Shown piece by piece: positions 1 to 53,105 of a stretch of 53,105 nt of DNA; position 1 is the stretch's first letter; each line of letters starts with the position of its first letter. The DNA is from Spirochaetota bacterium (GTDB lineage: Bacteria > Spirochaetota > Spirochaetia > Treponematales > UBA12059), in the NCBI GenBank assembly GCA_026398615.1, contig JAPLSN010000018.1, forward strand, positions 1-53,105. Direction: 5' to 3'. The notes below the pieces were generated by a model. It ran no database searches. It saw only the letters and a list, made by a program, of their open reading frames with translations, and had not been told where the DNA came from. Position numbers and translations under genes: made by a program.

Positions 1-129
1 GGCCGTTTCAAGGTGTAAGCGAGGAAGGTCGTGATGGGCGAGTACCGGACGCTGGCGGATCTCGGAATGCCCGTCGGGACCAAGCTCGTCGACCTGCTCC
101 GGCCCGGGGCGCAGCGGCTGGGGTTCTGA
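1..129 (+). pseudogene. 3' end of an upstream reading frame, with in-frame TAA
   Basis: The frame starting at base 1 reads GRFKV and meets TAA at 16-18. The same frame then stays open to TGA at 127-129 and looks protein-like (ending LVDLLRPGAQRLGF). Either a gene ends at 18 and a 31-33 codon ORF (GTG at 31 or ATG at 34) follows, or one C-terminus is interrupted by a CAA-to-TAA change. I do not recognise the family, and too little of the gene is inside the window to decide. Confidence 0.25.
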
Positions 130-133
130 TCGC

Positions 134-147
134 GGGGGGGGGGGGGG
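134..147. repeat. Poly-G tract (14 G)
   Basis: An uninterrupted run of 14 G lies between the end of the upstream frame (129) and the ribosome-binding site (172-178) of the OsmC-like gene. Its position would suit slipped-strand variation of promoter or leader spacing. A homopolymer sequencing error is equally possible. Confidence 0.8.
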
Positions 148-184
148 TCGGGAGGCCGTCGGACGCGGCCTCAAGGAGGCGATC

Positions 185-604
185 GTGGAACACGTGGTTA
201 CCTGTTCGTGGAAGGGCGACATGATTTTCGAAGCCGAGGTCCTCGGCCATACCGTCCGCATGGACGCCGACGAGGCCGGCGGGGGTACGGACTCGAGCGT
301 TCGCCCCAAGCCCCTCATCCTGGCCGCGCTCGCCGGCTGCACCTCGATGGACGTGATCTCCATCCTGCGGAAGATGCGGGAACCGGTAACGTCCCTGGAT
401 GTCCGCGTCGAAGCGCCCCTGACCGAGGAGCACCCCAGGCACTACACGGGGTTCACGGTGATCTACGAGTTCAGGGCATCCGACGGTCTCGACTACGCCA
501 AGGTCCGCACGGCCGTCGAACTCTCGCAGGAGAAATACTGCGGCGTGGCCGCGCTGCTCCGCATGGCCTGTACTGTCGCGTACCGCATCGATTACCTCGG
601 CTGA
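185..604 (+). CDS. OsmC/Ohr family protein
   Basis: A 139-residue protein of the OsmC/YhfA type. In the characterised OsmC and Ohr branches these proteins reduce organic hydroperoxides with a pair of cysteines. Cys52 sits in the typical stretch PKPLILAALAGCTSMD and Cys119 in EKYCGV, matching the two reactive cysteines of the family. The length is normal. The GTG start at 185 is chosen because AAGGAGG lies at 172-178. There is no signal peptide, so it should be cytoplasmic. It stands alone behind a G14 tract, with adk 187 bases downstream. The family assignment is firm. Whether it is a peroxidase or one of the less characterised YhfA-like members is not clear from sequence. Confidence 0.88.
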   Translation: MEHVVTCSWKGDMIFEAEVLGHTVRMDADEAGGGTDSSVRPKPLILAALAGCTSMDVISILRKMREPVTSLDVRVEAPLTEEHPRHYTGFTVIYEFRASDGLDYAKVRTAVELSQEKYCGVAALLRMACTVAYRIDYLG

Positions 605-791
605 AGCGGGCTGCCTTCCCGCGGGATTCCGCGCGACGGCCGCGTTTTCGCTTGCGCGATCGCCGAATACCCGTTACCTTTCGGAAATAAGCGAACTCCG
701 CGCGGACTCGAGCCAGGCGGGGACAGCGCCGGAACATGCACCCCGGTTTCCGGCGAAGCGCCGACGAAGGGAATGCAATCGGAGAAGGATC

Positions 792-1418
792 ATGAAGCTG
801 GTATTTCTAGGCCCTCCCGGAGCGGGGAAGGGCACCCTCGCGGCTGACGCCGCCGTCGACCTCAAGCTATCCCATATCTCCACCGGGGAGATTTTTCGCG
901 AAGCCGTGCGCGCCGGAACGCCGCTCGGTCTCAAGGTCAAGTCGATCCTGGACTCGGGCGGCCTCGTCTCGGACTACCTGACCGTGGAACTGGTGAAGGA
1001 ACGCCTGGCCCAGCCGGACGTATCGGGCGGCTGGATACTCGACGGCTTTCCCCGCACGATCCCCCAGGCGGAAGCCCTCGAGATCTTCAATCCGCCGGAA
1101 CGCGTCGTCAACTTCGACGTGACCGACGAGCTGATCATCGCCAGGCTCGCCGGCCGCCGGACCTGTCCGTCCTGCAAGCGCATCTACCACGTGACGAACA
1201 TGCCCCCGAAGAAGGATGGCGTATGCGATGCCTGCGGGGCCGTCCTGGTCATCCGCGAGGACGACAGCGAGTCTTCCGTGCGGCACCGCCTGGTAACCTA
1301 CCGCCGCCAGACCGCTCCCCTCATCGGCTTTTACGAAGTGAAGGGACGCGTCCTCACGATCGACGCCGCGGGCAGCCCGTCTGTCGTCTATGAAGGTTTC
1401 AGGAAAGCGCTGCGCTGA
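792..1418 (+). CDS. adk: Adenylate kinase
   Basis: A 208-residue adenylate kinase (ATP + AMP = 2 ADP), cytoplasmic. The P-loop GPPGAGKGT is at residues 7-15, the AMP-binding HISTGEIFR follows, and DGFPRT lies in the middle. The LID is of the long zinc-binding type, with Cys125/Cys128 (CPSC) and Cys145/Cys148 (CDAC) forming a four-cysteine site, as in Gram-positive and many other non-enteric enzymes. The ATG has GGAGAAGG a few bases upstream. The gene appears to be a single transcription unit, followed by a 181-base gap before the macroglobulin gene. Confidence 0.97.
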   Translation: MKLVFLGPPGAGKGTLAADAAVDLKLSHISTGEIFREAVRAGTPLGLKVKSILDSGGLVSDYLTVELVKERLAQPDVSGGWILDGFPRTIPQAEALEIFNPPERVVNFDVTDELIIARLAGRRTCPSCKRIYHVTNMPPKKDGVCDACGAVLVIREDDSESSVRHRLVTYRRQTAPLIGFYEVKGRVLTIDAAGSPSVVYEGFRKALR

Positions 1419-1599
1419 CAGGCTGTCCAGGGCAGGACCTGAAGTACCGTGGCGTTTCGTGCGGAACGCTGCGGTGCTTTGGCATGTCGATGGCGGCGCC
1501 TTGGAGCGCATCAGTCCCCGTCAGCGGGAAGCAGGTGAAATTCGCCGCGTTCTGCGTTAGACTTTCCACGATCGACAATGTTCCATCCAGGAGTACTCC

Positions 1600-4500
1600 A
1601 TGAAAACGGCCGCCCGATCCGGTAAGCTCGCAATCGCATTCACGATCGCGATCGCGTCTGCAGCCGGGACGGCGGCATGGGAGGACGCGCGGACCCTCGT
1701 CTTCAAACCGTCGAAACCGCTTCCTTCCGGTGTCAGGTACAGGGCCGTCTTCGATTTCGAGCCCTTCGAGGGGAAACAGTCCTCGGGCAGGTACTTCACC
1801 TTCGGGTTCGAAACCGCGAAACCCTTCGTGTCCGTGTCCTTCGGCGCGCTCAGGGCATCCCGCTCGGGCGAGCTCGAGTTGCCGGGGACCCTGACCGCGA
1901 GCGACGCCGATTCCGGCGAACTCGTGGAGAAAGCGCTCGGTGCGAAACTGGGCGGAAAGGCGGCCGTGGTGTCCTGGAATCACGGGTCGGACGGCGTCCA
2001 TGGGTTCGTCGTCGGCGGTATCGTCCGCACGGCCTCGGAAGCCCGGCTCGTCGTCTCGTGGGACGGCGCCCCGCTCAAGGCCGCCGCCCGCGGGAAGGAA
2101 GTCTTCCGGGTCCCGGCAGCAGACGCCTTCGAGGTGCTCTCGGTAAGGCCGGGGCAGGGTTCCGACGACTGCGTGGAAGTGGCGTTCAGTTCCCCCCTCG
2201 ACCCCGCCCAGGATCTGCGCGGCCTCATCGGCATCGACGGGATGGAAGACCTGCGCTTCGAGACCGACGGAGGGCTCGTGCGGGTCTACGCGACCATGAC
2301 CTGGCCGGACAAGGCCAGGGTGCGCGTGGAGAAGGGCATCCGCGGGAAGGGAGGCGAGCGCCTCGAAGTCCCCGCCGCGGCGAACGTCGACATGAGCTGG
2401 AGCATCCCGGCCGTCCGCTTCGCGTCGAACGGCGTCATCCTCCCAAGCCGCGGCCTCGTCACGAATTCCCTCATGACGACGAAGGGGCCATCGATCCCCG
2501 TCGAGACCCTCAACCTGGCGGCGGTGGTCGTGGAAGTGTTCAGGGTCTACGGCGACAACATGCTCCAGTTCCTCCAGGTCAACGACCTCTCCGGGACCAA
2601 GGAGCTCGCCCGCGTCGGGGAACTCGTGTCCCGGAAGACGGTCGATCTCGGCTGGAAGGACGCGTGGAAGAACAAGTGGACGACCCACGAGCTCGACCTT
2701 TCCGATATCGTCAGGAAGTATCCCGACGGGATGTTCCAGGTCAGGCTGACCTTCGGCCGCTCGCACATCAGGTACATCTGCCCGAACGACCACGATTTCA
2801 GCGCCATGAAATTCCCCGAGCCCGCGGTCGTCGATCCGAACGACGACGACTCCAGCTACTGGGACTGGTCCGAAAGCAACGCCGAGATGGACTACGAGCA
2901 GGCGTACAACATGAGGACCGATCCCTGCCACCCGGCGTTCTACGTACCCATGTACGGCCACGACATCGCCGTCCGCAGGAACGTGCTCGTGTCGGATATC
3001 GGCGTGCAGGCGAAGCGCGACGTCGACGGCGCCTGGCACGTGACGGCAGCCAATCTCCGGACGGTCCAGCCGATCGTCGGGGCGAAGGTGTCGCTCTTCA
3101 ACTACCAGCAGCGCGAACTCGCGTCGGGGCTCACCGACGCCAAGGGCATGATCGTCCTCAAGTCCGGAGGTTCGCCCTTCGTGCTGGCCGTGCAGGCGGA
3201 CGTTCCCGTCGAGGGTGCGAAGGCCCCGGCGAAGCAGTACACGTGGATGCGCGTCGATCCGGCCCAGGCCCTCGCGGTCAGCCACTTCGACATCGGCGGG
3301 GAAAAGGCGGCGGGCGGCGTGAAGGGGCTCATCTACGGCGAGCGCGGCGTGTGGCGCCCCGGCGACGACATGAACCTCGTCTTCCTGCTTTTCGACCGCG
3401 AAAAGCGGATTCCCGCCGACCATCCCGTGATTTTCGAGCTCGAGAATCCCCAGGGCCGCGTCGTGCAGACCGCCTCGCTCGGGAAGGGTACCGGCGGCTT
3501 CTACAAGATCGACGCCAGGACGAACGCCGACGCCCCCACCGGCAACTACATTGCCCGCGTGAAGGTGGGCGACCGGGTGTTCGACCGCACCGTGAAGGTC
3601 GAGATGGTGATGCCGAACCGGCTCAAGCTGGTGCTCGACTACGGTGGCGGCGATTCGATCAAGGGCGGACTCGACGAACTGGGTCTCCAGGCATCGTGGC
3701 TGCACGGCGCCCCCGCGTCCGGGCTCAAGGCCGACGTTTCCGTGGTGTTCGGTTCCTCGAAGACCGAGTTCACCGCGTTCAAGGGCTATTCCTTCGACGA
3801 CGCGACGCGCTTCGTCAGCTCCGAGCGTTTCATCCTCTTCGACGACTACCTCGACAAGTCGGGCAAGGCCGTCGCGAGCGACTTCGAGATCGACGGCCTC
3901 GGGGACGCTCCCGGCAAGCTGACCGCGTACTTCCTGAGCCGCGTGTTCGAACCTTCGGGCGTCTTTTCGAGCGAACAGTTCTCGGTCGACTACCACCCCT
4001 ACGACCAGTACGTCGGCGTGAAGCCGCCGCAGGGCGACAAGCGCGGCATGCTGCTCACCGACCAGGACCAGGCGGTCGAGATCGCGCTCGTCGACGACGA
4101 CGGCAAGCCCGTGTCCTCCGGCAGGGTGGACATGGCGATCTACCAGATCCGCTGGCGATGGTGGTGGGAAAAGGGCGAGGAAAACCTGGCCGAGTACCAG
4201 AACGAAGTCTTCAACCACCTCGTCCAGAAGGGCACCACGACCGTCTCCCAGGGCAAGGGCGCGTGGAAGTTCCGCGTCGCCTATCCGTCATGGGGTCGCT
4301 ACCTGATCAGGGCCGTGGACAAGGCTTCCGGCCACGCGGCGACGAGCATCGTCTACGTCGACTGGCCGGGATGGGCCGGGCGCTCCAAGGGCGACTCGGG
4401 CGGATCGGCCTTCATGCTGTCCCTCTCCACCGACAAGACTTCCTACCGCGTCGGCGAGACCGCCACGGTGACCTTCCCCTCCAACGCGGACTCGAGGGCC

Positions 4501-7158
4501 CTCGTCGCCGTCGAGCGGGCGGGCAAGATCCTGCGCGAGGAATGGATCGCCTGCACCCCCGGGACGACCACGTACCCGGTAGCGCTGGGCGCAGACATGT
4601 CGCCCAACGTGTACGTGCACGTCGCCTTCGTCCAGCCGCACCGTTCCACCGCGCCCGACAAGGACGGCAACGACGCGCCCATCAGGCTCTACGGCGTCGT
4701 ACCCATTTCGGTCGAAGACCCGTCGACGCTCCTGGAACCCAGGCTCAAGGTGGCGGACACGCTCCTCCCGAGCTCCAGGACGCCTTTCCAGGTCACCGAG
4801 GCGAAGGGCCGCGCGATGACCTACACCGTGGCCGTCGTCGACGAGGGACTCCTGGGCATCACCCGCTTCAGGACCCTCGACCCGCGCTCGCAGTTCTACC
4901 GCAAGGAAGCTTCGCTCCTGTCGAGCTTCGACATGTACCAGCTCGTCGCCAACGCGTTTGCCGGAAAGCTCGAAACCCTCATCGCGGCGGGCGGCGGCGA
5001 TTTCGGCGATACTGGCGGCAGCCGCAAGGCCAATCGTTTCCCGCCCGTCGTCCAGTTCTTCGGACCCTTCGAGCTGAAAGCCGGATCGACGGCCGACCAC
5101 GTCCTCGAACTGGGCCCCTATGTCGGCGCGGTCCGTTTCATGGTCGTCGCGGGCGCTCCGCAGGGCGCATACGGCATTCTCGAAAAAGAGACGCCCGTGA
5201 AGGCCCCGCTCATGACCTTTGCCACGGCTCCGCGTTCACTCTCCGTGGACGAGAAGGCGACCATCCCCGTCACGGTGTTCTCGACCCTCGGCCCGGGCGC
5301 GCAGGTGAAAGTGGACATCGAAGCGACCGGGCCGATCTCGGTCGTCGGGGAAAAGAGCAAGACCATAGGCTTCACGCAGGACGGCGAGGGTGGCGCGGAT
5401 TTTTCCGTTGAGGTCGGGCCGAATCCCGGCGACGCGAGCATCGTCGTGAGGGCGACGGGCGGCGGCAAGTCCGTATCGTACCGCATGGACATCCCGGTGC
5501 GATCCGTCGCCACCCCCGTGACCGTCTACAGGGCCGATTCGCTCGACCCGGGCGCGGCCAGGGACCTGCGGATCGATTATCCCGGCCTCCCGGGATCCAA
5601 CGAGCTGACGCTCGAACTTTCCAGGTACAAGCCGATCAACCTGACCGGCCGCCTCGCGTACCTCATCGGCTACCCGCACGGCTGCGCGGAGCAGACGACT
5701 TCGAAGGCCTTCCCCCAGCTGCTCCTGCCCGACATCGTCGAGCTGAGCCCCGAGCAGTCAAAGGAAGCGTCGGCCAACGTGGCCGCCGCCATCGCGAAGC
5801 TCGCGAACTACCAGGCGGCCAACGGCGGAATGACCTTCTGGCCGGGTTCGAGCGAGGACGACCGGTGGCTGTCCGACTACGTGTTCCATTTCCTGACCCT
5901 GGCGCGCAAGCGCGGGTTCGACGTACCCTCCGGCCTCCACGACCGGCTCCTCGACTACCAGAAATCCAGCGCCGTCCTGTGGAACTCGTCCCAGCCGTAC
6001 GAAAAGGCGATCCAGGCATACCGCCTGTACGGACTTTCGCTCTCGGGATCGCCCGACGTGGCCAACATGAACCGCCTGCGCGAGTTCAAGCCTCTGCCGG
6101 TGCAGGCCGCCTTCCAGCTCGCCGCGGCCTACGCGAAGGCGGGCATGAAGGAAGCGGCGGCCGCACTGATTTCCGGCGGGGCCGCCAGGGCCGAAAGCTA
6201 CGACGGGATGGGGTACGTCTACGGAAGCCGCTTCCGCGATACCGCGGTCGTGCTCGACGCTATGAACGCGATGGGCGATACGACCCGCGGGCTGCCGCTG
6301 TTCAACGAGATCGCCGACGCCCTGAGTTCGGGGTCGGCATGGTCGACGCAGGAGACGGCGTTCGCCTTCATCGCCGCGATTCCCTACGTGAAAGCCACGG
6401 CATCCGGGGCGCCGGCATCCGCGGTCGTCACCGCGGCGGGTGGCGCGAAGGCGACGGTGAAGATCGACAAGGGCACCGCCCGCGTCGACCTTCCGGCCGG
6501 GACGGGAAACGCGGGGAGCGTGAACGTCAGGAACGACGGCGGCGCCGCGCTCTACCTCCGGCTCGTGGCGAAAGGCACGCCGAAGCCGGGCAACGAGGTG
6601 CCGAGCTCCAATGGCCTGGGGCTCGACGTGCGCTACGAGGACATGGACGGCAACGATGTCGACCCGGACGACGTGGATACGGGCCAGGATCTCGTCGCGT
6701 TCATCACCGTGTCGAACATGTCCGTCCCGAAAGCGGCGGGTAATCTCGCGCTCACGCTGCGGACGCCGTCGGGTTGGGAAATCGCGAACTACCGCGTGTC
6801 CGACGTACCCGGCCCGGAAGGGGAGGGCGACGGGAAGGAAGGCGATTACGACGAGTACGGCAACTGGCTCCCGTCCGCCAGGAAACCCGAAGTGAAGCTC
6901 TTCGACTACCAGGATATCCGCGACGACAGGATCTACACCTACTTCGACCTGAAGGGGCCGGGCGATTCCCGGACCTTCAAGTTCTTCATGAACAAGACCT
7001 ACCAGGGAATCTTCTATTTGCCGGCGATCACGGTGGAAGCGATGTACGATCCAGCCGTGTCGGCCCTCGAGAAGGGGCGCTGGCTCGGCGAGGCGAAAAA
7101 GGCACCCCAGAAGAAGCCCGCGACGGGAGGCAAGACCCCGGTCCCCACCAAGAAGTGA
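1600..7158 (+). CDS. Bacterial alpha-2-macroglobulin (YfhM-like), periplasmic
   Basis: A protein of 1,852 residues, longer than the E. coli homologue YfhM (about 1,650). It has an N-terminal signal peptide (hydrophobic core IAFTIAIASAAGTAA) but no lipobox cysteine, so it should be soluble in the periplasm rather than lipid-anchored. The order fits macroglobulin repeats, a bait region near the middle, then the thioester domain. HGCAEQ places the thioester at Cys1362 and Gln1365, in the CxEQ form. The C-terminus is Lys/Pro-rich. Such proteins are thought to trap proteases that breach the outer membrane. The next gene is PBP1C, the classic partner proposed to repair peptidoglycan in the same situation. 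The ATG at 1600 has CAGGAG just upstream. Confidence 0.93.
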   Translation: MKTAARSGKLAIAFTIAIASAAGTAAWEDARTLVFKPSKPLPSGVRYRAVFDFEPFEGKQSSGRYFTFGFETAKPFVSVSFGALRASRSGELELPGTLTASDADSGELVEKALGAKLGGKAAVVSWNHGSDGVHGFVVGGIVRTASEARLVVSWDGAPLKAAARGKEVFRVPAADAFEVLSVRPGQGSDDCVEVAFSSPLDPAQDLRGLIGIDGMEDLRFETDGGLVRVYATMTWPDKARVRVEKGIRGKGGERLEVPAAANVDMSWSIPAVRFASNGVILPSRGLVTNSLMTTKGPSIPVETLNLAAVVVEVFRVYGDNMLQFLQVNDLSGTKELARVGELVSRKTVDLGWKDAWKNKWTTHELDLSDIVRKYPDGMFQVRLTFGRSHIRYICPNDHDFSAMKFPEPAVVDPNDDDSSYWDWSESNAEMDYEQAYNMRTDPCHPAFYVPMYGHDIAVRRNVLVSDIGVQAKRDVDGAWHVTAANLRTVQPIVGAKVSLFNYQQRELASGLTDAKGMIVLKSGGSPFVLAVQADVPVEGAKAPAKQYTWMRVDPAQALAVSHFDIGGEKAAGGVKGLIYGERGVWRPGDDMNLVFLLFDREKRIPADHPVIFELENPQGRVVQTASLGKGTGGFYKIDARTNADAPTGNYIARVKVGDRVFDRTVKVEMVMPNRLKLVLDYGGGDSIKGGLDELGLQASWLHGAPASGLKADVSVVFGSSKTEFTAFKGYSFDDATRFVSSERFILFDDYLDKSGKAVASDFEIDGLGDAPGKLTAYFLSRVFEPSGVFSSEQFSVDYHPYDQYVGVKPPQGDKRGMLLTDQDQAVEIALVDDDGKPVSSGRVDMAIYQIRWRWWWEKGEENLAEYQNEVFNHLVQKGTTTVSQGKGAWKFRVAYPSWGRYLIRAVDKASGHAATSIVYVDWPGWAGRSKGDSGGSAFMLSLSTDKTSYRVGETATVTFPSNADSRALVAVERAGKILREEWIACTPGTTTYPVALGADMSPNVYVHVAFVQPHRSTAPDKDGNDAPIRLYGVVPISVEDPSTLLEPRLKVADTLLPSSRTPFQVTEAKGRAMTYTVAVVDEGLLGITRFRTLDPRSQFYRKEASLLSSFDMYQLVANAFAGKLETLIAAGGGDFGDTGGSRKANRFPPVVQFFGPFELKAGSTADHVLELGPYVGAVRFMVVAGAPQGAYGILEKETPVKAPLMTFATAPRSLSVDEKATIPVTVFSTLGPGAQVKVDIEATGPISVVGEKSKTIGFTQDGEGGADFSVEVGPNPGDASIVVRATGGGKSVSYRMDIPVRSVATPVTVYRADSLDPGAARDLRIDYPGLPGSNELTLELSRYKPINLTGRLAYLIGYPHGCAEQTTSKAFPQLLLPDIVELSPEQSKEASANVAAAIAKLANYQAANGGMTFWPGSSEDDRWLSDYVFHFLTLARKRGFDVPSGLHDRLLDYQKSSAVLWNSSQPYEKAIQAYRLYGLSLSGSPDVANMNRLREFKPLPVQAAFQLAAAYAKAGMKEAAAALISGGAARAESYDGMGYVYGSRFRDTAVVLDAMNAMGDTTRGLPLFNEIADALSSGSAWSTQETAFAFIAAIPYVKATASGAPASAVVTAAGGAKATVKIDKGTARVDLPAGTGNAGSVNVRNDGGAALYLRLVAKGTPKPGNEVPSSNGLGLDVRYEDMDGNDVDPDDVDTGQDLVAFITVSNMSVPKAAGNLALTLRTPSGWEIANYRVSDVPGPEGEGDGKEGDYDEYGNWLPSARKPEVKLFDYQDIRDDRIYTYFDLKGPGDSRTFKFFMNKTYQGIFYLPAITVEAMYDPAVSALEKGRWLGEAKKAPQKKPATGGKTPVPTKK

Positions 7159-7171
7159 CGGGCGGCGGCCC

Positions 7172-7218
7172 GCCCATCGTCCTCGGCCCGCCCGGCGGCC
7201 GGGCCGAGGACGATGGGC
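7172..7218 (+). terminator. Perfect 18-bp hairpin between macroglobulin and pbpC genes
   Basis: GCCCATCGTCCTCGGCCC (7172-7189) is exactly complementary to 7201-7218, with an 11-base loop. It lies 13 bases after the macroglobulin stop. No T-run follows, so it may be a partial terminator or an mRNA-stabilising structure that sets the ratio of the two proteins. Confidence 0.6.
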
Positions 7219-7268
7219 ACGCGAAAGGTTCTTCCCCGTTGTCCGGCAGGTCCGCGGGGCGCCTCGCC

Positions 7269-9653
7269 ATGACATCAGCGGTGCTCACAAAGACAGCGGC
7301 CGCGGGGCGCAAGCTGCTTCGCGGCATGACCGATCCTTCCAGAGCGCCCCCGTTCGCGGGCGCCGCGCTGTTGTTCCTCGTGTTCTGGTTTTCGCTTCCC
7401 GCGCCGCTCTTCGACTCCCCGTATTCGGTCGCGATGTACGACCGGGAAGGGCGGCTCCTCGGGGCGCGCGTCGCGGTCGACGGGCAGTGGCGCTTCCCTC
7501 AGGCGGGAGAGCCATCCGGGAGGTTCACCCGGGCTCTCGTCGCATTCGAAGACCGAAGGTTCTACGGGCACTGCGGCTTCGATCCGTGGGCGATCGCCAG
7601 GGCTTTCGCGTCCAACCTGGAGGCGGGACGGATCGTCGAGGGCGGATCCACGCTCACGATGCAGACGATACGCGCCGCACGGGGCGGGAAGCCGAGGACG
7701 GTTGGCGAGAAGCTGGTGGAAGCCTGGCTCGCCGTCAGGCTCGAATTCACCAGCGACAAGGGTGCCATCCTCGCGCTCTACGCGGCCCACGCGCCCTTCG
7801 GCGGCAACGTCGTCGGCGCGGAGGCCGCCAGCCGCAGGTATTTCGGAAGACCTCCCGAGAACCTGACCTGGGCGGAGGCCGCCGAGCTCGCCGTGCTTCC
7901 CAACGCGCCTTCGCTCGCGCATCCCGGGCGGAATCGTGAGCTCCTTCGCACCAGGCGCGACGCCCTCCTCGAGTCGCTCGCCGCGCGGGGCGTCATGCCC
8001 TCCGGCGAGCTTTCGCTTGCGCTGGCCGAACCGCTCCCATCGGAACCCTTCGCGCTGCCGGCCCTCGCGCCCCAGCTCCTCGACCGCGCGGTGAAGGACA
8101 GTTCGACATCCAGGTCGCCGAGGCTCGTCACGACGCTCGACGGTTCCCTGCAGGAACGCTGCATCGCCGTCATGGAACGGCACGCGAAGCGGATCCTCGA
8201 CTCGGGCGTTTCGAACGCGGCGTGCATCGTCGCCTCCGTGGAGACGGGCGAGGTGCTCGCCTACGTCGGCAACGCCTCGGGCGACGGCAGCGGGAAGTGG
8301 GTGGACTGCGCGGCCGCCCCCAGGAGTTCCGGCTCCATCCTCAAGCCCTTCCTGTACGCGGCGATGGTCGAGTCCGGGCAAATCACGCCGCGCACCCTCG
8401 TCGCTGACATCCCGACGAGGATCGGCTCCTTCAGCCCCGAGAACATGTCCAAGCAGTACTCCGGAGCCGTAACGGCAGCCGACGCGCTTGCGAGATCGCT
8501 CAACGTGCCATTTGTCAGGCTGCTCAGGGCGTACGGGGTGGCCAGGTTCTACCGCGTGCTGTCGGATCTCGGGTTCACGACGCTTGCCCGCAAGGCCGAG
8601 GACTACGGGCTCACGCTGATCATCGGCGGGGCGGAGATCAACCTCTTCGACCTCGCGGGGGCGTACGCGTCGTTCGCCCGGACGACGGCGGCTCCACGCG
8701 GCGCCAAAGCGGGAAGCCAGACCAGGCGGCTCCGGTACGTCGCCGGTACCCCGCCGTCAAAGTCCGAGCGGGATCCGTTTTCACGGGAATCCATCTGGCT
8801 CACGCTGGAAGCCCTGCTCGAGGTGAAGCGGCCCGACGAGGAAGCTTCCTGGCAGGAGTACGCGTCTTCCCGGAAGATAGCGTGGAAGACCGGGACGAGC
8901 CAGGGCTTCCGCGACGCGTGGACCGTGGGCGTGTCGGGCAAATTCGTCGTCGCGGTATGGGCGGGCAACGCCACGGGAGAAGGGCGCCCCGCCATTCGCG
9001 GCGCCGCGGTCGCCGCCCCGATCATGTTCGACCTCTTCGGCCTCCTGCCCGCCGGAGCCTGGTTCCCGACGCCCGCCGACGGCCTCGCGTTCAGGACCCT
9101 CTGCGCGGATTCAGGCTACGCGGCCGGCGACGACTGCCCGTCCACCGTGCGAGTTCTCCTGCCTTCGAAGTCCGTGCCGCCCGCCGTCTGCCCGTACTGC
9201 CGGACCCTGCTCGTCACCGCGGACGGGAAGAATCGCGTGTCCGCCGAAGACCCGGAGGCCGCGACGGCCAGGTTCGAAAAGCGTTTCGTGCTGCCTCCCG
9301 CCCTCGAGTGGTATTACCGCAAGGGACGACTCGATTACCGCACCCCTCCGCCGTGGAAACCAGGCTCGGCGGCGCTCTCGGAAGAGAGCTTCGCCGTCGT
9401 CGTGCCCGAAGACGGGTCGCGCATCTACGTCCCCGTGGACGTGGACGGTACGGAGGGCATGGTCGTGTTCAGCGCCGTGCATCGCGATCGTGCGGCCACG
9501 CTCTTCTGGCACCTGGACGGCGAATACCTCGGGGAAACATCGGGCGAGCACAGGATCGAATTGCGGCCCGGCGAGGGGCGGCATGTTCTCACGGTGGTGG
9601 ACGACGGGGGAAGGTCCGTCATCCGGACTTTCGAATGCCTGCACGAGCGCTGA
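7269..9653 (+). CDS. pbpC: Penicillin-binding protein 1C
   Basis: A 794-residue bifunctional peptidoglycan synthase of the PBP1C class (E. coli 770). After a cytoplasmic tail there is one membrane segment (AALLFLVFWFSLPAPLF). The glycosyltransferase domain has the catalytic Glu94 in EDRRFYGHCGFD and the motif GGSTLTMQT. The transpeptidase domain shows Ser356-I-L-Lys359, Ser410-L-Asn412 and Lys540-T-G, all three penicillin-binding motifs. The C-terminus is a BiPBP_C-like domain. The reading frame is open far upstream inside the macroglobulin gene, but membrane topology favours ATG 7269, or ATG about 20 codons later. No strong Shine-Dalgarno is visible. It follows the macroglobulin gene by 110 bases that contain an 18-bp hairpin. 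Confidence 0.92.
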   Translation: MTSAVLTKTAAAGRKLLRGMTDPSRAPPFAGAALLFLVFWFSLPAPLFDSPYSVAMYDREGRLLGARVAVDGQWRFPQAGEPSGRFTRALVAFEDRRFYGHCGFDPWAIARAFASNLEAGRIVEGGSTLTMQTIRAARGGKPRTVGEKLVEAWLAVRLEFTSDKGAILALYAAHAPFGGNVVGAEAASRRYFGRPPENLTWAEAAELAVLPNAPSLAHPGRNRELLRTRRDALLESLAARGVMPSGELSLALAEPLPSEPFALPALAPQLLDRAVKDSSTSRSPRLVTTLDGSLQERCIAVMERHAKRILDSGVSNAACIVASVETGEVLAYVGNASGDGSGKWVDCAAAPRSSGSILKPFLYAAMVESGQITPRTLVADIPTRIGSFSPENMSKQYSGAVTAADALARSLNVPFVRLLRAYGVARFYRVLSDLGFTTLARKAEDYGLTLIIGGAEINLFDLAGAYASFARTTAAPRGAKAGSQTRRLRYVAGTPPSKSERDPFSRESIWLTLEALLEVKRPDEEASWQEYASSRKIAWKTGTSQGFRDAWTVGVSGKFVVAVWAGNATGEGRPAIRGAAVAAPIMFDLFGLLPAGAWFPTPADGLAFRTLCADSGYAAGDDCPSTVRVLLPSKSVPPAVCPYCRTLLVTADGKNRVSAEDPEAATARFEKRFVLPPALEWYYRKGRLDYRTPPPWKPGSAALSEESFAVVVPEDGSRIYVPVDVDGTEGMVVFSAVHRDRAATLFWHLDGEYLGETSGEHRIELRPGEGRHVLTVVDDGGRSVIRTFECLHER

Positions 9654-9669
9654 ACCACCCTGGCCGGCG

Positions 9670-9699
9670 TTGCCCGCCGCGCCTTTCTTCCGCTATACT
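9670..9699 (+). promoter_or_regulatory. Predicted promoter giving a leaderless mRNA
   Basis: TTGCCC (9670-9675), an 18-base spacer and TATACT (9694-9699). The ATG of the hydrolase gene begins only 7 bases after the -10, with no Shine-Dalgarno, so transcription would begin at or beside the start codon. Confidence 0.5.
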
Positions 9700-9706
9700 C
9701 GCTCCC

Positions 9707-10972
9707 ATGAAAATCAGGACAATCGCGCTCGCCGTGGCGACGTTCGCCGCGTCCGCTTTCGCCCAGGCAGCCGTCCCGGCGGCCGTTCCCGTCATCGACG
9801 CCTCGTGGCGCGGCGTGTGGGAGGGCGGCATCGAGACCGGCGAAGGTACGGTGCCCGTCACCGTGCGCGTCCACGAGCGGGGCGTCCTCGTCGACGTGCC
9901 GGGACAGGATCTCTACGGCTTTCCCGCGGCCGCGCATTCCTCCGCGAACGGACTCGATTTCGCGATGTCGGGGGGCGGGGAACCGCTCGTGTTCGAATGC
10001 TCCAGGAAAGGAAACCGCGCGGAGGGATCCTTCCGCAACGGCGACGCGAACGCGCCGTTCTTCATGGTGTTTTCGGACATCCAGCCTGACCCGGCCACGC
10101 TTGTCAGCTTCGATTCAGGCGAGAGTACGATCAACGGCGCGTTGTCGCTTCCCGCAGGGAACGCCGGGCGCCCGCCGCTCGTCGTGCTCCTGGCCGGAGC
10201 GGGGAACTCGGACAGGAACGGCAACAACTACTCGGTCCCGGGCCGCAACGACGCGCTCAGGCAACTGGCGGAGGCGCTCGCGGAAGCCGGGATCGCGAGT
10301 TACCGCTACGACAAGCGCGGTGCGGGCGAATCGGCCTGGCTCATCCCGGACGAGGAGTCGCTTCTCTTTTCCGATTTCGTGAACGACGCGGCCGCGTGCG
10401 CGCGCTCGTTCCGCTCGGACGGCCGGTTCGGGAAGATCTACTTCTTCGGGCACGCGGAGGGTGCGCTCGTGGCCGCTGCCGCCGCGGGAATGGCCAAACC
10501 CGACGGCCTGATCGCCGCGTGCGCGTCGGGCCGGGGCATCCGGGAAATCATCGCCGCCGAGACCGCCGATGCGCCGGAGGGATACCGCCGGGAAATCGCG
10601 TCGATCCTCGCCGAGCTGGAGAAAGGGCGCTTCGTGGACGAGGTGAGCCCCTGGCTCGAGCGGCTGTTCAGGAGGGGATTCCAGCCCTACCTCGCTTCCT
10701 GGCTCCGCTACGATCCCGTCGTCGTCTTCCCGGCGGCGCGTTGCCCGACCCTGCTGCTCTGGGGAGAACGGGACATACAGGTGGGTCCGGAGGATTTTCT
10801 CGGCCTGCAGGCTGTCATGCCGTACGCGCGGACCGTCATGGTGAGTGCGATGAACCACGTCCTCAAGGAAGTTTCCGTCGATGTCGACGAGAACTTCGCA
10901 TCCTTCAACGACCCTTCCTTCCCCCTGGCGACGGGCCTCGTGGCCGAGATCGTCTCCTTCATCGGAAAATGA
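9707..10972 (+). CDS. Secreted alpha/beta-hydrolase fold protein lacking the nucleophile
   Basis: A 421-residue protein with a signal peptide (first ~20 residues, ending near FAQAA). An N-terminal beta-rich domain of about 130 residues is followed by an alpha/beta-hydrolase domain of the type containing GHSEG esterases. The oxyanion region (LLAGAGNSDRNGNN), YRYDKRGAGES, Asp356 (GERDIQV) and His384 (MNHVLKE) are all present. The elbow motif, however, reads GHAEG with Ala250 (GCG) where the family has Ser. It is therefore either a pseudo-enzyme or a mutated allele. The ATG is chosen because a -10 element lies 7 bases upstream. Its stop overlaps that of the convergent lipoprotein gene by 14 bases. 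The substrate is unknown. Confidence 0.82.
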   Translation: MKIRTIALAVATFAASAFAQAAVPAAVPVIDASWRGVWEGGIETGEGTVPVTVRVHERGVLVDVPGQDLYGFPAAAHSSANGLDFAMSGGGEPLVFECSRKGNRAEGSFRNGDANAPFFMVFSDIQPDPATLVSFDSGESTINGALSLPAGNAGRPPLVVLLAGAGNSDRNGNNYSVPGRNDALRQLAEALAEAGIASYRYDKRGAGESAWLIPDEESLLFSDFVNDAAACARSFRSDGRFGKIYFFGHAEGALVAAAAAGMAKPDGLIAACASGRGIREIIAAETADAPEGYRREIASILAELEKGRFVDEVSPWLERLFRRGFQPYLASWLRYDPVVVFPAARCPTLLLWGERDIQVGPEDFLGLQAVMPYARTVMVSAMNHVLKEVSVDVDENFASFNDPSFPLATGLVAEIVSFIGK

Positions 10973-11921
10973 GGGATGCCGCCACCTGCGCAAGTTCGCC
11001 GGGCGTCAGCGGCACCCCGGCCGCGCGCAGGTCGGGCCCGTCGTAGAGGAAGATCACCCCGGAGAGCGCGTCGGGAGCCACGGGCTTCACGAGGCCGTAG
11101 AGCGCGAGCTTGCAGGGGGGGGCGTAGATCCGGGCGGCGCGATCTCCCGAAAACGAAAAGAAAAAATCGCAGACATAGGTTCCGTCCCGCTTCACCGCGC
11201 TCACGAGGAAACTTTCGAGCGGGATGACGACGGGCTCTTCGTCGGCGTCCGCCGACGGGTCGGATGCGGCATTCCCCGCGTCGTCCACGGTGAGGCTCTC
11301 CGCGACGAAAGCTCCGGCGGCCGGGACGAAGATCGCGGCATCGGCGTCCCAGGCCGCCCTGAGGCGGGTCGGCAGGGGATCGGGGCCGGGCTCGGCCAGG
11401 CGTGCGGAGAGCCCGTCGATCGGGCCCGCGGCTGCGATGGCCACCCTGCCGTCGGCGAAGGCCACGCGGAACCCGGATTCCCTGTTCGTGAAAGCCTTGC
11501 CTTCACGTTTCCACCTCCGGTCGGCCGAGAGTGCGGCGGACGCGGCGCCCGCGGGATACTTTCCTTCGGCGATCGCCTCGATGGAGAGTTTCGAAGGATC
11601 TGCGGGATCGGGAAAGGCTGCCGCCGTGACTCGCGCCGTCCGCCTGATCATGTCGGCCAGGGACGCGGCATCTTCGGGCGAAAGGAGGACGGTCGCGGCC
11701 GCGTCGAGGAGCTCGGCGTCCGCCTTCAGGTAGACCGCCGAACCGGGCGCCAGGACGAGCACCGGGTCGAGCGGCTTCCGGTACCTGATCCTCGTCGCGC
11801 AGGACGGGAAAAGCATGAGGGCGCACAACGCGGCAAGCAGCGCGTGCAGGAGCGTCCGGGCGCGTTTTCCTGCAAGCCGCCGGGCGGGGGCGCACCCGGG
11901 AACCGGGCTGGGCGGGCTCAA
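10959..11921 (-). CDS. Putative lipoprotein of unknown function
   Basis: A protein of about 320 residues that I do not recognise. A hydrophobic segment (LLHALLAALCALMLFPSC) ends in a lipobox-like LFPSC, so it should be a lipid-anchored envelope protein. The rest is a mixed alpha/beta sequence rich in Ala with no known motif, ending QVAASLIFR. The open frame extends upstream into the preceding gene without a credible start. The TTG at 11921-11919 is chosen because it overlaps the TGA of the upstream DUF6765-like gene (TTGA), indicating translational coupling. No ATG or GTG lies between that stop and the hydrophobic segment. The two genes therefore probably form an operon. Function is not inferable. 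Confidence 0.68.
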   Translation of the reverse strand: MSPPSPVPGCAPARRLAGKRARTLLHALLAALCALMLFPSCATRIRYRKPLDPVLVLAPGSAVYLKADAELLDAAATVLLSPEDAASLADMIRRTARVTAAAFPDPADPSKLSIEAIAEGKYPAGAASAALSADRRWKREGKAFTNRESGFRVAFADGRVAIAAAGPIDGLSARLAEPGPDPLPTRLRAAWDADAAIFVPAAGAFVAESLTVDDAGNAASDPSADADEEPVVIPLESFLVSAVKRDGTYVCDFFFSFSGDRAARIYAPPCKLALYGLVKPVAPDALSGVIFLYDGPDLRAAGVPLTPGELAQVAASLIFR

Positions 11922-12892
11922 AAGAGGTTTCCCGCGACGGCGCGGGCGGCGGCCGCGTGGGCGCGGGCCGCTTCGTTCCAGAGCTGGAGGTCCGAGCCCT
12001 CGAAAATCCCGTCCGATATGAGCCTGCGGCCGCCGTCGCGCAGGCCAAGCCGGCGTTCGGCCTGCGCCTTGAGCCACATCACCTTGTCGTAGCCCGCGAA
12101 GCGCTCGTCCAAGCCGTCCGGATCGACGATTCCGGCTTCGGCGAGCCAGCGGCCGCGTTCGTAGGGTGTCACGCCCCCGTCGACGATGAACGCGTCGATG
12201 GCCGCCGAGCGGTTGACGCTGGAATCGAGGATCGAGGCGAGATCGCCCAGCACGAAATCCTCGTCCTCGAAGGATTCCTTGCGGCGCGTACGCAGGTAGC
12301 GGTAAATGCGCCTGGCCGCCCCCATGTAGCGCTCGCGGTTGTCCGCCGTCGCGAGCTCGGGGATGAGACGGTCATCGATCCAGACCGCCGTGTGATCGTC
12401 CGGTTTCGTGAGCGCCGGCAGGTGGCCGACCGGGGGCAGGAGGGAGTTCGCCCCGATAGCGTTGAATTCCTCCAGACGGCCCGTGAAATTCTGGTGGGCC
12501 CAGGAGTCGGCGTAGGTATGGAACGCTATCCCGATGCGGAAGGGATCGTTCGTGCGCAAGGCTGCCACGAGCAGTTCCTTGACCGGCTCGGAGTTGGGGG
12601 TGACCGCGTAGGCGTTCCTGGCCCCGTCGCGGCGGACGAGCGCCGCGGCGTCCGGGTTTCCGGGGAAGAAATGGTAGGGAAGATAGACCTCGCGGCAGAT
12701 GCGGTCGTCCCAGAAGACGTAGTCCTGGGTCACCACTGTCCGGTAGCTCTTTCCCCCGTACGCGATCTCGTACTCGTGGATGGCCTCGTCGATGTATTGG
12801 CTCGAACGTGCGATGCGGTCGCCTTCGTCATCGGGGCAGCCCGCCCGCGTGCAGAGGAACTTCAGCGCGTAATAATGGAACACGATGTTCAT
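11918..12892 (-). CDS. DUF6765-like protein
   Basis: A 324-residue protein starting MNIVFHYYALKFLC. The opening FHYY motif, the early SSQYIDEA stretch, and the later HTYADSWAHQNF resemble the DUF6765 family as I recall it. The conserved His and Asp residues are reminiscent of zinc-dependent phospholipase C or S1/P1 nuclease helices, so a metal-bound helical fold is possible, but no activity is known. There is no signal peptide. The open frame continues another 66 codons upstream, but that part is repeat-derived (13.02-13.17 kb). ATG 12892 matches the family's N-terminus, and a weak TAGGAT lies 5 bases before it. It is coupled through TTGA to the lipoprotein gene. Confidence 0.72.
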   Translation of the reverse strand: MNIVFHYYALKFLCTRAGCPDDEGDRIARSSQYIDEAIHEYEIAYGGKSYRTVVTQDYVFWDDRICREVYLPYHFFPGNPDAAALVRRDGARNAYAVTPNSEPVKELLVAALRTNDPFRIGIAFHTYADSWAHQNFTGRLEEFNAIGANSLLPPVGHLPALTKPDDHTAVWIDDRLIPELATADNRERYMGAARRIYRYLRTRRKESFEDEDFVLGDLASILDSSVNRSAAIDAFIVDGGVTPYERGRWLAEAGIVDPDGLDERFAGYDKVMWLKAQAERRLGLRDGGRRLISDGIFEGSDLQLWNEAARAHAAAARAVAGNLF

Positions 12893-13016
12893 GGCGAATC
12901 CTAGCGCGCCTTGGGGCGGGGCCGCAAGGGCCGGGGCGGGAATCGGGGACGGCGGGCTGTTTTCCCCGCGTTGCTCGAGAATGGGTGCCGTGTGCCGCAG
13001 GAACCGTGCAGGGCGG

Positions 13017-13174
13017 ACCACGAAGGACACGAAGGAAATCAGGGGAGCAAATGATGAAATCGACAGATGTGTTCCATTCGTTCCCTCCATTGTCGTCGTG
13101 CAGCCTCCTTCTTCATCTTCCGTGCCCTTGTTCCTCCCCTTCGTGCCCTTCGCTTCCTTCGTGAACTTCTTGGT
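13017..13174. repeat. CACGAAGG-type interspersed inverted repeat
   Basis: The left arm at 13017-13037 (accacgaaggacacgaagg...) pairs with the right arm at 13154-13174 (ttccttcgtgaacttcttgg...) with about four mismatches in 21. The inner flanks also carry cgtgcccttg/ttcgtgccctt repeats. Elements of this kind, whose frames translate as KDTK and FVPFVSFV, are scattered in many bacterial genomes. The function is unknown. Confidence 0.55.
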
Positions 13175-13215
13175 ACAGCATTCTTCGGAAATCGCTTACT
13201 GATCATTTCAATGGA

Positions 13216-13281
13216 AAGGAAACATGAATCGACAATAATTGCCCCTCGCGGGAGCGAAAAATGGATGATTCATGTTTCCTT
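13216..13281. repeat. 15-bp perfect inverted repeat, terminator-like
   Basis: AAGGAAACATGAATC (13216-13230) and its exact complement (13267-13281) are separated by 36 bases. The repeat begins 4 bases beyond the stop of the amidohydrolase gene (- strand), so it could end that transcript. It lacks a T-run and has a long loop, so it could also be an operator or a small mobile repeat. Confidence 0.5.
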
Positions 13282-13284
13282 GCT

Positions 13285-14832
13285 TCAGTAAGGATTTAGT
13301 AAGTTTCCCGCGCCGCTGATGAAGGTGCCGTAGCCCTTCGCGGTGACGGTGCCGTCGCGGTACGAGACGTGGCCGTTCACGATGACGCAGGCGATCCCCT
13401 TCGATTCGACGAGGGGGCGTTCGACGGTGCCCGAGCCTTCCACGGTCGCCGGATCGAAGATGGCGATGTCCGCCGCGGCGCCCGGGGCGATCCGCCCGCG
13501 CCGCCTGAAATCCTTGTCCGAACGCTCCAGGAACAATGCCGGGTCGATGGTCATCTTGCGCAGGAGCGTTGCGAGCTGGATGCCCCGGGTCCGGGACAGG
13601 GACAGCGCCGTGGCGAAATTTCCCGTGTCCCGCGGATGCGTGACCACGCCGTCCGCCCTTCCCGCCGGCACGTCGCAGGATCCGTCGGAACCGAAGAACA
13701 CCCAGTTCCTTTCGAGCGCGGGAAGGATCGTCGATTCCCAGGAAATGGTTCCCTCGGGTACGACGACGAGGCCGCCCTTCCAGCGGTATGCGTCGAAGAG
13801 TTCCTTCGTAAGCGTGCGCCTGAGGGGCGCGAAGTAGAGGTCGCCATAGTCGAGCCCCAGCCCCTCGCGCCAGCCTTCCTTGAAGCGGTTGGGGTTGGAA
13901 ATCGGCGTCATCCAGTACGAGTAGGGATAGACGCAGCCGTCGACGAGGACGCCCCGCGCGCGGGCGGCTTCGATCATGTCCAGCGCCTCGCTCATGTGCC
14001 ATGTAGCGCCCGTGCTGTGGAAGTGGAGGAGGTGCACTCTCGCGCCCGAACGCTCCGCCACGTCGATGGCCTCGCGGATGCCGTCGAGCTCCGTATCGCG
14101 GAACGCGTACCTCGTGTGGATCACGAGGGGGACGCCGCGTGCGGCCGCCACCTTCGCGTATGCCACCATGTCCTCCGTCGTGATGGAGGGCGAGTACTCG
14201 GGGCTCACCCCCACCGCGAGTCCGCCCATGGCCAGTTCCGCGTCCAGGAGCTTCGCGCGCTCGACCGGGGTTTCCGCGCGCGAGGCGAGGCCGTCCACGC
14301 GGATTCCGTAGCCCCAGTTGACGAGGTGGTCGCGATGCGCGATCTCCGAGGCGATGTACGACGAGCTCGGCGAACCGTCGTGGAGCCAGGCGATGGTCGT
14401 GACGCCGTCGGTGAGCTTCCAGTATTCCACGGTCCGGTACGACTGGGGCTTGGGGTAGGAAATCGTGTCCGCGTCGATGAAACCGGGCGCGGCCACCATC
14501 CCCGCGGCTTCCACCGTTTCCGTGCCGGCGAGCGGCTTTTCCGAGATCGCGGAGATCGAACCGCCCGAGACGCCGATGTCAGCCACCGCGTCCAGGCCGG
14601 ATTCGGGGTCGATGACGCGGGCGCCCCTCACGACGAGGTCGAATACGCGGCCCGACGCGATTTCGGAGAGGTAGGCGTGCCGCGGGTGCGCGGCGGGCGT
14701 TTCGACCGCGGGAACGTCCCTAGAGCAGGAGGCGCCGGCGAGGGCGCAGGCGGCGAAGACGGCGACCGCGGCGCCGGCGGAGATCGCCGGCGAGGCGCGG
14801 CGGGCGGTCCCGGAGCGGGTGGCGCTGGTCAT
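13285..14832 (-). CDS. Amidohydrolase-family lipoprotein (D-aminoacylase-like), first HxH motif missing
   Basis: A 515-residue protein of the N-acyl-D-amino-acid deacylase branch of the amidohydrolase superfamily. It has an N-terminal lipoprotein signal (ALAGASC, Cys36), so it is envelope-anchored. The composite beta domain (FDLVVRGARVIDPESG), the later metal/base motifs IHTR, LLHFHS and GSDGS, and the C-terminal THPRDTGNF and GRIAPGAAADIAIFDP are family hallmarks. After APGFID the usual HxH (HTH/HSH) is replaced by ADTISY, so two metal ligands are absent. ATG 14832 is preferred over ATG 14844 because a -10 hexamer (TATGCT) overlaps the upstream ATG and lies 7 bases from 14832. Probable role: peptide or D-amino-acid turnover, if it is active at all. 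Confidence 0.82.
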   Translation of the reverse strand: MTSATRSGTARRASPAISAGAAVAVFAACALAGASCSRDVPAVETPAAHPRHAYLSEIASGRVFDLVVRGARVIDPESGLDAVADIGVSGGSISAISEKPLAGTETVEAAGMVAAPGFIDADTISYPKPQSYRTVEYWKLTDGVTTIAWLHDGSPSSSYIASEIAHRDHLVNWGYGIRVDGLASRAETPVERAKLLDAELAMGGLAVGVSPEYSPSITTEDMVAYAKVAAARGVPLVIHTRYAFRDTELDGIREAIDVAERSGARVHLLHFHSTGATWHMSEALDMIEAARARGVLVDGCVYPYSYWMTPISNPNRFKEGWREGLGLDYGDLYFAPLRRTLTKELFDAYRWKGGLVVVPEGTISWESTILPALERNWVFFGSDGSCDVPAGRADGVVTHPRDTGNFATALSLSRTRGIQLATLLRKMTIDPALFLERSDKDFRRRGRIAPGAAADIAIFDPATVEGSGTVERPLVESKGIACVIVNGHVSYRDGTVTAKGYGTFISGAGNLLNPY

Positions 14833-14839
14833 GGGGCCG

Positions 14840-14868
14840 AGCATACCAGACGCCGTCCCGTCCGGGAA
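14840..14868 (-). promoter_or_regulatory. Predicted promoter of the amidohydrolase gene, leaderless
   Basis: On the - strand, TTCCCG (14868-14863), 17 bases, then TATGCT (14845-14840), and the ATG 7 bases further on. No Shine-Dalgarno is present. The -35 is poor. Confidence 0.4.
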
Positions 14869-14884
14869 GCACCCCCGGCCAGGC

Positions 14885-15832
14885 TCACTTGATGTCGATC
14901 ACCTCGATTTCATAGAGGAGCCAGCTCCCGGGTGGGATGACGCCGTGCCACTGGTCGCCCCAGCCGTACTTCGGCGGCAGGACGAAACGCCGGAGCTCCC
15001 CTTTTCGCATCGAGAACAGCATCTCGAGGAAGCCGGGCTCCGTCCGCATGCTCTGGTTCTCGAGCGGGATTTCGATCGGATGGCCCGCCCCGTCGTTTCG
15101 CGTCTCCTCGATGACGGTGCCGTCGAGGAACGACACGACCCAGTGGATGCATGTCGTCGCGCCGATCGCCGGCGGCGACCCGGTCCCCTGGCGCACCACG
15201 AGGTAGCGGACGCCGCTGGCGGAAGCCGTCCCGCCGGGCGGGTAGGTCGGCCCGAGCTTCGCCTCTCGGTCGCGGCGCGCGAGCGCGGCTTCATGCGAAT
15301 CCTGGAGCCGTTTTGCCTCTTCAGCCTTCCGGGCGTCTTCCTGCGCCTTGGCGCCCTCCGCCTGCTTGATGTAGTCCTCGCAGGTCTGGATGTGCTTCTT
15401 CAGGTCGGCGAGCCGTTTCTTGAAATCGCCGTTCAGGTTGCCTGAGGAATTCCCGAGTCGCCAGCACTTGTCCCGGCTTTCGAGCGCGTTGATCCGGTTG
15501 GCGCCATCGCTCCTCTGGGCGATCGAAGCCCAACGGCTTTCCGCATCTTCGGCGTATTCCCCGGCGTTGACCGTCAGGGCCAGGCCGTGCCCGGCGCGCT
15601 CGTCCAGGTCCTCGAAATCGGCGAGGTACTCCCCCGCTTCCTGGAGGGAGCCCAGGCTCCACGCGTCCCACCCGGTGTCCCGGTAGATGTCCAGGGCTTC
15701 GTTGTAGGTTCGGACCGCCTTGCTCATAGCCGAGTTGGCGTTGTCCCAGTCCGCCTGGGACTGCCAGTCCTGGGCCGCCGCGCTGCCTGCCAGGACAAGG
15801 GCAACGACGATTGAAACCGATGATTTTTTCAG
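14885..15832 (-). CDS. Secreted FKBP-type peptidyl-prolyl isomerase with CTG start
   Basis: About 315 residues: signal peptide (KKSSVSIVVALVLAGSAAAQ), a helical, coiled-coil-like middle rich in Lys, Glu and Ala, and a C-terminal FKBP domain (VRYLVVRQGTG, FLDGTVIEET, GFLEMLFSMRKGE, GWGDQWHGVIPPGSWLLYEIEVIDIK). FKBPs catalyse cis-trans isomerisation of prolyl bonds. This one should act as a periplasmic folding helper. The start is odd. GGAGGA is followed at 4 bases by ATA and at 7 by CTG in frame, while the adjacent ATG (15838) is in another frame and only 0-1 base from the Shine-Dalgarno. CTG 15832 gives a perfect signal peptide and spacing. ATA is the alternative. Confidence 0.85.
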   Translation of the reverse strand: MKKSSVSIVVALVLAGSAAAQDWQSQADWDNANSAMSKAVRTYNEALDIYRDTGWDAWSLGSLQEAGEYLADFEDLDERAGHGLALTVNAGEYAEDAESRWASIAQRSDGANRINALESRDKCWRLGNSSGNLNGDFKKRLADLKKHIQTCEDYIKQAEGAKAQEDARKAEEAKRLQDSHEAALARRDREAKLGPTYPPGGTASASGVRYLVVRQGTGSPPAIGATTCIHWVVSFLDGTVIEETRNDGAGHPIEIPLENQSMRTEPGFLEMLFSMRKGELRRFVLPPKYGWGDQWHGVIPPGSWLLYEIEVIDIK

Positions 15833-16104
15833 TATGCATTCCTCCGGGAATGGTTTTCCCTGAGGATATCGGATGGAGGAACGGTCTGCAAGGTCGTGGC
15901 ATATCCTCGCGGGCAGGAAATGGCTGGCGAGTTTCCGTGGCAGGCGAGCCTGGGCTGGCTTGTTTTCAGGGTTGGGGTGCGGCGGGAGCAATGCGCAGGG
16001 AGCGGGTGAATCCGCCGGACGGTCCGCGGAAGCCCCTTTTTCCTTGCCCGCATCGCTTTCCCCGGTGTAGGATGGGCCTTCGAACGACGATCGAGGAGGC
16101 CTAC

Positions 16105-16554
16105 ATGTCCATCGAACGGACTTTCGCGATGTTGAAACCCGGCATCGTCCAGCGACGGCTCGTCGGAGAAGTGCTTTCCAGGATCGAAAAGAAGGGCTTC
16201 CGCATCGTCGCCCTCAAGTTCCTCATGATTCCGACGGAATTGGCGGAGAGCCACTACGGCGAACACAGGGCCAAGGCTTTCTACCCCGACCTGATCCGCT
16301 ACATCACGAGCGGACCGGTGGTGGCCATGGTGCTCCAGGGTGAAGCGGCGATCCCCGCCCTGCGCAGGCTCTGCGGAGCCACGAAAGTGGAAGATGCCCT
16401 TCCCGGCACCATCCGTGGCGACCTCGCCATGCATACGGACATGAATATCATCCACGCCTCCGACTCGGAGGCGAGCGCCGGACGGGAGATAGGGCTCTTT
16501 TTCGGACCCGGCGAAATATACGACTGGAAGGACGGAAACGATGCCTGGATCTAG
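16105..16554 (+). CDS. ndk: Nucleoside diphosphate kinase
   Basis: A 149-residue NDK that transfers the gamma phosphate of ATP to nucleoside diphosphates through a phosphohistidine. The N-terminus ERTFAMLKPG is typical. His117 lies in NIIHASDS, the active-site signature. The length is normal. ATG 16105 has AGGAGG at 16095-16100. The frame is open upstream, but that part lacks homology. The 3' end overlaps the start of pepF by 14 bases, so the two are co-transcribed. Two substitutions near the active site (TIRGDLAMHTDMN) differ from the commonest form but lie within family variation. Confidence 0.95.
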   Translation: MSIERTFAMLKPGIVQRRLVGEVLSRIEKKGFRIVALKFLMIPTELAESHYGEHRAKAFYPDLIRYITSGPVVAMVLQGEAAIPALRRLCGATKVEDALPGTIRGDLAMHTDMNIIHASDSEASAGREIGLFFGPGEIYDWKDGNDAWI

Positions 16555-18331
16555 CACGCTGCCCCGATGGGACCTTTCGCCGGTGTTCGCCGGCTTCGAC
16601 GATCCCGCCTACCTGGAGGCCAAGGCCGATTGCACGCGCCTCGCCGACGGAACCCTGGCCCTGATCGGCCGACCCGCGGATGGCGCCGGCTTCGGCCCCT
16701 GGCTCCACGGGCTCCTGGACCTGTCCGAGCGATTGCACTCGGTCGGGCAGACCCTGGGGGCATACACGTACGCGCGCTACTCGGTGGACACGCGGGACCG
16801 TACCGCGATGACCGAACTCAACGTCGTGGAGGAACTCCTGCTCTCCCTGCAGAAGGTGGAAGTGGCATTCCGCAACGCGCTCGCGTCGCGCAGCGACGAG
16901 GTGGAACGGCTCATCACCGCGGATCCGGCCATCGGCGCCTTCGCGTTCAACCTCCGTGAAGAAATGCTCTGGGCGAAGAAGCAGATGTCGCCCGAGCTCG
17001 AGGACCTGGCCGCCGACCTCCAGCGCTCGGGCGGCGACGCCTGGGGAAGGCTCCAGGAGATGATCTCTTCCACGACGTCCGCGATCTGGGACGAAAAAAC
17101 CGGGGAGCGGAAGACGGTCATCCAGCTCCGCAACATGGCTTTCGATCCCGACCGCTCCGTCCGCGAAAAAGCGTTCCGCAAGGAGCTCGAAGCGTGGAAG
17201 GCCGTCGAAGTACCCGTCGCGGCGGCGCTCAACGGCGTCAAGGGCTGGACCGTGACGCTCAACGGCCGCCGAGGCTGGGAGGGCGCCCTCGAGAAGTCCG
17301 TCGAGCAAGCCCGCATCACGCGGGCCACGCTGGACGCCCTGATCGGGGCGATGGAGGAAGCCCAGCCCCTGTTCCGCCGCTACCTGGCGGCCAAGGCGCG
17401 GGTGCTCGGGATCAAGGCCTGCGCCTTCTACGACCTTTTCGCCCCCGCGGGTTCGTCGACGAAGACCTATACTTTCGAGGAAGTCAGTTCCTTCATCGTC
17501 GAAAAGTTCGGCACATTCTCCGCGGAGATGGGCGCGTTCGCCGGGAAAGCCTTCCGCGAAAACTGGATCGACGCGGAACCGCGCGAAGGCAAGGTCGGCG
17601 GAGCCTACTGCATCGACTTTCCGCTCGCCGGGACGGCCCGCGTGCTGTGCAATTTCGAAGGCAGCTTCAGTTCCCTCACCACCGTGGCGCACGAACTCGG
17701 ACACGCCTACCACCACGAGGTCATCAAGGACCTGCCGATCCTCCAGACGTCCTACCCCATGACCCTGGCCGAAACGGCGTCGATTTTCGCGGAAACCGTA
17801 GTGTTCGAGGACGCGCTCGCCTCCTGCACGCCGCAGGAAAAGCTCGGCCTGCTCGAATTGCACCTGCAGGACGGGTGCCAGATCATCGTGGACATCCTGT
17901 CGCGCTTCCATTTCGAGCGGGAGGTCTTCGCGCGCAGGCCCAAGGGCGAACTCGGACCCGGCGAATTCTGTTCCCTCATGGTGGACGCGCAGAAGGCCAC
18001 CTACGGCGAGGGTCTCGACCCCGGGGCCCTCCATCCGTACATGTGGGCGGTCAAGGGCCACTACTACAGCGCGGGCCTCTCCTTCTACAATTTCCCTTAC
18101 GCCTTCGGCCAGCTCTTCGGGCTCGGCCTCTACGCGGCCTCGCGCAAGGAAGGCCCGGGCTTCGCGGAAACCTACCGGGAAATCCTGCGCGAGACGGGCA
18201 GGACGGGCGCCGTGGAGCTGTGCGCGCGCGTGGGCTTCGACATCGAGACGATCGATTTCTGGCGCGACGGCATCTCGGTGTTCGCACGGCACCTCGAGGA
18301 ATTCGAGGCCCTCGCGGCGGCGGGGAGGTAG
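16541..18331 (+). CDS. pepF: Oligoendopeptidase F (M3 family)
   Basis: A 596-residue zinc metallopeptidase of the M3B/PepF type, which cleaves short peptides in the cytoplasm. The HExxH motif is HELGH (His384, Glu385, His388), followed by the Glu-containing helix TLAETASIFAETV that provides the third zinc ligand. The C-terminal HPYMWAVKGHYYSAGLSFYNFPYAFGQLFG segments are the usual PepF signatures. No signal peptide. The start ATG lies inside the end of ndk (14-base overlap), and gpsA follows after 6 bases, so ndk-pepF-gpsA form a tight operon, with the cyclase gene probably its fourth member. Confidence 0.95.
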   Translation: MPGSSTLPRWDLSPVFAGFDDPAYLEAKADCTRLADGTLALIGRPADGAGFGPWLHGLLDLSERLHSVGQTLGAYTYARYSVDTRDRTAMTELNVVEELLLSLQKVEVAFRNALASRSDEVERLITADPAIGAFAFNLREEMLWAKKQMSPELEDLAADLQRSGGDAWGRLQEMISSTTSAIWDEKTGERKTVIQLRNMAFDPDRSVREKAFRKELEAWKAVEVPVAAALNGVKGWTVTLNGRRGWEGALEKSVEQARITRATLDALIGAMEEAQPLFRRYLAAKARVLGIKACAFYDLFAPAGSSTKTYTFEEVSSFIVEKFGTFSAEMGAFAGKAFRENWIDAEPREGKVGGAYCIDFPLAGTARVLCNFEGSFSSLTTVAHELGHAYHHEVIKDLPILQTSYPMTLAETASIFAETVVFEDALASCTPQEKLGLLELHLQDGCQIIVDILSRFHFEREVFARRPKGELGPGEFCSLMVDAQKATYGEGLDPGALHPYMWAVKGHYYSAGLSFYNFPYAFGQLFGLGLYAASRKEGPGFAETYREILRETGRTGAVELCARVGFDIETIDFWRDGISVFARHLEEFEALAAAGR

Positions 18332-18337
18332 GGCACG

Positions 18338-19390
18338 ATGGCTGACATCGGCGTGATGGGCGCGGGCGCCTGGGGTACGGCCGTCGCCAAGCTGCTCGCG
18401 GAAAACGGGAACGAGGTCACCATGTGGTGCCTGGAACCCGGGCTCGCGGCCGCGATCAACGAAGCGCACGAGAACGGCCTGTACCTGCCGGGGGTGGCTC
18501 TGCCCGGAACGGTGACGGCGACGACGGACCCGCTCGAGGCCGCGAGCGGCCGGGACGTCATCGTGCTCGCGGTGCCGTCGCTCTTTCTCCTGGACGTCGT
18601 ACGCCGGATACTGACGGCGCCCAACGTCATGGAAGGGCGTTCCCTCGTGATCGTGCTCACCAAGGGCTTCATCCCGACGGCCCGGGGGCCAAGGCTCATC
18701 GTGGAGACCCTGGAGGACCACCTGCCCGGCTTCTTTCGCGGCAATATCGTCTACGTCTCGGGCCCCAGCCACGCCGAGGAAGTGTCCCGCGGCTTCGTCA
18801 CCGGGCTCATCGCGGCGTCGGAAAACGGCCGCAACGCCATCAGGACGAGGGAGCTCTTCAAGTCCAGGCGCATGCTCGTTTTCCCGTCCCTCGACGTCGT
18901 GGGCGTCCAGGTTTGCGGGGCGGTGAAGAACGTCATCGCCATCGCCTTCGGGATGCTGGACGCGATCAAGGCCACGAGCGAGGTCTTCGGCGACAACACC
19001 GAGTCGCTCCTCCTCGCGGCCGGCCTCAACGAGATACAGCTCCTCGGGATGGCGCTCGGATCCACGCACCCGGAAACCTTCACGTCCATCTCCGGCGTGG
19101 GCGACCTGGACGTCACCTGCCGCTCGGTCCACGGGCGCAACCGGCGCTTCGGGCGCGAGATCGTGGAAAAGGACATCCTGGCGAAGTTCTCGGGAGTCGA
19201 CGACCTCGTCGCGCGGATCAGGGAGCTGGGCTACCTGCCGGAGGGGGTCGTCGCGTGCAAGCACGTGATCGCGCTGGCCGAGGAGCGCAAGGTGGCGATG
19301 CCGATTTCGAACGGCGTCTTCAGGATACTGGACAAGATCCTCTCGCCCAGGGAATTCCTCGAGGAATTCGTCGGTTCCCTGGCGGGCTGA
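18338..19390 (+). CDS. gpsA: Glycerol-3-phosphate dehydrogenase [NAD(P)+]
   Basis: A 350-residue enzyme reducing dihydroxyacetone phosphate to sn-glycerol 3-phosphate for phospholipid synthesis. It opens with the Rossmann motif GVMGAGAWGTAVA (residues 5-17). GPSHAEEV and VCGAVKNVIAIA (catalytic Lys197) follow, and GLNEI, TFTSISGVGDLDVTC and R-N-R-R-FG are all present. The length is about normal (E. coli 339). The start ATG lies 6 bases after the pepF stop. Confidence 0.96.
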   Translation: MADIGVMGAGAWGTAVAKLLAENGNEVTMWCLEPGLAAAINEAHENGLYLPGVALPGTVTATTDPLEAASGRDVIVLAVPSLFLLDVVRRILTAPNVMEGRSLVIVLTKGFIPTARGPRLIVETLEDHLPGFFRGNIVYVSGPSHAEEVSRGFVTGLIAASENGRNAIRTRELFKSRRMLVFPSLDVVGVQVCGAVKNVIAIAFGMLDAIKATSEVFGDNTESLLLAAGLNEIQLLGMALGSTHPETFTSISGVGDLDVTCRSVHGRNRRFGREIVEKDILAKFSGVDDLVARIRELGYLPEGVVACKHVIALAEERKVAMPISNGVFRILDKILSPREFLEEFVGSLAG

Positions 19391-19440
19391 TCCCCGGGGG
19401 CGCATCGACGCGGGAATCCCCGAAATTCAAGGAGCAGCAT

Positions 19441-20082
19441 GTGTCGTACCGTTTTTCCATACAGATGAGCGCGATGGAAGATCGCCTCGAAAGGCTGATC
19501 GCGGAACGGCTCAAGCCGGGCGCTGACACGAAGGCGATCGACGCGCGGATCTGGGACCTGTTCGGCGAGACCTGGTGCATCATGTTCACCGACCTCTCGG
19601 GATTCTCGCGGGGCGTCGCGGAGTACGGAATCATCCACTTCCTGCAGACGATCTACGAATCCCAGCGCCTCCTCATGCCGGTCATCGAGGACCACAACGG
19701 GATCCTCCTCAAGACCGAAGGGGATTCCTTCCTCGTGCTCTTCCGCTCGCCCGAAAGGGCGGTCGAATGCTCCATCGCGATGAACGGCGTATTGAAATCG
19801 TACAACGCATCGAAGCCGGAGACCGAGAAGGTCCTCCTCTGCGTGGGCATCGGGTACGGGAAGGTGCTCCGCATCGGCGATTCGGACGTCTTCGGCGCGG
19901 AAGTGAACGCCGCCAGCAAGCTCGGCGAGGACACGGCGAAGGCGGGGGAAGTGCTCGTGACCGGGAACGTCAAGGACGCCTTGGGTGAAAACGCCTTCAC
20001 CTGCGAAAAGCTCCCCGAAGCTCCCCCGGGCGCATCAGCCAGGTGGCGGATTTCGCGCCCGAGCTTCAGCCAGCTCCCGTAG
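19441..20082 (+). CDS. Class III adenylate/guanylate cyclase domain protein
   Basis: A 213-residue soluble protein that is nearly all cyclase catalytic domain. The metal-binding aspartates are Asp51 (FTDLSGFS) and Asp95 (EGDSFLVLF). Lys91 is placed where adenine-selecting lysines lie. FGAEVNAASKLGED carries the Asn of the transition-state site. With no membrane or sensory domain attached, input must come from a partner. The GTG at 19441 is chosen because AAGGAG lies at 19429-19434. It is 50 bases downstream of gpsA. The C-terminal 40-45 bases overlap the conserved end of rsgA on the other strand, and most of the gene is antisense to the run-on of the rsgA frame. Confidence 0.86.
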   Translation: MSYRFSIQMSAMEDRLERLIAERLKPGADTKAIDARIWDLFGETWCIMFTDLSGFSRGVAEYGIIHFLQTIYESQRLLMPVIEDHNGILLKTEGDSFLVLFRSPERAVECSIAMNGVLKSYNASKPETEKVLLCVGIGYGKVLRIGDSDVFGAEVNAASKLGEDTAKAGEVLVTGNVKDALGENAFTCEKLPEAPPGASARWRISRPSFSQLP

Positions 20083-21170
20083 CGCAGCTCGGAGAGTTCC
20101 CCGGCCTCGACGGCGGCCTTGACGGCGCAGCCCGGTTCGTTTTCGTGGGTGCAATCCCGGAAACGGCACGATCCGGCGAGCTCCTCGATCTCCGTGAACA
20201 CGTCCCCGAGCGCCCCTTCCGACGCCAGTATCTGCACCTCGCGCAGGCCCGGCGTGTCGATGACGAGCGCCCCCGAGGGGAGCAGTTTCAGCGTGCGGCT
20301 GGTCGTCGTGTGGCGGCCGCGTCCGTCGTATTCCTTGACCGCGCCCGTCGACTGCAGTTCGCTGCCGGCGAGCGCGTTGAGGAGCGTGGACTTGCCCGCG
20401 CCCGACGAGCCGAGGAGCACGGTCGTCCTGCCTCTGCCCACCAGGGCCGAAAGGCGGTCCATGCCCTCGCCCGAGAAAGCCGACACTGCCATGACGGGCA
20501 CGCCGGGAGCCGCTTCCATGGCGCCCGCGATCATGAGGTCGATATCCTCCGCCAGGTCGGCCTTGGAGAGCACGACGACCGGTTCGACCCCGGCTTCTCG
20601 GGCCAAGGTGAGATAGCGTTCGATGCGTCTGGGGCTGTAGTCGCCGTCCGCCGAGGTGACGACGAGGGCGACATCGACGTTGGCTGCCAGCACCTGCTCG
20701 ACGACCTCGGCTCCGGCGGTGCCGTCCGGCGCCTTGCGCGAAAAGCGGGACTTGCGGGCCAGGAGCGTGTCGATCACGGCCCGGCCGTCCAGCTCAGGCC
20801 GCCGCACGAGGACCCAGTCGCCCACGGCGGGGAATTCCGCCGCGTTGGCCGCCGTGCCCCGGAACCTGCCCGAGACGACGGCTTCGATTTCCAGCGCGGA
20901 ACCGCCCGGTCCGCGGACGACGACGATATGGAGTCCGCGCCGGGTTTCGACGACCCGGGCCGGCACCCGGGGGACGGCCGGATCGGCCGTCCCTTCCTTG
21001 GTTTCATCATTCCCGCCGCCGGATGCGGACCGGCCGGCATCGCCGCGCCGGTCGTGGCGGGCGTCGGTGGATTCCGCCGCCTTGGCGAAAAACCCGTCCC
21101 AGCCGTAGTCGTACAACGCGTCGTGAATGGACGCGCCGGACTCTGACCATGTTTCATAGATGATGTACAT
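19653..21170 (-). CDS. rsgA: Ribosome small-subunit-dependent GTPase A, with antisense run-on
   Basis: A circularly permuted GTPase that helps late maturation of the 30S subunit. The OB-fold N-terminal domain is followed by G4 (LSKADL), G1 (GSSGAGKSTLLN), G3 (DTPGLRE) and a C-terminal zinc knuckle with CRFRDCTHENEPGC. It opens LYDYGWDGFFA, as many homologues do. The family normally ends just after the helix RYGSWLKLGREIRHLA (about 20040). Here no stop occurs, and the frame continues about 130 codons antisense to the cyclase gene, to 19653. The added sequence is Ser/Pro-rich and unlike a domain. Either the protein really has this tail, or the natural stop was lost. ATG 21170 has GGGGA upstream. 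Confidence 0.88.
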   Translation of the reverse strand: MYIIYETWSESGASIHDALYDYGWDGFFAKAAESTDARHDRRGDAGRSASGGGNDETKEGTADPAVPRVPARVVETRRGLHIVVVRGPGGSALEIEAVVSGRFRGTAANAAEFPAVGDWVLVRRPELDGRAVIDTLLARKSRFSRKAPDGTAGAEVVEQVLAANVDVALVVTSADGDYSPRRIERYLTLAREAGVEPVVVLSKADLAEDIDLMIAGAMEAAPGVPVMAVSAFSGEGMDRLSALVGRGRTTVLLGSSGAGKSTLLNALAGSELQSTGAVKEYDGRGRHTTTSRTLKLLPSGALVIDTPGLREVQILASEGALGDVFTEIEELAGSCRFRDCTHENEPGCAVKAAVEAGELSELRYGSWLKLGREIRHLADAPGGASGSFSQVKAFSPKASLTFPVTSTSPAFAVSSPSLLAAFTSAPKTSESPMRSTFPYPMPTQRRTFSVSGFDALYDFNTPFIAMEHSTALSGERKSTRKESPSVLRRIPLWSSMTGMRRRWDS

Positions 21171-21617
21171 AAAATTCCCCGTTCTCGAAGAACAGAAAGG
21201 CCGGCGTACGGAAAAACGCGCGGGGCGCCCGTACGGACGACATGACGACGATCCGTCGCGGAAAATTCCGGTGACGAACCCTTTGAGCGTGGTGGATGCT
21301 GTCGCGGTTGGCTTCGAGTGGGATTCGGTAGGAGATCAGACCTTTTTAATCGGGAGCAGAACGGAAGCGAGGTTTCCGCGTGTCCGGATTACCGAAGGTC
21401 CCCTCGAGGCCCGGCGACTGCGCATTCAATCCTGTCCATCTTGTACCTCCAAAGGGGGGTGAACCGTCTCGCTCCCGTACGGGGCGCCGCTTCCTTGCGG
21501 AAGAAACCTGCCTGGCGGCCGGTTCGTTCATGGGCGAGATGATAATTGCCCGTTTCGGATTTGTAAAGGGGGGGGGATGCGAAAAAAAGGTTGAAACCGA
21601 AAAGTACCAGATGGGAC
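21171..21617. other. Intergenic region without recognisable gene
   Basis: A stretch of 447 bases between rsgA and the radical-SAM gene, both on the - strand. Open frames on the + strand translate to low-complexity sequence. It contains a run of nine G (21568-21576) followed closely by seven A. I searched by eye for tRNA T-arm and cloverleaf patterns and found none convincing. It must contain the rsgA promoter. Confidence 0.5.
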
Positions 21618-23330
21618 CTATCCGCGAATTCCCCGTCCCGGGGAGTGGCCAGGCAGGACGGCAGCGCCCCGTTTCCGGTCCGGCTTCACCGTCCAGCTTC
21701 CTGGATGTTTTCGGGCCGTTGCCGCGAAGTTCCTCAAATCGAGCGCGGCGGATCCGAAGAGTTCATCGGGGAGGTAGTGCAGCTCGACGTTCGTTTCGGT
21801 CCCCTCGGCCAGCGCCCGGCCCCAGGCGCCGTGCAGCCGGACGAGGTCGCTCGCCGCGTCGGCCAGACCGACGGGAACGTTGCGTCCACGCCGCGGCGGG
21901 GCATGTCCCGTCGCCAGGATCACGGTTTCGAGCTGGATGGCTTCGATGCCGGGGGAACCCGGGGCGAGCGCGCCGGCATCGCTTCTTCCCTGCATGGCGA
22001 TACGGGCGAAGTCGAGGAGGGCGGAGGGACGGAAGCCGCACGCTTCGGCGAGGGGCAGGAACCAGGCGACTGCCCTGCCGCGATCGTAGAAGAGGTCCAC
22101 GGTGCGGGAAAAAGCCTCCGCTTCGTCCAGTTCGTCCTCAGGGAAGGTCGGCGTCGATTGCAGCGCGTACGGCGCCCTCGTTTCCGCGACGAGGCCGAAA
22201 CGGGCGGCATCCGCGGCGAGCGTCGTGCCCGGCAGCACGGAAAGGCGGAACAGGTCGAGGTGGTTGGGCCTGAGCTTCAGGGCGAAATCGAGGCTCCGGC
22301 GGAAACCCTCAGGCGTATCCTCCGGCAGCCCGTAGATGAGGTCGAGGCCGTAGGTGGCGCCTGCCGATTCCAGCGCGCGTATCCCGCGGACGAAGGCCTT
22401 GCGGTCGAAGTCGCGGCCGACCGCGCGCATGGGGGCTTCCTCGGCGCTCTGGAGGCCGATCTGGAGGGAGCAGGCGAGCCTGGCGAAACGCTTCGCGGGG
22501 ACGGAGGTGACGAGCTCGGCGCGGATTTCGAACGAGTAATGGATATCGGGCGCTTTCGCGATGAGGAGATCGAGGATGGCCAGGGACCGTTCCGTGTCCA
22601 GGTTGAAGGTAGGGTCGAGCACGAAGGCCTGGCGCACGCCGAGTTCGACGAAGCGTTCGAGTTCGGCTTCCATGCGCTTCATGGGGATGGGACGCACGCG
22701 TCGGTCGCCGCGGGATTCGTAGCAGTAGGAACAGGCATACGGGCAGCCGCGGGCTAGTTCCCAGAGCACTCCGCCGTCGGCCGGGCGCGCCGTGCCGTCG
22801 AGCCAGGGCGAGGGCAGGGCTCCGGGACCGGGGGTCGCGGTTGGCGACAGGATGGCTCCCGGGCCGCCCTGGGGAGCGCCCGCGAGCATGGCCGCTGCGA
22901 GCCCGGCCGCACCGGCCTCCACCTCCCCGACGACGGCGATATCGAGCCCGAAATCGGCGATCATGCCGCCGGGATCGGCCGTCGCCTCGGGTCCTCCGGC
23001 GAACAGGAGGGCTTCTTGCTTGCCGCGGCGCACGAGCGCGGCCGTTTCGGCGAGTGCGGGACGGTTCCAGGAATAGACGGAAAAACCGGCTGCCCGGGGA
23101 TCCAGGGCCAAGACACGGGCAGCCAGGGAAGCGGATGTTTCATCGGCCCAGGAATCGAGGATGACGCAATCGAGCGACGCGGCGAATCCCGGCACGGCGT
23201 GAAGGGCGGATGCTGCGCAGGCTGCTCCGAGTGCCACCGCCCTCGGCGAGCGTTCCGCGTGCCGCGCCACCAGGACGACCGTTCCCCGCGGAACTCCGCA
23301 GGCGTCCGCGTCCGGTCGGGGAAGGATCAT
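21618..23330 (-). CDS. B12-binding / radical SAM protein (DUF4080-like)
   Basis: A 570-residue protein. The first ~180 residues resemble a cobalamin-binding Rossmann domain (CVILDSWADE, FSVYSWN, LLFAGGPEAT, DIAVVGEVEAG). A radical-SAM TIM barrel follows, with the cluster motif RGCPYACSYCYES (CxxxCxxC). A C-terminal helical part resembles DUF4080. Such enzymes use a [4Fe-4S] cluster and S-adenosylmethionine, often to methylate unreactive carbon. The substrate is not predictable. Its ATG (23330-23328) shares one base with the TGA of lysS (TGATG), so it is translationally coupled to the tRNA synthetase and probably in one transcript with it. Confidence 0.85.
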   Translation of the reverse strand: MILPRPDADACGVPRGTVVLVARHAERSPRAVALGAACAASALHAVPGFAASLDCVILDSWADETSASLAARVLALDPRAAGFSVYSWNRPALAETAALVRRGKQEALLFAGGPEATADPGGMIADFGLDIAVVGEVEAGAAGLAAAMLAGAPQGGPGAILSPTATPGPGALPSPWLDGTARPADGGVLWELARGCPYACSYCYESRGDRRVRPIPMKRMEAELERFVELGVRQAFVLDPTFNLDTERSLAILDLLIAKAPDIHYSFEIRAELVTSVPAKRFARLACSLQIGLQSAEEAPMRAVGRDFDRKAFVRGIRALESAGATYGLDLIYGLPEDTPEGFRRSLDFALKLRPNHLDLFRLSVLPGTTLAADAARFGLVAETRAPYALQSTPTFPEDELDEAEAFSRTVDLFYDRGRAVAWFLPLAEACGFRPSALLDFARIAMQGRSDAGALAPGSPGIEAIQLETVILATGHAPPRRGRNVPVGLADAASDLVRLHGAWGRALAEGTETNVELHYLPDELFGSAALDLRNFAATARKHPGSWTVKPDRKRGAAVLPGHSPGRGIRG

Positions 23331-24901
23331 CAGTACACCGAGAGTATCTTTCCGATGCGGTCGGCGCCGACCGCCAGGATGAACTGCGCCAGTCGGGGGC
23401 CGCGTTCGCGGTCGAGGAGCGCGCGGTAGACGATCTTGAAGAAGTCCTTCGGTTCGATGCCGTTCTCCTGCGCGATCGAATAGATGCGTTCGGAGAGGGC
23501 GGTTTCCCCGAGATCCCGGCCGGCCGCGTCGCGGAGCGCGGCGAGGGCGGCTTTTTCGTTCGCCGCGCAGTCGATGGCCTTGCCGTCGTCCCGCAGCCGG
23601 AAACGGAAATCGCCGGGTGCACACTCGGTGACCCAGTACCATGCGCAGGCGGAGCGCCGGGTGAGGCGATCCATCTGGCCGGGTTTCACGGCGGGAAGGC
23701 CCGCGATGGTCCTGGCGATGTCGCCGTCGTTGATCTGCAGCAGGTTGCACAGGTGGCGGAACGGCACTTGGTAGGGGATTTCCCCGGGCGGTTCGCCGAC
23801 CTGGGAGAGTTCGTAGATTCGCCGTTCCTTGTGGAGGACCTCGTCGTCCTTGGCCTGCTCCACTCCCCAGTAGATCCGCTCCGTCTTGTCGTAGTCCTCG
23901 TAGATCTTGATGACGTCGAGGTCGAAGCTGATGACGAATTCCGTGTTCGGCCTGGTGCCGGCGAAAAGGTAGCGGACGATCTCGGGCTGGTAGACCCGGA
24001 GGAGGTCGGAGAGGTCCACGACCTTGCCCTTCGAGGAGCTCATCTTGCCCGGCGTGCCCTTGATGCCGATGAAGTCGTAGCGAAAGGTCACGGGCGGCTT
24101 GCGGCCGTAGACTTCCTCGACGACGTGGCGCGCGGTATCGAAGGAACCGCCCTGGCTGTGGTGGTCCTTGCCGGCCGGCTCGAAGTCGACCTTTTCCTGG
24201 TTCCAGCGCATGGGCCAGTCCACGCGCCATACGAGCTTGACGCCCTTGGCCGTGCGCAGGTCGACCGTGGCGACGTTGCCGCACTCGCAGTGGTAGCCGA
24301 CGCCCCATTCGCCGTCCCAGGAATCGATGTCCGTCGTGTCGCGGTTGCACGCGTCGCAGAAGACCGAGATCGGCCACCATTCGCCCTGGATCTTGTGGTC
24401 CTCGTCGCGGTACTTGTCGAGAATGCCCTTGAGGTGTTCGCGTTTCCCGAGGGCCTTGCGCATGCCTTCCGCGTACATCGAGGAGCGGTAGCGCTCGGCC
24501 TGGTAGAGGAATTCGGGCCGGATGCCGACCGTCGGCAGCATGGTCTCGACGTCCACCTCGTGGTGGCGGGCGTAGCTCCCGTCGCGGTCGAAGGGATCGG
24601 GAACCATGGTGATCGGCATGCGAAGGTGTTTTTCGAGGATCTCCTGCTTCGGCATGTTGACGGGGACCTTGCGGAAGACGTCGTAGTCGTCCCACGAATA
24701 GATGAAGCGCACCTTCTTGCCGCGCGCGCGCAACGCGCGAACGACGAGTTCCACCGAGATGATCTCCCGGAAATTGCCGATGTGCACGGTTCCGGACGGC
24801 GTGATGCCCGAAGCGCAGGTGTACTCGTCCCTGTCGCCCCAGGTCCTGATGATTTCGTCGGCGGTCTGATCCGCCCAGTGGCCTAGATTCCTCTGTTCCA
24901 T
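23330..24901 (-). CDS. lysS: Lysine--tRNA ligase, class I
   Basis: A 523-residue lysyl-tRNA synthetase of the class I (archaeal) type, which charges tRNA-Lys with lysine. HIGN is at residues 40-43 and KMSSSKG begins at Lys286, the two class I ATP-binding motifs. A zinc-like CDAC...CECG region lies between them. Class II LysRS has no such motifs. The class I enzyme is characteristic of archaea, spirochaetes and alpha-proteobacteria, which is one reason for suggesting a spirochaete. The start at 24901 is supported by a perfect TATAAT 8 bases upstream. The stop overlaps the radical-SAM start by one base. Confidence 0.96.
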   Translation of the reverse strand: MEQRNLGHWADQTADEIIRTWGDRDEYTCASGITPSGTVHIGNFREIISVELVVRALRARGKKVRFIYSWDDYDVFRKVPVNMPKQEILEKHLRMPITMVPDPFDRDGSYARHHEVDVETMLPTVGIRPEFLYQAERYRSSMYAEGMRKALGKREHLKGILDKYRDEDHKIQGEWWPISVFCDACNRDTTDIDSWDGEWGVGYHCECGNVATVDLRTAKGVKLVWRVDWPMRWNQEKVDFEPAGKDHHSQGGSFDTARHVVEEVYGRKPPVTFRYDFIGIKGTPGKMSSSKGKVVDLSDLLRVYQPEIVRYLFAGTRPNTEFVISFDLDVIKIYEDYDKTERIYWGVEQAKDDEVLHKERRIYELSQVGEPPGEIPYQVPFRHLCNLLQINDGDIARTIAGLPAVKPGQMDRLTRRSACAWYWVTECAPGDFRFRLRDDGKAIDCAANEKAALAALRDAAGRDLGETALSERIYSIAQENGIEPKDFFKIVYRALLDRERGPRLAQFILAVGADRIGKILSVY

Positions 24902-24909
24902 GGGACGGG

Positions 24910-24939
24910 ATTATACCAGCCCGGGCGCTTCAGCATCAA
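24910..24939 (-). promoter_or_regulatory. Predicted lysS promoter, leaderless
   Basis: On the - strand, TTGATG (24939-24934), 18 bases and TATAAT (24915-24910), then 8 bases to the ATG. The -35 overlaps the last codon and stop of hrpB. No Shine-Dalgarno is present. Confidence 0.6.
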
Positions 24940-27392
24940 CGCCCGCGCCTGACTCCGGCGGTCGGTCGGGCCGAGAGCGGATCCTCCGGCCAGCGGTGCT
25001 TCGGGTAGCGGGTCCGCATGGGTTCCCTGATCTCCGGGTAGGCCGTCCGCCAGAAGCTTCCGAGGTCGGACGTGGTCTGGAGCGGGCGCGACGCCGGAGA
25101 GAGGAGGAGGAACACGAGCGGGCGGCCGAGGAGGCGGGGGCCCTCGCGGAGGCCGAAGAGCTCCTGTATCTTCGCTTCCACCCGCGGGTCGGCATCCGGC
25201 GGGTAGTCGATGAACCGGGAGGAGCCGGCGGGCGTTTCCAGCCTGTCCGGGACCTCCCGGGCGAGGAAGCGGCAGTTTTCCGGACCGGCGCGGGCGCGCA
25301 AGGCGTCCAGGACGGCGCCAGCGTCGATGACGCCTCGCGGATCGGAGGTGACAAAGGGCGAAAGCCATCCGTCCGCGCTTGCCGCGAGTGCCCGGTCGGA
25401 AAAATCCGGCAGGGCGCGTTCCGGGGCGGCGCGGGCGGCGAAGCGGACGCGCGAAAGGAAACGCCCGCAGGCCCCGTCGAGGGGCAGCGAGGCGAAGCCT
25501 TCCCGCCGTACGCGTTCGGCGACGGCGGCCGCGAGTTCGCTTCGGTCGGGCAGGGTCGACGTCCGTTCGGAAACCGTGATTCTCCCGAACTTGGTCCTGG
25601 CGAAGGCTTTCGCCTTCCATCCGTCCCATTCGACCGGCGTTTCGGTCGTAGTCCGCCCCGCGAGGACGATCGCGACTTCCCCCTCGGCCAGGGGCAGGGC
25701 GAGCCGGATGACGCCTTCCGGATCTCCCGCGTCCACCTCCGGCGCCACGATCCATTCCGCCGCCGGAAACGTCGGAGCCATTCGCGCCCTCCGGCCCGAG
25801 GGGAAGGCATACAGCCCGTCACCCACCAGCCTGGCGAGCCTGTCCGGGTAACCCGCGGCGATCGCAGTCGCGGCGGATCCGGGATCGACGCCATGGGCGT
25901 TCCATCTCCTGCCGACCGAGCCGGAGAGCCGCGCGAGTTCCTTCCCGGCCCGCTCGAAAGATGCCCGCTCGTCAGGCCCGTCCGCGTTTCCCGCCGCGAA
26001 TCGTTCCAGGGTATCCACAAGCGGCCCTTCCCCGCGGTCCCTGCCGCCTGAATCCCGTTCGGAGAGGAGGACTGCAGCGGCGGCGGCGGTATCGAAGCGG
26101 TTTTCCCCGATCCCCTCGCCGACGATGGCCGCGAGCCGCGGATGGAGTCCCCATGCCGCCGCCTTGCGCCCGGGTTCCGTCGCGTTCCCGACGTCATCGA
26201 CCATGCCGAGAGACTGCAGCAGGTTTCTCGCGGCGTTCCACGAGGCGTCGGGGGGAGGATCGGGCCAGCGCAGGCGCCGCGGATCCCTTTCGCCGAAAAA
26301 CGCGATTTCGAGCGCCGTCCGCGCGAGTTCCGTCCGCAGGATCTCGGGAGCCTGCGCCGGGGACAGGACTTCGTTTTCGTTCCAGAAGCGGACGCACTTT
26401 CCAGGCCCGAGCCTCCCGGCCCGGCCCCTGCGCTGGTCGGCCCTGTCCCCCGGTATGCGTTCGGTGGTCAGCCTGTCCATGCCGGAGCGCGGGTGGAAGC
26501 GCGCGACTCGCGCCCAGCCGGAATCCGCGACGGCGGTCACACGCGGCACGGTGAGGCTCGTTTCGGCCACGTTCGTCGCGAGCACCACCCGCTTCCGGGT
26601 TCCCTCCGGCGGGGCGAGGACGGCCCGTTGTTCATCGAGGGGCATGGAACCGTGGAGGAGCCGGATCTCAAGGCCCGTTCCCGTTTCCCGGAGCAGGGCC
26701 GCTACCCCGAGCATCTGGGCCATGCCGGGCAGGAAGGCGAGGACGTCGCCGGGAGTCTCACCCGCCAGCGCCACGACGCCTTCTGCGAAAGAGCGTTCCC
26801 AGTGCGGCTCGGGCATCGCGCGGTAGCGGGTTTCCACGGGGAAGGCCCGGCCTGGCGCGGTGATCGACCCGCACCCGAGGAAGGAGGCCAGGCGCTCCGT
26901 CTCGAGCGTGGCCGACATGAGGAGGATGGCGAGATCGGGCCGGATTCCCCGCACTTCGAGCGCGAGGGCCAGGGCGAGGTCCGCGTGGACCGAGCGCTCG
27001 TGGAATTCGTCGAACACCAGCGCCGATACGCCGTCCAGGCCGGGATCGTCCTGGATCGCGCGCGTCAGGAGGGCTTCGGTGAGGAACTCGATCCTCGTTG
27101 AAGACGAGACGCGGGTTTCGTAGCGTACCCGGTATCCCGCGATGCCCCCGACGCGGTCTCCGAAGAGCTCGGCCACGCGTTGGGCGGCCGCCGCGGCCGC
27201 GAGCCTGCGGGGTTCCAGGACGAGGATGCGCCCCGGGAATTCCGGGAGCAAGGCCAGGAAGGGCGGGACCAGGGTCGTCTTGCCGGAGCCGGGTTCGGCG
27301 CAGAGGACCAGGAGCCGGTCCCGGGCGAGTCTTTCCGCCACTGCGGGCAGGAAGGGGACGAGGGGAAGGTCCGGGAACGCGTACGGCCGCAT
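24936..27392 (-). CDS. hrpB: ATP-dependent RNA helicase HrpB
   Basis: An 818-residue DEAH/RHA-type helicase (E. coli HrpB 809). Walker A is AEPGSGKTT (about residues 32-40), with DEFHERS as motif II, SATLE as motif III, ATNVAETSLTV as motif V and QRRGRAGR as motif VI. The C-terminal HrpB domain ends with YPEIREPMRTRYPKHRWPEDP, the diagnostic tail. The cellular role of HrpB is poorly known in most bacteria. The frame is open 132 codons further upstream, but homology begins at ATG 27392. A weak CAGAAT lies 6 bases before it and no Shine-Dalgarno is seen. It is divergent from the nuclease-like gene, with 93 bases between the starts. Confidence 0.93.
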   Translation of the reverse strand: MRPYAFPDLPLVPFLPAVAERLARDRLLVLCAEPGSGKTTLVPPFLALLPEFPGRILVLEPRRLAAAAAAQRVAELFGDRVGGIAGYRVRYETRVSSSTRIEFLTEALLTRAIQDDPGLDGVSALVFDEFHERSVHADLALALALEVRGIRPDLAILLMSATLETERLASFLGCGSITAPGRAFPVETRYRAMPEPHWERSFAEGVVALAGETPGDVLAFLPGMAQMLGVAALLRETGTGLEIRLLHGSMPLDEQRAVLAPPEGTRKRVVLATNVAETSLTVPRVTAVADSGWARVARFHPRSGMDRLTTERIPGDRADQRRGRAGRLGPGKCVRFWNENEVLSPAQAPEILRTELARTALEIAFFGERDPRRLRWPDPPPDASWNAARNLLQSLGMVDDVGNATEPGRKAAAWGLHPRLAAIVGEGIGENRFDTAAAAAVLLSERDSGGRDRGEGPLVDTLERFAAGNADGPDERASFERAGKELARLSGSVGRRWNAHGVDPGSAATAIAAGYPDRLARLVGDGLYAFPSGRRARMAPTFPAAEWIVAPEVDAGDPEGVIRLALPLAEGEVAIVLAGRTTTETPVEWDGWKAKAFARTKFGRITVSERTSTLPDRSELAAAVAERVRREGFASLPLDGACGRFLSRVRFAARAAPERALPDFSDRALAASADGWLSPFVTSDPRGVIDAGAVLDALRARAGPENCRFLAREVPDRLETPAGSSRFIDYPPDADPRVEAKIQELFGLREGPRLLGRPLVFLLLSPASRPLQTTSDLGSFWRTAYPEIREPMRTRYPKHRWPEDPLSARPTAGVRRGR

Positions 27393-27445
27393 GCGCGGAT
27401 TCTGGCGATTTGCGGGCCGAGGCGCAACGGGTGCGCGGGAGGCGC

Positions 27446-27475
27446 TTGCCTCGGCAAGGAAAAGATCGGCATACT
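27446..27475 (+). promoter_or_regulatory. Predicted promoter of the nuclease-like gene
   Basis: TTGCCT (27446-27451), an 18-base spacer and CATACT (27470-27475), 10 bases before the GTG at 27486. The leader would be only about 3 bases. Confidence 0.4.
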
Positions 27476-27485
27476 CGCGCTCATC

Positions 27486-28277
27486 GTGAAGCCAATCAAG
27501 CGTTCCGCTTTCCGCGGCGATTCGGGCGCGGTCGCCGAGCGGCCGGGGATAGGCCTCTACGGCGAAACGTCCCTCCACGACGCGCTCAAGCGCGCGTACG
27601 CCTGTCCCGGTGACCTCTTCGAAGCATCCGTCGACGGTTCGGTCATCGACGTCGTCCGCGCGGACGGCGAGCTCGTGGAGGTGCAGACTTCGTCCCTGCG
27701 CGCCCTCAAGCCCAAGCTCGAAGCCCTCTGCCGCACGCACCGCGTCAGGATCGTGCATCCCGTCATCGCGCTGAAGACCATCATCCACATCGATGCGGGG
27801 TCAGGCATCGAAAAGCCCGGCAGGAAGAGCCCCAAGCGCGGCGACCTCTGGTCGGCCTTCGACGAACTGGTCAAGGCCGCATGGATACCCTGCTTGCGCA
27901 ACCTGAGCCTCGAACTGGTGTTCGTGTCCGTCCGCGAGACATGGGTGAACGACGGGCAGGGCTCGTGGCGCCGCAAGGGTTCGCGGGTCCGCGACCGCGA
28001 GCTGGAAGCCATCCTCGACACCAGGGTCTTTTCGAAACGCTCGGACTGGATGTCGCTCGTTCCCCGGGAGCTCCCGCCGCCCTGGTCATCGGAAACCCTC
28101 GGGACCGCGCTCGGCATTCCCGCGCCCCGCGCCCGCAAGGTGCTCTATGTGCTGGCCAAGGCCGGCTTCCTCGCGGATGGGGGGAAATCGGGGAGCTGGA
28201 AGCTCTACGTCCCGGTGCCGGCTCGGCTCATTTCGCCCTGGCGAGCGCCTCGGCGGCCAGATCGAAGAATTCCTTGA
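27486..28277 (+). CDS. Conserved unknown protein, nuclease-like N-terminus and winged-helix-like C-terminus
   Basis: 263 residues from GTG 27486. The N-terminal half (GLYGETSLHDALKRAYACPG, then VDGSVIDVVRADGELVEVQTSS) has the D...ExQ spacing of a degenerate PD-(D/E)xK nuclease core. The C-terminal part (WSSETLGTALGIPAPRARKV, VLYVLAKAGFLADGGKSG) looks like a winged helix. The middle WRRKGSRVRDRELE is basic. I have the impression of similar uncharacterised proteins in Chloroflexi and Actinobacteria, but know no function. The frame is open upstream inside hrpB on the other strand. The GTG fits the promoter at 27446-27475. The last ~50 bases overlap the convergent FMN-binding gene. Confidence 0.7.
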   Translation: MKPIKRSAFRGDSGAVAERPGIGLYGETSLHDALKRAYACPGDLFEASVDGSVIDVVRADGELVEVQTSSLRALKPKLEALCRTHRVRIVHPVIALKTIIHIDAGSGIEKPGRKSPKRGDLWSAFDELVKAAWIPCLRNLSLELVFVSVRETWVNDGQGSWRRKGSRVRDRELEAILDTRVFSKRSDWMSLVPRELPPPWSSETLGTALGIPAPRARKVLYVLAKAGFLADGGKSGSWKLYVPVPARLISPWRAPRRPDRRIP

Positions 28278-29031
28278 CGCTGATGGACACGCCGGAAACG
28301 GCGTCGATGTGGCCCGCGTTGTCCTTGTAGGCGACTTTCGACGGATCCTGGATGCCGATGAAGTACCTGGCGACCGCGTTGGCCTGGGCCGTCCAGGGCG
28401 TGCCGCCCTGCTTCATCGTGTACTTGCCCGCCTTGACGGCCGACTTCCTGTCGGCTCCGGTCTTGTCGACGGCGTTCCAGCTCGCACCGACGACGATGCC
28501 CTGCTTGACGAAGACGTCCACGATTCCCTTCCAGCCGGAGGAGGACAAGGCGGCCGATTCGGCGTGCCAGACGCCGTCCTTGTATTTGCCCCTGACGACC
28601 GGATCGCCCGTGGCGGCCTGCTTCGCCAGTGCGAAGAAACCGGACACGGTCAGGCTGGCGCCGGAGATGGCGTCCGTCTTGCCGTCCTTGTCGAACCTGG
28701 AGAAGGCGAAGTCCTGGGTCCTGACGATGTAGTCTTCGGCCGCCTTGGCCTGTTCGTGCCATTCCCTGCCGAGCCTGGACGCCTTGACCAGGCCGTACTT
28801 GCCGGCCTTGGACCAATCCTTCTTGAACATCGTCGCGTCGAGGTTGACGCCGTCCCATTCGACGGAAACGATCTTGCCGCCCTGGACGACGATGGTGACC
28901 ATGTCCTTCCAGCCCGACGGGCCGAAATTCTTGTCCTGGGCGAAGTGGATGCCGTCCATGAGCCTGGCCTGGGCCGAAGCTCCGGCGAGGACGATGCAGA
29001 GCATGAGCGTGATTGCGATTGTCTTCTTCAA
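28228..29031 (-). CDS. Secreted protein with two FMN-binding domains
   Basis: About 267 residues: signal peptide (KKTIAITLMLCIVLAGASA) followed by two copies of an FMN_bind domain. Each has a GWKD/GWKG-IVxVxVxxGxIV core and ends in a flavinylation motif: DAISGAS in the first and DAVSGVS in the second. In this family ApbE attaches FMN covalently to the final Ser/Thr, and the proteins carry electrons outside the membrane. The second motif has Val for the usual Ala. No ApbE gene is in the window. TTG 29031 is preferred over TTG 29088 because it starts the signal peptide, has GGGGGAT upstream, and sits about 40 bases from a good promoter. The 3' end overlaps the convergent gene by 50 bases. Confidence 0.87.
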   Translation of the reverse strand: MKKTIAITLMLCIVLAGASAQARLMDGIHFAQDKNFGPSGWKDMVTIVVQGGKIVSVEWDGVNLDATMFKKDWSKAGKYGLVKASRLGREWHEQAKAAEDYIVRTQDFAFSRFDKDGKTDAISGASLTVSGFFALAKQAATGDPVVRGKYKDGVWHAESAALSSSGWKGIVDVFVKQGIVVGASWNAVDKTGADRKSAVKAGKYTMKQGGTPWTAQANAVARYFIGIQDPSKVAYKDNAGHIDAVSGVSISVKEFFDLAAEALARAK

Positions 29032-29077
29032 GGCGATCCCCCATGATACTGGCTGGTCTGTAAAATAGAGCTTCTCT

Positions 29078-29108
29078 AATATAGGCAAATTACTACTAAA
29101 TGTGTCAA
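29078..29108 (-). promoter_or_regulatory. Predicted promoter of the FMN-binding gene
   Basis: On the - strand, a consensus TTGACA (29108-29103), a 19-base spacer and TATATT (29083-29078), in a local A+T-rich patch. The start site would fall near 29071. Confidence 0.6.
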
Positions 29109-29150
29109 GTAAAACATGATATTTTTAGTCAGGTATGCTTCCACCCATAT

Positions 29151-29456
29151 TCAGACGATGACAACGGAATTCTGGGAATCCTTGTACGGACTCGGAAAAT
29201 ACTTGTCGGCGTTCCAGTCGTTTTCCCAGCGTTCGCCGTCCAGGAAATAGCGGAAGAGGTATTCCCGGCCCGCTTCGAGCCGCATGGCAGCTTCGAAGGA
29301 ACCGTCCGGGTTGCGCGACATCGTCGTGGCATTGAGGTTCCAGTCATTGAAATCCCCGACCAGGTTGACCTTGCCGACATTGCGGGCGGCTTCAGAGGCA
29401 AGGACGAAGGTGACGACACAGTACTTGCCGTCGCGCGAGTAGTCTTTTTTCAACAT
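29151..29456 (-). CDS. Stand-alone CBM48/AMPK-type glycogen-binding domain protein
   Basis: A 101-residue protein consisting only of an early-set (isoamylase-N/AMPK beta) domain. KVNLVGDFNDWN is the hallmark, followed by FEAAMRLEAGREYLFRYFLDGERWENDW. Such domains bind glycogen or starch when fused to enzymes or kinases. Here there is no catalytic partner in the protein or beside it. There is no signal peptide, so it is cytoplasmic. A clear GGAGG lies upstream of ATG 29456. It lies upstream of, and on the same strand as, the FMN-binding gene, but a promoter separates them. Confidence 0.88.
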   Translation of the reverse strand: MLKKDYSRDGKYCVVTFVLASEAARNVGKVNLVGDFNDWNLNATTMSRNPDGSFEAAMRLEAGREYLFRYFLDGERWENDWNADKYFPSPYKDSQNSVVIV

Positions 29457-29637
29457 CCCGATTCCTCCGCGCGTAACCGGATTCGACCCGTCATGCGACC
29501 GTCGGCTGATCCACCTTCAAGTATACGCGTCGTCGGCGGCGATTCAAGTGCGGCTTGACAGCCCTTCGGACAGCGCGTAGGGTGGGGGCGGGATGCCGTC
29601 CGGTTTTCGCCCCGGCATCATGAGGAGGAACAATCCG

Positions 29638-30948
29638 ATGAACGCACTGGCTGAAGAACTCAACAAGATCCTGGACGGGACGGCCGCTTTCAGGCTGCTT
29701 TCGGAGTCGGGCAAGCGCATGTATTTCCCGAAGGGCATCCTTTCGCAGTCAGCGGAGGCCACCGAAAAAGCCCACAGGTTCAACGCGACGATCGGCATGG
29801 CCTGGGACGGCGACGGCCCGATGATCCTCGACGCCATACGGGACCAGCTGCCAGGCCTTTCCAGGTCGGAAGCCGTGGCGTACGCGCCGACCGCGGGCGT
29901 GCCGGCGCTCCGCAAGCGCTGGAAGCAGGAGATCGGGCGGAAGAATCCCTCGCTCAAGGGCAAGAGCTGTTCGCTCCCGGTCGTCGTTCCCGGCCTGACC
30001 GCAGGCGTATCCTTCCTTGCCGACCTGTTCATGGAGCCAGGCGACGCCGTGGTGCTCCCCGAGATGTTCTGGCCGAACTACCGGCTCATCATGGAAGAGC
30101 GCAAGGGAGCCATGCTTCTCAGCTACCCGATGTTCGACGGGAACGGCGGCTTCAACGTCAAGGGGTTTTCGAACGCGCTGGAGCAGGCCGGGCGTCGCTG
30201 CCGCAAGATCCTGACCATCCTCAACTTCCCGAACAACCCGACCGGCTACTCGCCGACCCTCGCTGAAGCGGACGCCATCGTGGCCGCCATGGATCGCGTC
30301 GCGGCTTCCGGCGTGGACCTCCTCGTCATCGCCGACGACGCCTACTTCGGCCTCCAGTACGAGGATGGCTGTCTCCAGGAATCCATCTTCGCCCGCATGG
30401 CCGACCGTCACCCGAGCATCCTGGCCGCCAAGGTGGACGGGCCCACCAAGGAAGACTACGTCTGGGGATTCCGCGCCGGCTTCATCACCTTCTCCTGCTC
30501 GGGGATGACCGACCCGCAGTACGAAGCCCTCATGAAGAAGCTCATGGGCGTCGTCCGCTCGGCCGTATCCAACACGACGGCCCCCACGCAGTACATCCTC
30601 CTCAAGGCCCTGGACAGCCCCGGCTACGCCGACCAGAAACTCAAGTTCAGGGCCATCCTCGAGGAACGATACCACGTCGTGAAACGCTTCGTCGAATCGC
30701 GCGAGGCGCCCGACTGTCTGAGGCCGCTCCCCTTCAACTCCGGATACTTCATGAGCTTCGAGTGCTCCGGGATCTCCGCGGAGGGCCTGCGTCTCAAACT
30801 GCTCAACGACTACGGGATCGGCACGATCTCCATGCAGGAAAAATGGCTCCGCGTGGCGTTTTCGAGCGTGGCGGAAAAGGACATCGACGCGCTGTTCGCG
30901 GACATCTACGAAGCCGCGAGGAAACTCTCCGACGCCAGCAGCAAGTGA
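29638..30948 (+). CDS. PLP-dependent aminotransferase, class I/II
   Basis: A 436-residue fold-type I aminotransferase. NFPNNPTGY begins at residue 196, the cofactor-binding Asp/Tyr pair is in IADDAYFGLQ (about 233-236), and the Schiff-base lysine is predicted as Lys271 in GPTKEDYVWGFRAGF. It transfers amino groups with pyridoxal phosphate. The substrate is not clear. The sequence around the lysine (GPTKED in place of SFSK) marks a divergent subgroup. ATG 29638 has AGGAGGA at 29622-29628. The frame extends 15 codons upstream without merit. It is probably monocistronic, divergent from the CBM48 gene. Confidence 0.9.
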   Translation: MNALAEELNKILDGTAAFRLLSESGKRMYFPKGILSQSAEATEKAHRFNATIGMAWDGDGPMILDAIRDQLPGLSRSEAVAYAPTAGVPALRKRWKQEIGRKNPSLKGKSCSLPVVVPGLTAGVSFLADLFMEPGDAVVLPEMFWPNYRLIMEERKGAMLLSYPMFDGNGGFNVKGFSNALEQAGRRCRKILTILNFPNNPTGYSPTLAEADAIVAAMDRVAASGVDLLVIADDAYFGLQYEDGCLQESIFARMADRHPSILAAKVDGPTKEDYVWGFRAGFITFSCSGMTDPQYEALMKKLMGVVRSAVSNTTAPTQYILLKALDSPGYADQKLKFRAILEERYHVVKRFVESREAPDCLRPLPFNSGYFMSFECSGISAEGLRLKLLNDYGIGTISMQEKWLRVAFSSVAEKDIDALFADIYEAARKLSDASSK

Positions 30949-30951
30949 TGC

Positions 30952-30981
30952 TTCAACCGGGACGCCGGGCCTGCCGATAAT
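30952..30981 (+). promoter_or_regulatory. Predicted rlpA promoter, leaderless
   Basis: TTCAAC (30952-30957), 18 bases, GATAAT (30976-30981), then 6 bases to the ATG at 30988. No Shine-Dalgarno is present. The -35 is weak. Confidence 0.42.
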
Positions 30982-30987
30982 GGGAAC

Positions 30988-31782
30988 ATGACGTTTCCAC
31001 GCGGAACCCTTGTCCGGTCGTCCGCCGCGGCGCTGGCCTTCCTGTTGTCCGCGGTGTTCGCGGCCGCCGAGGAGGCCCCGCTCCAGACCGGGACGGCCAG
31101 CTTCTACGGTCCCGGCTTCGACGGGCGGAAAACCGCCAACGGCGAGATCTTCCGGATGACCGAACGCACAGCCGCCCATCCCAGCCTGCCCTTCGGCACG
31201 ATGCTCCGCGTCCGCAGCCTGGATTCGGGGCTGGAGACGATAGTCCGGGTGAACGACCGGGGGCCCTTCGTGGCCGGCCGCATCATCGATCTTTCGTACA
31301 AGGCGGCCGCGGACATCGGCATGGTGGAGCGGGGCACGGCGAAGGTGGCCCTCTACATCGTCGGTCGCGGAGATGCAGGCCCCTCAGAGGGCGTACCGAT
31401 CACCCTGCCTGCCCCCTGTGTCGCCAAGCCGGTCCAACCCGCCGCTGGGGGCCTCCCCGAACCGGAAACTCCGGCCGGCATCCGGTCCGGCCCCTCCCGC
31501 GACGACGGCACGATCTCCCTGCCGGGCACCAGACCATACGCGGCCCGAAAGGGCGACATCGTCTGCAAGATCCAGGTCGCCTCGTTTTCCAGGGAAGCCA
31601 ACGCGCGCGAACTCTTCGACCGGCTCCGGTACTCCGGCTTCACCCCATCGTACGAACAGGCCCGGGGCAACATCCGGGTCGTCCTCGACGGCATACCCGA
31701 AACGGAACTGGACGCGGTCTTGACGAGGCTCGACGGGCTCGGTTACCGCCGCCTCCTCGTGAAAAAGTACCAAGTGCTGTAG
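30988..31782 (+). CDS. rlpA: RlpA-like lytic transglycosylase with SPOR domain
   Basis: 264 residues: signal peptide (about 1-27, ALAFLLSAVFAAA), a double-psi beta-barrel domain (GTASFYGPGFDGRKTANGE, AHPSLPFGTMLRV, VRVNDRGPFVAGRIIDLSY), a Pro-rich linker, and a C-terminal SPOR domain (KIQVASFSREANARELFDRL). RlpA proteins cleave glycan strands lacking stem peptides at the division septum, and SPOR brings them there. There is no lipobox, so it should be periplasmic. The catalytic Asp-Arg region NDRGPF is intact. Confidence 0.92.
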   Translation: MTFPRGTLVRSSAAALAFLLSAVFAAAEEAPLQTGTASFYGPGFDGRKTANGEIFRMTERTAAHPSLPFGTMLRVRSLDSGLETIVRVNDRGPFVAGRIIDLSYKAAADIGMVERGTAKVALYIVGRGDAGPSEGVPITLPAPCVAKPVQPAAGGLPEPETPAGIRSGPSRDDGTISLPGTRPYAARKGDIVCKIQVASFSREANARELFDRLRYSGFTPSYEQARGNIRVVLDGIPETELDAVLTRLDGLGYRRLLVKKYQVL

Positions 31783-31892
31783 CTGTCTGGTGTTGAAAGT
31801 TGTTCAGGTCGTGAACACTGGTCGTGCGTTTTTCATGAAAAAAAAGGAATCCTGGGATATACTTCTGAACAGACTTGAAACCGGAGGTTGGC

Positions 31893-32270
31893 ATGAAACG
31901 GAAATACCTGATAGTGGCCGCGGCAGCGGTGCTCATTGCGCTGGCGGGATGTACGCTCCCGGAATACCAGTTGGGATTTACGATCGATGAACTCGAGATT
32001 AACATCCCAGGTGATGGCTGGGCACGTGTTTCGTATACCATGATAAATCAAGGGTCGAAAGATATTTACAATGCATCCATAAAAATCGAAGTTGATAGCG
32101 CTGCATTTGGTACCAGTGTCAGCTCATGGACAAGCGGTTCCGATCTCACTGTTGGAGCTTCGGTAGAAGGAATAATCGACATCTTTGTCGCGGCAGGCGT
32201 ACTGGGGGGCTACCCCAATACCAGTGCCGAAGTCATCGCCGCCGGTTGGGATGACTCCGCAAGCAATTGA
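31893..32270 (+). CDS. Small putative lipoprotein
   Basis: A 125-residue protein with a lipoprotein signal (YLIVAAAAVLIALAGC; Cys near residue 20) and an immunoglobulin-like beta pattern afterwards (WARVSYTMINQGSKDIYNASIKIEV resembles a surface-protein beta domain). It is unlike any family I can name. G+C content and codon use are visibly lower than in its neighbours. GGAGG at 31883-31887 supports ATG 31893. TATACT at 31858-31863 is a plausible -10, and a 14-base palindrome (ttttt-catg-aaaaa, 31829-31842) lies upstream of it. It converges with rluA, 18 bases away. Confidence 0.75.
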   Translation: MKRKYLIVAAAAVLIALAGCTLPEYQLGFTIDELEINIPGDGWARVSYTMINQGSKDIYNASIKIEVDSAAFGTSVSSWTSGSDLTVGASVEGIIDIFVAAGVLGGYPNTSAEVIAAGWDDSASN

Positions 32271-32288
32271 TCTTCTGAAGCCAACCAG

Positions 32289-33047
32289 TCATGAGCCCCG
32301 GACGAGCCGGGCGAAGCCATCGGGCGGGGGACTCTCGAACAGGAGGGTTTCCCCGCCCTTGGTTTTGGCCAGCTCGATGGATGCGGCGTGGAGGCAGAGC
32401 CGGCCGAGGGGGTCGGTGCGGGCTCCGTAGCGCCCGTCGCCGGCCACCGGGTGGCCGATGGCGGCCAGCTGGACGCGGATCTGGTGCTTCCTGCCCGTCT
32501 CGAGTTCCAGTTCCAGGAAGCTGTAGCCGCTTCCGGCTTCGATGAGCCACCAGCGCGTCACCGCGCGCAGGGCCCCGCGCGTGTCGGGCCGGCATTCGTA
32601 CACCGTGCCCGCGCGGTTTTCCACCAGGTACGAGACGATCTCCCCGTCGTCGTCGGCGACGATTCCTTCCACCACCGCCAGGTACGTTCTCGATACCGCC
32701 AGGTCGTGCCAGCCGCCCATGAGGCTGCGCTTGGCGGCCGCGTTCTTGCCGAAGACCACGATGCCGGAAGTGTCGCGGTCGATGCGGTGGATGACGGCGG
32801 CCCGACCTCGCGGATTCGTCCGCTGTATCCTGGCCGTCACGAACCCGTACACGCTGTGGCCGCGCCCGCCGTCCGGCGCGATGACGGGCAGGCCCGAGGG
32901 CTTGTCGACCACGATGATGTCGTCGTCTTCATAGATGAATTCGACCTGCAACCGGCCCCCGCGGCCGCCCGAGGACTGGCGCGGACGGGAATCCCGGCGC
33001 GTTGGCGGGCGTGGGTTGTCCCGGCGGGGCGGACGATGGCTTTTCAT
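32289..33047 (-). CDS. RluA-family pseudouridine synthase
   Basis: A 252-residue enzyme converting uridine to pseudouridine in rRNA or tRNA. The catalytic Asp90 is in HRIDRDTSG, preceded by DDDIIVVDKPSGLPV and followed by GRKHQIRVQLAAIGHPVAGDGRYG and RLCLHA. The first ~32 residues are a basic, Arg/Pro-rich tail in place of the S4 domain of some relatives. The rRNA or tRNA site cannot be told. TATACT lies 7 bases before the ATG, with no Shine-Dalgarno. Confidence 0.93.
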   Translation of the reverse strand: MKSHRPPRRDNPRPPTRRDSRPRQSSGGRGGRLQVEFIYEDDDIIVVDKPSGLPVIAPDGGRGHSVYGFVTARIQRTNPRGRAAVIHRIDRDTSGIVVFGKNAAAKRSLMGGWHDLAVSRTYLAVVEGIVADDDGEIVSYLVENRAGTVYECRPDTRGALRAVTRWWLIEAGSGYSFLELELETGRKHQIRVQLAAIGHPVAGDGRYGARTDPLGRLCLHAASIELAKTKGGETLLFESPPPDGFARLVRGS

Positions 33048-33054
33048 GGAAGGG

Positions 33055-33083
33055 AGTATACCCGGGCGGCGGGCGGCGGTCGA
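33055..33083 (-). promoter_or_regulatory. Predicted promoter of the RluA-family gene, leaderless
   Basis: On the - strand, TCGACC (33083-33078), 17 bases and TATACT (33060-33055), 7 bases before the ATG at 33047. Confidence 0.45.
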
Positions 33084-33105
33084 CGGGTTGGCCGCCTGGC
33101 GAGGG

Positions 33106-33438
33106 TCAGTCCTCTTCCCGGGCGAGGGCGCGCCTGAGGATCTCGATCATGTCGGGATCGTCGTCCACGGCAAGGGGAACGGTGAAGCTGAAGGTGGATC
33201 CTTCGTCGAGGACGCTTCTCCGCCCACATGCAGCCGCCCTGCAGTTCGGCGAAGCGGCGGCTGATCGGGAGCCCGAGGCCGGTGCCTCCCCGCTTCGATC
33301 CTGGAGGAGCAGGCAGGAAAAGTTGATGATCGAGTTGAGCGGCGTACGAAGTTCGTGGGATGTGTTGGACAGGAAGCGCGACTTGGCCAGGTTGGCTTCC
33401 TCGGCTTCCGCGCGGGCTTCCTTGGCCTGGCCGACCCG
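33106..33438 (-). pseudogene. Decayed histidine kinase fragment
   Basis: Just after the stop of the UvrD-like gene, on the same strand, the sequence encodes the coiled coil [18 protein letters not shown] and the phospho-acceptor box [20 protein letters not shown]. The frame then shifts by one, and [18 protein letters not shown], the G2 region of the ATPase domain, follows at once. It shifts back for [13 protein letters not shown] and ends [19 protein letters not shown] before TGA at 33108-33106. The region between the H-box and G2 (N- and G1-boxes, roughly 100 residues) is gone. It is thus the wreck of a HisKA-HATPase kinase, with one deletion and two frame changes. Confidence 0.8.
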
Positions 33439-35661
33439 TCAGCGCCCGACGATTTCGAGTCCCGCGTAACGCGTGAAGAAACGCAGCTGTTTCCCGGTCT
33501 CGAAGCGGACGATCACGAGAGGGCCGGATCCGGTCGGCTTGACCTGGGCGACGCAACCGGGGCCGTAGTCGTCGTGGTAGACAGCGAGCCCCGGTTTCCA
33601 CGGGCCGGTCGAAAGCGCGGGGGCGGGGAGCCTTCCGCCCGCGGTATCGATGGCTTCGCGCGGAATCTCGCCGAGGAAGCGGGACGGCGCCGACTCCATG
33701 ATCTTCCCCCGGAACAGCCTTCTCCTGCACCACGTGAGATGGAGTTCGTCCTTGGCGCGCGTGCAGGCCACGTAGAAGAGGCGCCGCTCCTCCTCGAGGT
33801 CCTCGCCGCTCTCGTCGTCCCTCGGGAAAAGACCCTGTTCGAGCCCGGTGACGATGACGACGGGGAATTCCAGCCCCTTCGTGTTGTGTATGGTGATGAG
33901 CGTGACGGCATCCGCGTCCGGGTCCCGGATGGTCATGGCGCGGTCGAGCTCGACGGCTTCGAGGAATTGAGCGAGTCCATCGCGGGACAGTCCGTAGTCG
34001 CTCGCGGCGTTGACGAGTTCGTCGAGGTTGGCCGCCCGCTGTTTTCCCTGGACCTCGTCCCCGGATTCGTGGTACTCGCGCAAACCCGACTCCATGACGA
34101 CGCGCTCGACGAGGCGGGCCAGGGAGCGTTCGGGATCGGCGGGCGGGACGGGAAGGGCGGCGGTGTCCCCGACGGCGCCTTCGTCGACTTCGCCGGCAAC
34201 GGGCTTGGGACCGAGGGACGCGCCGAGCCTGTCCACGAGATCCACGAAGGCGGCGAGACCCGAGCGCGCCCTGGCGGTCGTGAGGCCGCCCGCCGCGCGA
34301 CGGGCGGCGGCCACCAGGTTGCCGGGTTCGAAGATGCCGGGGAGTTCCCCGTCAGCCGTTCCGCCGGCGGCGGTACCGCCGAAGTATGCCTCGTCGACGA
34401 TGGCCTGGACGCTCACGCCGCCCACGCCGCGGGCGGGTTTGTTCACGACGCGGCGGAAGGCGACCTCGTCCCTGCCGTTCGAGACGACGGCGAGGAACGC
34501 CAACGCGTCCTTGATCTCCTCCCGTTCGTAGAACCTGACAGAGCCCACGATGCGGTAGGGGAACTTGATCCGGGCGAACAGCCGCTCGAAGGCGAGCGAC
34601 TGCGCGTTGGTCCGGTAGAGCACGGCCACGTCCGAGTACGATCCGCCGGCCTTCCTCACCCGCTCCACGACGCGCGCGCAGTAGGCCGCTTCCTCGTCGT
34701 GATCGGCGAGCGTGGCCAGCACGGGCTTGCGGCCGCCCTTTCGCTCGGCCACGAGGCGCTTCCCGAGGCGGCCCTCGTTCCGGCTGACCACGGCGCCCGC
34801 GACGTCGAGTATGGACTGGTAGGATCGGTAGTTCCGCTCGAGGCGCACGACGTCAATGCCGCCGAAGGTGTCGGGGAAGGTGAGGATGTTCCGGACTTCC
34901 GCGCCGCGGAAACGGTAGATGGACTGATCGTCGTCGCCCACGACGCAGACATAGGCTTCGTCGCCCGCGAGGAGGCGGAGGAGCTCGAACTGCGCCACGT
35001 TGGAGTCCTGGTACTCGTCGACGAGGACGACGCGGAAGCGCTGGCGGAAGCGGTTGCGTATCGCCTCGTTCTCCGCGAGGATGCGGCCCGGCAGGAGTAT
35101 GAGGTCGCCGAAATCGACATTGCCGGTCTTCCGGAGCCTCGCCTCGTAATCCCCGTAGAGACGCCTGAAATCGCCTTCCGACGTGACCGCAGCCAGCCCG
35201 GGGGAATCCGGCGCCAGCGCGAAGTCTTTCGCCTTCGCGATGCGGGACGCGATCCTCGAGCACTCCGACCTGGTCTTCTCGGGGAGGAAGCCGTGGACCA
35301 GGGTCGTCGAGTCGTCATCGTCGTAGATCGTGAAACTGGAATCCAGCCCGGCGGCCCGGGCATTCCGCCTGAGGAACCACGAGCCGAAGGAGTGGAAGGT
35401 CCGGATGATCGTCCGCGAGCAGCGGGGCTCCATCGCGCATGCCCGCTCCTGCATCTCCCTGGCGGCCTTGTTGGTGAAGGTCACGGCCAGGATGGACTCG
35501 GGTTCGAGGCCGCGCTCGCGGATGAGCCAGGCGATCTTCGTCGTGATGACCCTCGTCTTCCCGGAACCGGCGCCGGCGAGGATGAGGAGGCCCCTGCCCT
35601 CGTGGCGGACGGCGGCGAGCTGCTCCGGGTTGAGCATCGCGAGGTAGTCGCCGGTCGTCAC
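33439..35661 (-). CDS. UvrD/PcrA-type superfamily 1 DNA helicase
   Basis: A 740-residue 3'-5' helicase. Walker A is AGAGSGKT (residues 29-36). Also present are TFTNKAAREM, VDEYQDSN (motif II), VGDDDQSIYRFRGAE (III), LERNYRS (IV), VTLITIHNTKGLEFPVVIVTGLEQGLFP (V) and VACTRAKDELHLTW (VI). The C-terminal tail (VYHDDYGPGCVAQV) resembles the RNA-polymerase-binding Tudor-like domain of PcrA. It probably acts in nucleotide-excision repair and replication-conflict resolution. GTG 35661 is chosen because it overlaps the phosphatase stop as GTGA. ATG nine codons in is the alternative. The frame continues far upstream only as antisense. Confidence 0.93.
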   Translation of the reverse strand: MTTGDYLAMLNPEQLAAVRHEGRGLLILAGAGSGKTRVITTKIAWLIRERGLEPESILAVTFTNKAAREMQERACAMEPRCSRTIIRTFHSFGSWFLRRNARAAGLDSSFTIYDDDDSTTLVHGFLPEKTRSECSRIASRIAKAKDFALAPDSPGLAAVTSEGDFRRLYGDYEARLRKTGNVDFGDLILLPGRILAENEAIRNRFRQRFRVVLVDEYQDSNVAQFELLRLLAGDEAYVCVVGDDDQSIYRFRGAEVRNILTFPDTFGGIDVVRLERNYRSYQSILDVAGAVVSRNEGRLGKRLVAERKGGRKPVLATLADHDEEAAYCARVVERVRKAGGSYSDVAVLYRTNAQSLAFERLFARIKFPYRIVGSVRFYEREEIKDALAFLAVVSNGRDEVAFRRVVNKPARGVGGVSVQAIVDEAYFGGTAAGGTADGELPGIFEPGNLVAAARRAAGGLTTARARSGLAAFVDLVDRLGASLGPKPVAGEVDEGAVGDTAALPVPPADPERSLARLVERVVMESGLREYHESGDEVQGKQRAANLDELVNAASDYGLSRDGLAQFLEAVELDRAMTIRDPDADAVTLITIHNTKGLEFPVVIVTGLEQGLFPRDDESGEDLEEERRLFYVACTRAKDELHLTWCRRRLFRGKIMESAPSRFLGEIPREAIDTAGGRLPAPALSTGPWKPGLAVYHDDYGPGCVAQVKPTGSGPLVIVRFETGKQLRFFTRYAGLEIVGR

Positions 35662-36932
35662 AGTTCCTCGGTGATCTGGGCCAGCACGAGGGTGATGTCG
35701 TCGTCGAAGCAGGGATCCTTCATGAACTGGATGAGCTCGGTGAGGAGCGTGTTCGCGGTGTCGTCGAGGGTCATCCCGCTGGAAGCGCGCGCGACCCGCA
35801 TGATGCCTTCCGCGCCGAACATCCTGTCGCCCGCGTCGCGGGCTTCGATGATGCCGTCCGTGAAGAAGCACAGCAGGTCGCCGGGCAGGATGGCGATTTC
35901 GGCGTTCGAGAATTCGCGGTCGTCGATCATGCCGATGATGGGATCCGTGGGCGGCAGCTCGATCGCCGAACCGTCGGTCCGCATGATGATCTGCGGGGGA
36001 TGCCCGGCATTGCAGTAGGAACAGGTCATGGCCGAAAAATCGAAGATCGCGTAGAACGCCGTGATGAAGTGGTCGGTTTCGATGATCTTCGAGAATTCCT
36101 CGTTGAGGGCATGCATCACCGATGCGGGATCGCCCATCTTCGGGTACAGGTAGTCGAAGGAACTGCGGACCATGGCTGTGATGAACGCCGGCGCGATGCC
36201 GTGGCCCGACACGTCGGAGATGAGCACGCCGACCCTGTCTTCGTCGAGCTTCACGATATGGAAGAAGTCCCCGCCCACCATGGCAAGCGGAATGTAGCGG
36301 TGGGTGAAACTGATGTTGGGCGTGTCCGGGTAGCTTTTCGGCAGGAGGCACTTCTGGAGTTCTACCGCGAGGTTCATCTCCTTGACGTTGCGGCGGTTGC
36401 GCTGTTCCAGGGTCTTGAGGTCGTTCCGGAGCCGCTTGGTCCGGCGGATGAGGCGGTGATTCAGGGCTTCGAGGCGGAAGGCGCGATCGAGGAGGCCGCG
36501 TTCGTCGGTTTCGCGCGTGCCCCGGGACGCTGCGTCGCCCGCGGAGCGTGACGGAAGCTCGGAAACGATCCGGAAGGACGAAGCTTCGGGATACAGTGTC
36601 TTGAAGCATTCTTCCCGCGGCGAGGGGTTCCGGATCTCGAAAGTCCTTCGTGTCCCGTCGGCGGCCGTGACCGTGGATACTTCCTGGATGCTGCCCGAAC
36701 GCATGCCGATCCTGGAGACCCCGCCGCGGAAGGCTTCGTCGAAATCCTTCCCGACAAGCTCGTCCCTGGAGAACCCGGACCCGTGGCCGACGCGCGGGAA
36801 CACCGAGAGTATGCGGTTCCTCCCGTCGATCGAGACGAGGCAGGCGCCGAGGGGCTCCAGGACGGAGCGCGCGACATGCCTGACGACGCCTTTCGACAGG
36901 TGCAGGGGGACGGCTTTCCGGTTCTCCATCAT
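35658..36932 (-). CDS. PAS-SpoIIE serine/threonine phosphatase
   Basis: A 424-residue soluble protein: a PAS-like N-terminal sensor domain (residues ~20-130), a short coiled coil (RRTKRLRNDLKTLEQRNRRN), and a PP2C/SpoIIE phosphatase domain. Metal-binding acidic residues are visible in GGDFFHI, SDVSGHG, FFTDGI and FDDDITLV. Such phosphatases usually dephosphorylate anti-sigma-factor antagonists in partner-switching cascades. No STAS or RsbW-like partner is in the window. TTGCAA, 17 bases, GAGAAT lies 5 bases before the ATG, but GGGGAGA could also serve as Shine-Dalgarno. The stop overlaps the helicase start (GTGA), so the two are co-translated. Confidence 0.9.
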   Translation of the reverse strand: MMENRKAVPLHLSKGVVRHVARSVLEPLGACLVSIDGRNRILSVFPRVGHGSGFSRDELVGKDFDEAFRGGVSRIGMRSGSIQEVSTVTAADGTRRTFEIRNPSPREECFKTLYPEASSFRIVSELPSRSAGDAASRGTRETDERGLLDRAFRLEALNHRLIRRTKRLRNDLKTLEQRNRRNVKEMNLAVELQKCLLPKSYPDTPNISFTHRYIPLAMVGGDFFHIVKLDEDRVGVLISDVSGHGIAPAFITAMVRSSFDYLYPKMGDPASVMHALNEEFSKIIETDHFITAFYAIFDFSAMTCSYCNAGHPPQIIMRTDGSAIELPPTDPIIGMIDDREFSNAEIAILPGDLLCFFTDGIIEARDAGDRMFGAEGIMRVARASSGMTLDDTANTLLTELIQFMKDPCFDDDITLVLAQITEEL

Positions 36933-37020
36933 GCCGCATTCTCCCCGGAATCGACAGGTTTTGCAACACCACCGTAACTCAGGCTTCAGGCGCCGCGGAT
37001 CGCGGGACCGTACCCGGCGG

Positions 37021-37050
37021 CTGGCAAAGCGCCGCCCGATGACCTATCAT
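37021..37050 (+). promoter_or_regulatory. Predicted promoter of the DHH gene, leaderless
   Basis: CTGGCA (37021-37026), 18 bases, TATCAT (37045-37050), then 6 bases to ATG 37057. No Shine-Dalgarno is present. Confidence 0.42.
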
Positions 37051-37056
37051 GGAACC

Positions 37057-38052
37057 ATGAGCGAACCCACCAGACTCGACCGCCTCGTCGCCATCCTCAA
37101 GGACGCGCCCGACGAAGTATTTCTCCAGCCCCACAACGTGCCCGATCCCGACGCCATCGCCGCCTGCGCCGGGCTCAAGACGCTCCTCGAAACCAAGGGC
37201 ATCGAAACCGCCATCGTGTACGACCGCGACATCGAAAAGGTGGACTCCCTCAAGATGCTCGAGGTTTTCGGCATCGGCATGACCAGGGCGCGCGACGCCT
37301 CGACCCTGGGCGCGGAGGACTGGGCCGTGCTCGTGGACGGGCAGAAGGGGGGCGGCAACCTGACCGACCTGCCCACTGACGAGGTGGCCGTCATCGACCA
37401 CCACGAGTACCGGGGCAACCAGGGATATCGCTTCGAGGACGTGCGCCCCGCGGTGGGGGCCTGTTCGACCATCATCGCCGAGTACTGGTTCGAAAACGGG
37501 CTCGAACCGCCCCTCAACATCGCCACGGCCCTCCTCTTCGGCATCATGAAGGACACCGACGGCCTCACGCGGGGCGTTTCCGACCTCGACATCGACATGT
37601 TCTACAGGCTCTACCGTTTCTCCGACATCGGCCTCGTCAAGCAGTTGAACGGCAGCCAGCTCACGCTCCGGGACCTCGGGCACTACGCGGACGCCTTCAA
37701 GACCGTGGAGGTCTACGGGAACCTGGGATTCCTGCGGCTCGACTGTCCGGACGACTCCCTGCTCGGGGCCGCCGGCGACATCGTGCTGTCCCTGAACACG
37801 GTGGACGTCGTCGTCTCGTACTCGGTGCGACCCGCGGGCGTGAAACTGTCAGTCCGCAGCGAGACGCCCGGCGTGAAGGCCAACGGCCTGGTCCGCTTCA
37901 TCCTCGAGGGCACCGGATTCGGCGGCGGCCACGACCACATGGCCGGCGGTTTCATGCCCGCGGAAAAGTTCCCCGCCGACCGCAGCATCGACACCTACCT
38001 GCGCCACCGGGCCATCCTCTTCGTGGAAGGCACGGGGAAACCCGGAACTTGA
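37057..38052 (+). CDS. DHH-family phosphoesterase (NrnA-like)
   Basis: A 331-residue DHH/DHHA1 protein. His26, Asp30 and Asp32 in HNVPDPDAIA, Asp114-His115-His116 (VIDHHEY) and the C-terminal GGGHDHMAGG are the manganese and substrate motifs. Relatives of this size degrade nano-RNAs, pAp or cyclic dinucleotide products (pGpG, pApA). The exact substrate is not decided by sequence. A link with the cyclase at 19.4 kb would be speculation. The divergent neighbour is the SpoIIE phosphatase. The frame extends upstream only as antisense. Confidence 0.9.
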   Translation: MSEPTRLDRLVAILKDAPDEVFLQPHNVPDPDAIAACAGLKTLLETKGIETAIVYDRDIEKVDSLKMLEVFGIGMTRARDASTLGAEDWAVLVDGQKGGGNLTDLPTDEVAVIDHHEYRGNQGYRFEDVRPAVGACSTIIAEYWFENGLEPPLNIATALLFGIMKDTDGLTRGVSDLDIDMFYRLYRFSDIGLVKQLNGSQLTLRDLGHYADAFKTVEVYGNLGFLRLDCPDDSLLGAAGDIVLSLNTVDVVVSYSVRPAGVKLSVRSETPGVKANGLVRFILEGTGFGGGHDHMAGGFMPAEKFPADRSIDTYLRHRAILFVEGTGKPGT

Positions 38053-38074
38053 GAACCATGAGGAGCTAACTGCC

Positions 38075-39256
38075 ATGAACGTGAAGAACAACGTGGAGTG
38101 GGTCGGAAAGGTCGATTGGGAGCTGCGGAAATTCCACGGCAACGAATATTCCACCCACAGGGGTTCGACGTATAATTCCTATCTCGTCAGTGAAGGGAAG
38201 ACCGTGCTCATCGATACCGTCTGGAAACCGTACGCCAGGGAATTCGTGGAGAACCTGGAAAAGAAGATCGGCCTGGACAAGATCGATGTCATCGTGGCGA
38301 ACCACGCGGAACCTGACCATAGCGGCGGCCTTCCCGAGCTGATGCGCCACATCCCGGAAACGCCGATCTACTGCACGGAAAACGGGGTCAAGTCCCTGAA
38401 GGGCCAGTACCACCAGGACTGGGATTTCCGTCCGGTGAAAACCGGCGACAGGCTGGATCTGGGGAACGGGAAGGAAATCATCTTCGTGGAAATGAAGATG
38501 CTGCACTGGCCCGACAGCATGGCGAGCTACCTGACGAAGGACGACATCCTGTTCAGCAACGACGCCTTCGGCCAGCATTACGCCAGCGAGTTCATGTTCA
38601 ATGACCTCGTGGACCAGGCGGAGTTGACCGCGGAATGCATCAAGTATTACGCGAACATCCTCACCCCCTTCAGCCCGCTCGTCGAAAAGAAGATCGCCGA
38701 AGTCCTGTCCCTGAACCTGCCGATCGACATCATCGCGCCCAGCCATGGCGTCATCTGGAGGGAAAACCCGATCCAGATCGTCGAGAAATACCTGGCATGG
38801 GCTCGGGATTACCGGGAAAACCAGGTTACGATCCTGTACGACACGATGTGGGACGGGACCAGGATCATGGCCGAAAACATCGCCCTGGGAATCGGGCGGG
38901 AAGATGCGACGCTGAATGTGAAACTGTTCAATATCGCCAAGTCCGACAGGAACGACATCATCACCGAAGTGTTCAAATCCCGCCTGATACTCGTGGGTTC
39001 TCCCACGATCGGCAAGGGAATCACGAGCGCCACCGCCGGCATCCTCGAGGAAATCGAGGGTTTGCGGTTCAGGAACAAGAAAGCGGCGGCCTTCGGCTGC
39101 TACGGCTGGAGCGGCGAAGCCGTGGCGAAGCTGAACGCCATCCTGGAAAAATCGGGGTTCCAGCTCGTGAACCAGGGGCTGAAATGCCTGTGGAACCCGG
39201 ACGGGGAAAGCATCCGGCGCTGCATCGCGTTCGGAGGCGAAATCGGCAGGAGTTGA
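38075..39256 (+). CDS. FprA-type flavodiiron protein
   Basis: A 393-residue A-type flavoprotein: an N-terminal metallo-beta-lactamase-like diiron domain (NHAEPDHSG, the HxExDH ligands; later LHWPDSMASY, FSNDAFGQH and PSHGVIWR) and a C-terminal flavodoxin domain with FMN loops (LYDTMWDGTRIMA, GSPTIGKG, CYGWSGEA). These enzymes reduce O2 to water or NO to N2O in anaerobes, so the host is likely anaerobic or microaerophilic. There is no rubredoxin domain attached. AGGAGC lies upstream of ATG 38075. It is 22 bases downstream of the DHH gene and probably in the same transcript. Confidence 0.94.
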   Translation: MNVKNNVEWVGKVDWELRKFHGNEYSTHRGSTYNSYLVSEGKTVLIDTVWKPYAREFVENLEKKIGLDKIDVIVANHAEPDHSGGLPELMRHIPETPIYCTENGVKSLKGQYHQDWDFRPVKTGDRLDLGNGKEIIFVEMKMLHWPDSMASYLTKDDILFSNDAFGQHYASEFMFNDLVDQAELTAECIKYYANILTPFSPLVEKKIAEVLSLNLPIDIIAPSHGVIWRENPIQIVEKYLAWARDYRENQVTILYDTMWDGTRIMAENIALGIGREDATLNVKLFNIAKSDRNDIITEVFKSRLILVGSPTIGKGITSATAGILEEIEGLRFRNKKAAAFGCYGWSGEAVAKLNAILEKSGFQLVNQGLKCLWNPDGESIRRCIAFGGEIGRS

Positions 39257-39310
39257 GCCGGCATCACTGTCGGGGTCCGCGAGCGCCGTCCCCGGAAGGA
39301 TCCGCCGGTA

Positions 39311-39736
39311 CTACTTCTGCAATGCCAACGCTTCTTCGTGGAGCTCCCGGAACTGCCGGATATATTCCGCGGGAAGGTCCAGGCCGTGCGCGTACGGTTT
39401 GCCGTCGCCGTCGACCGTCACGAAGGTGGCGAATCCTTTTACGACGGAAGTGCCGTCGTCGTTGATGAAAACTTCGCTGCTGACGGTGAGGCTCGTCGTG
39501 CCCGTCTTGATCACGCGCGTGACGATTTCGATGGTGTCTCCCGATTGCGCGGGCCTGGAAAAGGTGAGCCCGTGGATCTTTACGCATACGATGTTTTCGG
39601 GCGTGCCGGTAAAACGTGACACGGCCAGGAAACACGATTCGGTGAACCACTCCGCGATGCGACCGGCAAACAGCGTACCGTGGTGGTTGAGATCCTGGCC
39701 CTTGACGAGTCGTGCTGAGTGGATTTCCTTGAGCAT
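39311..39736 (-). CDS. Acyl-CoA thioesterase, hotdog fold
   Basis: A 141-residue hotdog protein of the YciA/BFIT type. The family signature is visible in LNHHGTLFAGRIAEWF, followed by VCVKIHGLTFSRPAQSGDTIEI and VVKGFATFVTVDGDGKPYAHG. It hydrolyses acyl-CoA to the free acid and CoA. Chain-length preference is unknown. ATG 39736 is chosen because AAGGAAG lies just upstream and family homology begins here. The frame is open 40 codons further without homology. Confidence 0.88.
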   Translation of the reverse strand: MLKEIHSARLVKGQDLNHHGTLFAGRIAEWFTESCFLAVSRFTGTPENIVCVKIHGLTFSRPAQSGDTIEIVTRVIKTGTTSLTVSSEVFINDDGTSVVKGFATFVTVDGDGKPYAHGLDLPAEYIRQFRELHEEALALQK

Positions 39737-39880
39737 GGGGCTTCCTTGAAAGTACGGGCTCGACCGCGTTCCATACTGCTTTTGCCGGACATTCATGTCA
39801 AGGAGTGGCGGCACTCTGGTTTGCATCGGCCGTGAAGGCAGGGGTTCGGTCGTCACATGCCCTCCGACGCCGACCTCCGC

Positions 39881-41182
39881 TCAATCCGCGAACAACCCCG
39901 GGATCACGCGTCCGTCCGTTTCCGGGAACTCGAATCCGAGCGAATGCGCGAGGGTCGGCGCGATGTCGACCATCTCGATGCCGCCCAGCTCCACGCCGGG
40001 ACCGATGCCGGGGCCGGCGGCCATGAAGAGGCAACGGTACCCGGGGGCGTCGGGATGGTAGCCGTGGTCGGCGCCGAAGGCACCGGGCTCGGGCGCATGC
40101 TCGACGAGGGGGCCGTCGCGGTCCTCGACGAACTGCGTACCCGGGCGGGCGAGCAGGGCGCACAACGCGTCGCGGTCGGAATGGAGCTCCGCGAGGGCGT
40201 CGCCTTCCACGATCGCCTCGATGCCCGTTTCGTCGTCGAGGGCGAGGCTTCTCAGGGCGTCCAGGGCCAGGGCGCCGGCTTCCCGGTCTCCGGGCCGGAC
40301 GTGGAGGAAGGCCGATCCTCCGGAACAGCGGCACCAGGCGCGCCAGCGGAAGTCCGCGCCCGAACCCCCGCAGAGCCCGGCCGATTCCAGGGCTTGGTTG
40401 AGCCGCAACCGGCGGGTCGTGTCGATGTGCCCGTGGTCGCCGAGCACCGCGAGCGTCGTCTCGCCGGTCAAGCCCGCCTGGTCGATGGCCGCGACGATCC
40501 GGCCGAGCGCGCCGTCCAGGAACTCGAGGGCGGAACGCGCCGGCGCCGAATCCGACCCGGCCGCGTGCTTGGCGGTATCGAGGGCTATCAGGTGGGTCAT
40601 GAGGAGATCGGGCTTCCTGCTCGTGATGGTGTGGGCGGCGCTGCGCGAGACGTAACCGTCGAGCCAGGGCTGTTCGATCCCCCTGCGGTACTTCCCGAAT
40701 CGCAGCTCGAGGTCGAGGAGGTACGCCGGCGAACCGGACGCGAACACCTTGAGCGTCTGGCTTTCGCCGGGAAGGGCGGAGATTTCCGGGAAGTTCCACC
40801 GGATGCGCGCGTTCGAGACGAGGGGCCAGAGCACCGCGGCGCACTTCATTCCCGCCTTCCGTGCCAGGTCGAAAAGCGTGGGCGCCTTCACCTGGCCGGC
40901 GTACCAGAACCAGCGCTGGGATTTGACGGGAATTCCCGGCTGGAGCGGATGGTTGTGCGTCACGCCGTGCACGCCGGGATGGCGGCCGGTCATCATCGTC
41001 GTGTGCACGACGTAGGTGAGGCTCGGGAAGACGCTGCGCAGCGAACGCGATGCCGCCCCGCGGGACATGAGGGCCGAAAAGGCGGGCAGGCGGCGGACCG
41101 CTTCCCATTCGCGGACCGAGAGTCCGTCGATCGACACGACGACCAGTCGCCTGCCCGCGCCCGGGTGCTTGTTTCTGCTCAT
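39881..41182 (-). CDS. Type I phosphodiesterase/nucleotide pyrophosphatase family protein
   Basis: A 433-residue member of the alkaline-phosphatase superfamily. VVSIDGLS supplies the first metal Asp, FPSLTYVVHTTMMTGRHPGVHG the nucleophilic Thr region, and LGDHGH the second metal pair. FGADHGYHPDAPGYR carries further His ligands near the C-terminus. Relatives hydrolyse phosphodiesters or transfer phosphoethanolamine. There is no signal peptide, so the enzyme is presumably cytoplasmic. The substrate is unknown. TATACT lies 7 bases before ATG 41182, with no Shine-Dalgarno. The open frame continues upstream only as antisense. Confidence 0.85.
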   Translation of the reverse strand: MSRNKHPGAGRRLVVVSIDGLSVREWEAVRRLPAFSALMSRGAASRSLRSVFPSLTYVVHTTMMTGRHPGVHGVTHNHPLQPGIPVKSQRWFWYAGQVKAPTLFDLARKAGMKCAAVLWPLVSNARIRWNFPEISALPGESQTLKVFASGSPAYLLDLELRFGKYRRGIEQPWLDGYVSRSAAHTITSRKPDLLMTHLIALDTAKHAAGSDSAPARSALEFLDGALGRIVAAIDQAGLTGETTLAVLGDHGHIDTTRRLRLNQALESAGLCGGSGADFRWRAWCRCSGGSAFLHVRPGDREAGALALDALRSLALDDETGIEAIVEGDALAELHSDRDALCALLARPGTQFVEDRDGPLVEHAPEPGAFGADHGYHPDAPGYRCLFMAAGPGIGPGVELGGIEMVDIAPTLAHSLGFEFPETDGRVIPGLFAD

Positions 41183-41189
41183 GTCCGGC

Positions 41190-41219
41190 AGTATAGCCCG
41201 GATGGGCTGCTTGCGGGAA
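41190..41219 (-). promoter_or_regulatory. Predicted promoter of the phosphodiesterase-like gene, leaderless
   Basis: On the - strand, TTCCCG (41219-41214), 18 bases and TATACT (41195-41190), 7 bases before the ATG. It follows immediately after the hairpin at 41223-41258. Confidence 0.42.
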
Positions 41220-41222
41220 TTA

Positions 41223-41258
41223 CGGCCGCCTTGGGGCTTTCGCGCCCGCAGGCGGCCG
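41223..41258 (-). terminator. Terminator-like hairpin after the SPFH operon
   Basis: CGGCCGCC (41223-41230) pairs exactly with 41251-41258. The loop holds a second GGGC/GCCC pairing. It begins 4 bases beyond the SPFH stop. No T-run follows, as is common in G+C-rich genomes. Confidence 0.55.
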
Positions 41259-41262
41259 GCTG

Positions 41263-42303
41263 TCATTGTTCCGCAAGGCCCCGCGCGCCATAGACTTTCA
41301 GCAACTCGTTGACGTCGGTCGTCTTGATGTCGAGGCCCCCGGAATCGCCGAAGGGCAGCAGGTAGATGGACTTCCCGACGAGGGCCTCGGCGATCTTCAT
41401 CTTGACCATGGTGTCGCCGCCGGCGCTGTTGAGGGCCTGCACCATCTTCTCGATGCCCTTGGCTTCCGCCATGCCTTCGGCTTCGATGGCCTTGGCGATC
41501 TTGCCCTGCTGTTCGTAGTAGGCGTCCGCCCCGATCCGCGCCTTCTCGAATTCCCCGTCTATGTCGGCCACCAGCTTGTTCACCTCTCCCTGGGCTTCCG
41601 CCATGCGCTGGCGGTATTCCTCCACCGTGGCGTTCGCTTCGGACTTGTAGCGCTCGGCGACCTGGTCCGCCACCTTCTTGTCCTCGATCGCCTGCTGATA
41701 GGCCGGGTTGAAGCGGTAGTCCTTGGGAAGCACGCTCTCGATGATCACGCCGTAGGGATTGAGCAGCTTGTTCAGAACGGCCTTGGCGTCCTCCGATTTC
41801 TGGGTCCGCTTGTCGGCGTTGTAGAAATCCTCGGTCGTCAGTTCCCCGAACAGGTCCCTCGTGATGTTGCGCGCCAGGGTCCTGACGACGTTCTCCTCGA
41901 TGTCCTTGTTGTTGTCCGCGATGTTGATCAGGATGTAGGGCGTCATCCTGGGATCGACGCGGTACGCGATGATGACGTCGAGGCTGATGTCGTTGCCGTC
42001 GATGGTCTTGAAGAGGAGGTCGTCCCGCTGTTTCCGCGAACCGGTGTCCGGGGCCACGGACATCTCGATGTTCTGCAGCTTGGTATCGAAGGTATGCCAC
42101 TCGTTGATGATCAGCGGGAAGAAATACGTGGCGCCCGGGGCGTACACGTCCTGCACCACGCCCTGCTTTTCGAAAGGCGACCACTTGATGACGCGGACCC
42201 CGACTTCGGTGGGCTTCGTGGAGTGCGGCGCGACGAGGACGAGCAGGAGCGCCGTCAGCGCGGCGATGATGACGATGATCGTGAAAATCCTGTTTGGTTT
42301 CAT
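41263..42303 (-). CDS. SPFH/band 7 domain protein, second of a pair
   Basis: A 346-residue protein with one N-terminal membrane segment (IFTIIVIIAALTALLLVLVA), an SPFH domain (TEVGVRVIKWSPF ... FKTIDGNDISLDVIIAYRVDP) and a long Ala/Glu/Lys-rich helical tail. It is a stomatin/prohibitin/HflC relative. Such proteins form large membrane-bound cages that organise lipids or proteases. It shares FGELTTEDFYN with its upstream partner (LGELTTEEFFN), so the two are diverged duplicates likely to assemble together. ATG 42303 has a GGGGGG run upstream. GTG 42321 would overlap the preceding stop as GTGA and is an equally possible start. A hairpin follows the gene. Confidence 0.88.
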   Translation of the reverse strand: MKPNRIFTIIVIIAALTALLLVLVAPHSTKPTEVGVRVIKWSPFEKQGVVQDVYAPGATYFFPLIINEWHTFDTKLQNIEMSVAPDTGSRKQRDDLLFKTIDGNDISLDVIIAYRVDPRMTPYILINIADNNKDIEENVVRTLARNITRDLFGELTTEDFYNADKRTQKSEDAKAVLNKLLNPYGVIIESVLPKDYRFNPAYQQAIEDKKVADQVAERYKSEANATVEEYRQRMAEAQGEVNKLVADIDGEFEKARIGADAYYEQQGKIAKAIEAEGMAEAKGIEKMVQALNSAGGDTMVKMKIAEALVGKSIYLLPFGDSGGLDIKTTDVNELLKVYGARGLAEQ

Positions 42304-42317
42304 GTTTGCGCCCCCCG

Positions 42318-43373
42318 TCACTTCACGCCGAACAGCCGGAGCGACTGCTCCAGATCGAGCGGATTGATGCCCGTCTTCCCGCTGGAGGACAGCATGATCA
42401 ATTCCAGCCCCTTGTACACCTTGGCCATTTCCAGTCCCACGAGATTCTTGGCGCCGCTCCTCTGGTAGGCGAGGTTCACCAGTTCGGTCCTCCTGGCCTC
42501 CGCGAGCTTGACCAGGAGGTCGCCCTCGGCGTGCTTGGTGCGCGTGTAGAGGTCCATGTCGGCCTGCCTCACGACGACGTAGGCGTTTCCCTCCTCGAGC
42601 TTCACCTTGAGGTTGGCTTCGCCTTCCTGCCTGACCTTGGAGACGATGGCCTCCTCGGCGGACGCCTTCGCCTTGGACTGGTTCGTGAAGACCAGCTGGT
42701 CCTTCAGTTTCTTCTCCTCGATGTTCTTCTGGATCTCGTCCGAGTACTTGAAGTAGCGGACGAGCACGTTCTCGACCGTGATGCCCATGGGAGTGAGCTC
42801 CGCGTTCAGCAGGTCCCTGGCCTTGGCCGCCTTCTGGACGCGCAGCGGGCTGTTGAAGAATTCCTCGGTGGTCAGTTCGCCCAGGGCTTCCTTGAGTTTG
42901 GATTCGGCCTTGGGGATGATGCCGTTCGATTCGTACAGCTTGCCGGGTCCGATCGTCGTGATCGTCTTGTACGGATCGCCGATGCGGTACAGGATGCTCA
43001 CGTCGACGTCGACGTAAAACCCGTCGGAGGTCTGGATGTGGGCGGCCTTGACCCGGCTCGCGTTGCTGGACGCGGATTCGGTGTAGTTGTTCAGCTCGAA
43101 CACCTGGAGGCTCCGGGGGAACTTGTGCATCATCTGCACGCCGAACGGAACGAGGAAGTGATACCCCGTTTCATACACCTTCTTCTGAAGTCCCGTATTG
43201 AGGCCGATGTTGATCTGCTTGATCCCGTATTCATAGGGCGCTATGTATACGACGAACATCCGCACGACGGTGACGAGCAGGAATGACCCGACGATGAAAA
43301 TCAGGGTGCCGTTCCTGATCTTCGTCGGGACCAGCGCGAACATACCCTTTATCATGGTACCGAGTTTGGCCAT
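42318..43373 (-). CDS. SPFH/band 7 domain protein, first of a pair
   Basis: A 351-residue protein with a membrane segment at about 22-46 (GTLIFIVGSFLLVTVVRMFVVYIAP), an SPFH domain (YEYGIKQINIGLNTG ... VDVDVSILYRIGDPYKT) and a C-terminal coiled-coil region rich in Lys, Ala and Glu. By analogy with HflK-HflC or prohibitin pairs, it probably forms hetero-oligomeric rings with the following gene product. No FtsH or NfeD-like protein is adjacent. GGAAAGGAG upstream of ATG 43373 is a good ribosome-binding site. It is divergent from the metal-transport operon. Confidence 0.88.
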   Translation of the reverse strand: MAKLGTMIKGMFALVPTKIRNGTLIFIVGSFLLVTVVRMFVVYIAPYEYGIKQINIGLNTGLQKKVYETGYHFLVPFGVQMMHKFPRSLQVFELNNYTESASSNASRVKAAHIQTSDGFYVDVDVSILYRIGDPYKTITTIGPGKLYESNGIIPKAESKLKEALGELTTEEFFNSPLRVQKAAKARDLLNAELTPMGITVENVLVRYFKYSDEIQKNIEEKKLKDQLVFTNQSKAKASAEEAIVSKVRQEGEANLKVKLEEGNAYVVVRQADMDLYTRTKHAEGDLLVKLAEARRTELVNLAYQRSGAKNLVGLEMAKVYKGLELIMLSSSGKTGINPLDLEQSLRLFGVK

Positions 43374-43505
43374 ATTGACTCCTTTCCTCGAAGTATAGAT
43401 CGCGGCATCGCGCTGTCAACGCGAGTCGTTCGGGAGCCGGGCCTTTGCCATCAGGCGCGGGGGAAAGCGGCTTTCGTTACCGCGGGATGCCGCGATTTTT
43501 CGAAC

Positions 43506-43534
43506 TTGCATTGATTTTCCGGTAAGGCTATATT
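43506..43534 (+). promoter_or_regulatory. Promoter of the metal-transport operon
   Basis: TTGCAT (43506-43511), exactly 17 bases, TATATT (43529-43534). Transcription should begin near 43541, leaving a leader of about 160 bases before the first main gene at 43705, much longer than elsewhere in this window. Confidence 0.6.
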
Positions 43535-43543
43535 GGGTTGTGC

Positions 43544-43672
43544 ATGTGCAGAGTACTCGTCATCATCGATACCAAAACCAACCTGAAAGGAGGTCAGAGC
43601 CCGTCCATGGACCCGTATCCAAGTAGACCCATACTGCCAATCCACGTACGCGGAGGCTCCGACCGCCAGTAG
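43544..43672 (+). CDS. Proline-rich leader-peptide ORF upstream of the MgtE-N/CBS gene
   Basis: A 42-codon frame begins with ATG 43544, about 3 bases from the predicted transcript start. An inner in-frame ATG at 43607 (with AAGGAGG at 43587-43593, a rather long 13-base spacing) would give 21 residues. The inner peptide begins MDPYPSRPILP. In the longer form, prolines are at residues 20, 24, 26, 29 and 32. The frame ends at TAG 43670-43672, 32 bases before the main gene. Its Pro-spaced start recalls the E. coli MgtL leader (MEPDPTPLP...), which controls mgtA by Mg2+-dependent ribosome destabilisation. A frame of this length could be open by chance, so this is a hypothesis. Confidence 0.4.
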   Translation: MCRVLVIIDTKTNLKGGQSPSMDPYPSRPILPIHVRGGSDRQ

Positions 43673-43699
43673 CCGGTTCCCCCCGCAATTCGGAGGGAA
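43592..43699 (+). promoter_or_regulatory. Structured leader with RBS-sequestering hairpin
   Basis: GGTCAGAGCC (43592-43601) can pair with GGCTCCGACC (43655-43664), 9 of 10 positions, closing a ~70-base domain. TTCCCCCCG (43677-43685) pairs with CGGAGGGAA (43691-43699), 8 of 9 positions, hiding the GGAGGG ribosome-binding site of the gene at 43705. GACCG (43661-43665) can alternatively pair with CGGTT (43674-43678), which excludes both stems. This has the layout of a translational switch. I do not see the conserved cores of the M-box or yybP-ykoY riboswitches. Confidence 0.5.
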
Positions 43700-43704
43700 T
43701 CGAA

Positions 43705-44943
43705 ATGTTCACGAAAACCGCCTTCTACTTCAGCGACATTCTTGGCGTCAAGGTTCTCGAGGAGGGCTTCGGCGTCGTTGGCCGCATCCGTGACTTCTAC
43801 GCTGACGTGTCCTCGCCCCGGCCCAGGATCGTCGCTGCCGTGGTCCGCAGGGGCAAGCAGGAGCGTACCATAGATTTCGCGCCTTGCCGGATGTCGGGCG
43901 TCGGACGGAAGCGCGTCATCGTGGTCCCGGAGGCCAGGGATCTCACGGCGCCGGCGGAAAACCACCTCTCCCTTGCCAGGAATCTCCTCGACCGGCAGAT
44001 CGTCGACGTGGACGGAAGGAAGCTCGTCCGCGTCAACGATCTCGTCCTCGATTCGGCCGCCTTGGGGGCGTTCCTCGTGGCCGTCGACGTCGGCATCGAG
44101 GGCCTCCTGCGACGTCTCGGCGTGGCGTGCTTCTTCAACGCGGCGTTCCGCCTTTTCGGGAAGCGCCTTCCGCCCAGGCTCATCCTCTGGAGCGAGGTCG
44201 AGGCGGTCGACTTCCCGAGCAGCCATATAAAGCTCTCCACCGCGTATTCCAAGCTCGGCACCTTCCACCCGTCCGAACTCGCCGACATACTCGAGGATCT
44301 CGACAGGCATTCCCAGGTTGCCCTCTTCTCGGCTCTCGACGAAGAGCGCGCTGCCGATGTGCTCGAGGAACTCAAGCCCGTTGCCCAGGTCGGCCTTCTC
44401 GAAAACCTCTCCGAGGAAAAGGCCGCGGACGTCCTCGAGAGGATGCCCGCCGATGAGGTCGCGGATATCCTGGACGAGCTCAAGCGCGAGAAGGCGGAAC
44501 GCCTCCTCGACGAGATGGAGACCAAGTCATCGGCCGAGGTCCGGAACCTCATGCTCTATCCGGACAACGTTGTGGGTTCCCTCATGTCCACGGACTACAT
44601 CTTCTTCAACCAGTCCATGACCGTCGGCGACGCCCTCCTGGAACTCCGGAAGCTCAAGCCCGAGGCCGAGACCATCTACTACGTCTACGTCCTCGACGCG
44701 CGCGGCCGTTATGTGGCGACCGTATCGCTCCGGGACATCGTCGTGTCGGAGTTCGATACCCGCCTCGGCGAGATCATGAACTCGGGCGTGCCTCCCTTCA
44801 AGGACAGGGACGATCTTTTTTCGATCGCCGATCTCGTCCTCAAGTACAAGCTCCATGCCGTGCCCGTCGTGAACGATGACGCGCGCATGGTAGGCACCAT
44901 CGTCATAGAAGACGTGCTCGAACACGTCATGGGCAAGCGCTAG
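43705..44943 (+). CDS. Soluble PRC-barrel / MgtE-N / CBS-pair protein without MgtE channel
   Basis: A 412-residue protein. Two PRC-barrel-like units come first (GVKVLEEGFGVVGRIRDFYAD; LLDRQIVDVDGRKLVRVNDLVLD). An MgtE N-terminal superhelix follows (FHPSELADILEDLD, then repeats LSEEKAADVLERMPADEVADIL), and then a CBS pair (VGSLMSTDYIFFN ... AVPVVNDDARMVGTIVIEDVLEHV). In full-length MgtE these cytosolic parts sense Mg2+ and gate the channel, but here the five-helix channel domain is absent and the protein ends after the CBS pair. With the next gene an NRAMP-type transporter 14 bases on, it likely regulates that transporter by metal or nucleotide binding. The ribosome-binding site lies in a hairpin. 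Confidence 0.87.
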   Translation: MFTKTAFYFSDILGVKVLEEGFGVVGRIRDFYADVSSPRPRIVAAVVRRGKQERTIDFAPCRMSGVGRKRVIVVPEARDLTAPAENHLSLARNLLDRQIVDVDGRKLVRVNDLVLDSAALGAFLVAVDVGIEGLLRRLGVACFFNAAFRLFGKRLPPRLILWSEVEAVDFPSSHIKLSTAYSKLGTFHPSELADILEDLDRHSQVALFSALDEERAADVLEELKPVAQVGLLENLSEEKAADVLERMPADEVADILDELKREKAERLLDEMETKSSAEVRNLMLYPDNVVGSLMSTDYIFFNQSMTVGDALLELRKLKPEAETIYYVYVLDARGRYVATVSLRDIVVSEFDTRLGEIMNSGVPPFKDRDDLFSIADLVLKYKLHAVPVVNDDARMVGTIVIEDVLEHVMGKR

Positions 44944-44957
44944 GCGCGGGCAGCCCC

Positions 44958-46208
44958 ATGCGGAAGAAAATCAGGGAATCCGGGATCATCCGGAACATCC
45001 TCATGTTCCTCGCCGTGCTCGGCCCGGGAATCATCACCGGCTCGGTGGACAACGACGCGGGCGGCATCACGACCTACTCGGTCGCGGGCGCGACCTACGG
45101 CTACAATATCCTCTGGACCCTCGTTCCCGCCCTCGTCGTCCTCATCGTCATCCAGGAGATGAACGCGCGCATGGGCATCGTGACGGGCAAGGGGCTCGCC
45201 GACCTCATACGCGAGAACGGCGGCGTCAAGGTGACTTTCTTCATCTTCGTGGGCCTGATCCTTGCGGACATCGGCAACACGACCACGGAGTTCGCGGGCG
45301 TCGCCGGCTCGATGGAAGCGCTCGGCGTGAGCAAGTATATCGCCGTACCCCTCTCGGCGGTCGCGGTGTGGCTGCTCGTCGTGAAGGGGAGCTACAAATC
45401 GTCGGAAAAGATATTCCTGGTCTTTTCGCTCTTTCTCCTGTCCTACGTCGTGTCGGCCATCCTCGGGAAGCCGGACTGGGGCGCCATCGGCCACGCGATG
45501 GTGCACCCGGACGCCACGCCGGATTTCCGCTACATCACGATGGTGGTCGGCATCGTCGGCACCACGATAGCGCCGTGGATGCAGTTCTACATGCAGTCAT
45601 CCGTCATCGAGAAAGGGCTCCGCATCGAGAACTACAGGTACACGGTCTGGGACGTGGTCATCGGCGCCTGCATCACGGTCGTGGTCGCCTTCTTCATCAT
45701 CGTGGCCTGCGCCGCCACCCTCCACGTGAACGGTATCCGGATCGATGAAGCCAAGGATGCGGCCATCGCCCTCGGTCCCCTCGCCGGCAGGGCGGCATCC
45801 GTGGTTTTCGCCGCGGGCCTCTTCGTGGCTTCGATCTTCTCCGCCACGATCCTCCCCCTCGCCACCGCCTTCTACGTCTGCGAAGCTTTCGGCTTCGAGG
45901 CCGGCATCGACAAGAAGTGGAATGAAGCGCCCCAGTTCTACGCGCTTTTCACGGCCATCATCATCGTGTCCGTGGGCATCATCCTCCTGCCCCGCGCGCC
46001 CCTCATCGAGATCACCATCTGGTCCCAGGTCATCAACGGCGTCCTGCTGCCCGTCGTCCTCGTCAGCATGCTGCTCATCATCAACAAGAGAGAGGTGATG
46101 GGCGACTACGTGAACGGGAAAATCGGCAACGCGGTGGGCTGGGCGACGGCGGCAATCCTCCTCGGGCTGAACCTGCTCTTCTTCGTGATGCCGTTCGTGA
46201 AAACCTGA
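44958..46208 (+). CDS. NRAMP-family divalent metal transporter with altered metal site
   Basis: A 416-residue polytopic membrane protein (about 11 helices) of the NRAMP/MntH fold. The TM1 motif that is DPGN in MntH reads DAGG here (Asp33 kept, Asn replaced by Gly36). The TM6 motif that is MPH reads A-P-W (Ala205, Pro206, Trp207). The TM6 Met gives NRAMPs their preference for Mn/Fe/Cd. Its loss is shared with the NRAMP-related magnesium transporters described from Eggerthella and Clostridia. Together with the MgtE-type sensor upstream, this suggests Mg2+ (or Mg2+/Mn2+) uptake. It sits 14 bases after the sensor gene with no clear Shine-Dalgarno, so it is probably translationally coupled. Confidence 0.88.
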   Translation: MRKKIRESGIIRNILMFLAVLGPGIITGSVDNDAGGITTYSVAGATYGYNILWTLVPALVVLIVIQEMNARMGIVTGKGLADLIRENGGVKVTFFIFVGLILADIGNTTTEFAGVAGSMEALGVSKYIAVPLSAVAVWLLVVKGSYKSSEKIFLVFSLFLLSYVVSAILGKPDWGAIGHAMVHPDATPDFRYITMVVGIVGTTIAPWMQFYMQSSVIEKGLRIENYRYTVWDVVIGACITVVVAFFIIVACAATLHVNGIRIDEAKDAAIALGPLAGRAASVVFAAGLFVASIFSATILPLATAFYVCEAFGFEAGIDKKWNEAPQFYALFTAIIIVSVGIILLPRAPLIEITIWSQVINGVLLPVVLVSMLLIINKREVMGDYVNGKIGNAVGWATAAILLGLNLLFFVMPFVKT

Positions 46209-46282
46209 CGGGGGGATCAAACGGGACCCCATGCCGGATGCAATGGATCGGCAGCACTTCGGGTCAGGCTGTCAGTTCCCGC

Positions 46283-48832
46283 TCATCTGCTGAATTCCAG
46301 GACGATCCTCGTACCCTTTTCCCGCTCTATCCGGATGGTGCCTTCCAGCTGTTCAACCAGCATCTTGACGAGCATCAATCCGAATCCCGTCGAATTTTCG
46401 AAAGTGACCGATTCCGGCATTCCGTTGCCATTGTCCTGAACGAGGATGGCCACCCGATCATCCATGAGTGTCGCGGATACCGTGATCAGGCCATCGTCTC
46501 CATCGTCAAAAGCATACTTCATGATGTTGGTCAGAAGCTCGTTGATGATTATCCCGAGCGGCTGCAGCCGCTTTGCTTCCAAAACGAAATCATCAATCCG
46601 TTTTTCGATTTTCACCGATTCGCCCTTGGGGAAGTTCGACACGATTTGATCGACCAGGGCCGGCAGATACTCCCTGACCGACATCTCCGTGAAATCAACG
46701 GACTCGTACAGCTTGTCGTAGAGCACCATCATGCTCCGCACGCGGCTTCCGGCATCCTCAAGCGATTCAATGGCCGAAGGATCCTTCAATGTTCGGCCAT
46801 GAATACTCAGAAGGCTGTTGATGGTGTTCATGTTGTTCTTGATGCGGTGATGCACTTCCTTGAGGATGAGTTCCTTTTCCGCAAGGAGGGTTTTGATTTC
46901 ATCTTCCGCGTTCTTGCGTTCCGTGATGTCATGAACAGCGGTAAAACGGTATTGTTTATCCTGTATATGAATATTTTCTGACGATAGCACTACGTGTTTG
47001 ATATCGCCGTTCTTCGCTCTCAATTCAGTTTCCGCATTAATCACATTTCCATCACTATCGGATTTCAGTAATATGGAATTTCGGGCAACGGGCGTCAGGA
47101 TTCCCAAATCCATGGCAGTTTTCCCCATTACTTCATCCTTATCAAATCCGAACAGAGCGTAAAATGCATTATTTACTTCCACATATTTTCCGGTAGCCAG
47201 ATCACTTAGACCACAGGCGGAAGGATTGATATGAAATACTTTTGAAAACTTTTCCTCTGACAATTGGATGCGTGAGATATCTTTCGTAACTCCGAAGATA
47301 ACCGGCTTATCATCCCATATTCCCCGTTTGACCCTTGTTTCGACCGGAATCTGAACACCGGATTTCGTAATGACGGGAACAGGGCAAAACTCCGTCAAGC
47401 CTCTCAGCATTTCATCGACGATTCTACCGGCTTCAGCTCGGCGTCCGGCCGGATGGACCATGAGAACCGATTTCCCGCAAAGTTCTTCTCTTGTGTAGCC
47501 GAGACGGTCAATAACGGTAGTATTTGTATGAATAATATTCCCTTTTTCATCGAGAACAAAAAGGAATTCGTCAATTGTGTTGAAGAAGGTTTCAAAATTC
47601 TGTCGGGTCTGCGCCAATACCTCTTCCACCCGCTTGCGTTCGGTGATATCAACCAAACCGCCATAGAGCAAGGGGCTCCCTGGAGTCCGGGGTTCTGAAA
47701 CACATTCAGCGAAGGATGCGATCCAAACGATGCCGCCGTTCCTTCGGCGGATGCGAAACTCGCATGAATCCTGCGAACCCGGGGCCAGGCCGATGACGTG
47801 TTCTTCAAATACAGCTTGATCCTCCTCGACGACCAGAAAGCGCCAACAGCCTTGCGCCTTGATCTCCTCACTGGAGTAGCCGGTGATGCGGTCTGCCGCG
47901 CCCGTGATCCACTCAATCGAAAAACAGCCATCTTCCTTGGTGCGACAGGAATAGGCCATATCCGAAGTCATCGCCGAGACCCGTTGGAAACGCTCCTCGC
48001 TCTCCCGCGTCACCTTCTCCGCCAGCTTGCGCTCGGTGATGTCACGAATGCTCTCAATCACGCCGATAATGTTGCCAAACCGGTCGTTCAGGGGCGAGAC
48101 CTTGGCACTGACCCATGCACCCTTGTCGTTGTAGAGGGCGTTGCAGAACACTTCCGCCATGAGGGTGTCACCTTCGCGGGTGATGTGGGGATATTTGGCA
48201 GTGATTTCATCTTGGTTCTTGAAGACCATATCCATCAAATTGGGGCGCGCCTCTCCATAAAACGGGATGGTGTAGGCGTAGTCGCCTTTACCGATCATCT
48301 CAGTAGCAGGAATGCCCGTCATTTTCTCGATAGCCTTGTTCCAGATGATGACATGCTTTTCACTATCTATTGCCAGAGTGGCATCTGGCAGGAATTCGAT
48401 GATGTCTGTCAGTCGTCTTTGGCTCTCCTGCAATGCTTCCCCTTTTGCTTTCTCATCTTGCTTTGTCTTAAACAGCTTGAACGCCATCTTGATCGAAGCA
48501 TCGAGAACGGTGATTGAGGATGATTTCACGACATAGCCATAAGAAGTTATCTTTTCCGTCTTCTCTACGACTTCACGTTCGCTATGGTTTGAGACAAATA
48601 CTATGGGAATATCGTGATCTTTCAGGATGAGTTCAGCGGCCTGGGTTCCATCGATGCCTTTCCCCAGATTGATGTCCATGAGGATGAGGTCGATAACAAG
48701 AGTCTTATTGACAGCCTCTACAGCCTTTTCGCCCGTAGTCGCGGTGATGACAGAATACCCGTATTTCTCAAGGGTCATTTTTTCGGACAGGGCTATGAGC
48801 ACTTCGTCTTCCACGAGGAGGATGGTTTTCAT
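46283..48832 (-). CDS. REC-PAS(x4)-HisKA_2 hybrid sensor kinase
   Basis: An 849-residue soluble signalling protein. An N-terminal receiver domain (residues 1-120; phospho-acceptor Asp53 in LMDINLG, Thr/Ser and Lys switch residues present) is followed by four PAS domains, each ending in a DITER-like PAC motif. The C-terminus is a HisKA_2-type kinase (LKEVHHRIKNN, His661/662; NELLTNIMKYAF N-box; DNGNG; GFGLMLVKML). There is no membrane segment, so the stimuli are cytosolic, and no output domain. The phosphate is presumably passed to a separate regulator or to its own REC. The ATG overlaps the upstream kinase's TGA as ATGA. Base composition is visibly more A+T-rich than the rest of the window. 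Confidence 0.93.
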   Translation of the reverse strand: MKTILLVEDEVLIALSEKMTLEKYGYSVITATTGEKAVEAVNKTLVIDLILMDINLGKGIDGTQAAELILKDHDIPIVFVSNHSEREVVEKTEKITSYGYVVKSSSITVLDASIKMAFKLFKTKQDEKAKGEALQESQRRLTDIIEFLPDATLAIDSEKHVIIWNKAIEKMTGIPATEMIGKGDYAYTIPFYGEARPNLMDMVFKNQDEITAKYPHITREGDTLMAEVFCNALYNDKGAWVSAKVSPLNDRFGNIIGVIESIRDITERKLAEKVTRESEERFQRVSAMTSDMAYSCRTKEDGCFSIEWITGAADRITGYSSEEIKAQGCWRFLVVEEDQAVFEEHVIGLAPGSQDSCEFRIRRRNGGIVWIASFAECVSEPRTPGSPLLYGGLVDITERKRVEEVLAQTRQNFETFFNTIDEFLFVLDEKGNIIHTNTTVIDRLGYTREELCGKSVLMVHPAGRRAEAGRIVDEMLRGLTEFCPVPVITKSGVQIPVETRVKRGIWDDKPVIFGVTKDISRIQLSEEKFSKVFHINPSACGLSDLATGKYVEVNNAFYALFGFDKDEVMGKTAMDLGILTPVARNSILLKSDSDGNVINAETELRAKNGDIKHVVLSSENIHIQDKQYRFTAVHDITERKNAEDEIKTLLAEKELILKEVHHRIKNNMNTINSLLSIHGRTLKDPSAIESLEDAGSRVRSMMVLYDKLYESVDFTEMSVREYLPALVDQIVSNFPKGESVKIEKRIDDFVLEAKRLQPLGIIINELLTNIMKYAFDDGDDGLITVSATLMDDRVAILVQDNGNGMPESVTFENSTGFGLMLVKMLVEQLEGTIRIEREKGTRIVLEFSR
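48470..48830. repeat. 361-bp direct repeat, copy 1 (receiver domain)
   Basis: It matches 52165-52525 at an offset of 3,695 bases, with six mismatches that I can count. It covers almost the whole receiver domain of the 849-residue kinase, from its second codon. Confidence 0.92.
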
Positions 48833-51800
48833 ATCTCAAACTCCAGAACAACTTTCGTTCCATGTCCCCGTTCAATTCGGATTTTCCCTTCCAACTGCTC
48901 CGTCAGCATTTTCACGAGCATGAGTCCAAACCCGGCGGAGTTCTCAAAAGAAACCGATCCAGGCATGCCGTTTCCATTGTCCTGAATGATGATGGAAACA
49001 TGGCTGTCCGCAATCGTTGCGGATACCGCGATCAAACCCTCGTCTCTGCCTGTAAACGCATACTTCATGATGTTGGTCAAGAGCTCATTGATGATAATTC
49101 CGAGCAGCTGCAAGCGTTTCGCATCCAAAACAAAATCCTGAATCCTTTTTTCGATTCTTACCGATGTGCTGTTGGGGAAGTTTGCCACAATCTCATCCAT
49201 CAAGGCTGGCAGGTACTTCTCAAGCGATATATCGTTGAAGCTGGCAGACTGAAACAGTTTATCATAGAGAACCATCATGCTCTGAACGCGGCTTCCGGCG
49301 TCTTTCAGTGCTTCAACTGCCGAAGGATCCTTCAATGTTCCAGCCTGAATACTCAGAAGGCTGTTTATAGTGCTCATGTTGTTCTTGATGCGGTGGTGAA
49401 CTTCTTTGAGGATGAGGTCTTTTTCCGCAAGGAGGGACATGATTTTCTGTTCTGAGAGCTTGCGTTCGGTGATGTCGGTGATTATGGATTCAAGGAAAAT
49501 CTTGGCACCGATCTTGATGATCAGAGAGGAATCATGAACCAATTTCCGTTTTCCATCGGAGCATTGTATTTCCGCGCTCCTTGTCTCCCCCGACCAGTCC
49601 ATCCTTGATTCAAGTATGGTCCTCAGATCTTTGCGCAGTTGTTCCCCCAGTTCGGGTGTCGCTCGTTCAGCAGGAGTCAACTGCAACTGGATTTCCCAAA
49701 GCGGTCTGCCGATTGTGTCGGTCCGTGGTAACCCCGTGATTGACTCCATGGACATGTTCCATGTAGTAATGATCCCGTTCTCGTCCGTAGTCACTATACC
49801 ATCACGCGATTTTTCTATGAGTCCGCGATATTTGGCTTCGCTCTCCCGGAGCGCATCCTCTGCACACGTGCGCTCGGTGATGTCTTCCACAAAGCCTTCA
49901 AGAAAACTCGGGTTCTCGGGGAGTGCTCGGATCAGCAGGTTCGCCGTGATATGGGTTCCATCCCTTCTTCGGTACTCTTGTTCAGTCCCTATCCAGCTCC
50001 CGAGAGTTCTCCAAGCATCGTTTACCAATTTATCTCGTTCAGACGGTCGATCGAAGAAAGCCTCTGAAGCAGAAGATTGGTTGACAACCCGCTTCAATTC
50101 CTCCGCTGACGAGTAACCCATGATGCGGGCATATTCAGCATTGACATGAATGATCTTGCCCTCTACGGTAGAATAGAAAATCCCTATGGGAGCATTCTCA
50201 AACAGACTGCGCTGACGCGCCTCGCTCTCCCGCAGAGCTTCTTCCGCTACCTTGCGTTCGGTAATGTCAGTGTGCGTACCGAACATTCTCAATGGCTTCC
50301 TGTCTTTATCCCATTCGATGACCTTACCTCGCCCATGTATCCATACCCAATTTCCATTTTTATGCCTCATTCTGGATTCAAAAGAATAGAATTCCGTCTC
50401 TCCGCGCATGTGTTTCATCAGAAACTCATTGGTATTTGCCCTGTCATCAGGGTGCTTCAACCCCATCCATGCCTCAAAACTGACGGGCTGTAATTCATTC
50501 AGGGAATAGCCAAGTATTTCCGCCGATATGCAATCGACTGAATACTCTCCTGTCTGGATATTCCATTCCCAGGTACCCGCGTTCGTTCCGATGAGGACAT
50601 TATGAAGTCTTTCTTTTTCTCTTTTCAGCAAGTCATCTGCTTTCTTGCGTTCGGTGATGTCTCTGGCGACGGACATTGTAACCTGATTGTCATCCAGTTG
50701 AAACAGGACAGTGGAAACCTCCACGGGAATCCTGTGGCCGTCTTTGGAAAGGTGTTCTGTTTCAAACAACACCTGTTTGTTTTTCAGCAACTTTTCGATA
50801 ATATCAGGCATCTGTCCTGAACGGTCAGGTGAATCAATATCTTGAGGCGACAGCTTGAGCATTTCCTCCTTCGTATAGCCCAACCTTTCACATGCGACGT
50901 CATTGACCTGTATGAAGTTTGTCGGCTGACCGTCCTGCCCCATCAGGTGGACAGCTATTGCGTCTCTTCCGCTGTTGAAGAGCATGCGGAATCGAACCTC
51001 GCTCTCCCGCAGTGCCTCTTCCGCCTTCTTGCGTTCGGTGATGTCCTCTCCCGAACTGAAAAGACCGACAATCGTTCCATCCTTATTCTCTAGGATGGCA
51101 TTGTGCCAGTAAATTGTTTTCCTTTCTCCTGTTTTCGTGATCACTTCATTGAAATTTGCTTCAATACCATGATTTTCTCCGTTCATCAATGTACCGACGA
51201 ATTGACGAGTTGCCTTTCTCCTTTCTTCAGGCAAGCAGGTATCGAACCAATTCTTGCCGATAAGCTCTGGCGCGTCATATCCAAGTATTCTATGCCCGCT
51301 CTCATTCAGGAGTGTAATGATACCTTTGTCATCAAAGGAAAGTATAATCTCGGCGGCTACATTCAACAGCATTTCAGCCATTTCTTTACTCTCTCGCAGT
51401 TTACTCTCAATCTGTTTGATTTCGGTCGTTTCCTGGGAAATTATCTGGATTCCAAATATTTTCCCGGTGATATCCGCAATTCGAGTAAAGGTGCTCAAAA
51501 AGTATTTATTGCCAGATGGGAGCGGAACCATATCATCATAGACGACTGGAATAGTAGATAGAGCGGCTTTTTTTATTCTATCATGATATGAATCAGCCCC
51601 GCTTTTTGGGAATATCTCATAAATGGATTTACCGATGAAATCCTCCGGAACACCATTCATATGTTTTGCGGCAAGGTTATTGTAGGACAGAACAATCCCA
51701 TCAAGTGAGAAATAGCCGATACCAATTCCGGCATTCTCATGCAATAATCTGTATTTCTCTTCGTTCTCTCGCAGTTCATCTGCCGCTTTCTTGCGGTCAG

Positions 51801-52560
51801 TAATATCACGAGAAAGATAAATGAAATGCCGTTTTGAAATATCACTGACCATGCGGGAAACTGAAATCTCGAACCAGCGTTTTCCGAGAGGTACAGACAA
51901 TTCATACTGTTTGCCGATAGAATATTCTTTTTCATTAGCCTCTTTCACAGCAGACATAATGATTTCCGTCGCCTCGGAGGGAAGAACGTCATAAATATTT
52001 TTTCCAATCCAACTATCCGTCAACGGCTTGTATAGAAGTTCGGTATGTGGAGCATGAACATCAAAGTAGGTTCCGTCCAGGTCAATCTCAAACAACAGGT
52101 CGGGAAGAGCGTCAAGAGTAGCTTCCAATTTATTATTGACAAACTTGGATTTTTCTTTCTCATCAAACAGCTTGAACGCCATCTTGATCGAAGCATCGAG
52201 AACGGTGATTGAGGATGATTTCACGACATAGCCATAAGAAGTTATCTTTTCCGTCTTCTCTACGACTTCACGTTCGCTATGGTTTGAGGCAAATACTATG
52301 GGAATATCGTGGTCTTTCAGGATGAGTTCAGCGGCTTGGGTTCCATCGATGCCTTTCCCCAGATTGATGTCCATGAGGATGAGGTCGATATCAAGAGCCT
52401 TATTGACAGCCTCTACAGCCTTTTCGCCCGTAGTCGCGGTGATGACAGAATACCCGTATTTCTCAAGGGTCATTTTTTCGGACAGGGCTATGAGTACTTC
52501 GTCTTCCACGAGGAGGATGGTTTTCCTGTTTTCACCGTTCAATAATCGCCCCCTCGCCAT
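48829..52560 (-). CDS. REC-PAS(x7)-HisKA_2 hybrid sensor kinase
   Basis: A 1,243-residue paralogue of the downstream kinase. A receiver domain (phospho-Asp in LILMDINLG) is followed by seven PAS domains separated by DITERKKAEEALRESE-like linkers, then a HisKA_2 domain (EVHHRIKNN, His1055/1056) and HATPase (NELLTNIMKYAF, DNGNG, GFGLM). No membrane segment is present. The kinase cores of the two proteins are equal in length (189 residues from the first acceptor His) and closely similar. The REC-coding DNA is almost identical. ATG 52560 lacks a ribosome-binding site. TTG 52542, with GAGGGGG 6 bases upstream, may be the true start. ATGA coupling to the next kinase makes them one operon. Confidence 0.92.
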   Translation of the reverse strand: MARGRLLNGENRKTILLVEDEVLIALSEKMTLEKYGYSVITATTGEKAVEAVNKALDIDLILMDINLGKGIDGTQAAELILKDHDIPIVFASNHSEREVVEKTEKITSYGYVVKSSSITVLDASIKMAFKLFDEKEKSKFVNNKLEATLDALPDLLFEIDLDGTYFDVHAPHTELLYKPLTDSWIGKNIYDVLPSEATEIIMSAVKEANEKEYSIGKQYELSVPLGKRWFEISVSRMVSDISKRHFIYLSRDITDRKKAADELRENEEKYRLLHENAGIGIGYFSLDGIVLSYNNLAAKHMNGVPEDFIGKSIYEIFPKSGADSYHDRIKKAALSTIPVVYDDMVPLPSGNKYFLSTFTRIADITGKIFGIQIISQETTEIKQIESKLRESKEMAEMLLNVAAEIILSFDDKGIITLLNESGHRILGYDAPELIGKNWFDTCLPEERRKATRQFVGTLMNGENHGIEANFNEVITKTGERKTIYWHNAILENKDGTIVGLFSSGEDITERKKAEEALRESEVRFRMLFNSGRDAIAVHLMGQDGQPTNFIQVNDVACERLGYTKEEMLKLSPQDIDSPDRSGQMPDIIEKLLKNKQVLFETEHLSKDGHRIPVEVSTVLFQLDDNQVTMSVARDITERKKADDLLKREKERLHNVLIGTNAGTWEWNIQTGEYSVDCISAEILGYSLNELQPVSFEAWMGLKHPDDRANTNEFLMKHMRGETEFYSFESRMRHKNGNWVWIHGRGKVIEWDKDRKPLRMFGTHTDITERKVAEEALRESEARQRSLFENAPIGIFYSTVEGKIIHVNAEYARIMGYSSAEELKRVVNQSSASEAFFDRPSERDKLVNDAWRTLGSWIGTEQEYRRRDGTHITANLLIRALPENPSFLEGFVEDITERTCAEDALRESEAKYRGLIEKSRDGIVTTDENGIITTWNMSMESITGLPRTDTIGRPLWEIQLQLTPAERATPELGEQLRKDLRTILESRMDWSGETRSAEIQCSDGKRKLVHDSSLIIKIGAKIFLESIITDITERKLSEQKIMSLLAEKDLILKEVHHRIKNNMSTINSLLSIQAGTLKDPSAVEALKDAGSRVQSMMVLYDKLFQSASFNDISLEKYLPALMDEIVANFPNSTSVRIEKRIQDFVLDAKRLQLLGIIINELLTNIMKYAFTGRDEGLIAVSATIADSHVSIIIQDNGNGMPGSVSFENSAGFGLMLVKMLTEQLEGKIRIERGHGTKVVLEFEI
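52165..52525. repeat. 361-bp direct repeat, copy 2 (receiver domain)
   Basis: Partner of 48470-48830. The kinase cores downstream of each copy are also related but clearly more diverged, so the REC segments were duplicated or converted more recently. Confidence 0.92.
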
Positions 52561-52567
52561 TTACTTG

Positions 52568-53040
52568 TCAAACGCTTCCCGTTTCGCGAATTGCCATGGT
52601 TCGTTCTCCGTAAATGCGGGGTGGGTAGTGCCCCTGTGCGACACATCGTGTCGCTTCCAGGCTTCTGACTCTAAAGCAAATGGCAGGTCTTTTCAATCGA
52701 TGTTTCTTCGGGGCATCGGTCGGACCAGCTTTGACGGCATTCTTATGGATGTAACCCCTCGTCCGGTGCCCGGGACGATCCCTTCGGGATCTGCGCATGT
52801 CTATAGGAGAGTTCTGGGATTTGCGGCGAAGAGGACTTGGCTTTCGCCCCTCGACTTCGTGTCTCGGGGCTCCAGCCCGCCTCAAGCGCTCTCGGCGCGT
52901 CCTGCGCCTCGCGCTCGCCGGCTCGCGACGCGCTTTCGGTACAAGTCCCCTTCGCCGCTTGTCCAACGTAAGAGTCAATTCTCGCACACCCACCGCACCG
53001 CCCAGGGCGGTGGACATCCTCGCGCTTGACCGGGCGACCG
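52568..53040. other. Region upstream of the kinase operon, no convincing gene
   Basis: About 470 bases. A 149-codon frame on the - strand (52568-53017) is Arg-rich and not protein-like. Several small hairpins occur: GCGACAC-ATC-GTGTCGC (52638-52654), GATCCC-TTC-GGGATC (52777-52791) and ACCGCCC-A-GGGCGGT (52997-53011). The last could end the - strand gene at 53041. The region must hold the kinase promoter, but I see no clear one. It marks a change from A+T-richer to G+C-rich DNA. Confidence 0.5.
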
Positions 53041-53105
53041 TCAGTCGATGGGAATCGACGCCAAGGAAATGCGCGCGTCTTCGGCGGTCAGTTCGTGGAA
53101 GGTGG
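53041..53105 (-). CDS. C-terminal end of a gene running out of the window
   Basis: On the - strand the last bases read ...TFHELTAEDARISLASIPID and TGA (53043-53041). The sequence is protein-like and G+C-rich like the rest of the chromosome. The family cannot be recognised from 20 residues. Confidence 0.5.
   Translation of the reverse strand, partial: TFHELTAEDARISLASIPID

Follow-up and report, generated by a model that had tools for sequence, protein, structure and literature searches.

A short frame containing several prolines lies before a metal-transport operon in this genome, and the locus raises the question of whether translation of that frame decides if the operon is expressed. The window, the whole 53,105-nucleotide stretch of Spirochaetota DNA that was analyzed, carries the two genes of the operon on its forward strand. 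The first (43705–44943, +) encodes a PRC-barrel/MgtE_N/CBS protein, a cytosolic MgtE-like partner (Pfam MgtE_N 6e-25, CBS 1e-14, PRC 5e-5), and the second (44958–46208, +) a Nramp-related magnesium transporter, or NRMT (Pfam Nramp 1e-96; DxxG/TxxA signature). NRMT proteins have DxxG in TM1 and TxxA/T in TM6, replacing DxxN and A/CxxM (PMC8806188). The window protein met this test, with DNDAGG in TM1 and TTIAPW in TM6. A preliminary description of the locus had named Mg2+ or Mn2+ as the natural signal; because the window Nramp carries the Mg2+-transporter signature, Mg2+ is favored and Mn2+ is less likely. One MgtE-linked Nramp, that of A. capsulatum (an outgroup member), carried mainly Mn2+ (PMC4072509).

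The surroundings of the operon were also noted. Two adjacent Band_7/HflK-like genes (41263–43373, −) are divergent from it, and on its other side two large, similar, adjacent proteins that look like tandem duplicates are encoded (46283–52560, −), both running from an N-terminal response-regulator receiver through several PAS-like repeats to a C-terminal histidine-kinase region.

Parts of the window leader

A candidate promoter, TTGCAT-17-TATATT, was read from the sequence at 43506–43534 (+). Checked base by base, TTGCAT occupies 43506–43511 and TATATT 43529–43534, with a 17-nt spacer, but to call this promoter good, as had been done, was generous: its −35 agrees with the consensus at only 3/6 positions and is weak, and the candidate was absent from a strict consensus scan. 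The transcript is predicted to start near 43541. The leader ORF (43607–43672, +), MDPYPSRPILPIHVRGGSDRQ, encodes 21 amino acids between an ATG at 43607 and a TAG stop at 43670–43672, and ends 32 nt 5′ of the main ATG at 43705. A putative Shine-Dalgarno (SD) sequence for it, AAAGGAGG (43586–43593, +), was likewise read from the letters, at a long spacing of 13 nt from the leader ATG. Codons 2–5 (43610–43621, +), Asp-Pro-Tyr-Pro, are the core conserved in the relatives described below, with Asp2 and Pro5 as the invariant positions, and are the proposed site of ribosome drop-off.

Around and after this frame the RNA can be divided into four segments. Segment 1 (43592–43601, +), to which the leader SD belongs, is the 5′ arm of a stem hiding that SD, and its partner is GGCTCCGACC (43655–43664, +). 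Segment 2, the anti-anti-SD (GCGGAGG, 43650–43656, +), is formed by the last codons of the leader ORF and is predicted to fold with part of segment 3 before the main SD is made. Segment 3, the anti-SD, is TTCCCCCCGC (43677–43686, +), and segment 4 (43691–43699, +) is the main-gene SD, CGGAGGGAA, which segment 3 sequesters in the OFF form. The architecture drawn in the preliminary description was thus confirmed, from the short frame to the hairpin that masks the ribosome-binding site (RBS) (43677–43685/43691–43699, 8/9 pairs), the longer segment-1 stem (9/10 pairs) and an alternative pairing that excludes both, GCGG-a-GG at 43650–43656 with CCCCGC at 43681–43686.

The whole-leader fold of the window was unexceptional (z −1.26); its anti-SD:SD duplex (z −3.9) and its leader-SD stem (1.6% of shuffles as good) were beyond chance. 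An exact DNA search of the genome collection with the leader core gave no match. A loose leader pattern, which matches this locus at 43589–43620, was not specific when searched in the window's own genome (10 matches vs 2 for the reversed pattern).

Conservation of the leader peptide

To place the frame among its relatives, about 85,000 species genomes were scanned with a protein profile, orthologues of the MgtE_N protein were obtained at 79 loci, and the regions upstream of these were read. There were 75 testable loci, the window included, and the criterion was ATG-[GAN]-x-x-CCN at ≤250 nt upstream. A frame of the form M-[D/E]-x-x-P was present upstream in 58/75, from Spirochaetota, Bacteroidota and Clostridia/Desulfosporosinus, compared with a mean of 0.76 (maximum 3) in dinucleotide shuffles, 1 on the opposite strand and 3/138 in tiles farther upstream. 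On this comparison of sequences, it is the orthologues that make the window leader frame significant. Two of the 58 are doubtful, as one coincides with the main-gene start (L048) and the other overlaps the called gene (L057), and both were kept out of the fold tests; two frames with one extra codon (L056, MDESEP; L059, MDEGEP) were not counted. When frames were not selected on proline, Pro5 was found in 54/62 ATG-Asp2 frames and in 11/156 ATG frames without Asp2 (Fisher P=3e-31).

The leaders are varied beyond this core (e.g., MDEGPASILF in Prolixibacteraceae; MDDDPANILI and MDDYPANII, each followed by its stop, in Bacteroidales; MDTDPDGR in Desulfosporosinus; MDSGP, MDIGPYGGR and MESGPYGGR in Clostridium; MDAGPGS in Spirochaetaceae). 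At L040 the leader, MDPYPARNNSVIIP and a stop, has the same first five residues as that of the window (MDPYP). In most leaders proline occurs only once, and Pro-Pro is absent. A likeness to the proline spacing of MgtL had been suggested for the window frame, and while Pro5 is indeed conserved, together with Asp2, the P3/P5/P8/P11 spacing is not kept. With Pro5 the sole proline retained, the MgtL-like spacing was dropped as the key feature.

Within Bacteroidota an 18-nt signature, ATGGAYGANNNNCCNGCG, occurred 22 times in 21 genomes, and 20 of these occurrences were this leader, so that in those genomes the leader belongs to the MgtE_N operon. Of the remaining two matches, one had a stop codon inside and one started another frame. 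One contig (genome G897) carries two MgtE_N operons (L134 and L044) on opposite strands, separated by about 6 kb; both have an MDDDPAIRNLV leader of their own, and both leaders are among the 20. Operon neighbors differ between loci (e.g., a cation-efflux-like gene at L002), which indicates that the leader travels with the operon and not with the neighborhood.

Exceptions were also observed. Among the orthologues found, the closest (L121, 79% identical) is located 3′ of another gene and lacks a leader, so loss of the promoter-proximal position can be accompanied by loss of the leader. L122 has no MDxxP, and a different acidic, proline-rich frame, MPDSDHASPEPLKPSP, is present instead; in this spirochaete orthologue (L122/L032) the SD-preceded frame, MPDSDHASPEPLKPSPCKPRADGFAG followed by a stop, is acidic and proline-rich like MgtL, and the sensor may have been replaced here independently. 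A Bacillota MgtE_N gene (L046) is preceded by a TTG-started frame, MQIEEEPADTRL..., an acidic-proline leader of slightly different form. Separately, our first reading of the window region was that of a structured RNA without a kept frame, based on a 2-nt gap in the pairwise alignment of the window with L002. That reading was ruled out by the wider set and by L123 (MDAGPGSPHDIQVH), in which the M-D-x-x-P frame is retained.

Codon usage in the 58 leaders indicated what is being conserved. Pro5 was encoded by CCT in 34, CCG in 17, CCC in 4 and CCA in 3, position 2 by GAC in 46, GAT in 8, GAA in 3 and GAG in 1 (Glu, therefore, in 4), and all four codons were in use for Gly4. At codons 2 and 5 the entropy of the third positions was 0.9 and 1.4 bits, respectively, vs 0–0.2 at the first two positions. 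The frame is thus kept at the amino-acid level with synonymous codon changes, and this variation at Asp2 and Pro5 shows that it is under selection as a peptide. Two biases were seen alongside. Asp2 was GAC in 47/55 although GAT is commoner downstream (16 GAC expected), and Ala6 in Bacteroidota leaders was the rare GCG in 36/37 (e.g., L074 3912–3914), with 8% expected from the downstream genes; where Thr6 is present in Bacteroidota leaders it is ACG. The codon-6 bias is not explained by the peptide alone and may reflect slow decoding of an NCG codon immediately behind Pro5, or else a constraint at the nucleotide level there.

A pointer to the signal came from known RNA families. M-boxes (RF00380) have been reported before MgtE_N-NRMT operons, in a text without mention of a leader peptide (PMC4072509). 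In our set an M-box lay 5′ of the leader in 13/13 Firmicutes leaders (L034, L039, L073, L086, L099, L101–L108), and none was found at the Bacteroidota loci scanned or at spirochaete loci. Clostridium ljungdahlii is one example of a host that combines M-box and leader. The Firmicutes M-boxes may be taken as an independent indication of Mg2+. At L073 (Clostridium sp. DSM 17811) an intrinsic terminator (3830–3851) was observed between M-box and leader ORF, an arrangement that would place two Mg2+ controls in series. In the window there was no M-box match at the gathering score, and none in its leader at E up to 10; nor did the window or L002 leaders match any other Rfam family at gathering or permissive thresholds. 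None of the known riboswitch classes matched the window.

These data bear on two readings in which the leader is not a peptide sensor of Mg2+. One is that it senses charged tRNA-Pro or slow elongation, by amino-acid attenuation or EF-P-dependent proline stalling. Pro5 is invariant in the set, four of the first 11 codons of the window frame encode proline, and Salmonella mgtL and mgtP do respond to Pro codons and EF-P (PMC6460261). Most leaders, however, offer only their one proline, sensing of tRNA-Pro leaves the equally invariant acidic position 2 unexplained, and the frames are associated with Mg2+ importers and M-boxes; we consider this reading unlikely. The other is a structured, metal-binding regulatory RNA, a new riboswitch-like element in which the frame is incidental. 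It could account for the nucleotides around the start that are common to the window, L002 and L123 (CCGTCYATGGAC...CCARGTAG) and for the constraint beyond the amino acid at Ala6 and Asp2, but it sits poorly with codons 2, 4 and 5 that vary per the genetic code across phyla, with the peptide motif and three-segment architecture being all that the phyla have in common, and with the lack of an Rfam match. It is, in our view, very unlikely.

Competing helices before the main gene

Two mutually exclusive helices, 2:3 (anti-anti-SD with anti-SD) and 3:4 (anti-SD with SD), are found between frame and main gene, and both can form in the window. For relatives from each of the three groups, folding predicts that the RNA 3′ of codon 6 forms a single hairpin, 2:3, as long as the main SD is not yet transcribed. 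A ribosome positioned on the leader stop would change this, leaving the 3′ part of the hairpin to pair with the SD (3:4). At every locus the leader stop is overlapped or abutted by the 5′ arm of 2:3, so a ribosome finishing the leader passes over or covers that arm.

Both competing helices, 2:3 and 3:4, covary in 24 aligned Bacteroidota sequences. Paired cells made up 82% for helix 2:3, where 9/13 pairs showed two-sided changes, and 90% for helix 3:4, where 4/8 did; the pairing of both collapsed on sliding by 1–3 columns. RNAalifold recovered the SD helix from this alignment and did not recover the 2:3 helix, which it missed because of indels; helix 2:3 was for this reason tested as a named structure. 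Relative to shuffles, the mean z over the set was −2.4 for 2:3 and −2.6 for 3:4, and the window values were −1.0 and −3.9, respectively. In the nearest leaders, L002/L033 and L123, segment 2 ACGCGG and segment 3 CCGC are kept while their surroundings differ. The long stem of the window has counterparts of different sequence in these two other spirochaete leaders, giving three spirochaete leaders with a segment-1 (1:2) stem, as in mgtQ, that hides the leader's own SD. No segment 1 was noticed in Bacteroidota leaders, for which no systematic search was made. A TAnnTTTG element was present about 28–38 nt before the leader ATG in 29/58 leaders, and based on this element the Bacteroidota leaders appear to start close to their promoter.

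Predicted exposure of the SD was greater on drop-off than with a ribosome at the stop (+0.07, shuffles −0.03; P=9e-5); reversal beyond 0.3 occurred at no locus. At equilibrium, SD accessibility in the ON and OFF states was 0.19 vs 0.12 overall and 0.20 vs 0.16 in the window, where the SD is mostly paired both ways. A purely thermodynamic switch is not claimed, given how small the overall difference is. A co-transcriptional, kinetic choice is likelier for the same reason. In the window, with its weak helix 2:3 and largely paired SD, only a kinetic switch would work.

The position of the window stop brings in another reading, translational coupling, in which a terminating leader ribosome melts the RBS hairpin and re-initiation raises expression of the main gene without any sensing. 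The stop of the window ORF comes only after segment 2, 4 nt before segment 3 and thus before the RBS hairpin, so that with the main start only 32 nt away a ribosome would reach in. In most relatives the stop is 55–75 nt upstream, which is too far, with a conserved anti-anti-SD helix in between, and coupling would leave M-D-x-x-P unexplained; it is held to be highly improbable. That the window frame is a chance frame in a family that is real elsewhere is hardly credible, for although the nearest orthologue lacks a leader and chance alone would give M-[D/E]-x-x-P in ~1% of loci (0.76/75), the frame is before the right gene at the right distance with an SD, aligns locally with the L002 and L123 leaders, shares its first five residues with L040, and has the same 2:3 and 3:4 segments.

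A possible magnesium attenuator

Leaders of the MgtL/MgtQ type abort translation at low Mg2+, which requires acidic residues and is countered by bL31 or EttA. The family described here met three tests of this type: a short ORF lies within the untranslated leader of a Mg2+-transporter gene, it has an N-terminal acidic residue and a proline selected as peptide, and mutually exclusive structures overlap it, their gating of the main gene being inferred. The intergenic position of MgtQ, between mgtC and mgtB, is not reproduced, as the leader precedes the first gene of the MgtE_N-NRMT operon. Overall, sequence comparison shows that the peptide is selected and that the Mg2+-transporter operon is preceded by a three-segment RNA whose two helices compete. 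By analogy, we regard an MgtL/MgtQ-like attenuator as the best explanation and a probable one, with the drop-off, the Mg2+ response and the switch all inferred.

Under this attenuator, a ribosome at low Mg2+ would be destabilized on the N-terminal acidic residue and proline and would drop off around codon 5. Segment 2 (43650–43656) would then be free to capture the anti-SD (43681–43686), exposing the SD of the MgtE_N-NRMT operon (ON). With sufficient Mg2+ the leader would be finished, segment 2 masked, and the anti-SD:SD helix (43677–43685/43691–43699) closed, turning the importer OFF. In the three spirochaete leaders with a stem over the leader SD, untranslated RNA would be expected to be OFF too, as in mgtQ. 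ON at low Mg2+ suits an importer, although the sign is inferred. A helix that hides the SD suggests a translational output rather than Rho-dependent termination.

The preliminary description had supposed that ribosome progress through the proline codons decides the state of the RBS hairpin. The core of that idea, that leader translation makes the decision, is supported and withstood the refuting conditions set for it, in that the frame is kept, the competing stems covary and no known riboswitch matches the window. Ribosome destabilization by an acidic residue plus proline fits better than stalling at proline codons, since conservation falls on Asp2 and Pro5 and just one proline occurs in most relatives. 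Several points weigh against the attenuator. There are no expression or ribosome data behind the Mg2+ response; the conserved N-terminal core of the window leader has one acidic residue, so destabilization could be weak; L121 is without a leader and L122 has a different frame. In addition, a terminating ribosome in the window could open the RBS hairpin, giving the opposite sign.

The closest mechanistic analogue is Salmonella mgtQ, which is translational, more than mgtL, which is Rho-dependent. MgtQ, before mgtB, is also encoded by a short ORF with Asp2, a proline, acidic residues and a strong SD, and its stems 1:2, 2:3 and 3:4, the last of which hides the RBS of a Mg2+ transporter, act in translational control, with Asp2/Glu5 and these stems controlling the mgtB RBS (PMC8092293). 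It differs in being 8 aa long, in lying between mgtC and mgtB inside an operon, and in controlling a P-type ATPase, and it has been reported only for proteobacteria, mainly enterobacteria, and Brucella (PMC8092293). The window family, found in three other phyla, stands instead at the head (5′ end) of an MgtE_N-NRMT operon and has its proline at codon 5; in its Bacteroidota leaders the naked RNA is predicted to favor 2:3 (ON). MgtL, the mgtA leader of E. coli and Salmonella, likewise has an N-terminal acidic residue and prolines, and when Mg2+ is low its incomplete translation switches on a Mg2+ importer (IRD; Chadani 2017, described in PMC11282234). MgtL acts by Rho-dependent termination and has alternating prolines at 3, 5, 7 and 9 (PMC6460261), whereas in the window family an SD-sequestering hairpin is the likely output, only Pro5 is invariant, and no sequence homology has been demonstrated. 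The Mg2+-dependent stability of the ribosome is known to act as a sensor for E. coli MgtL and probably does so for Salmonella MgtQ.

Other leaders are less similar. CorL, the corA leader, is a Mg2+-transporter uORF with a single proline and with translation inverse to transporter expression, but it has a UUG start, is Rho-dependent, and is described in E. coli and Salmonella (PMC11552253). The M-box regulates the same MgtE_N-NRMT operons in Clostridia (PMC4072509), but as an RNA aptamer acting on a terminator, and where present it is upstream of the leader ORF. In M. tuberculosis, the pe20 M-box is followed by a conserved small ORF, uORF2/Rv1805A, which has a universally conserved proline and precedes Mg2+-uptake genes; this proline is at position 7, however, the peptide is mycobacteria-specific and of unknown role with no destabilization proposed, and the genes are different (PMC12810186). 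A literature search, from which most subscription papers were outside coverage, found no leader peptide described for NRMT operons, in agreement with the preliminary description, and no M-[D/E]-x-x-P-type leader family described beyond the enterobacterial cases and Brucella.

We lean toward a broader hypothesis, in which M-[D/E]-x-x-P leaders are widespread, ancient nascent-peptide sensors of Mg2+ that act by intrinsic ribosome destabilization in at least three non-enterobacterial phyla. In Clostridia/Desulfosporosinus, Mg2+ would then be read twice, by the M-box aptamer at transcription and by the ribosome at translation, and in Bacteroidota the GCG after Pro5 may time the drop-off. The M-box/leader tandem poses the question of why two physically different Mg2+ sensors are on one mRNA. 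The family points to residues that matter (Asp2, Pro5) and supplies natural variants of them, and, if the hypothesis is true, the natural test sequences rise from a handful to dozens. It also indicates a likely Mg2+ role for many NRMT operons without an M-box, for which the metal was previously uncertain. If true for the NRMT operons of Bacteroidota, Clostridia and Spirochaetota, ribosome stability would be a general bacterial readout of Mg2+.
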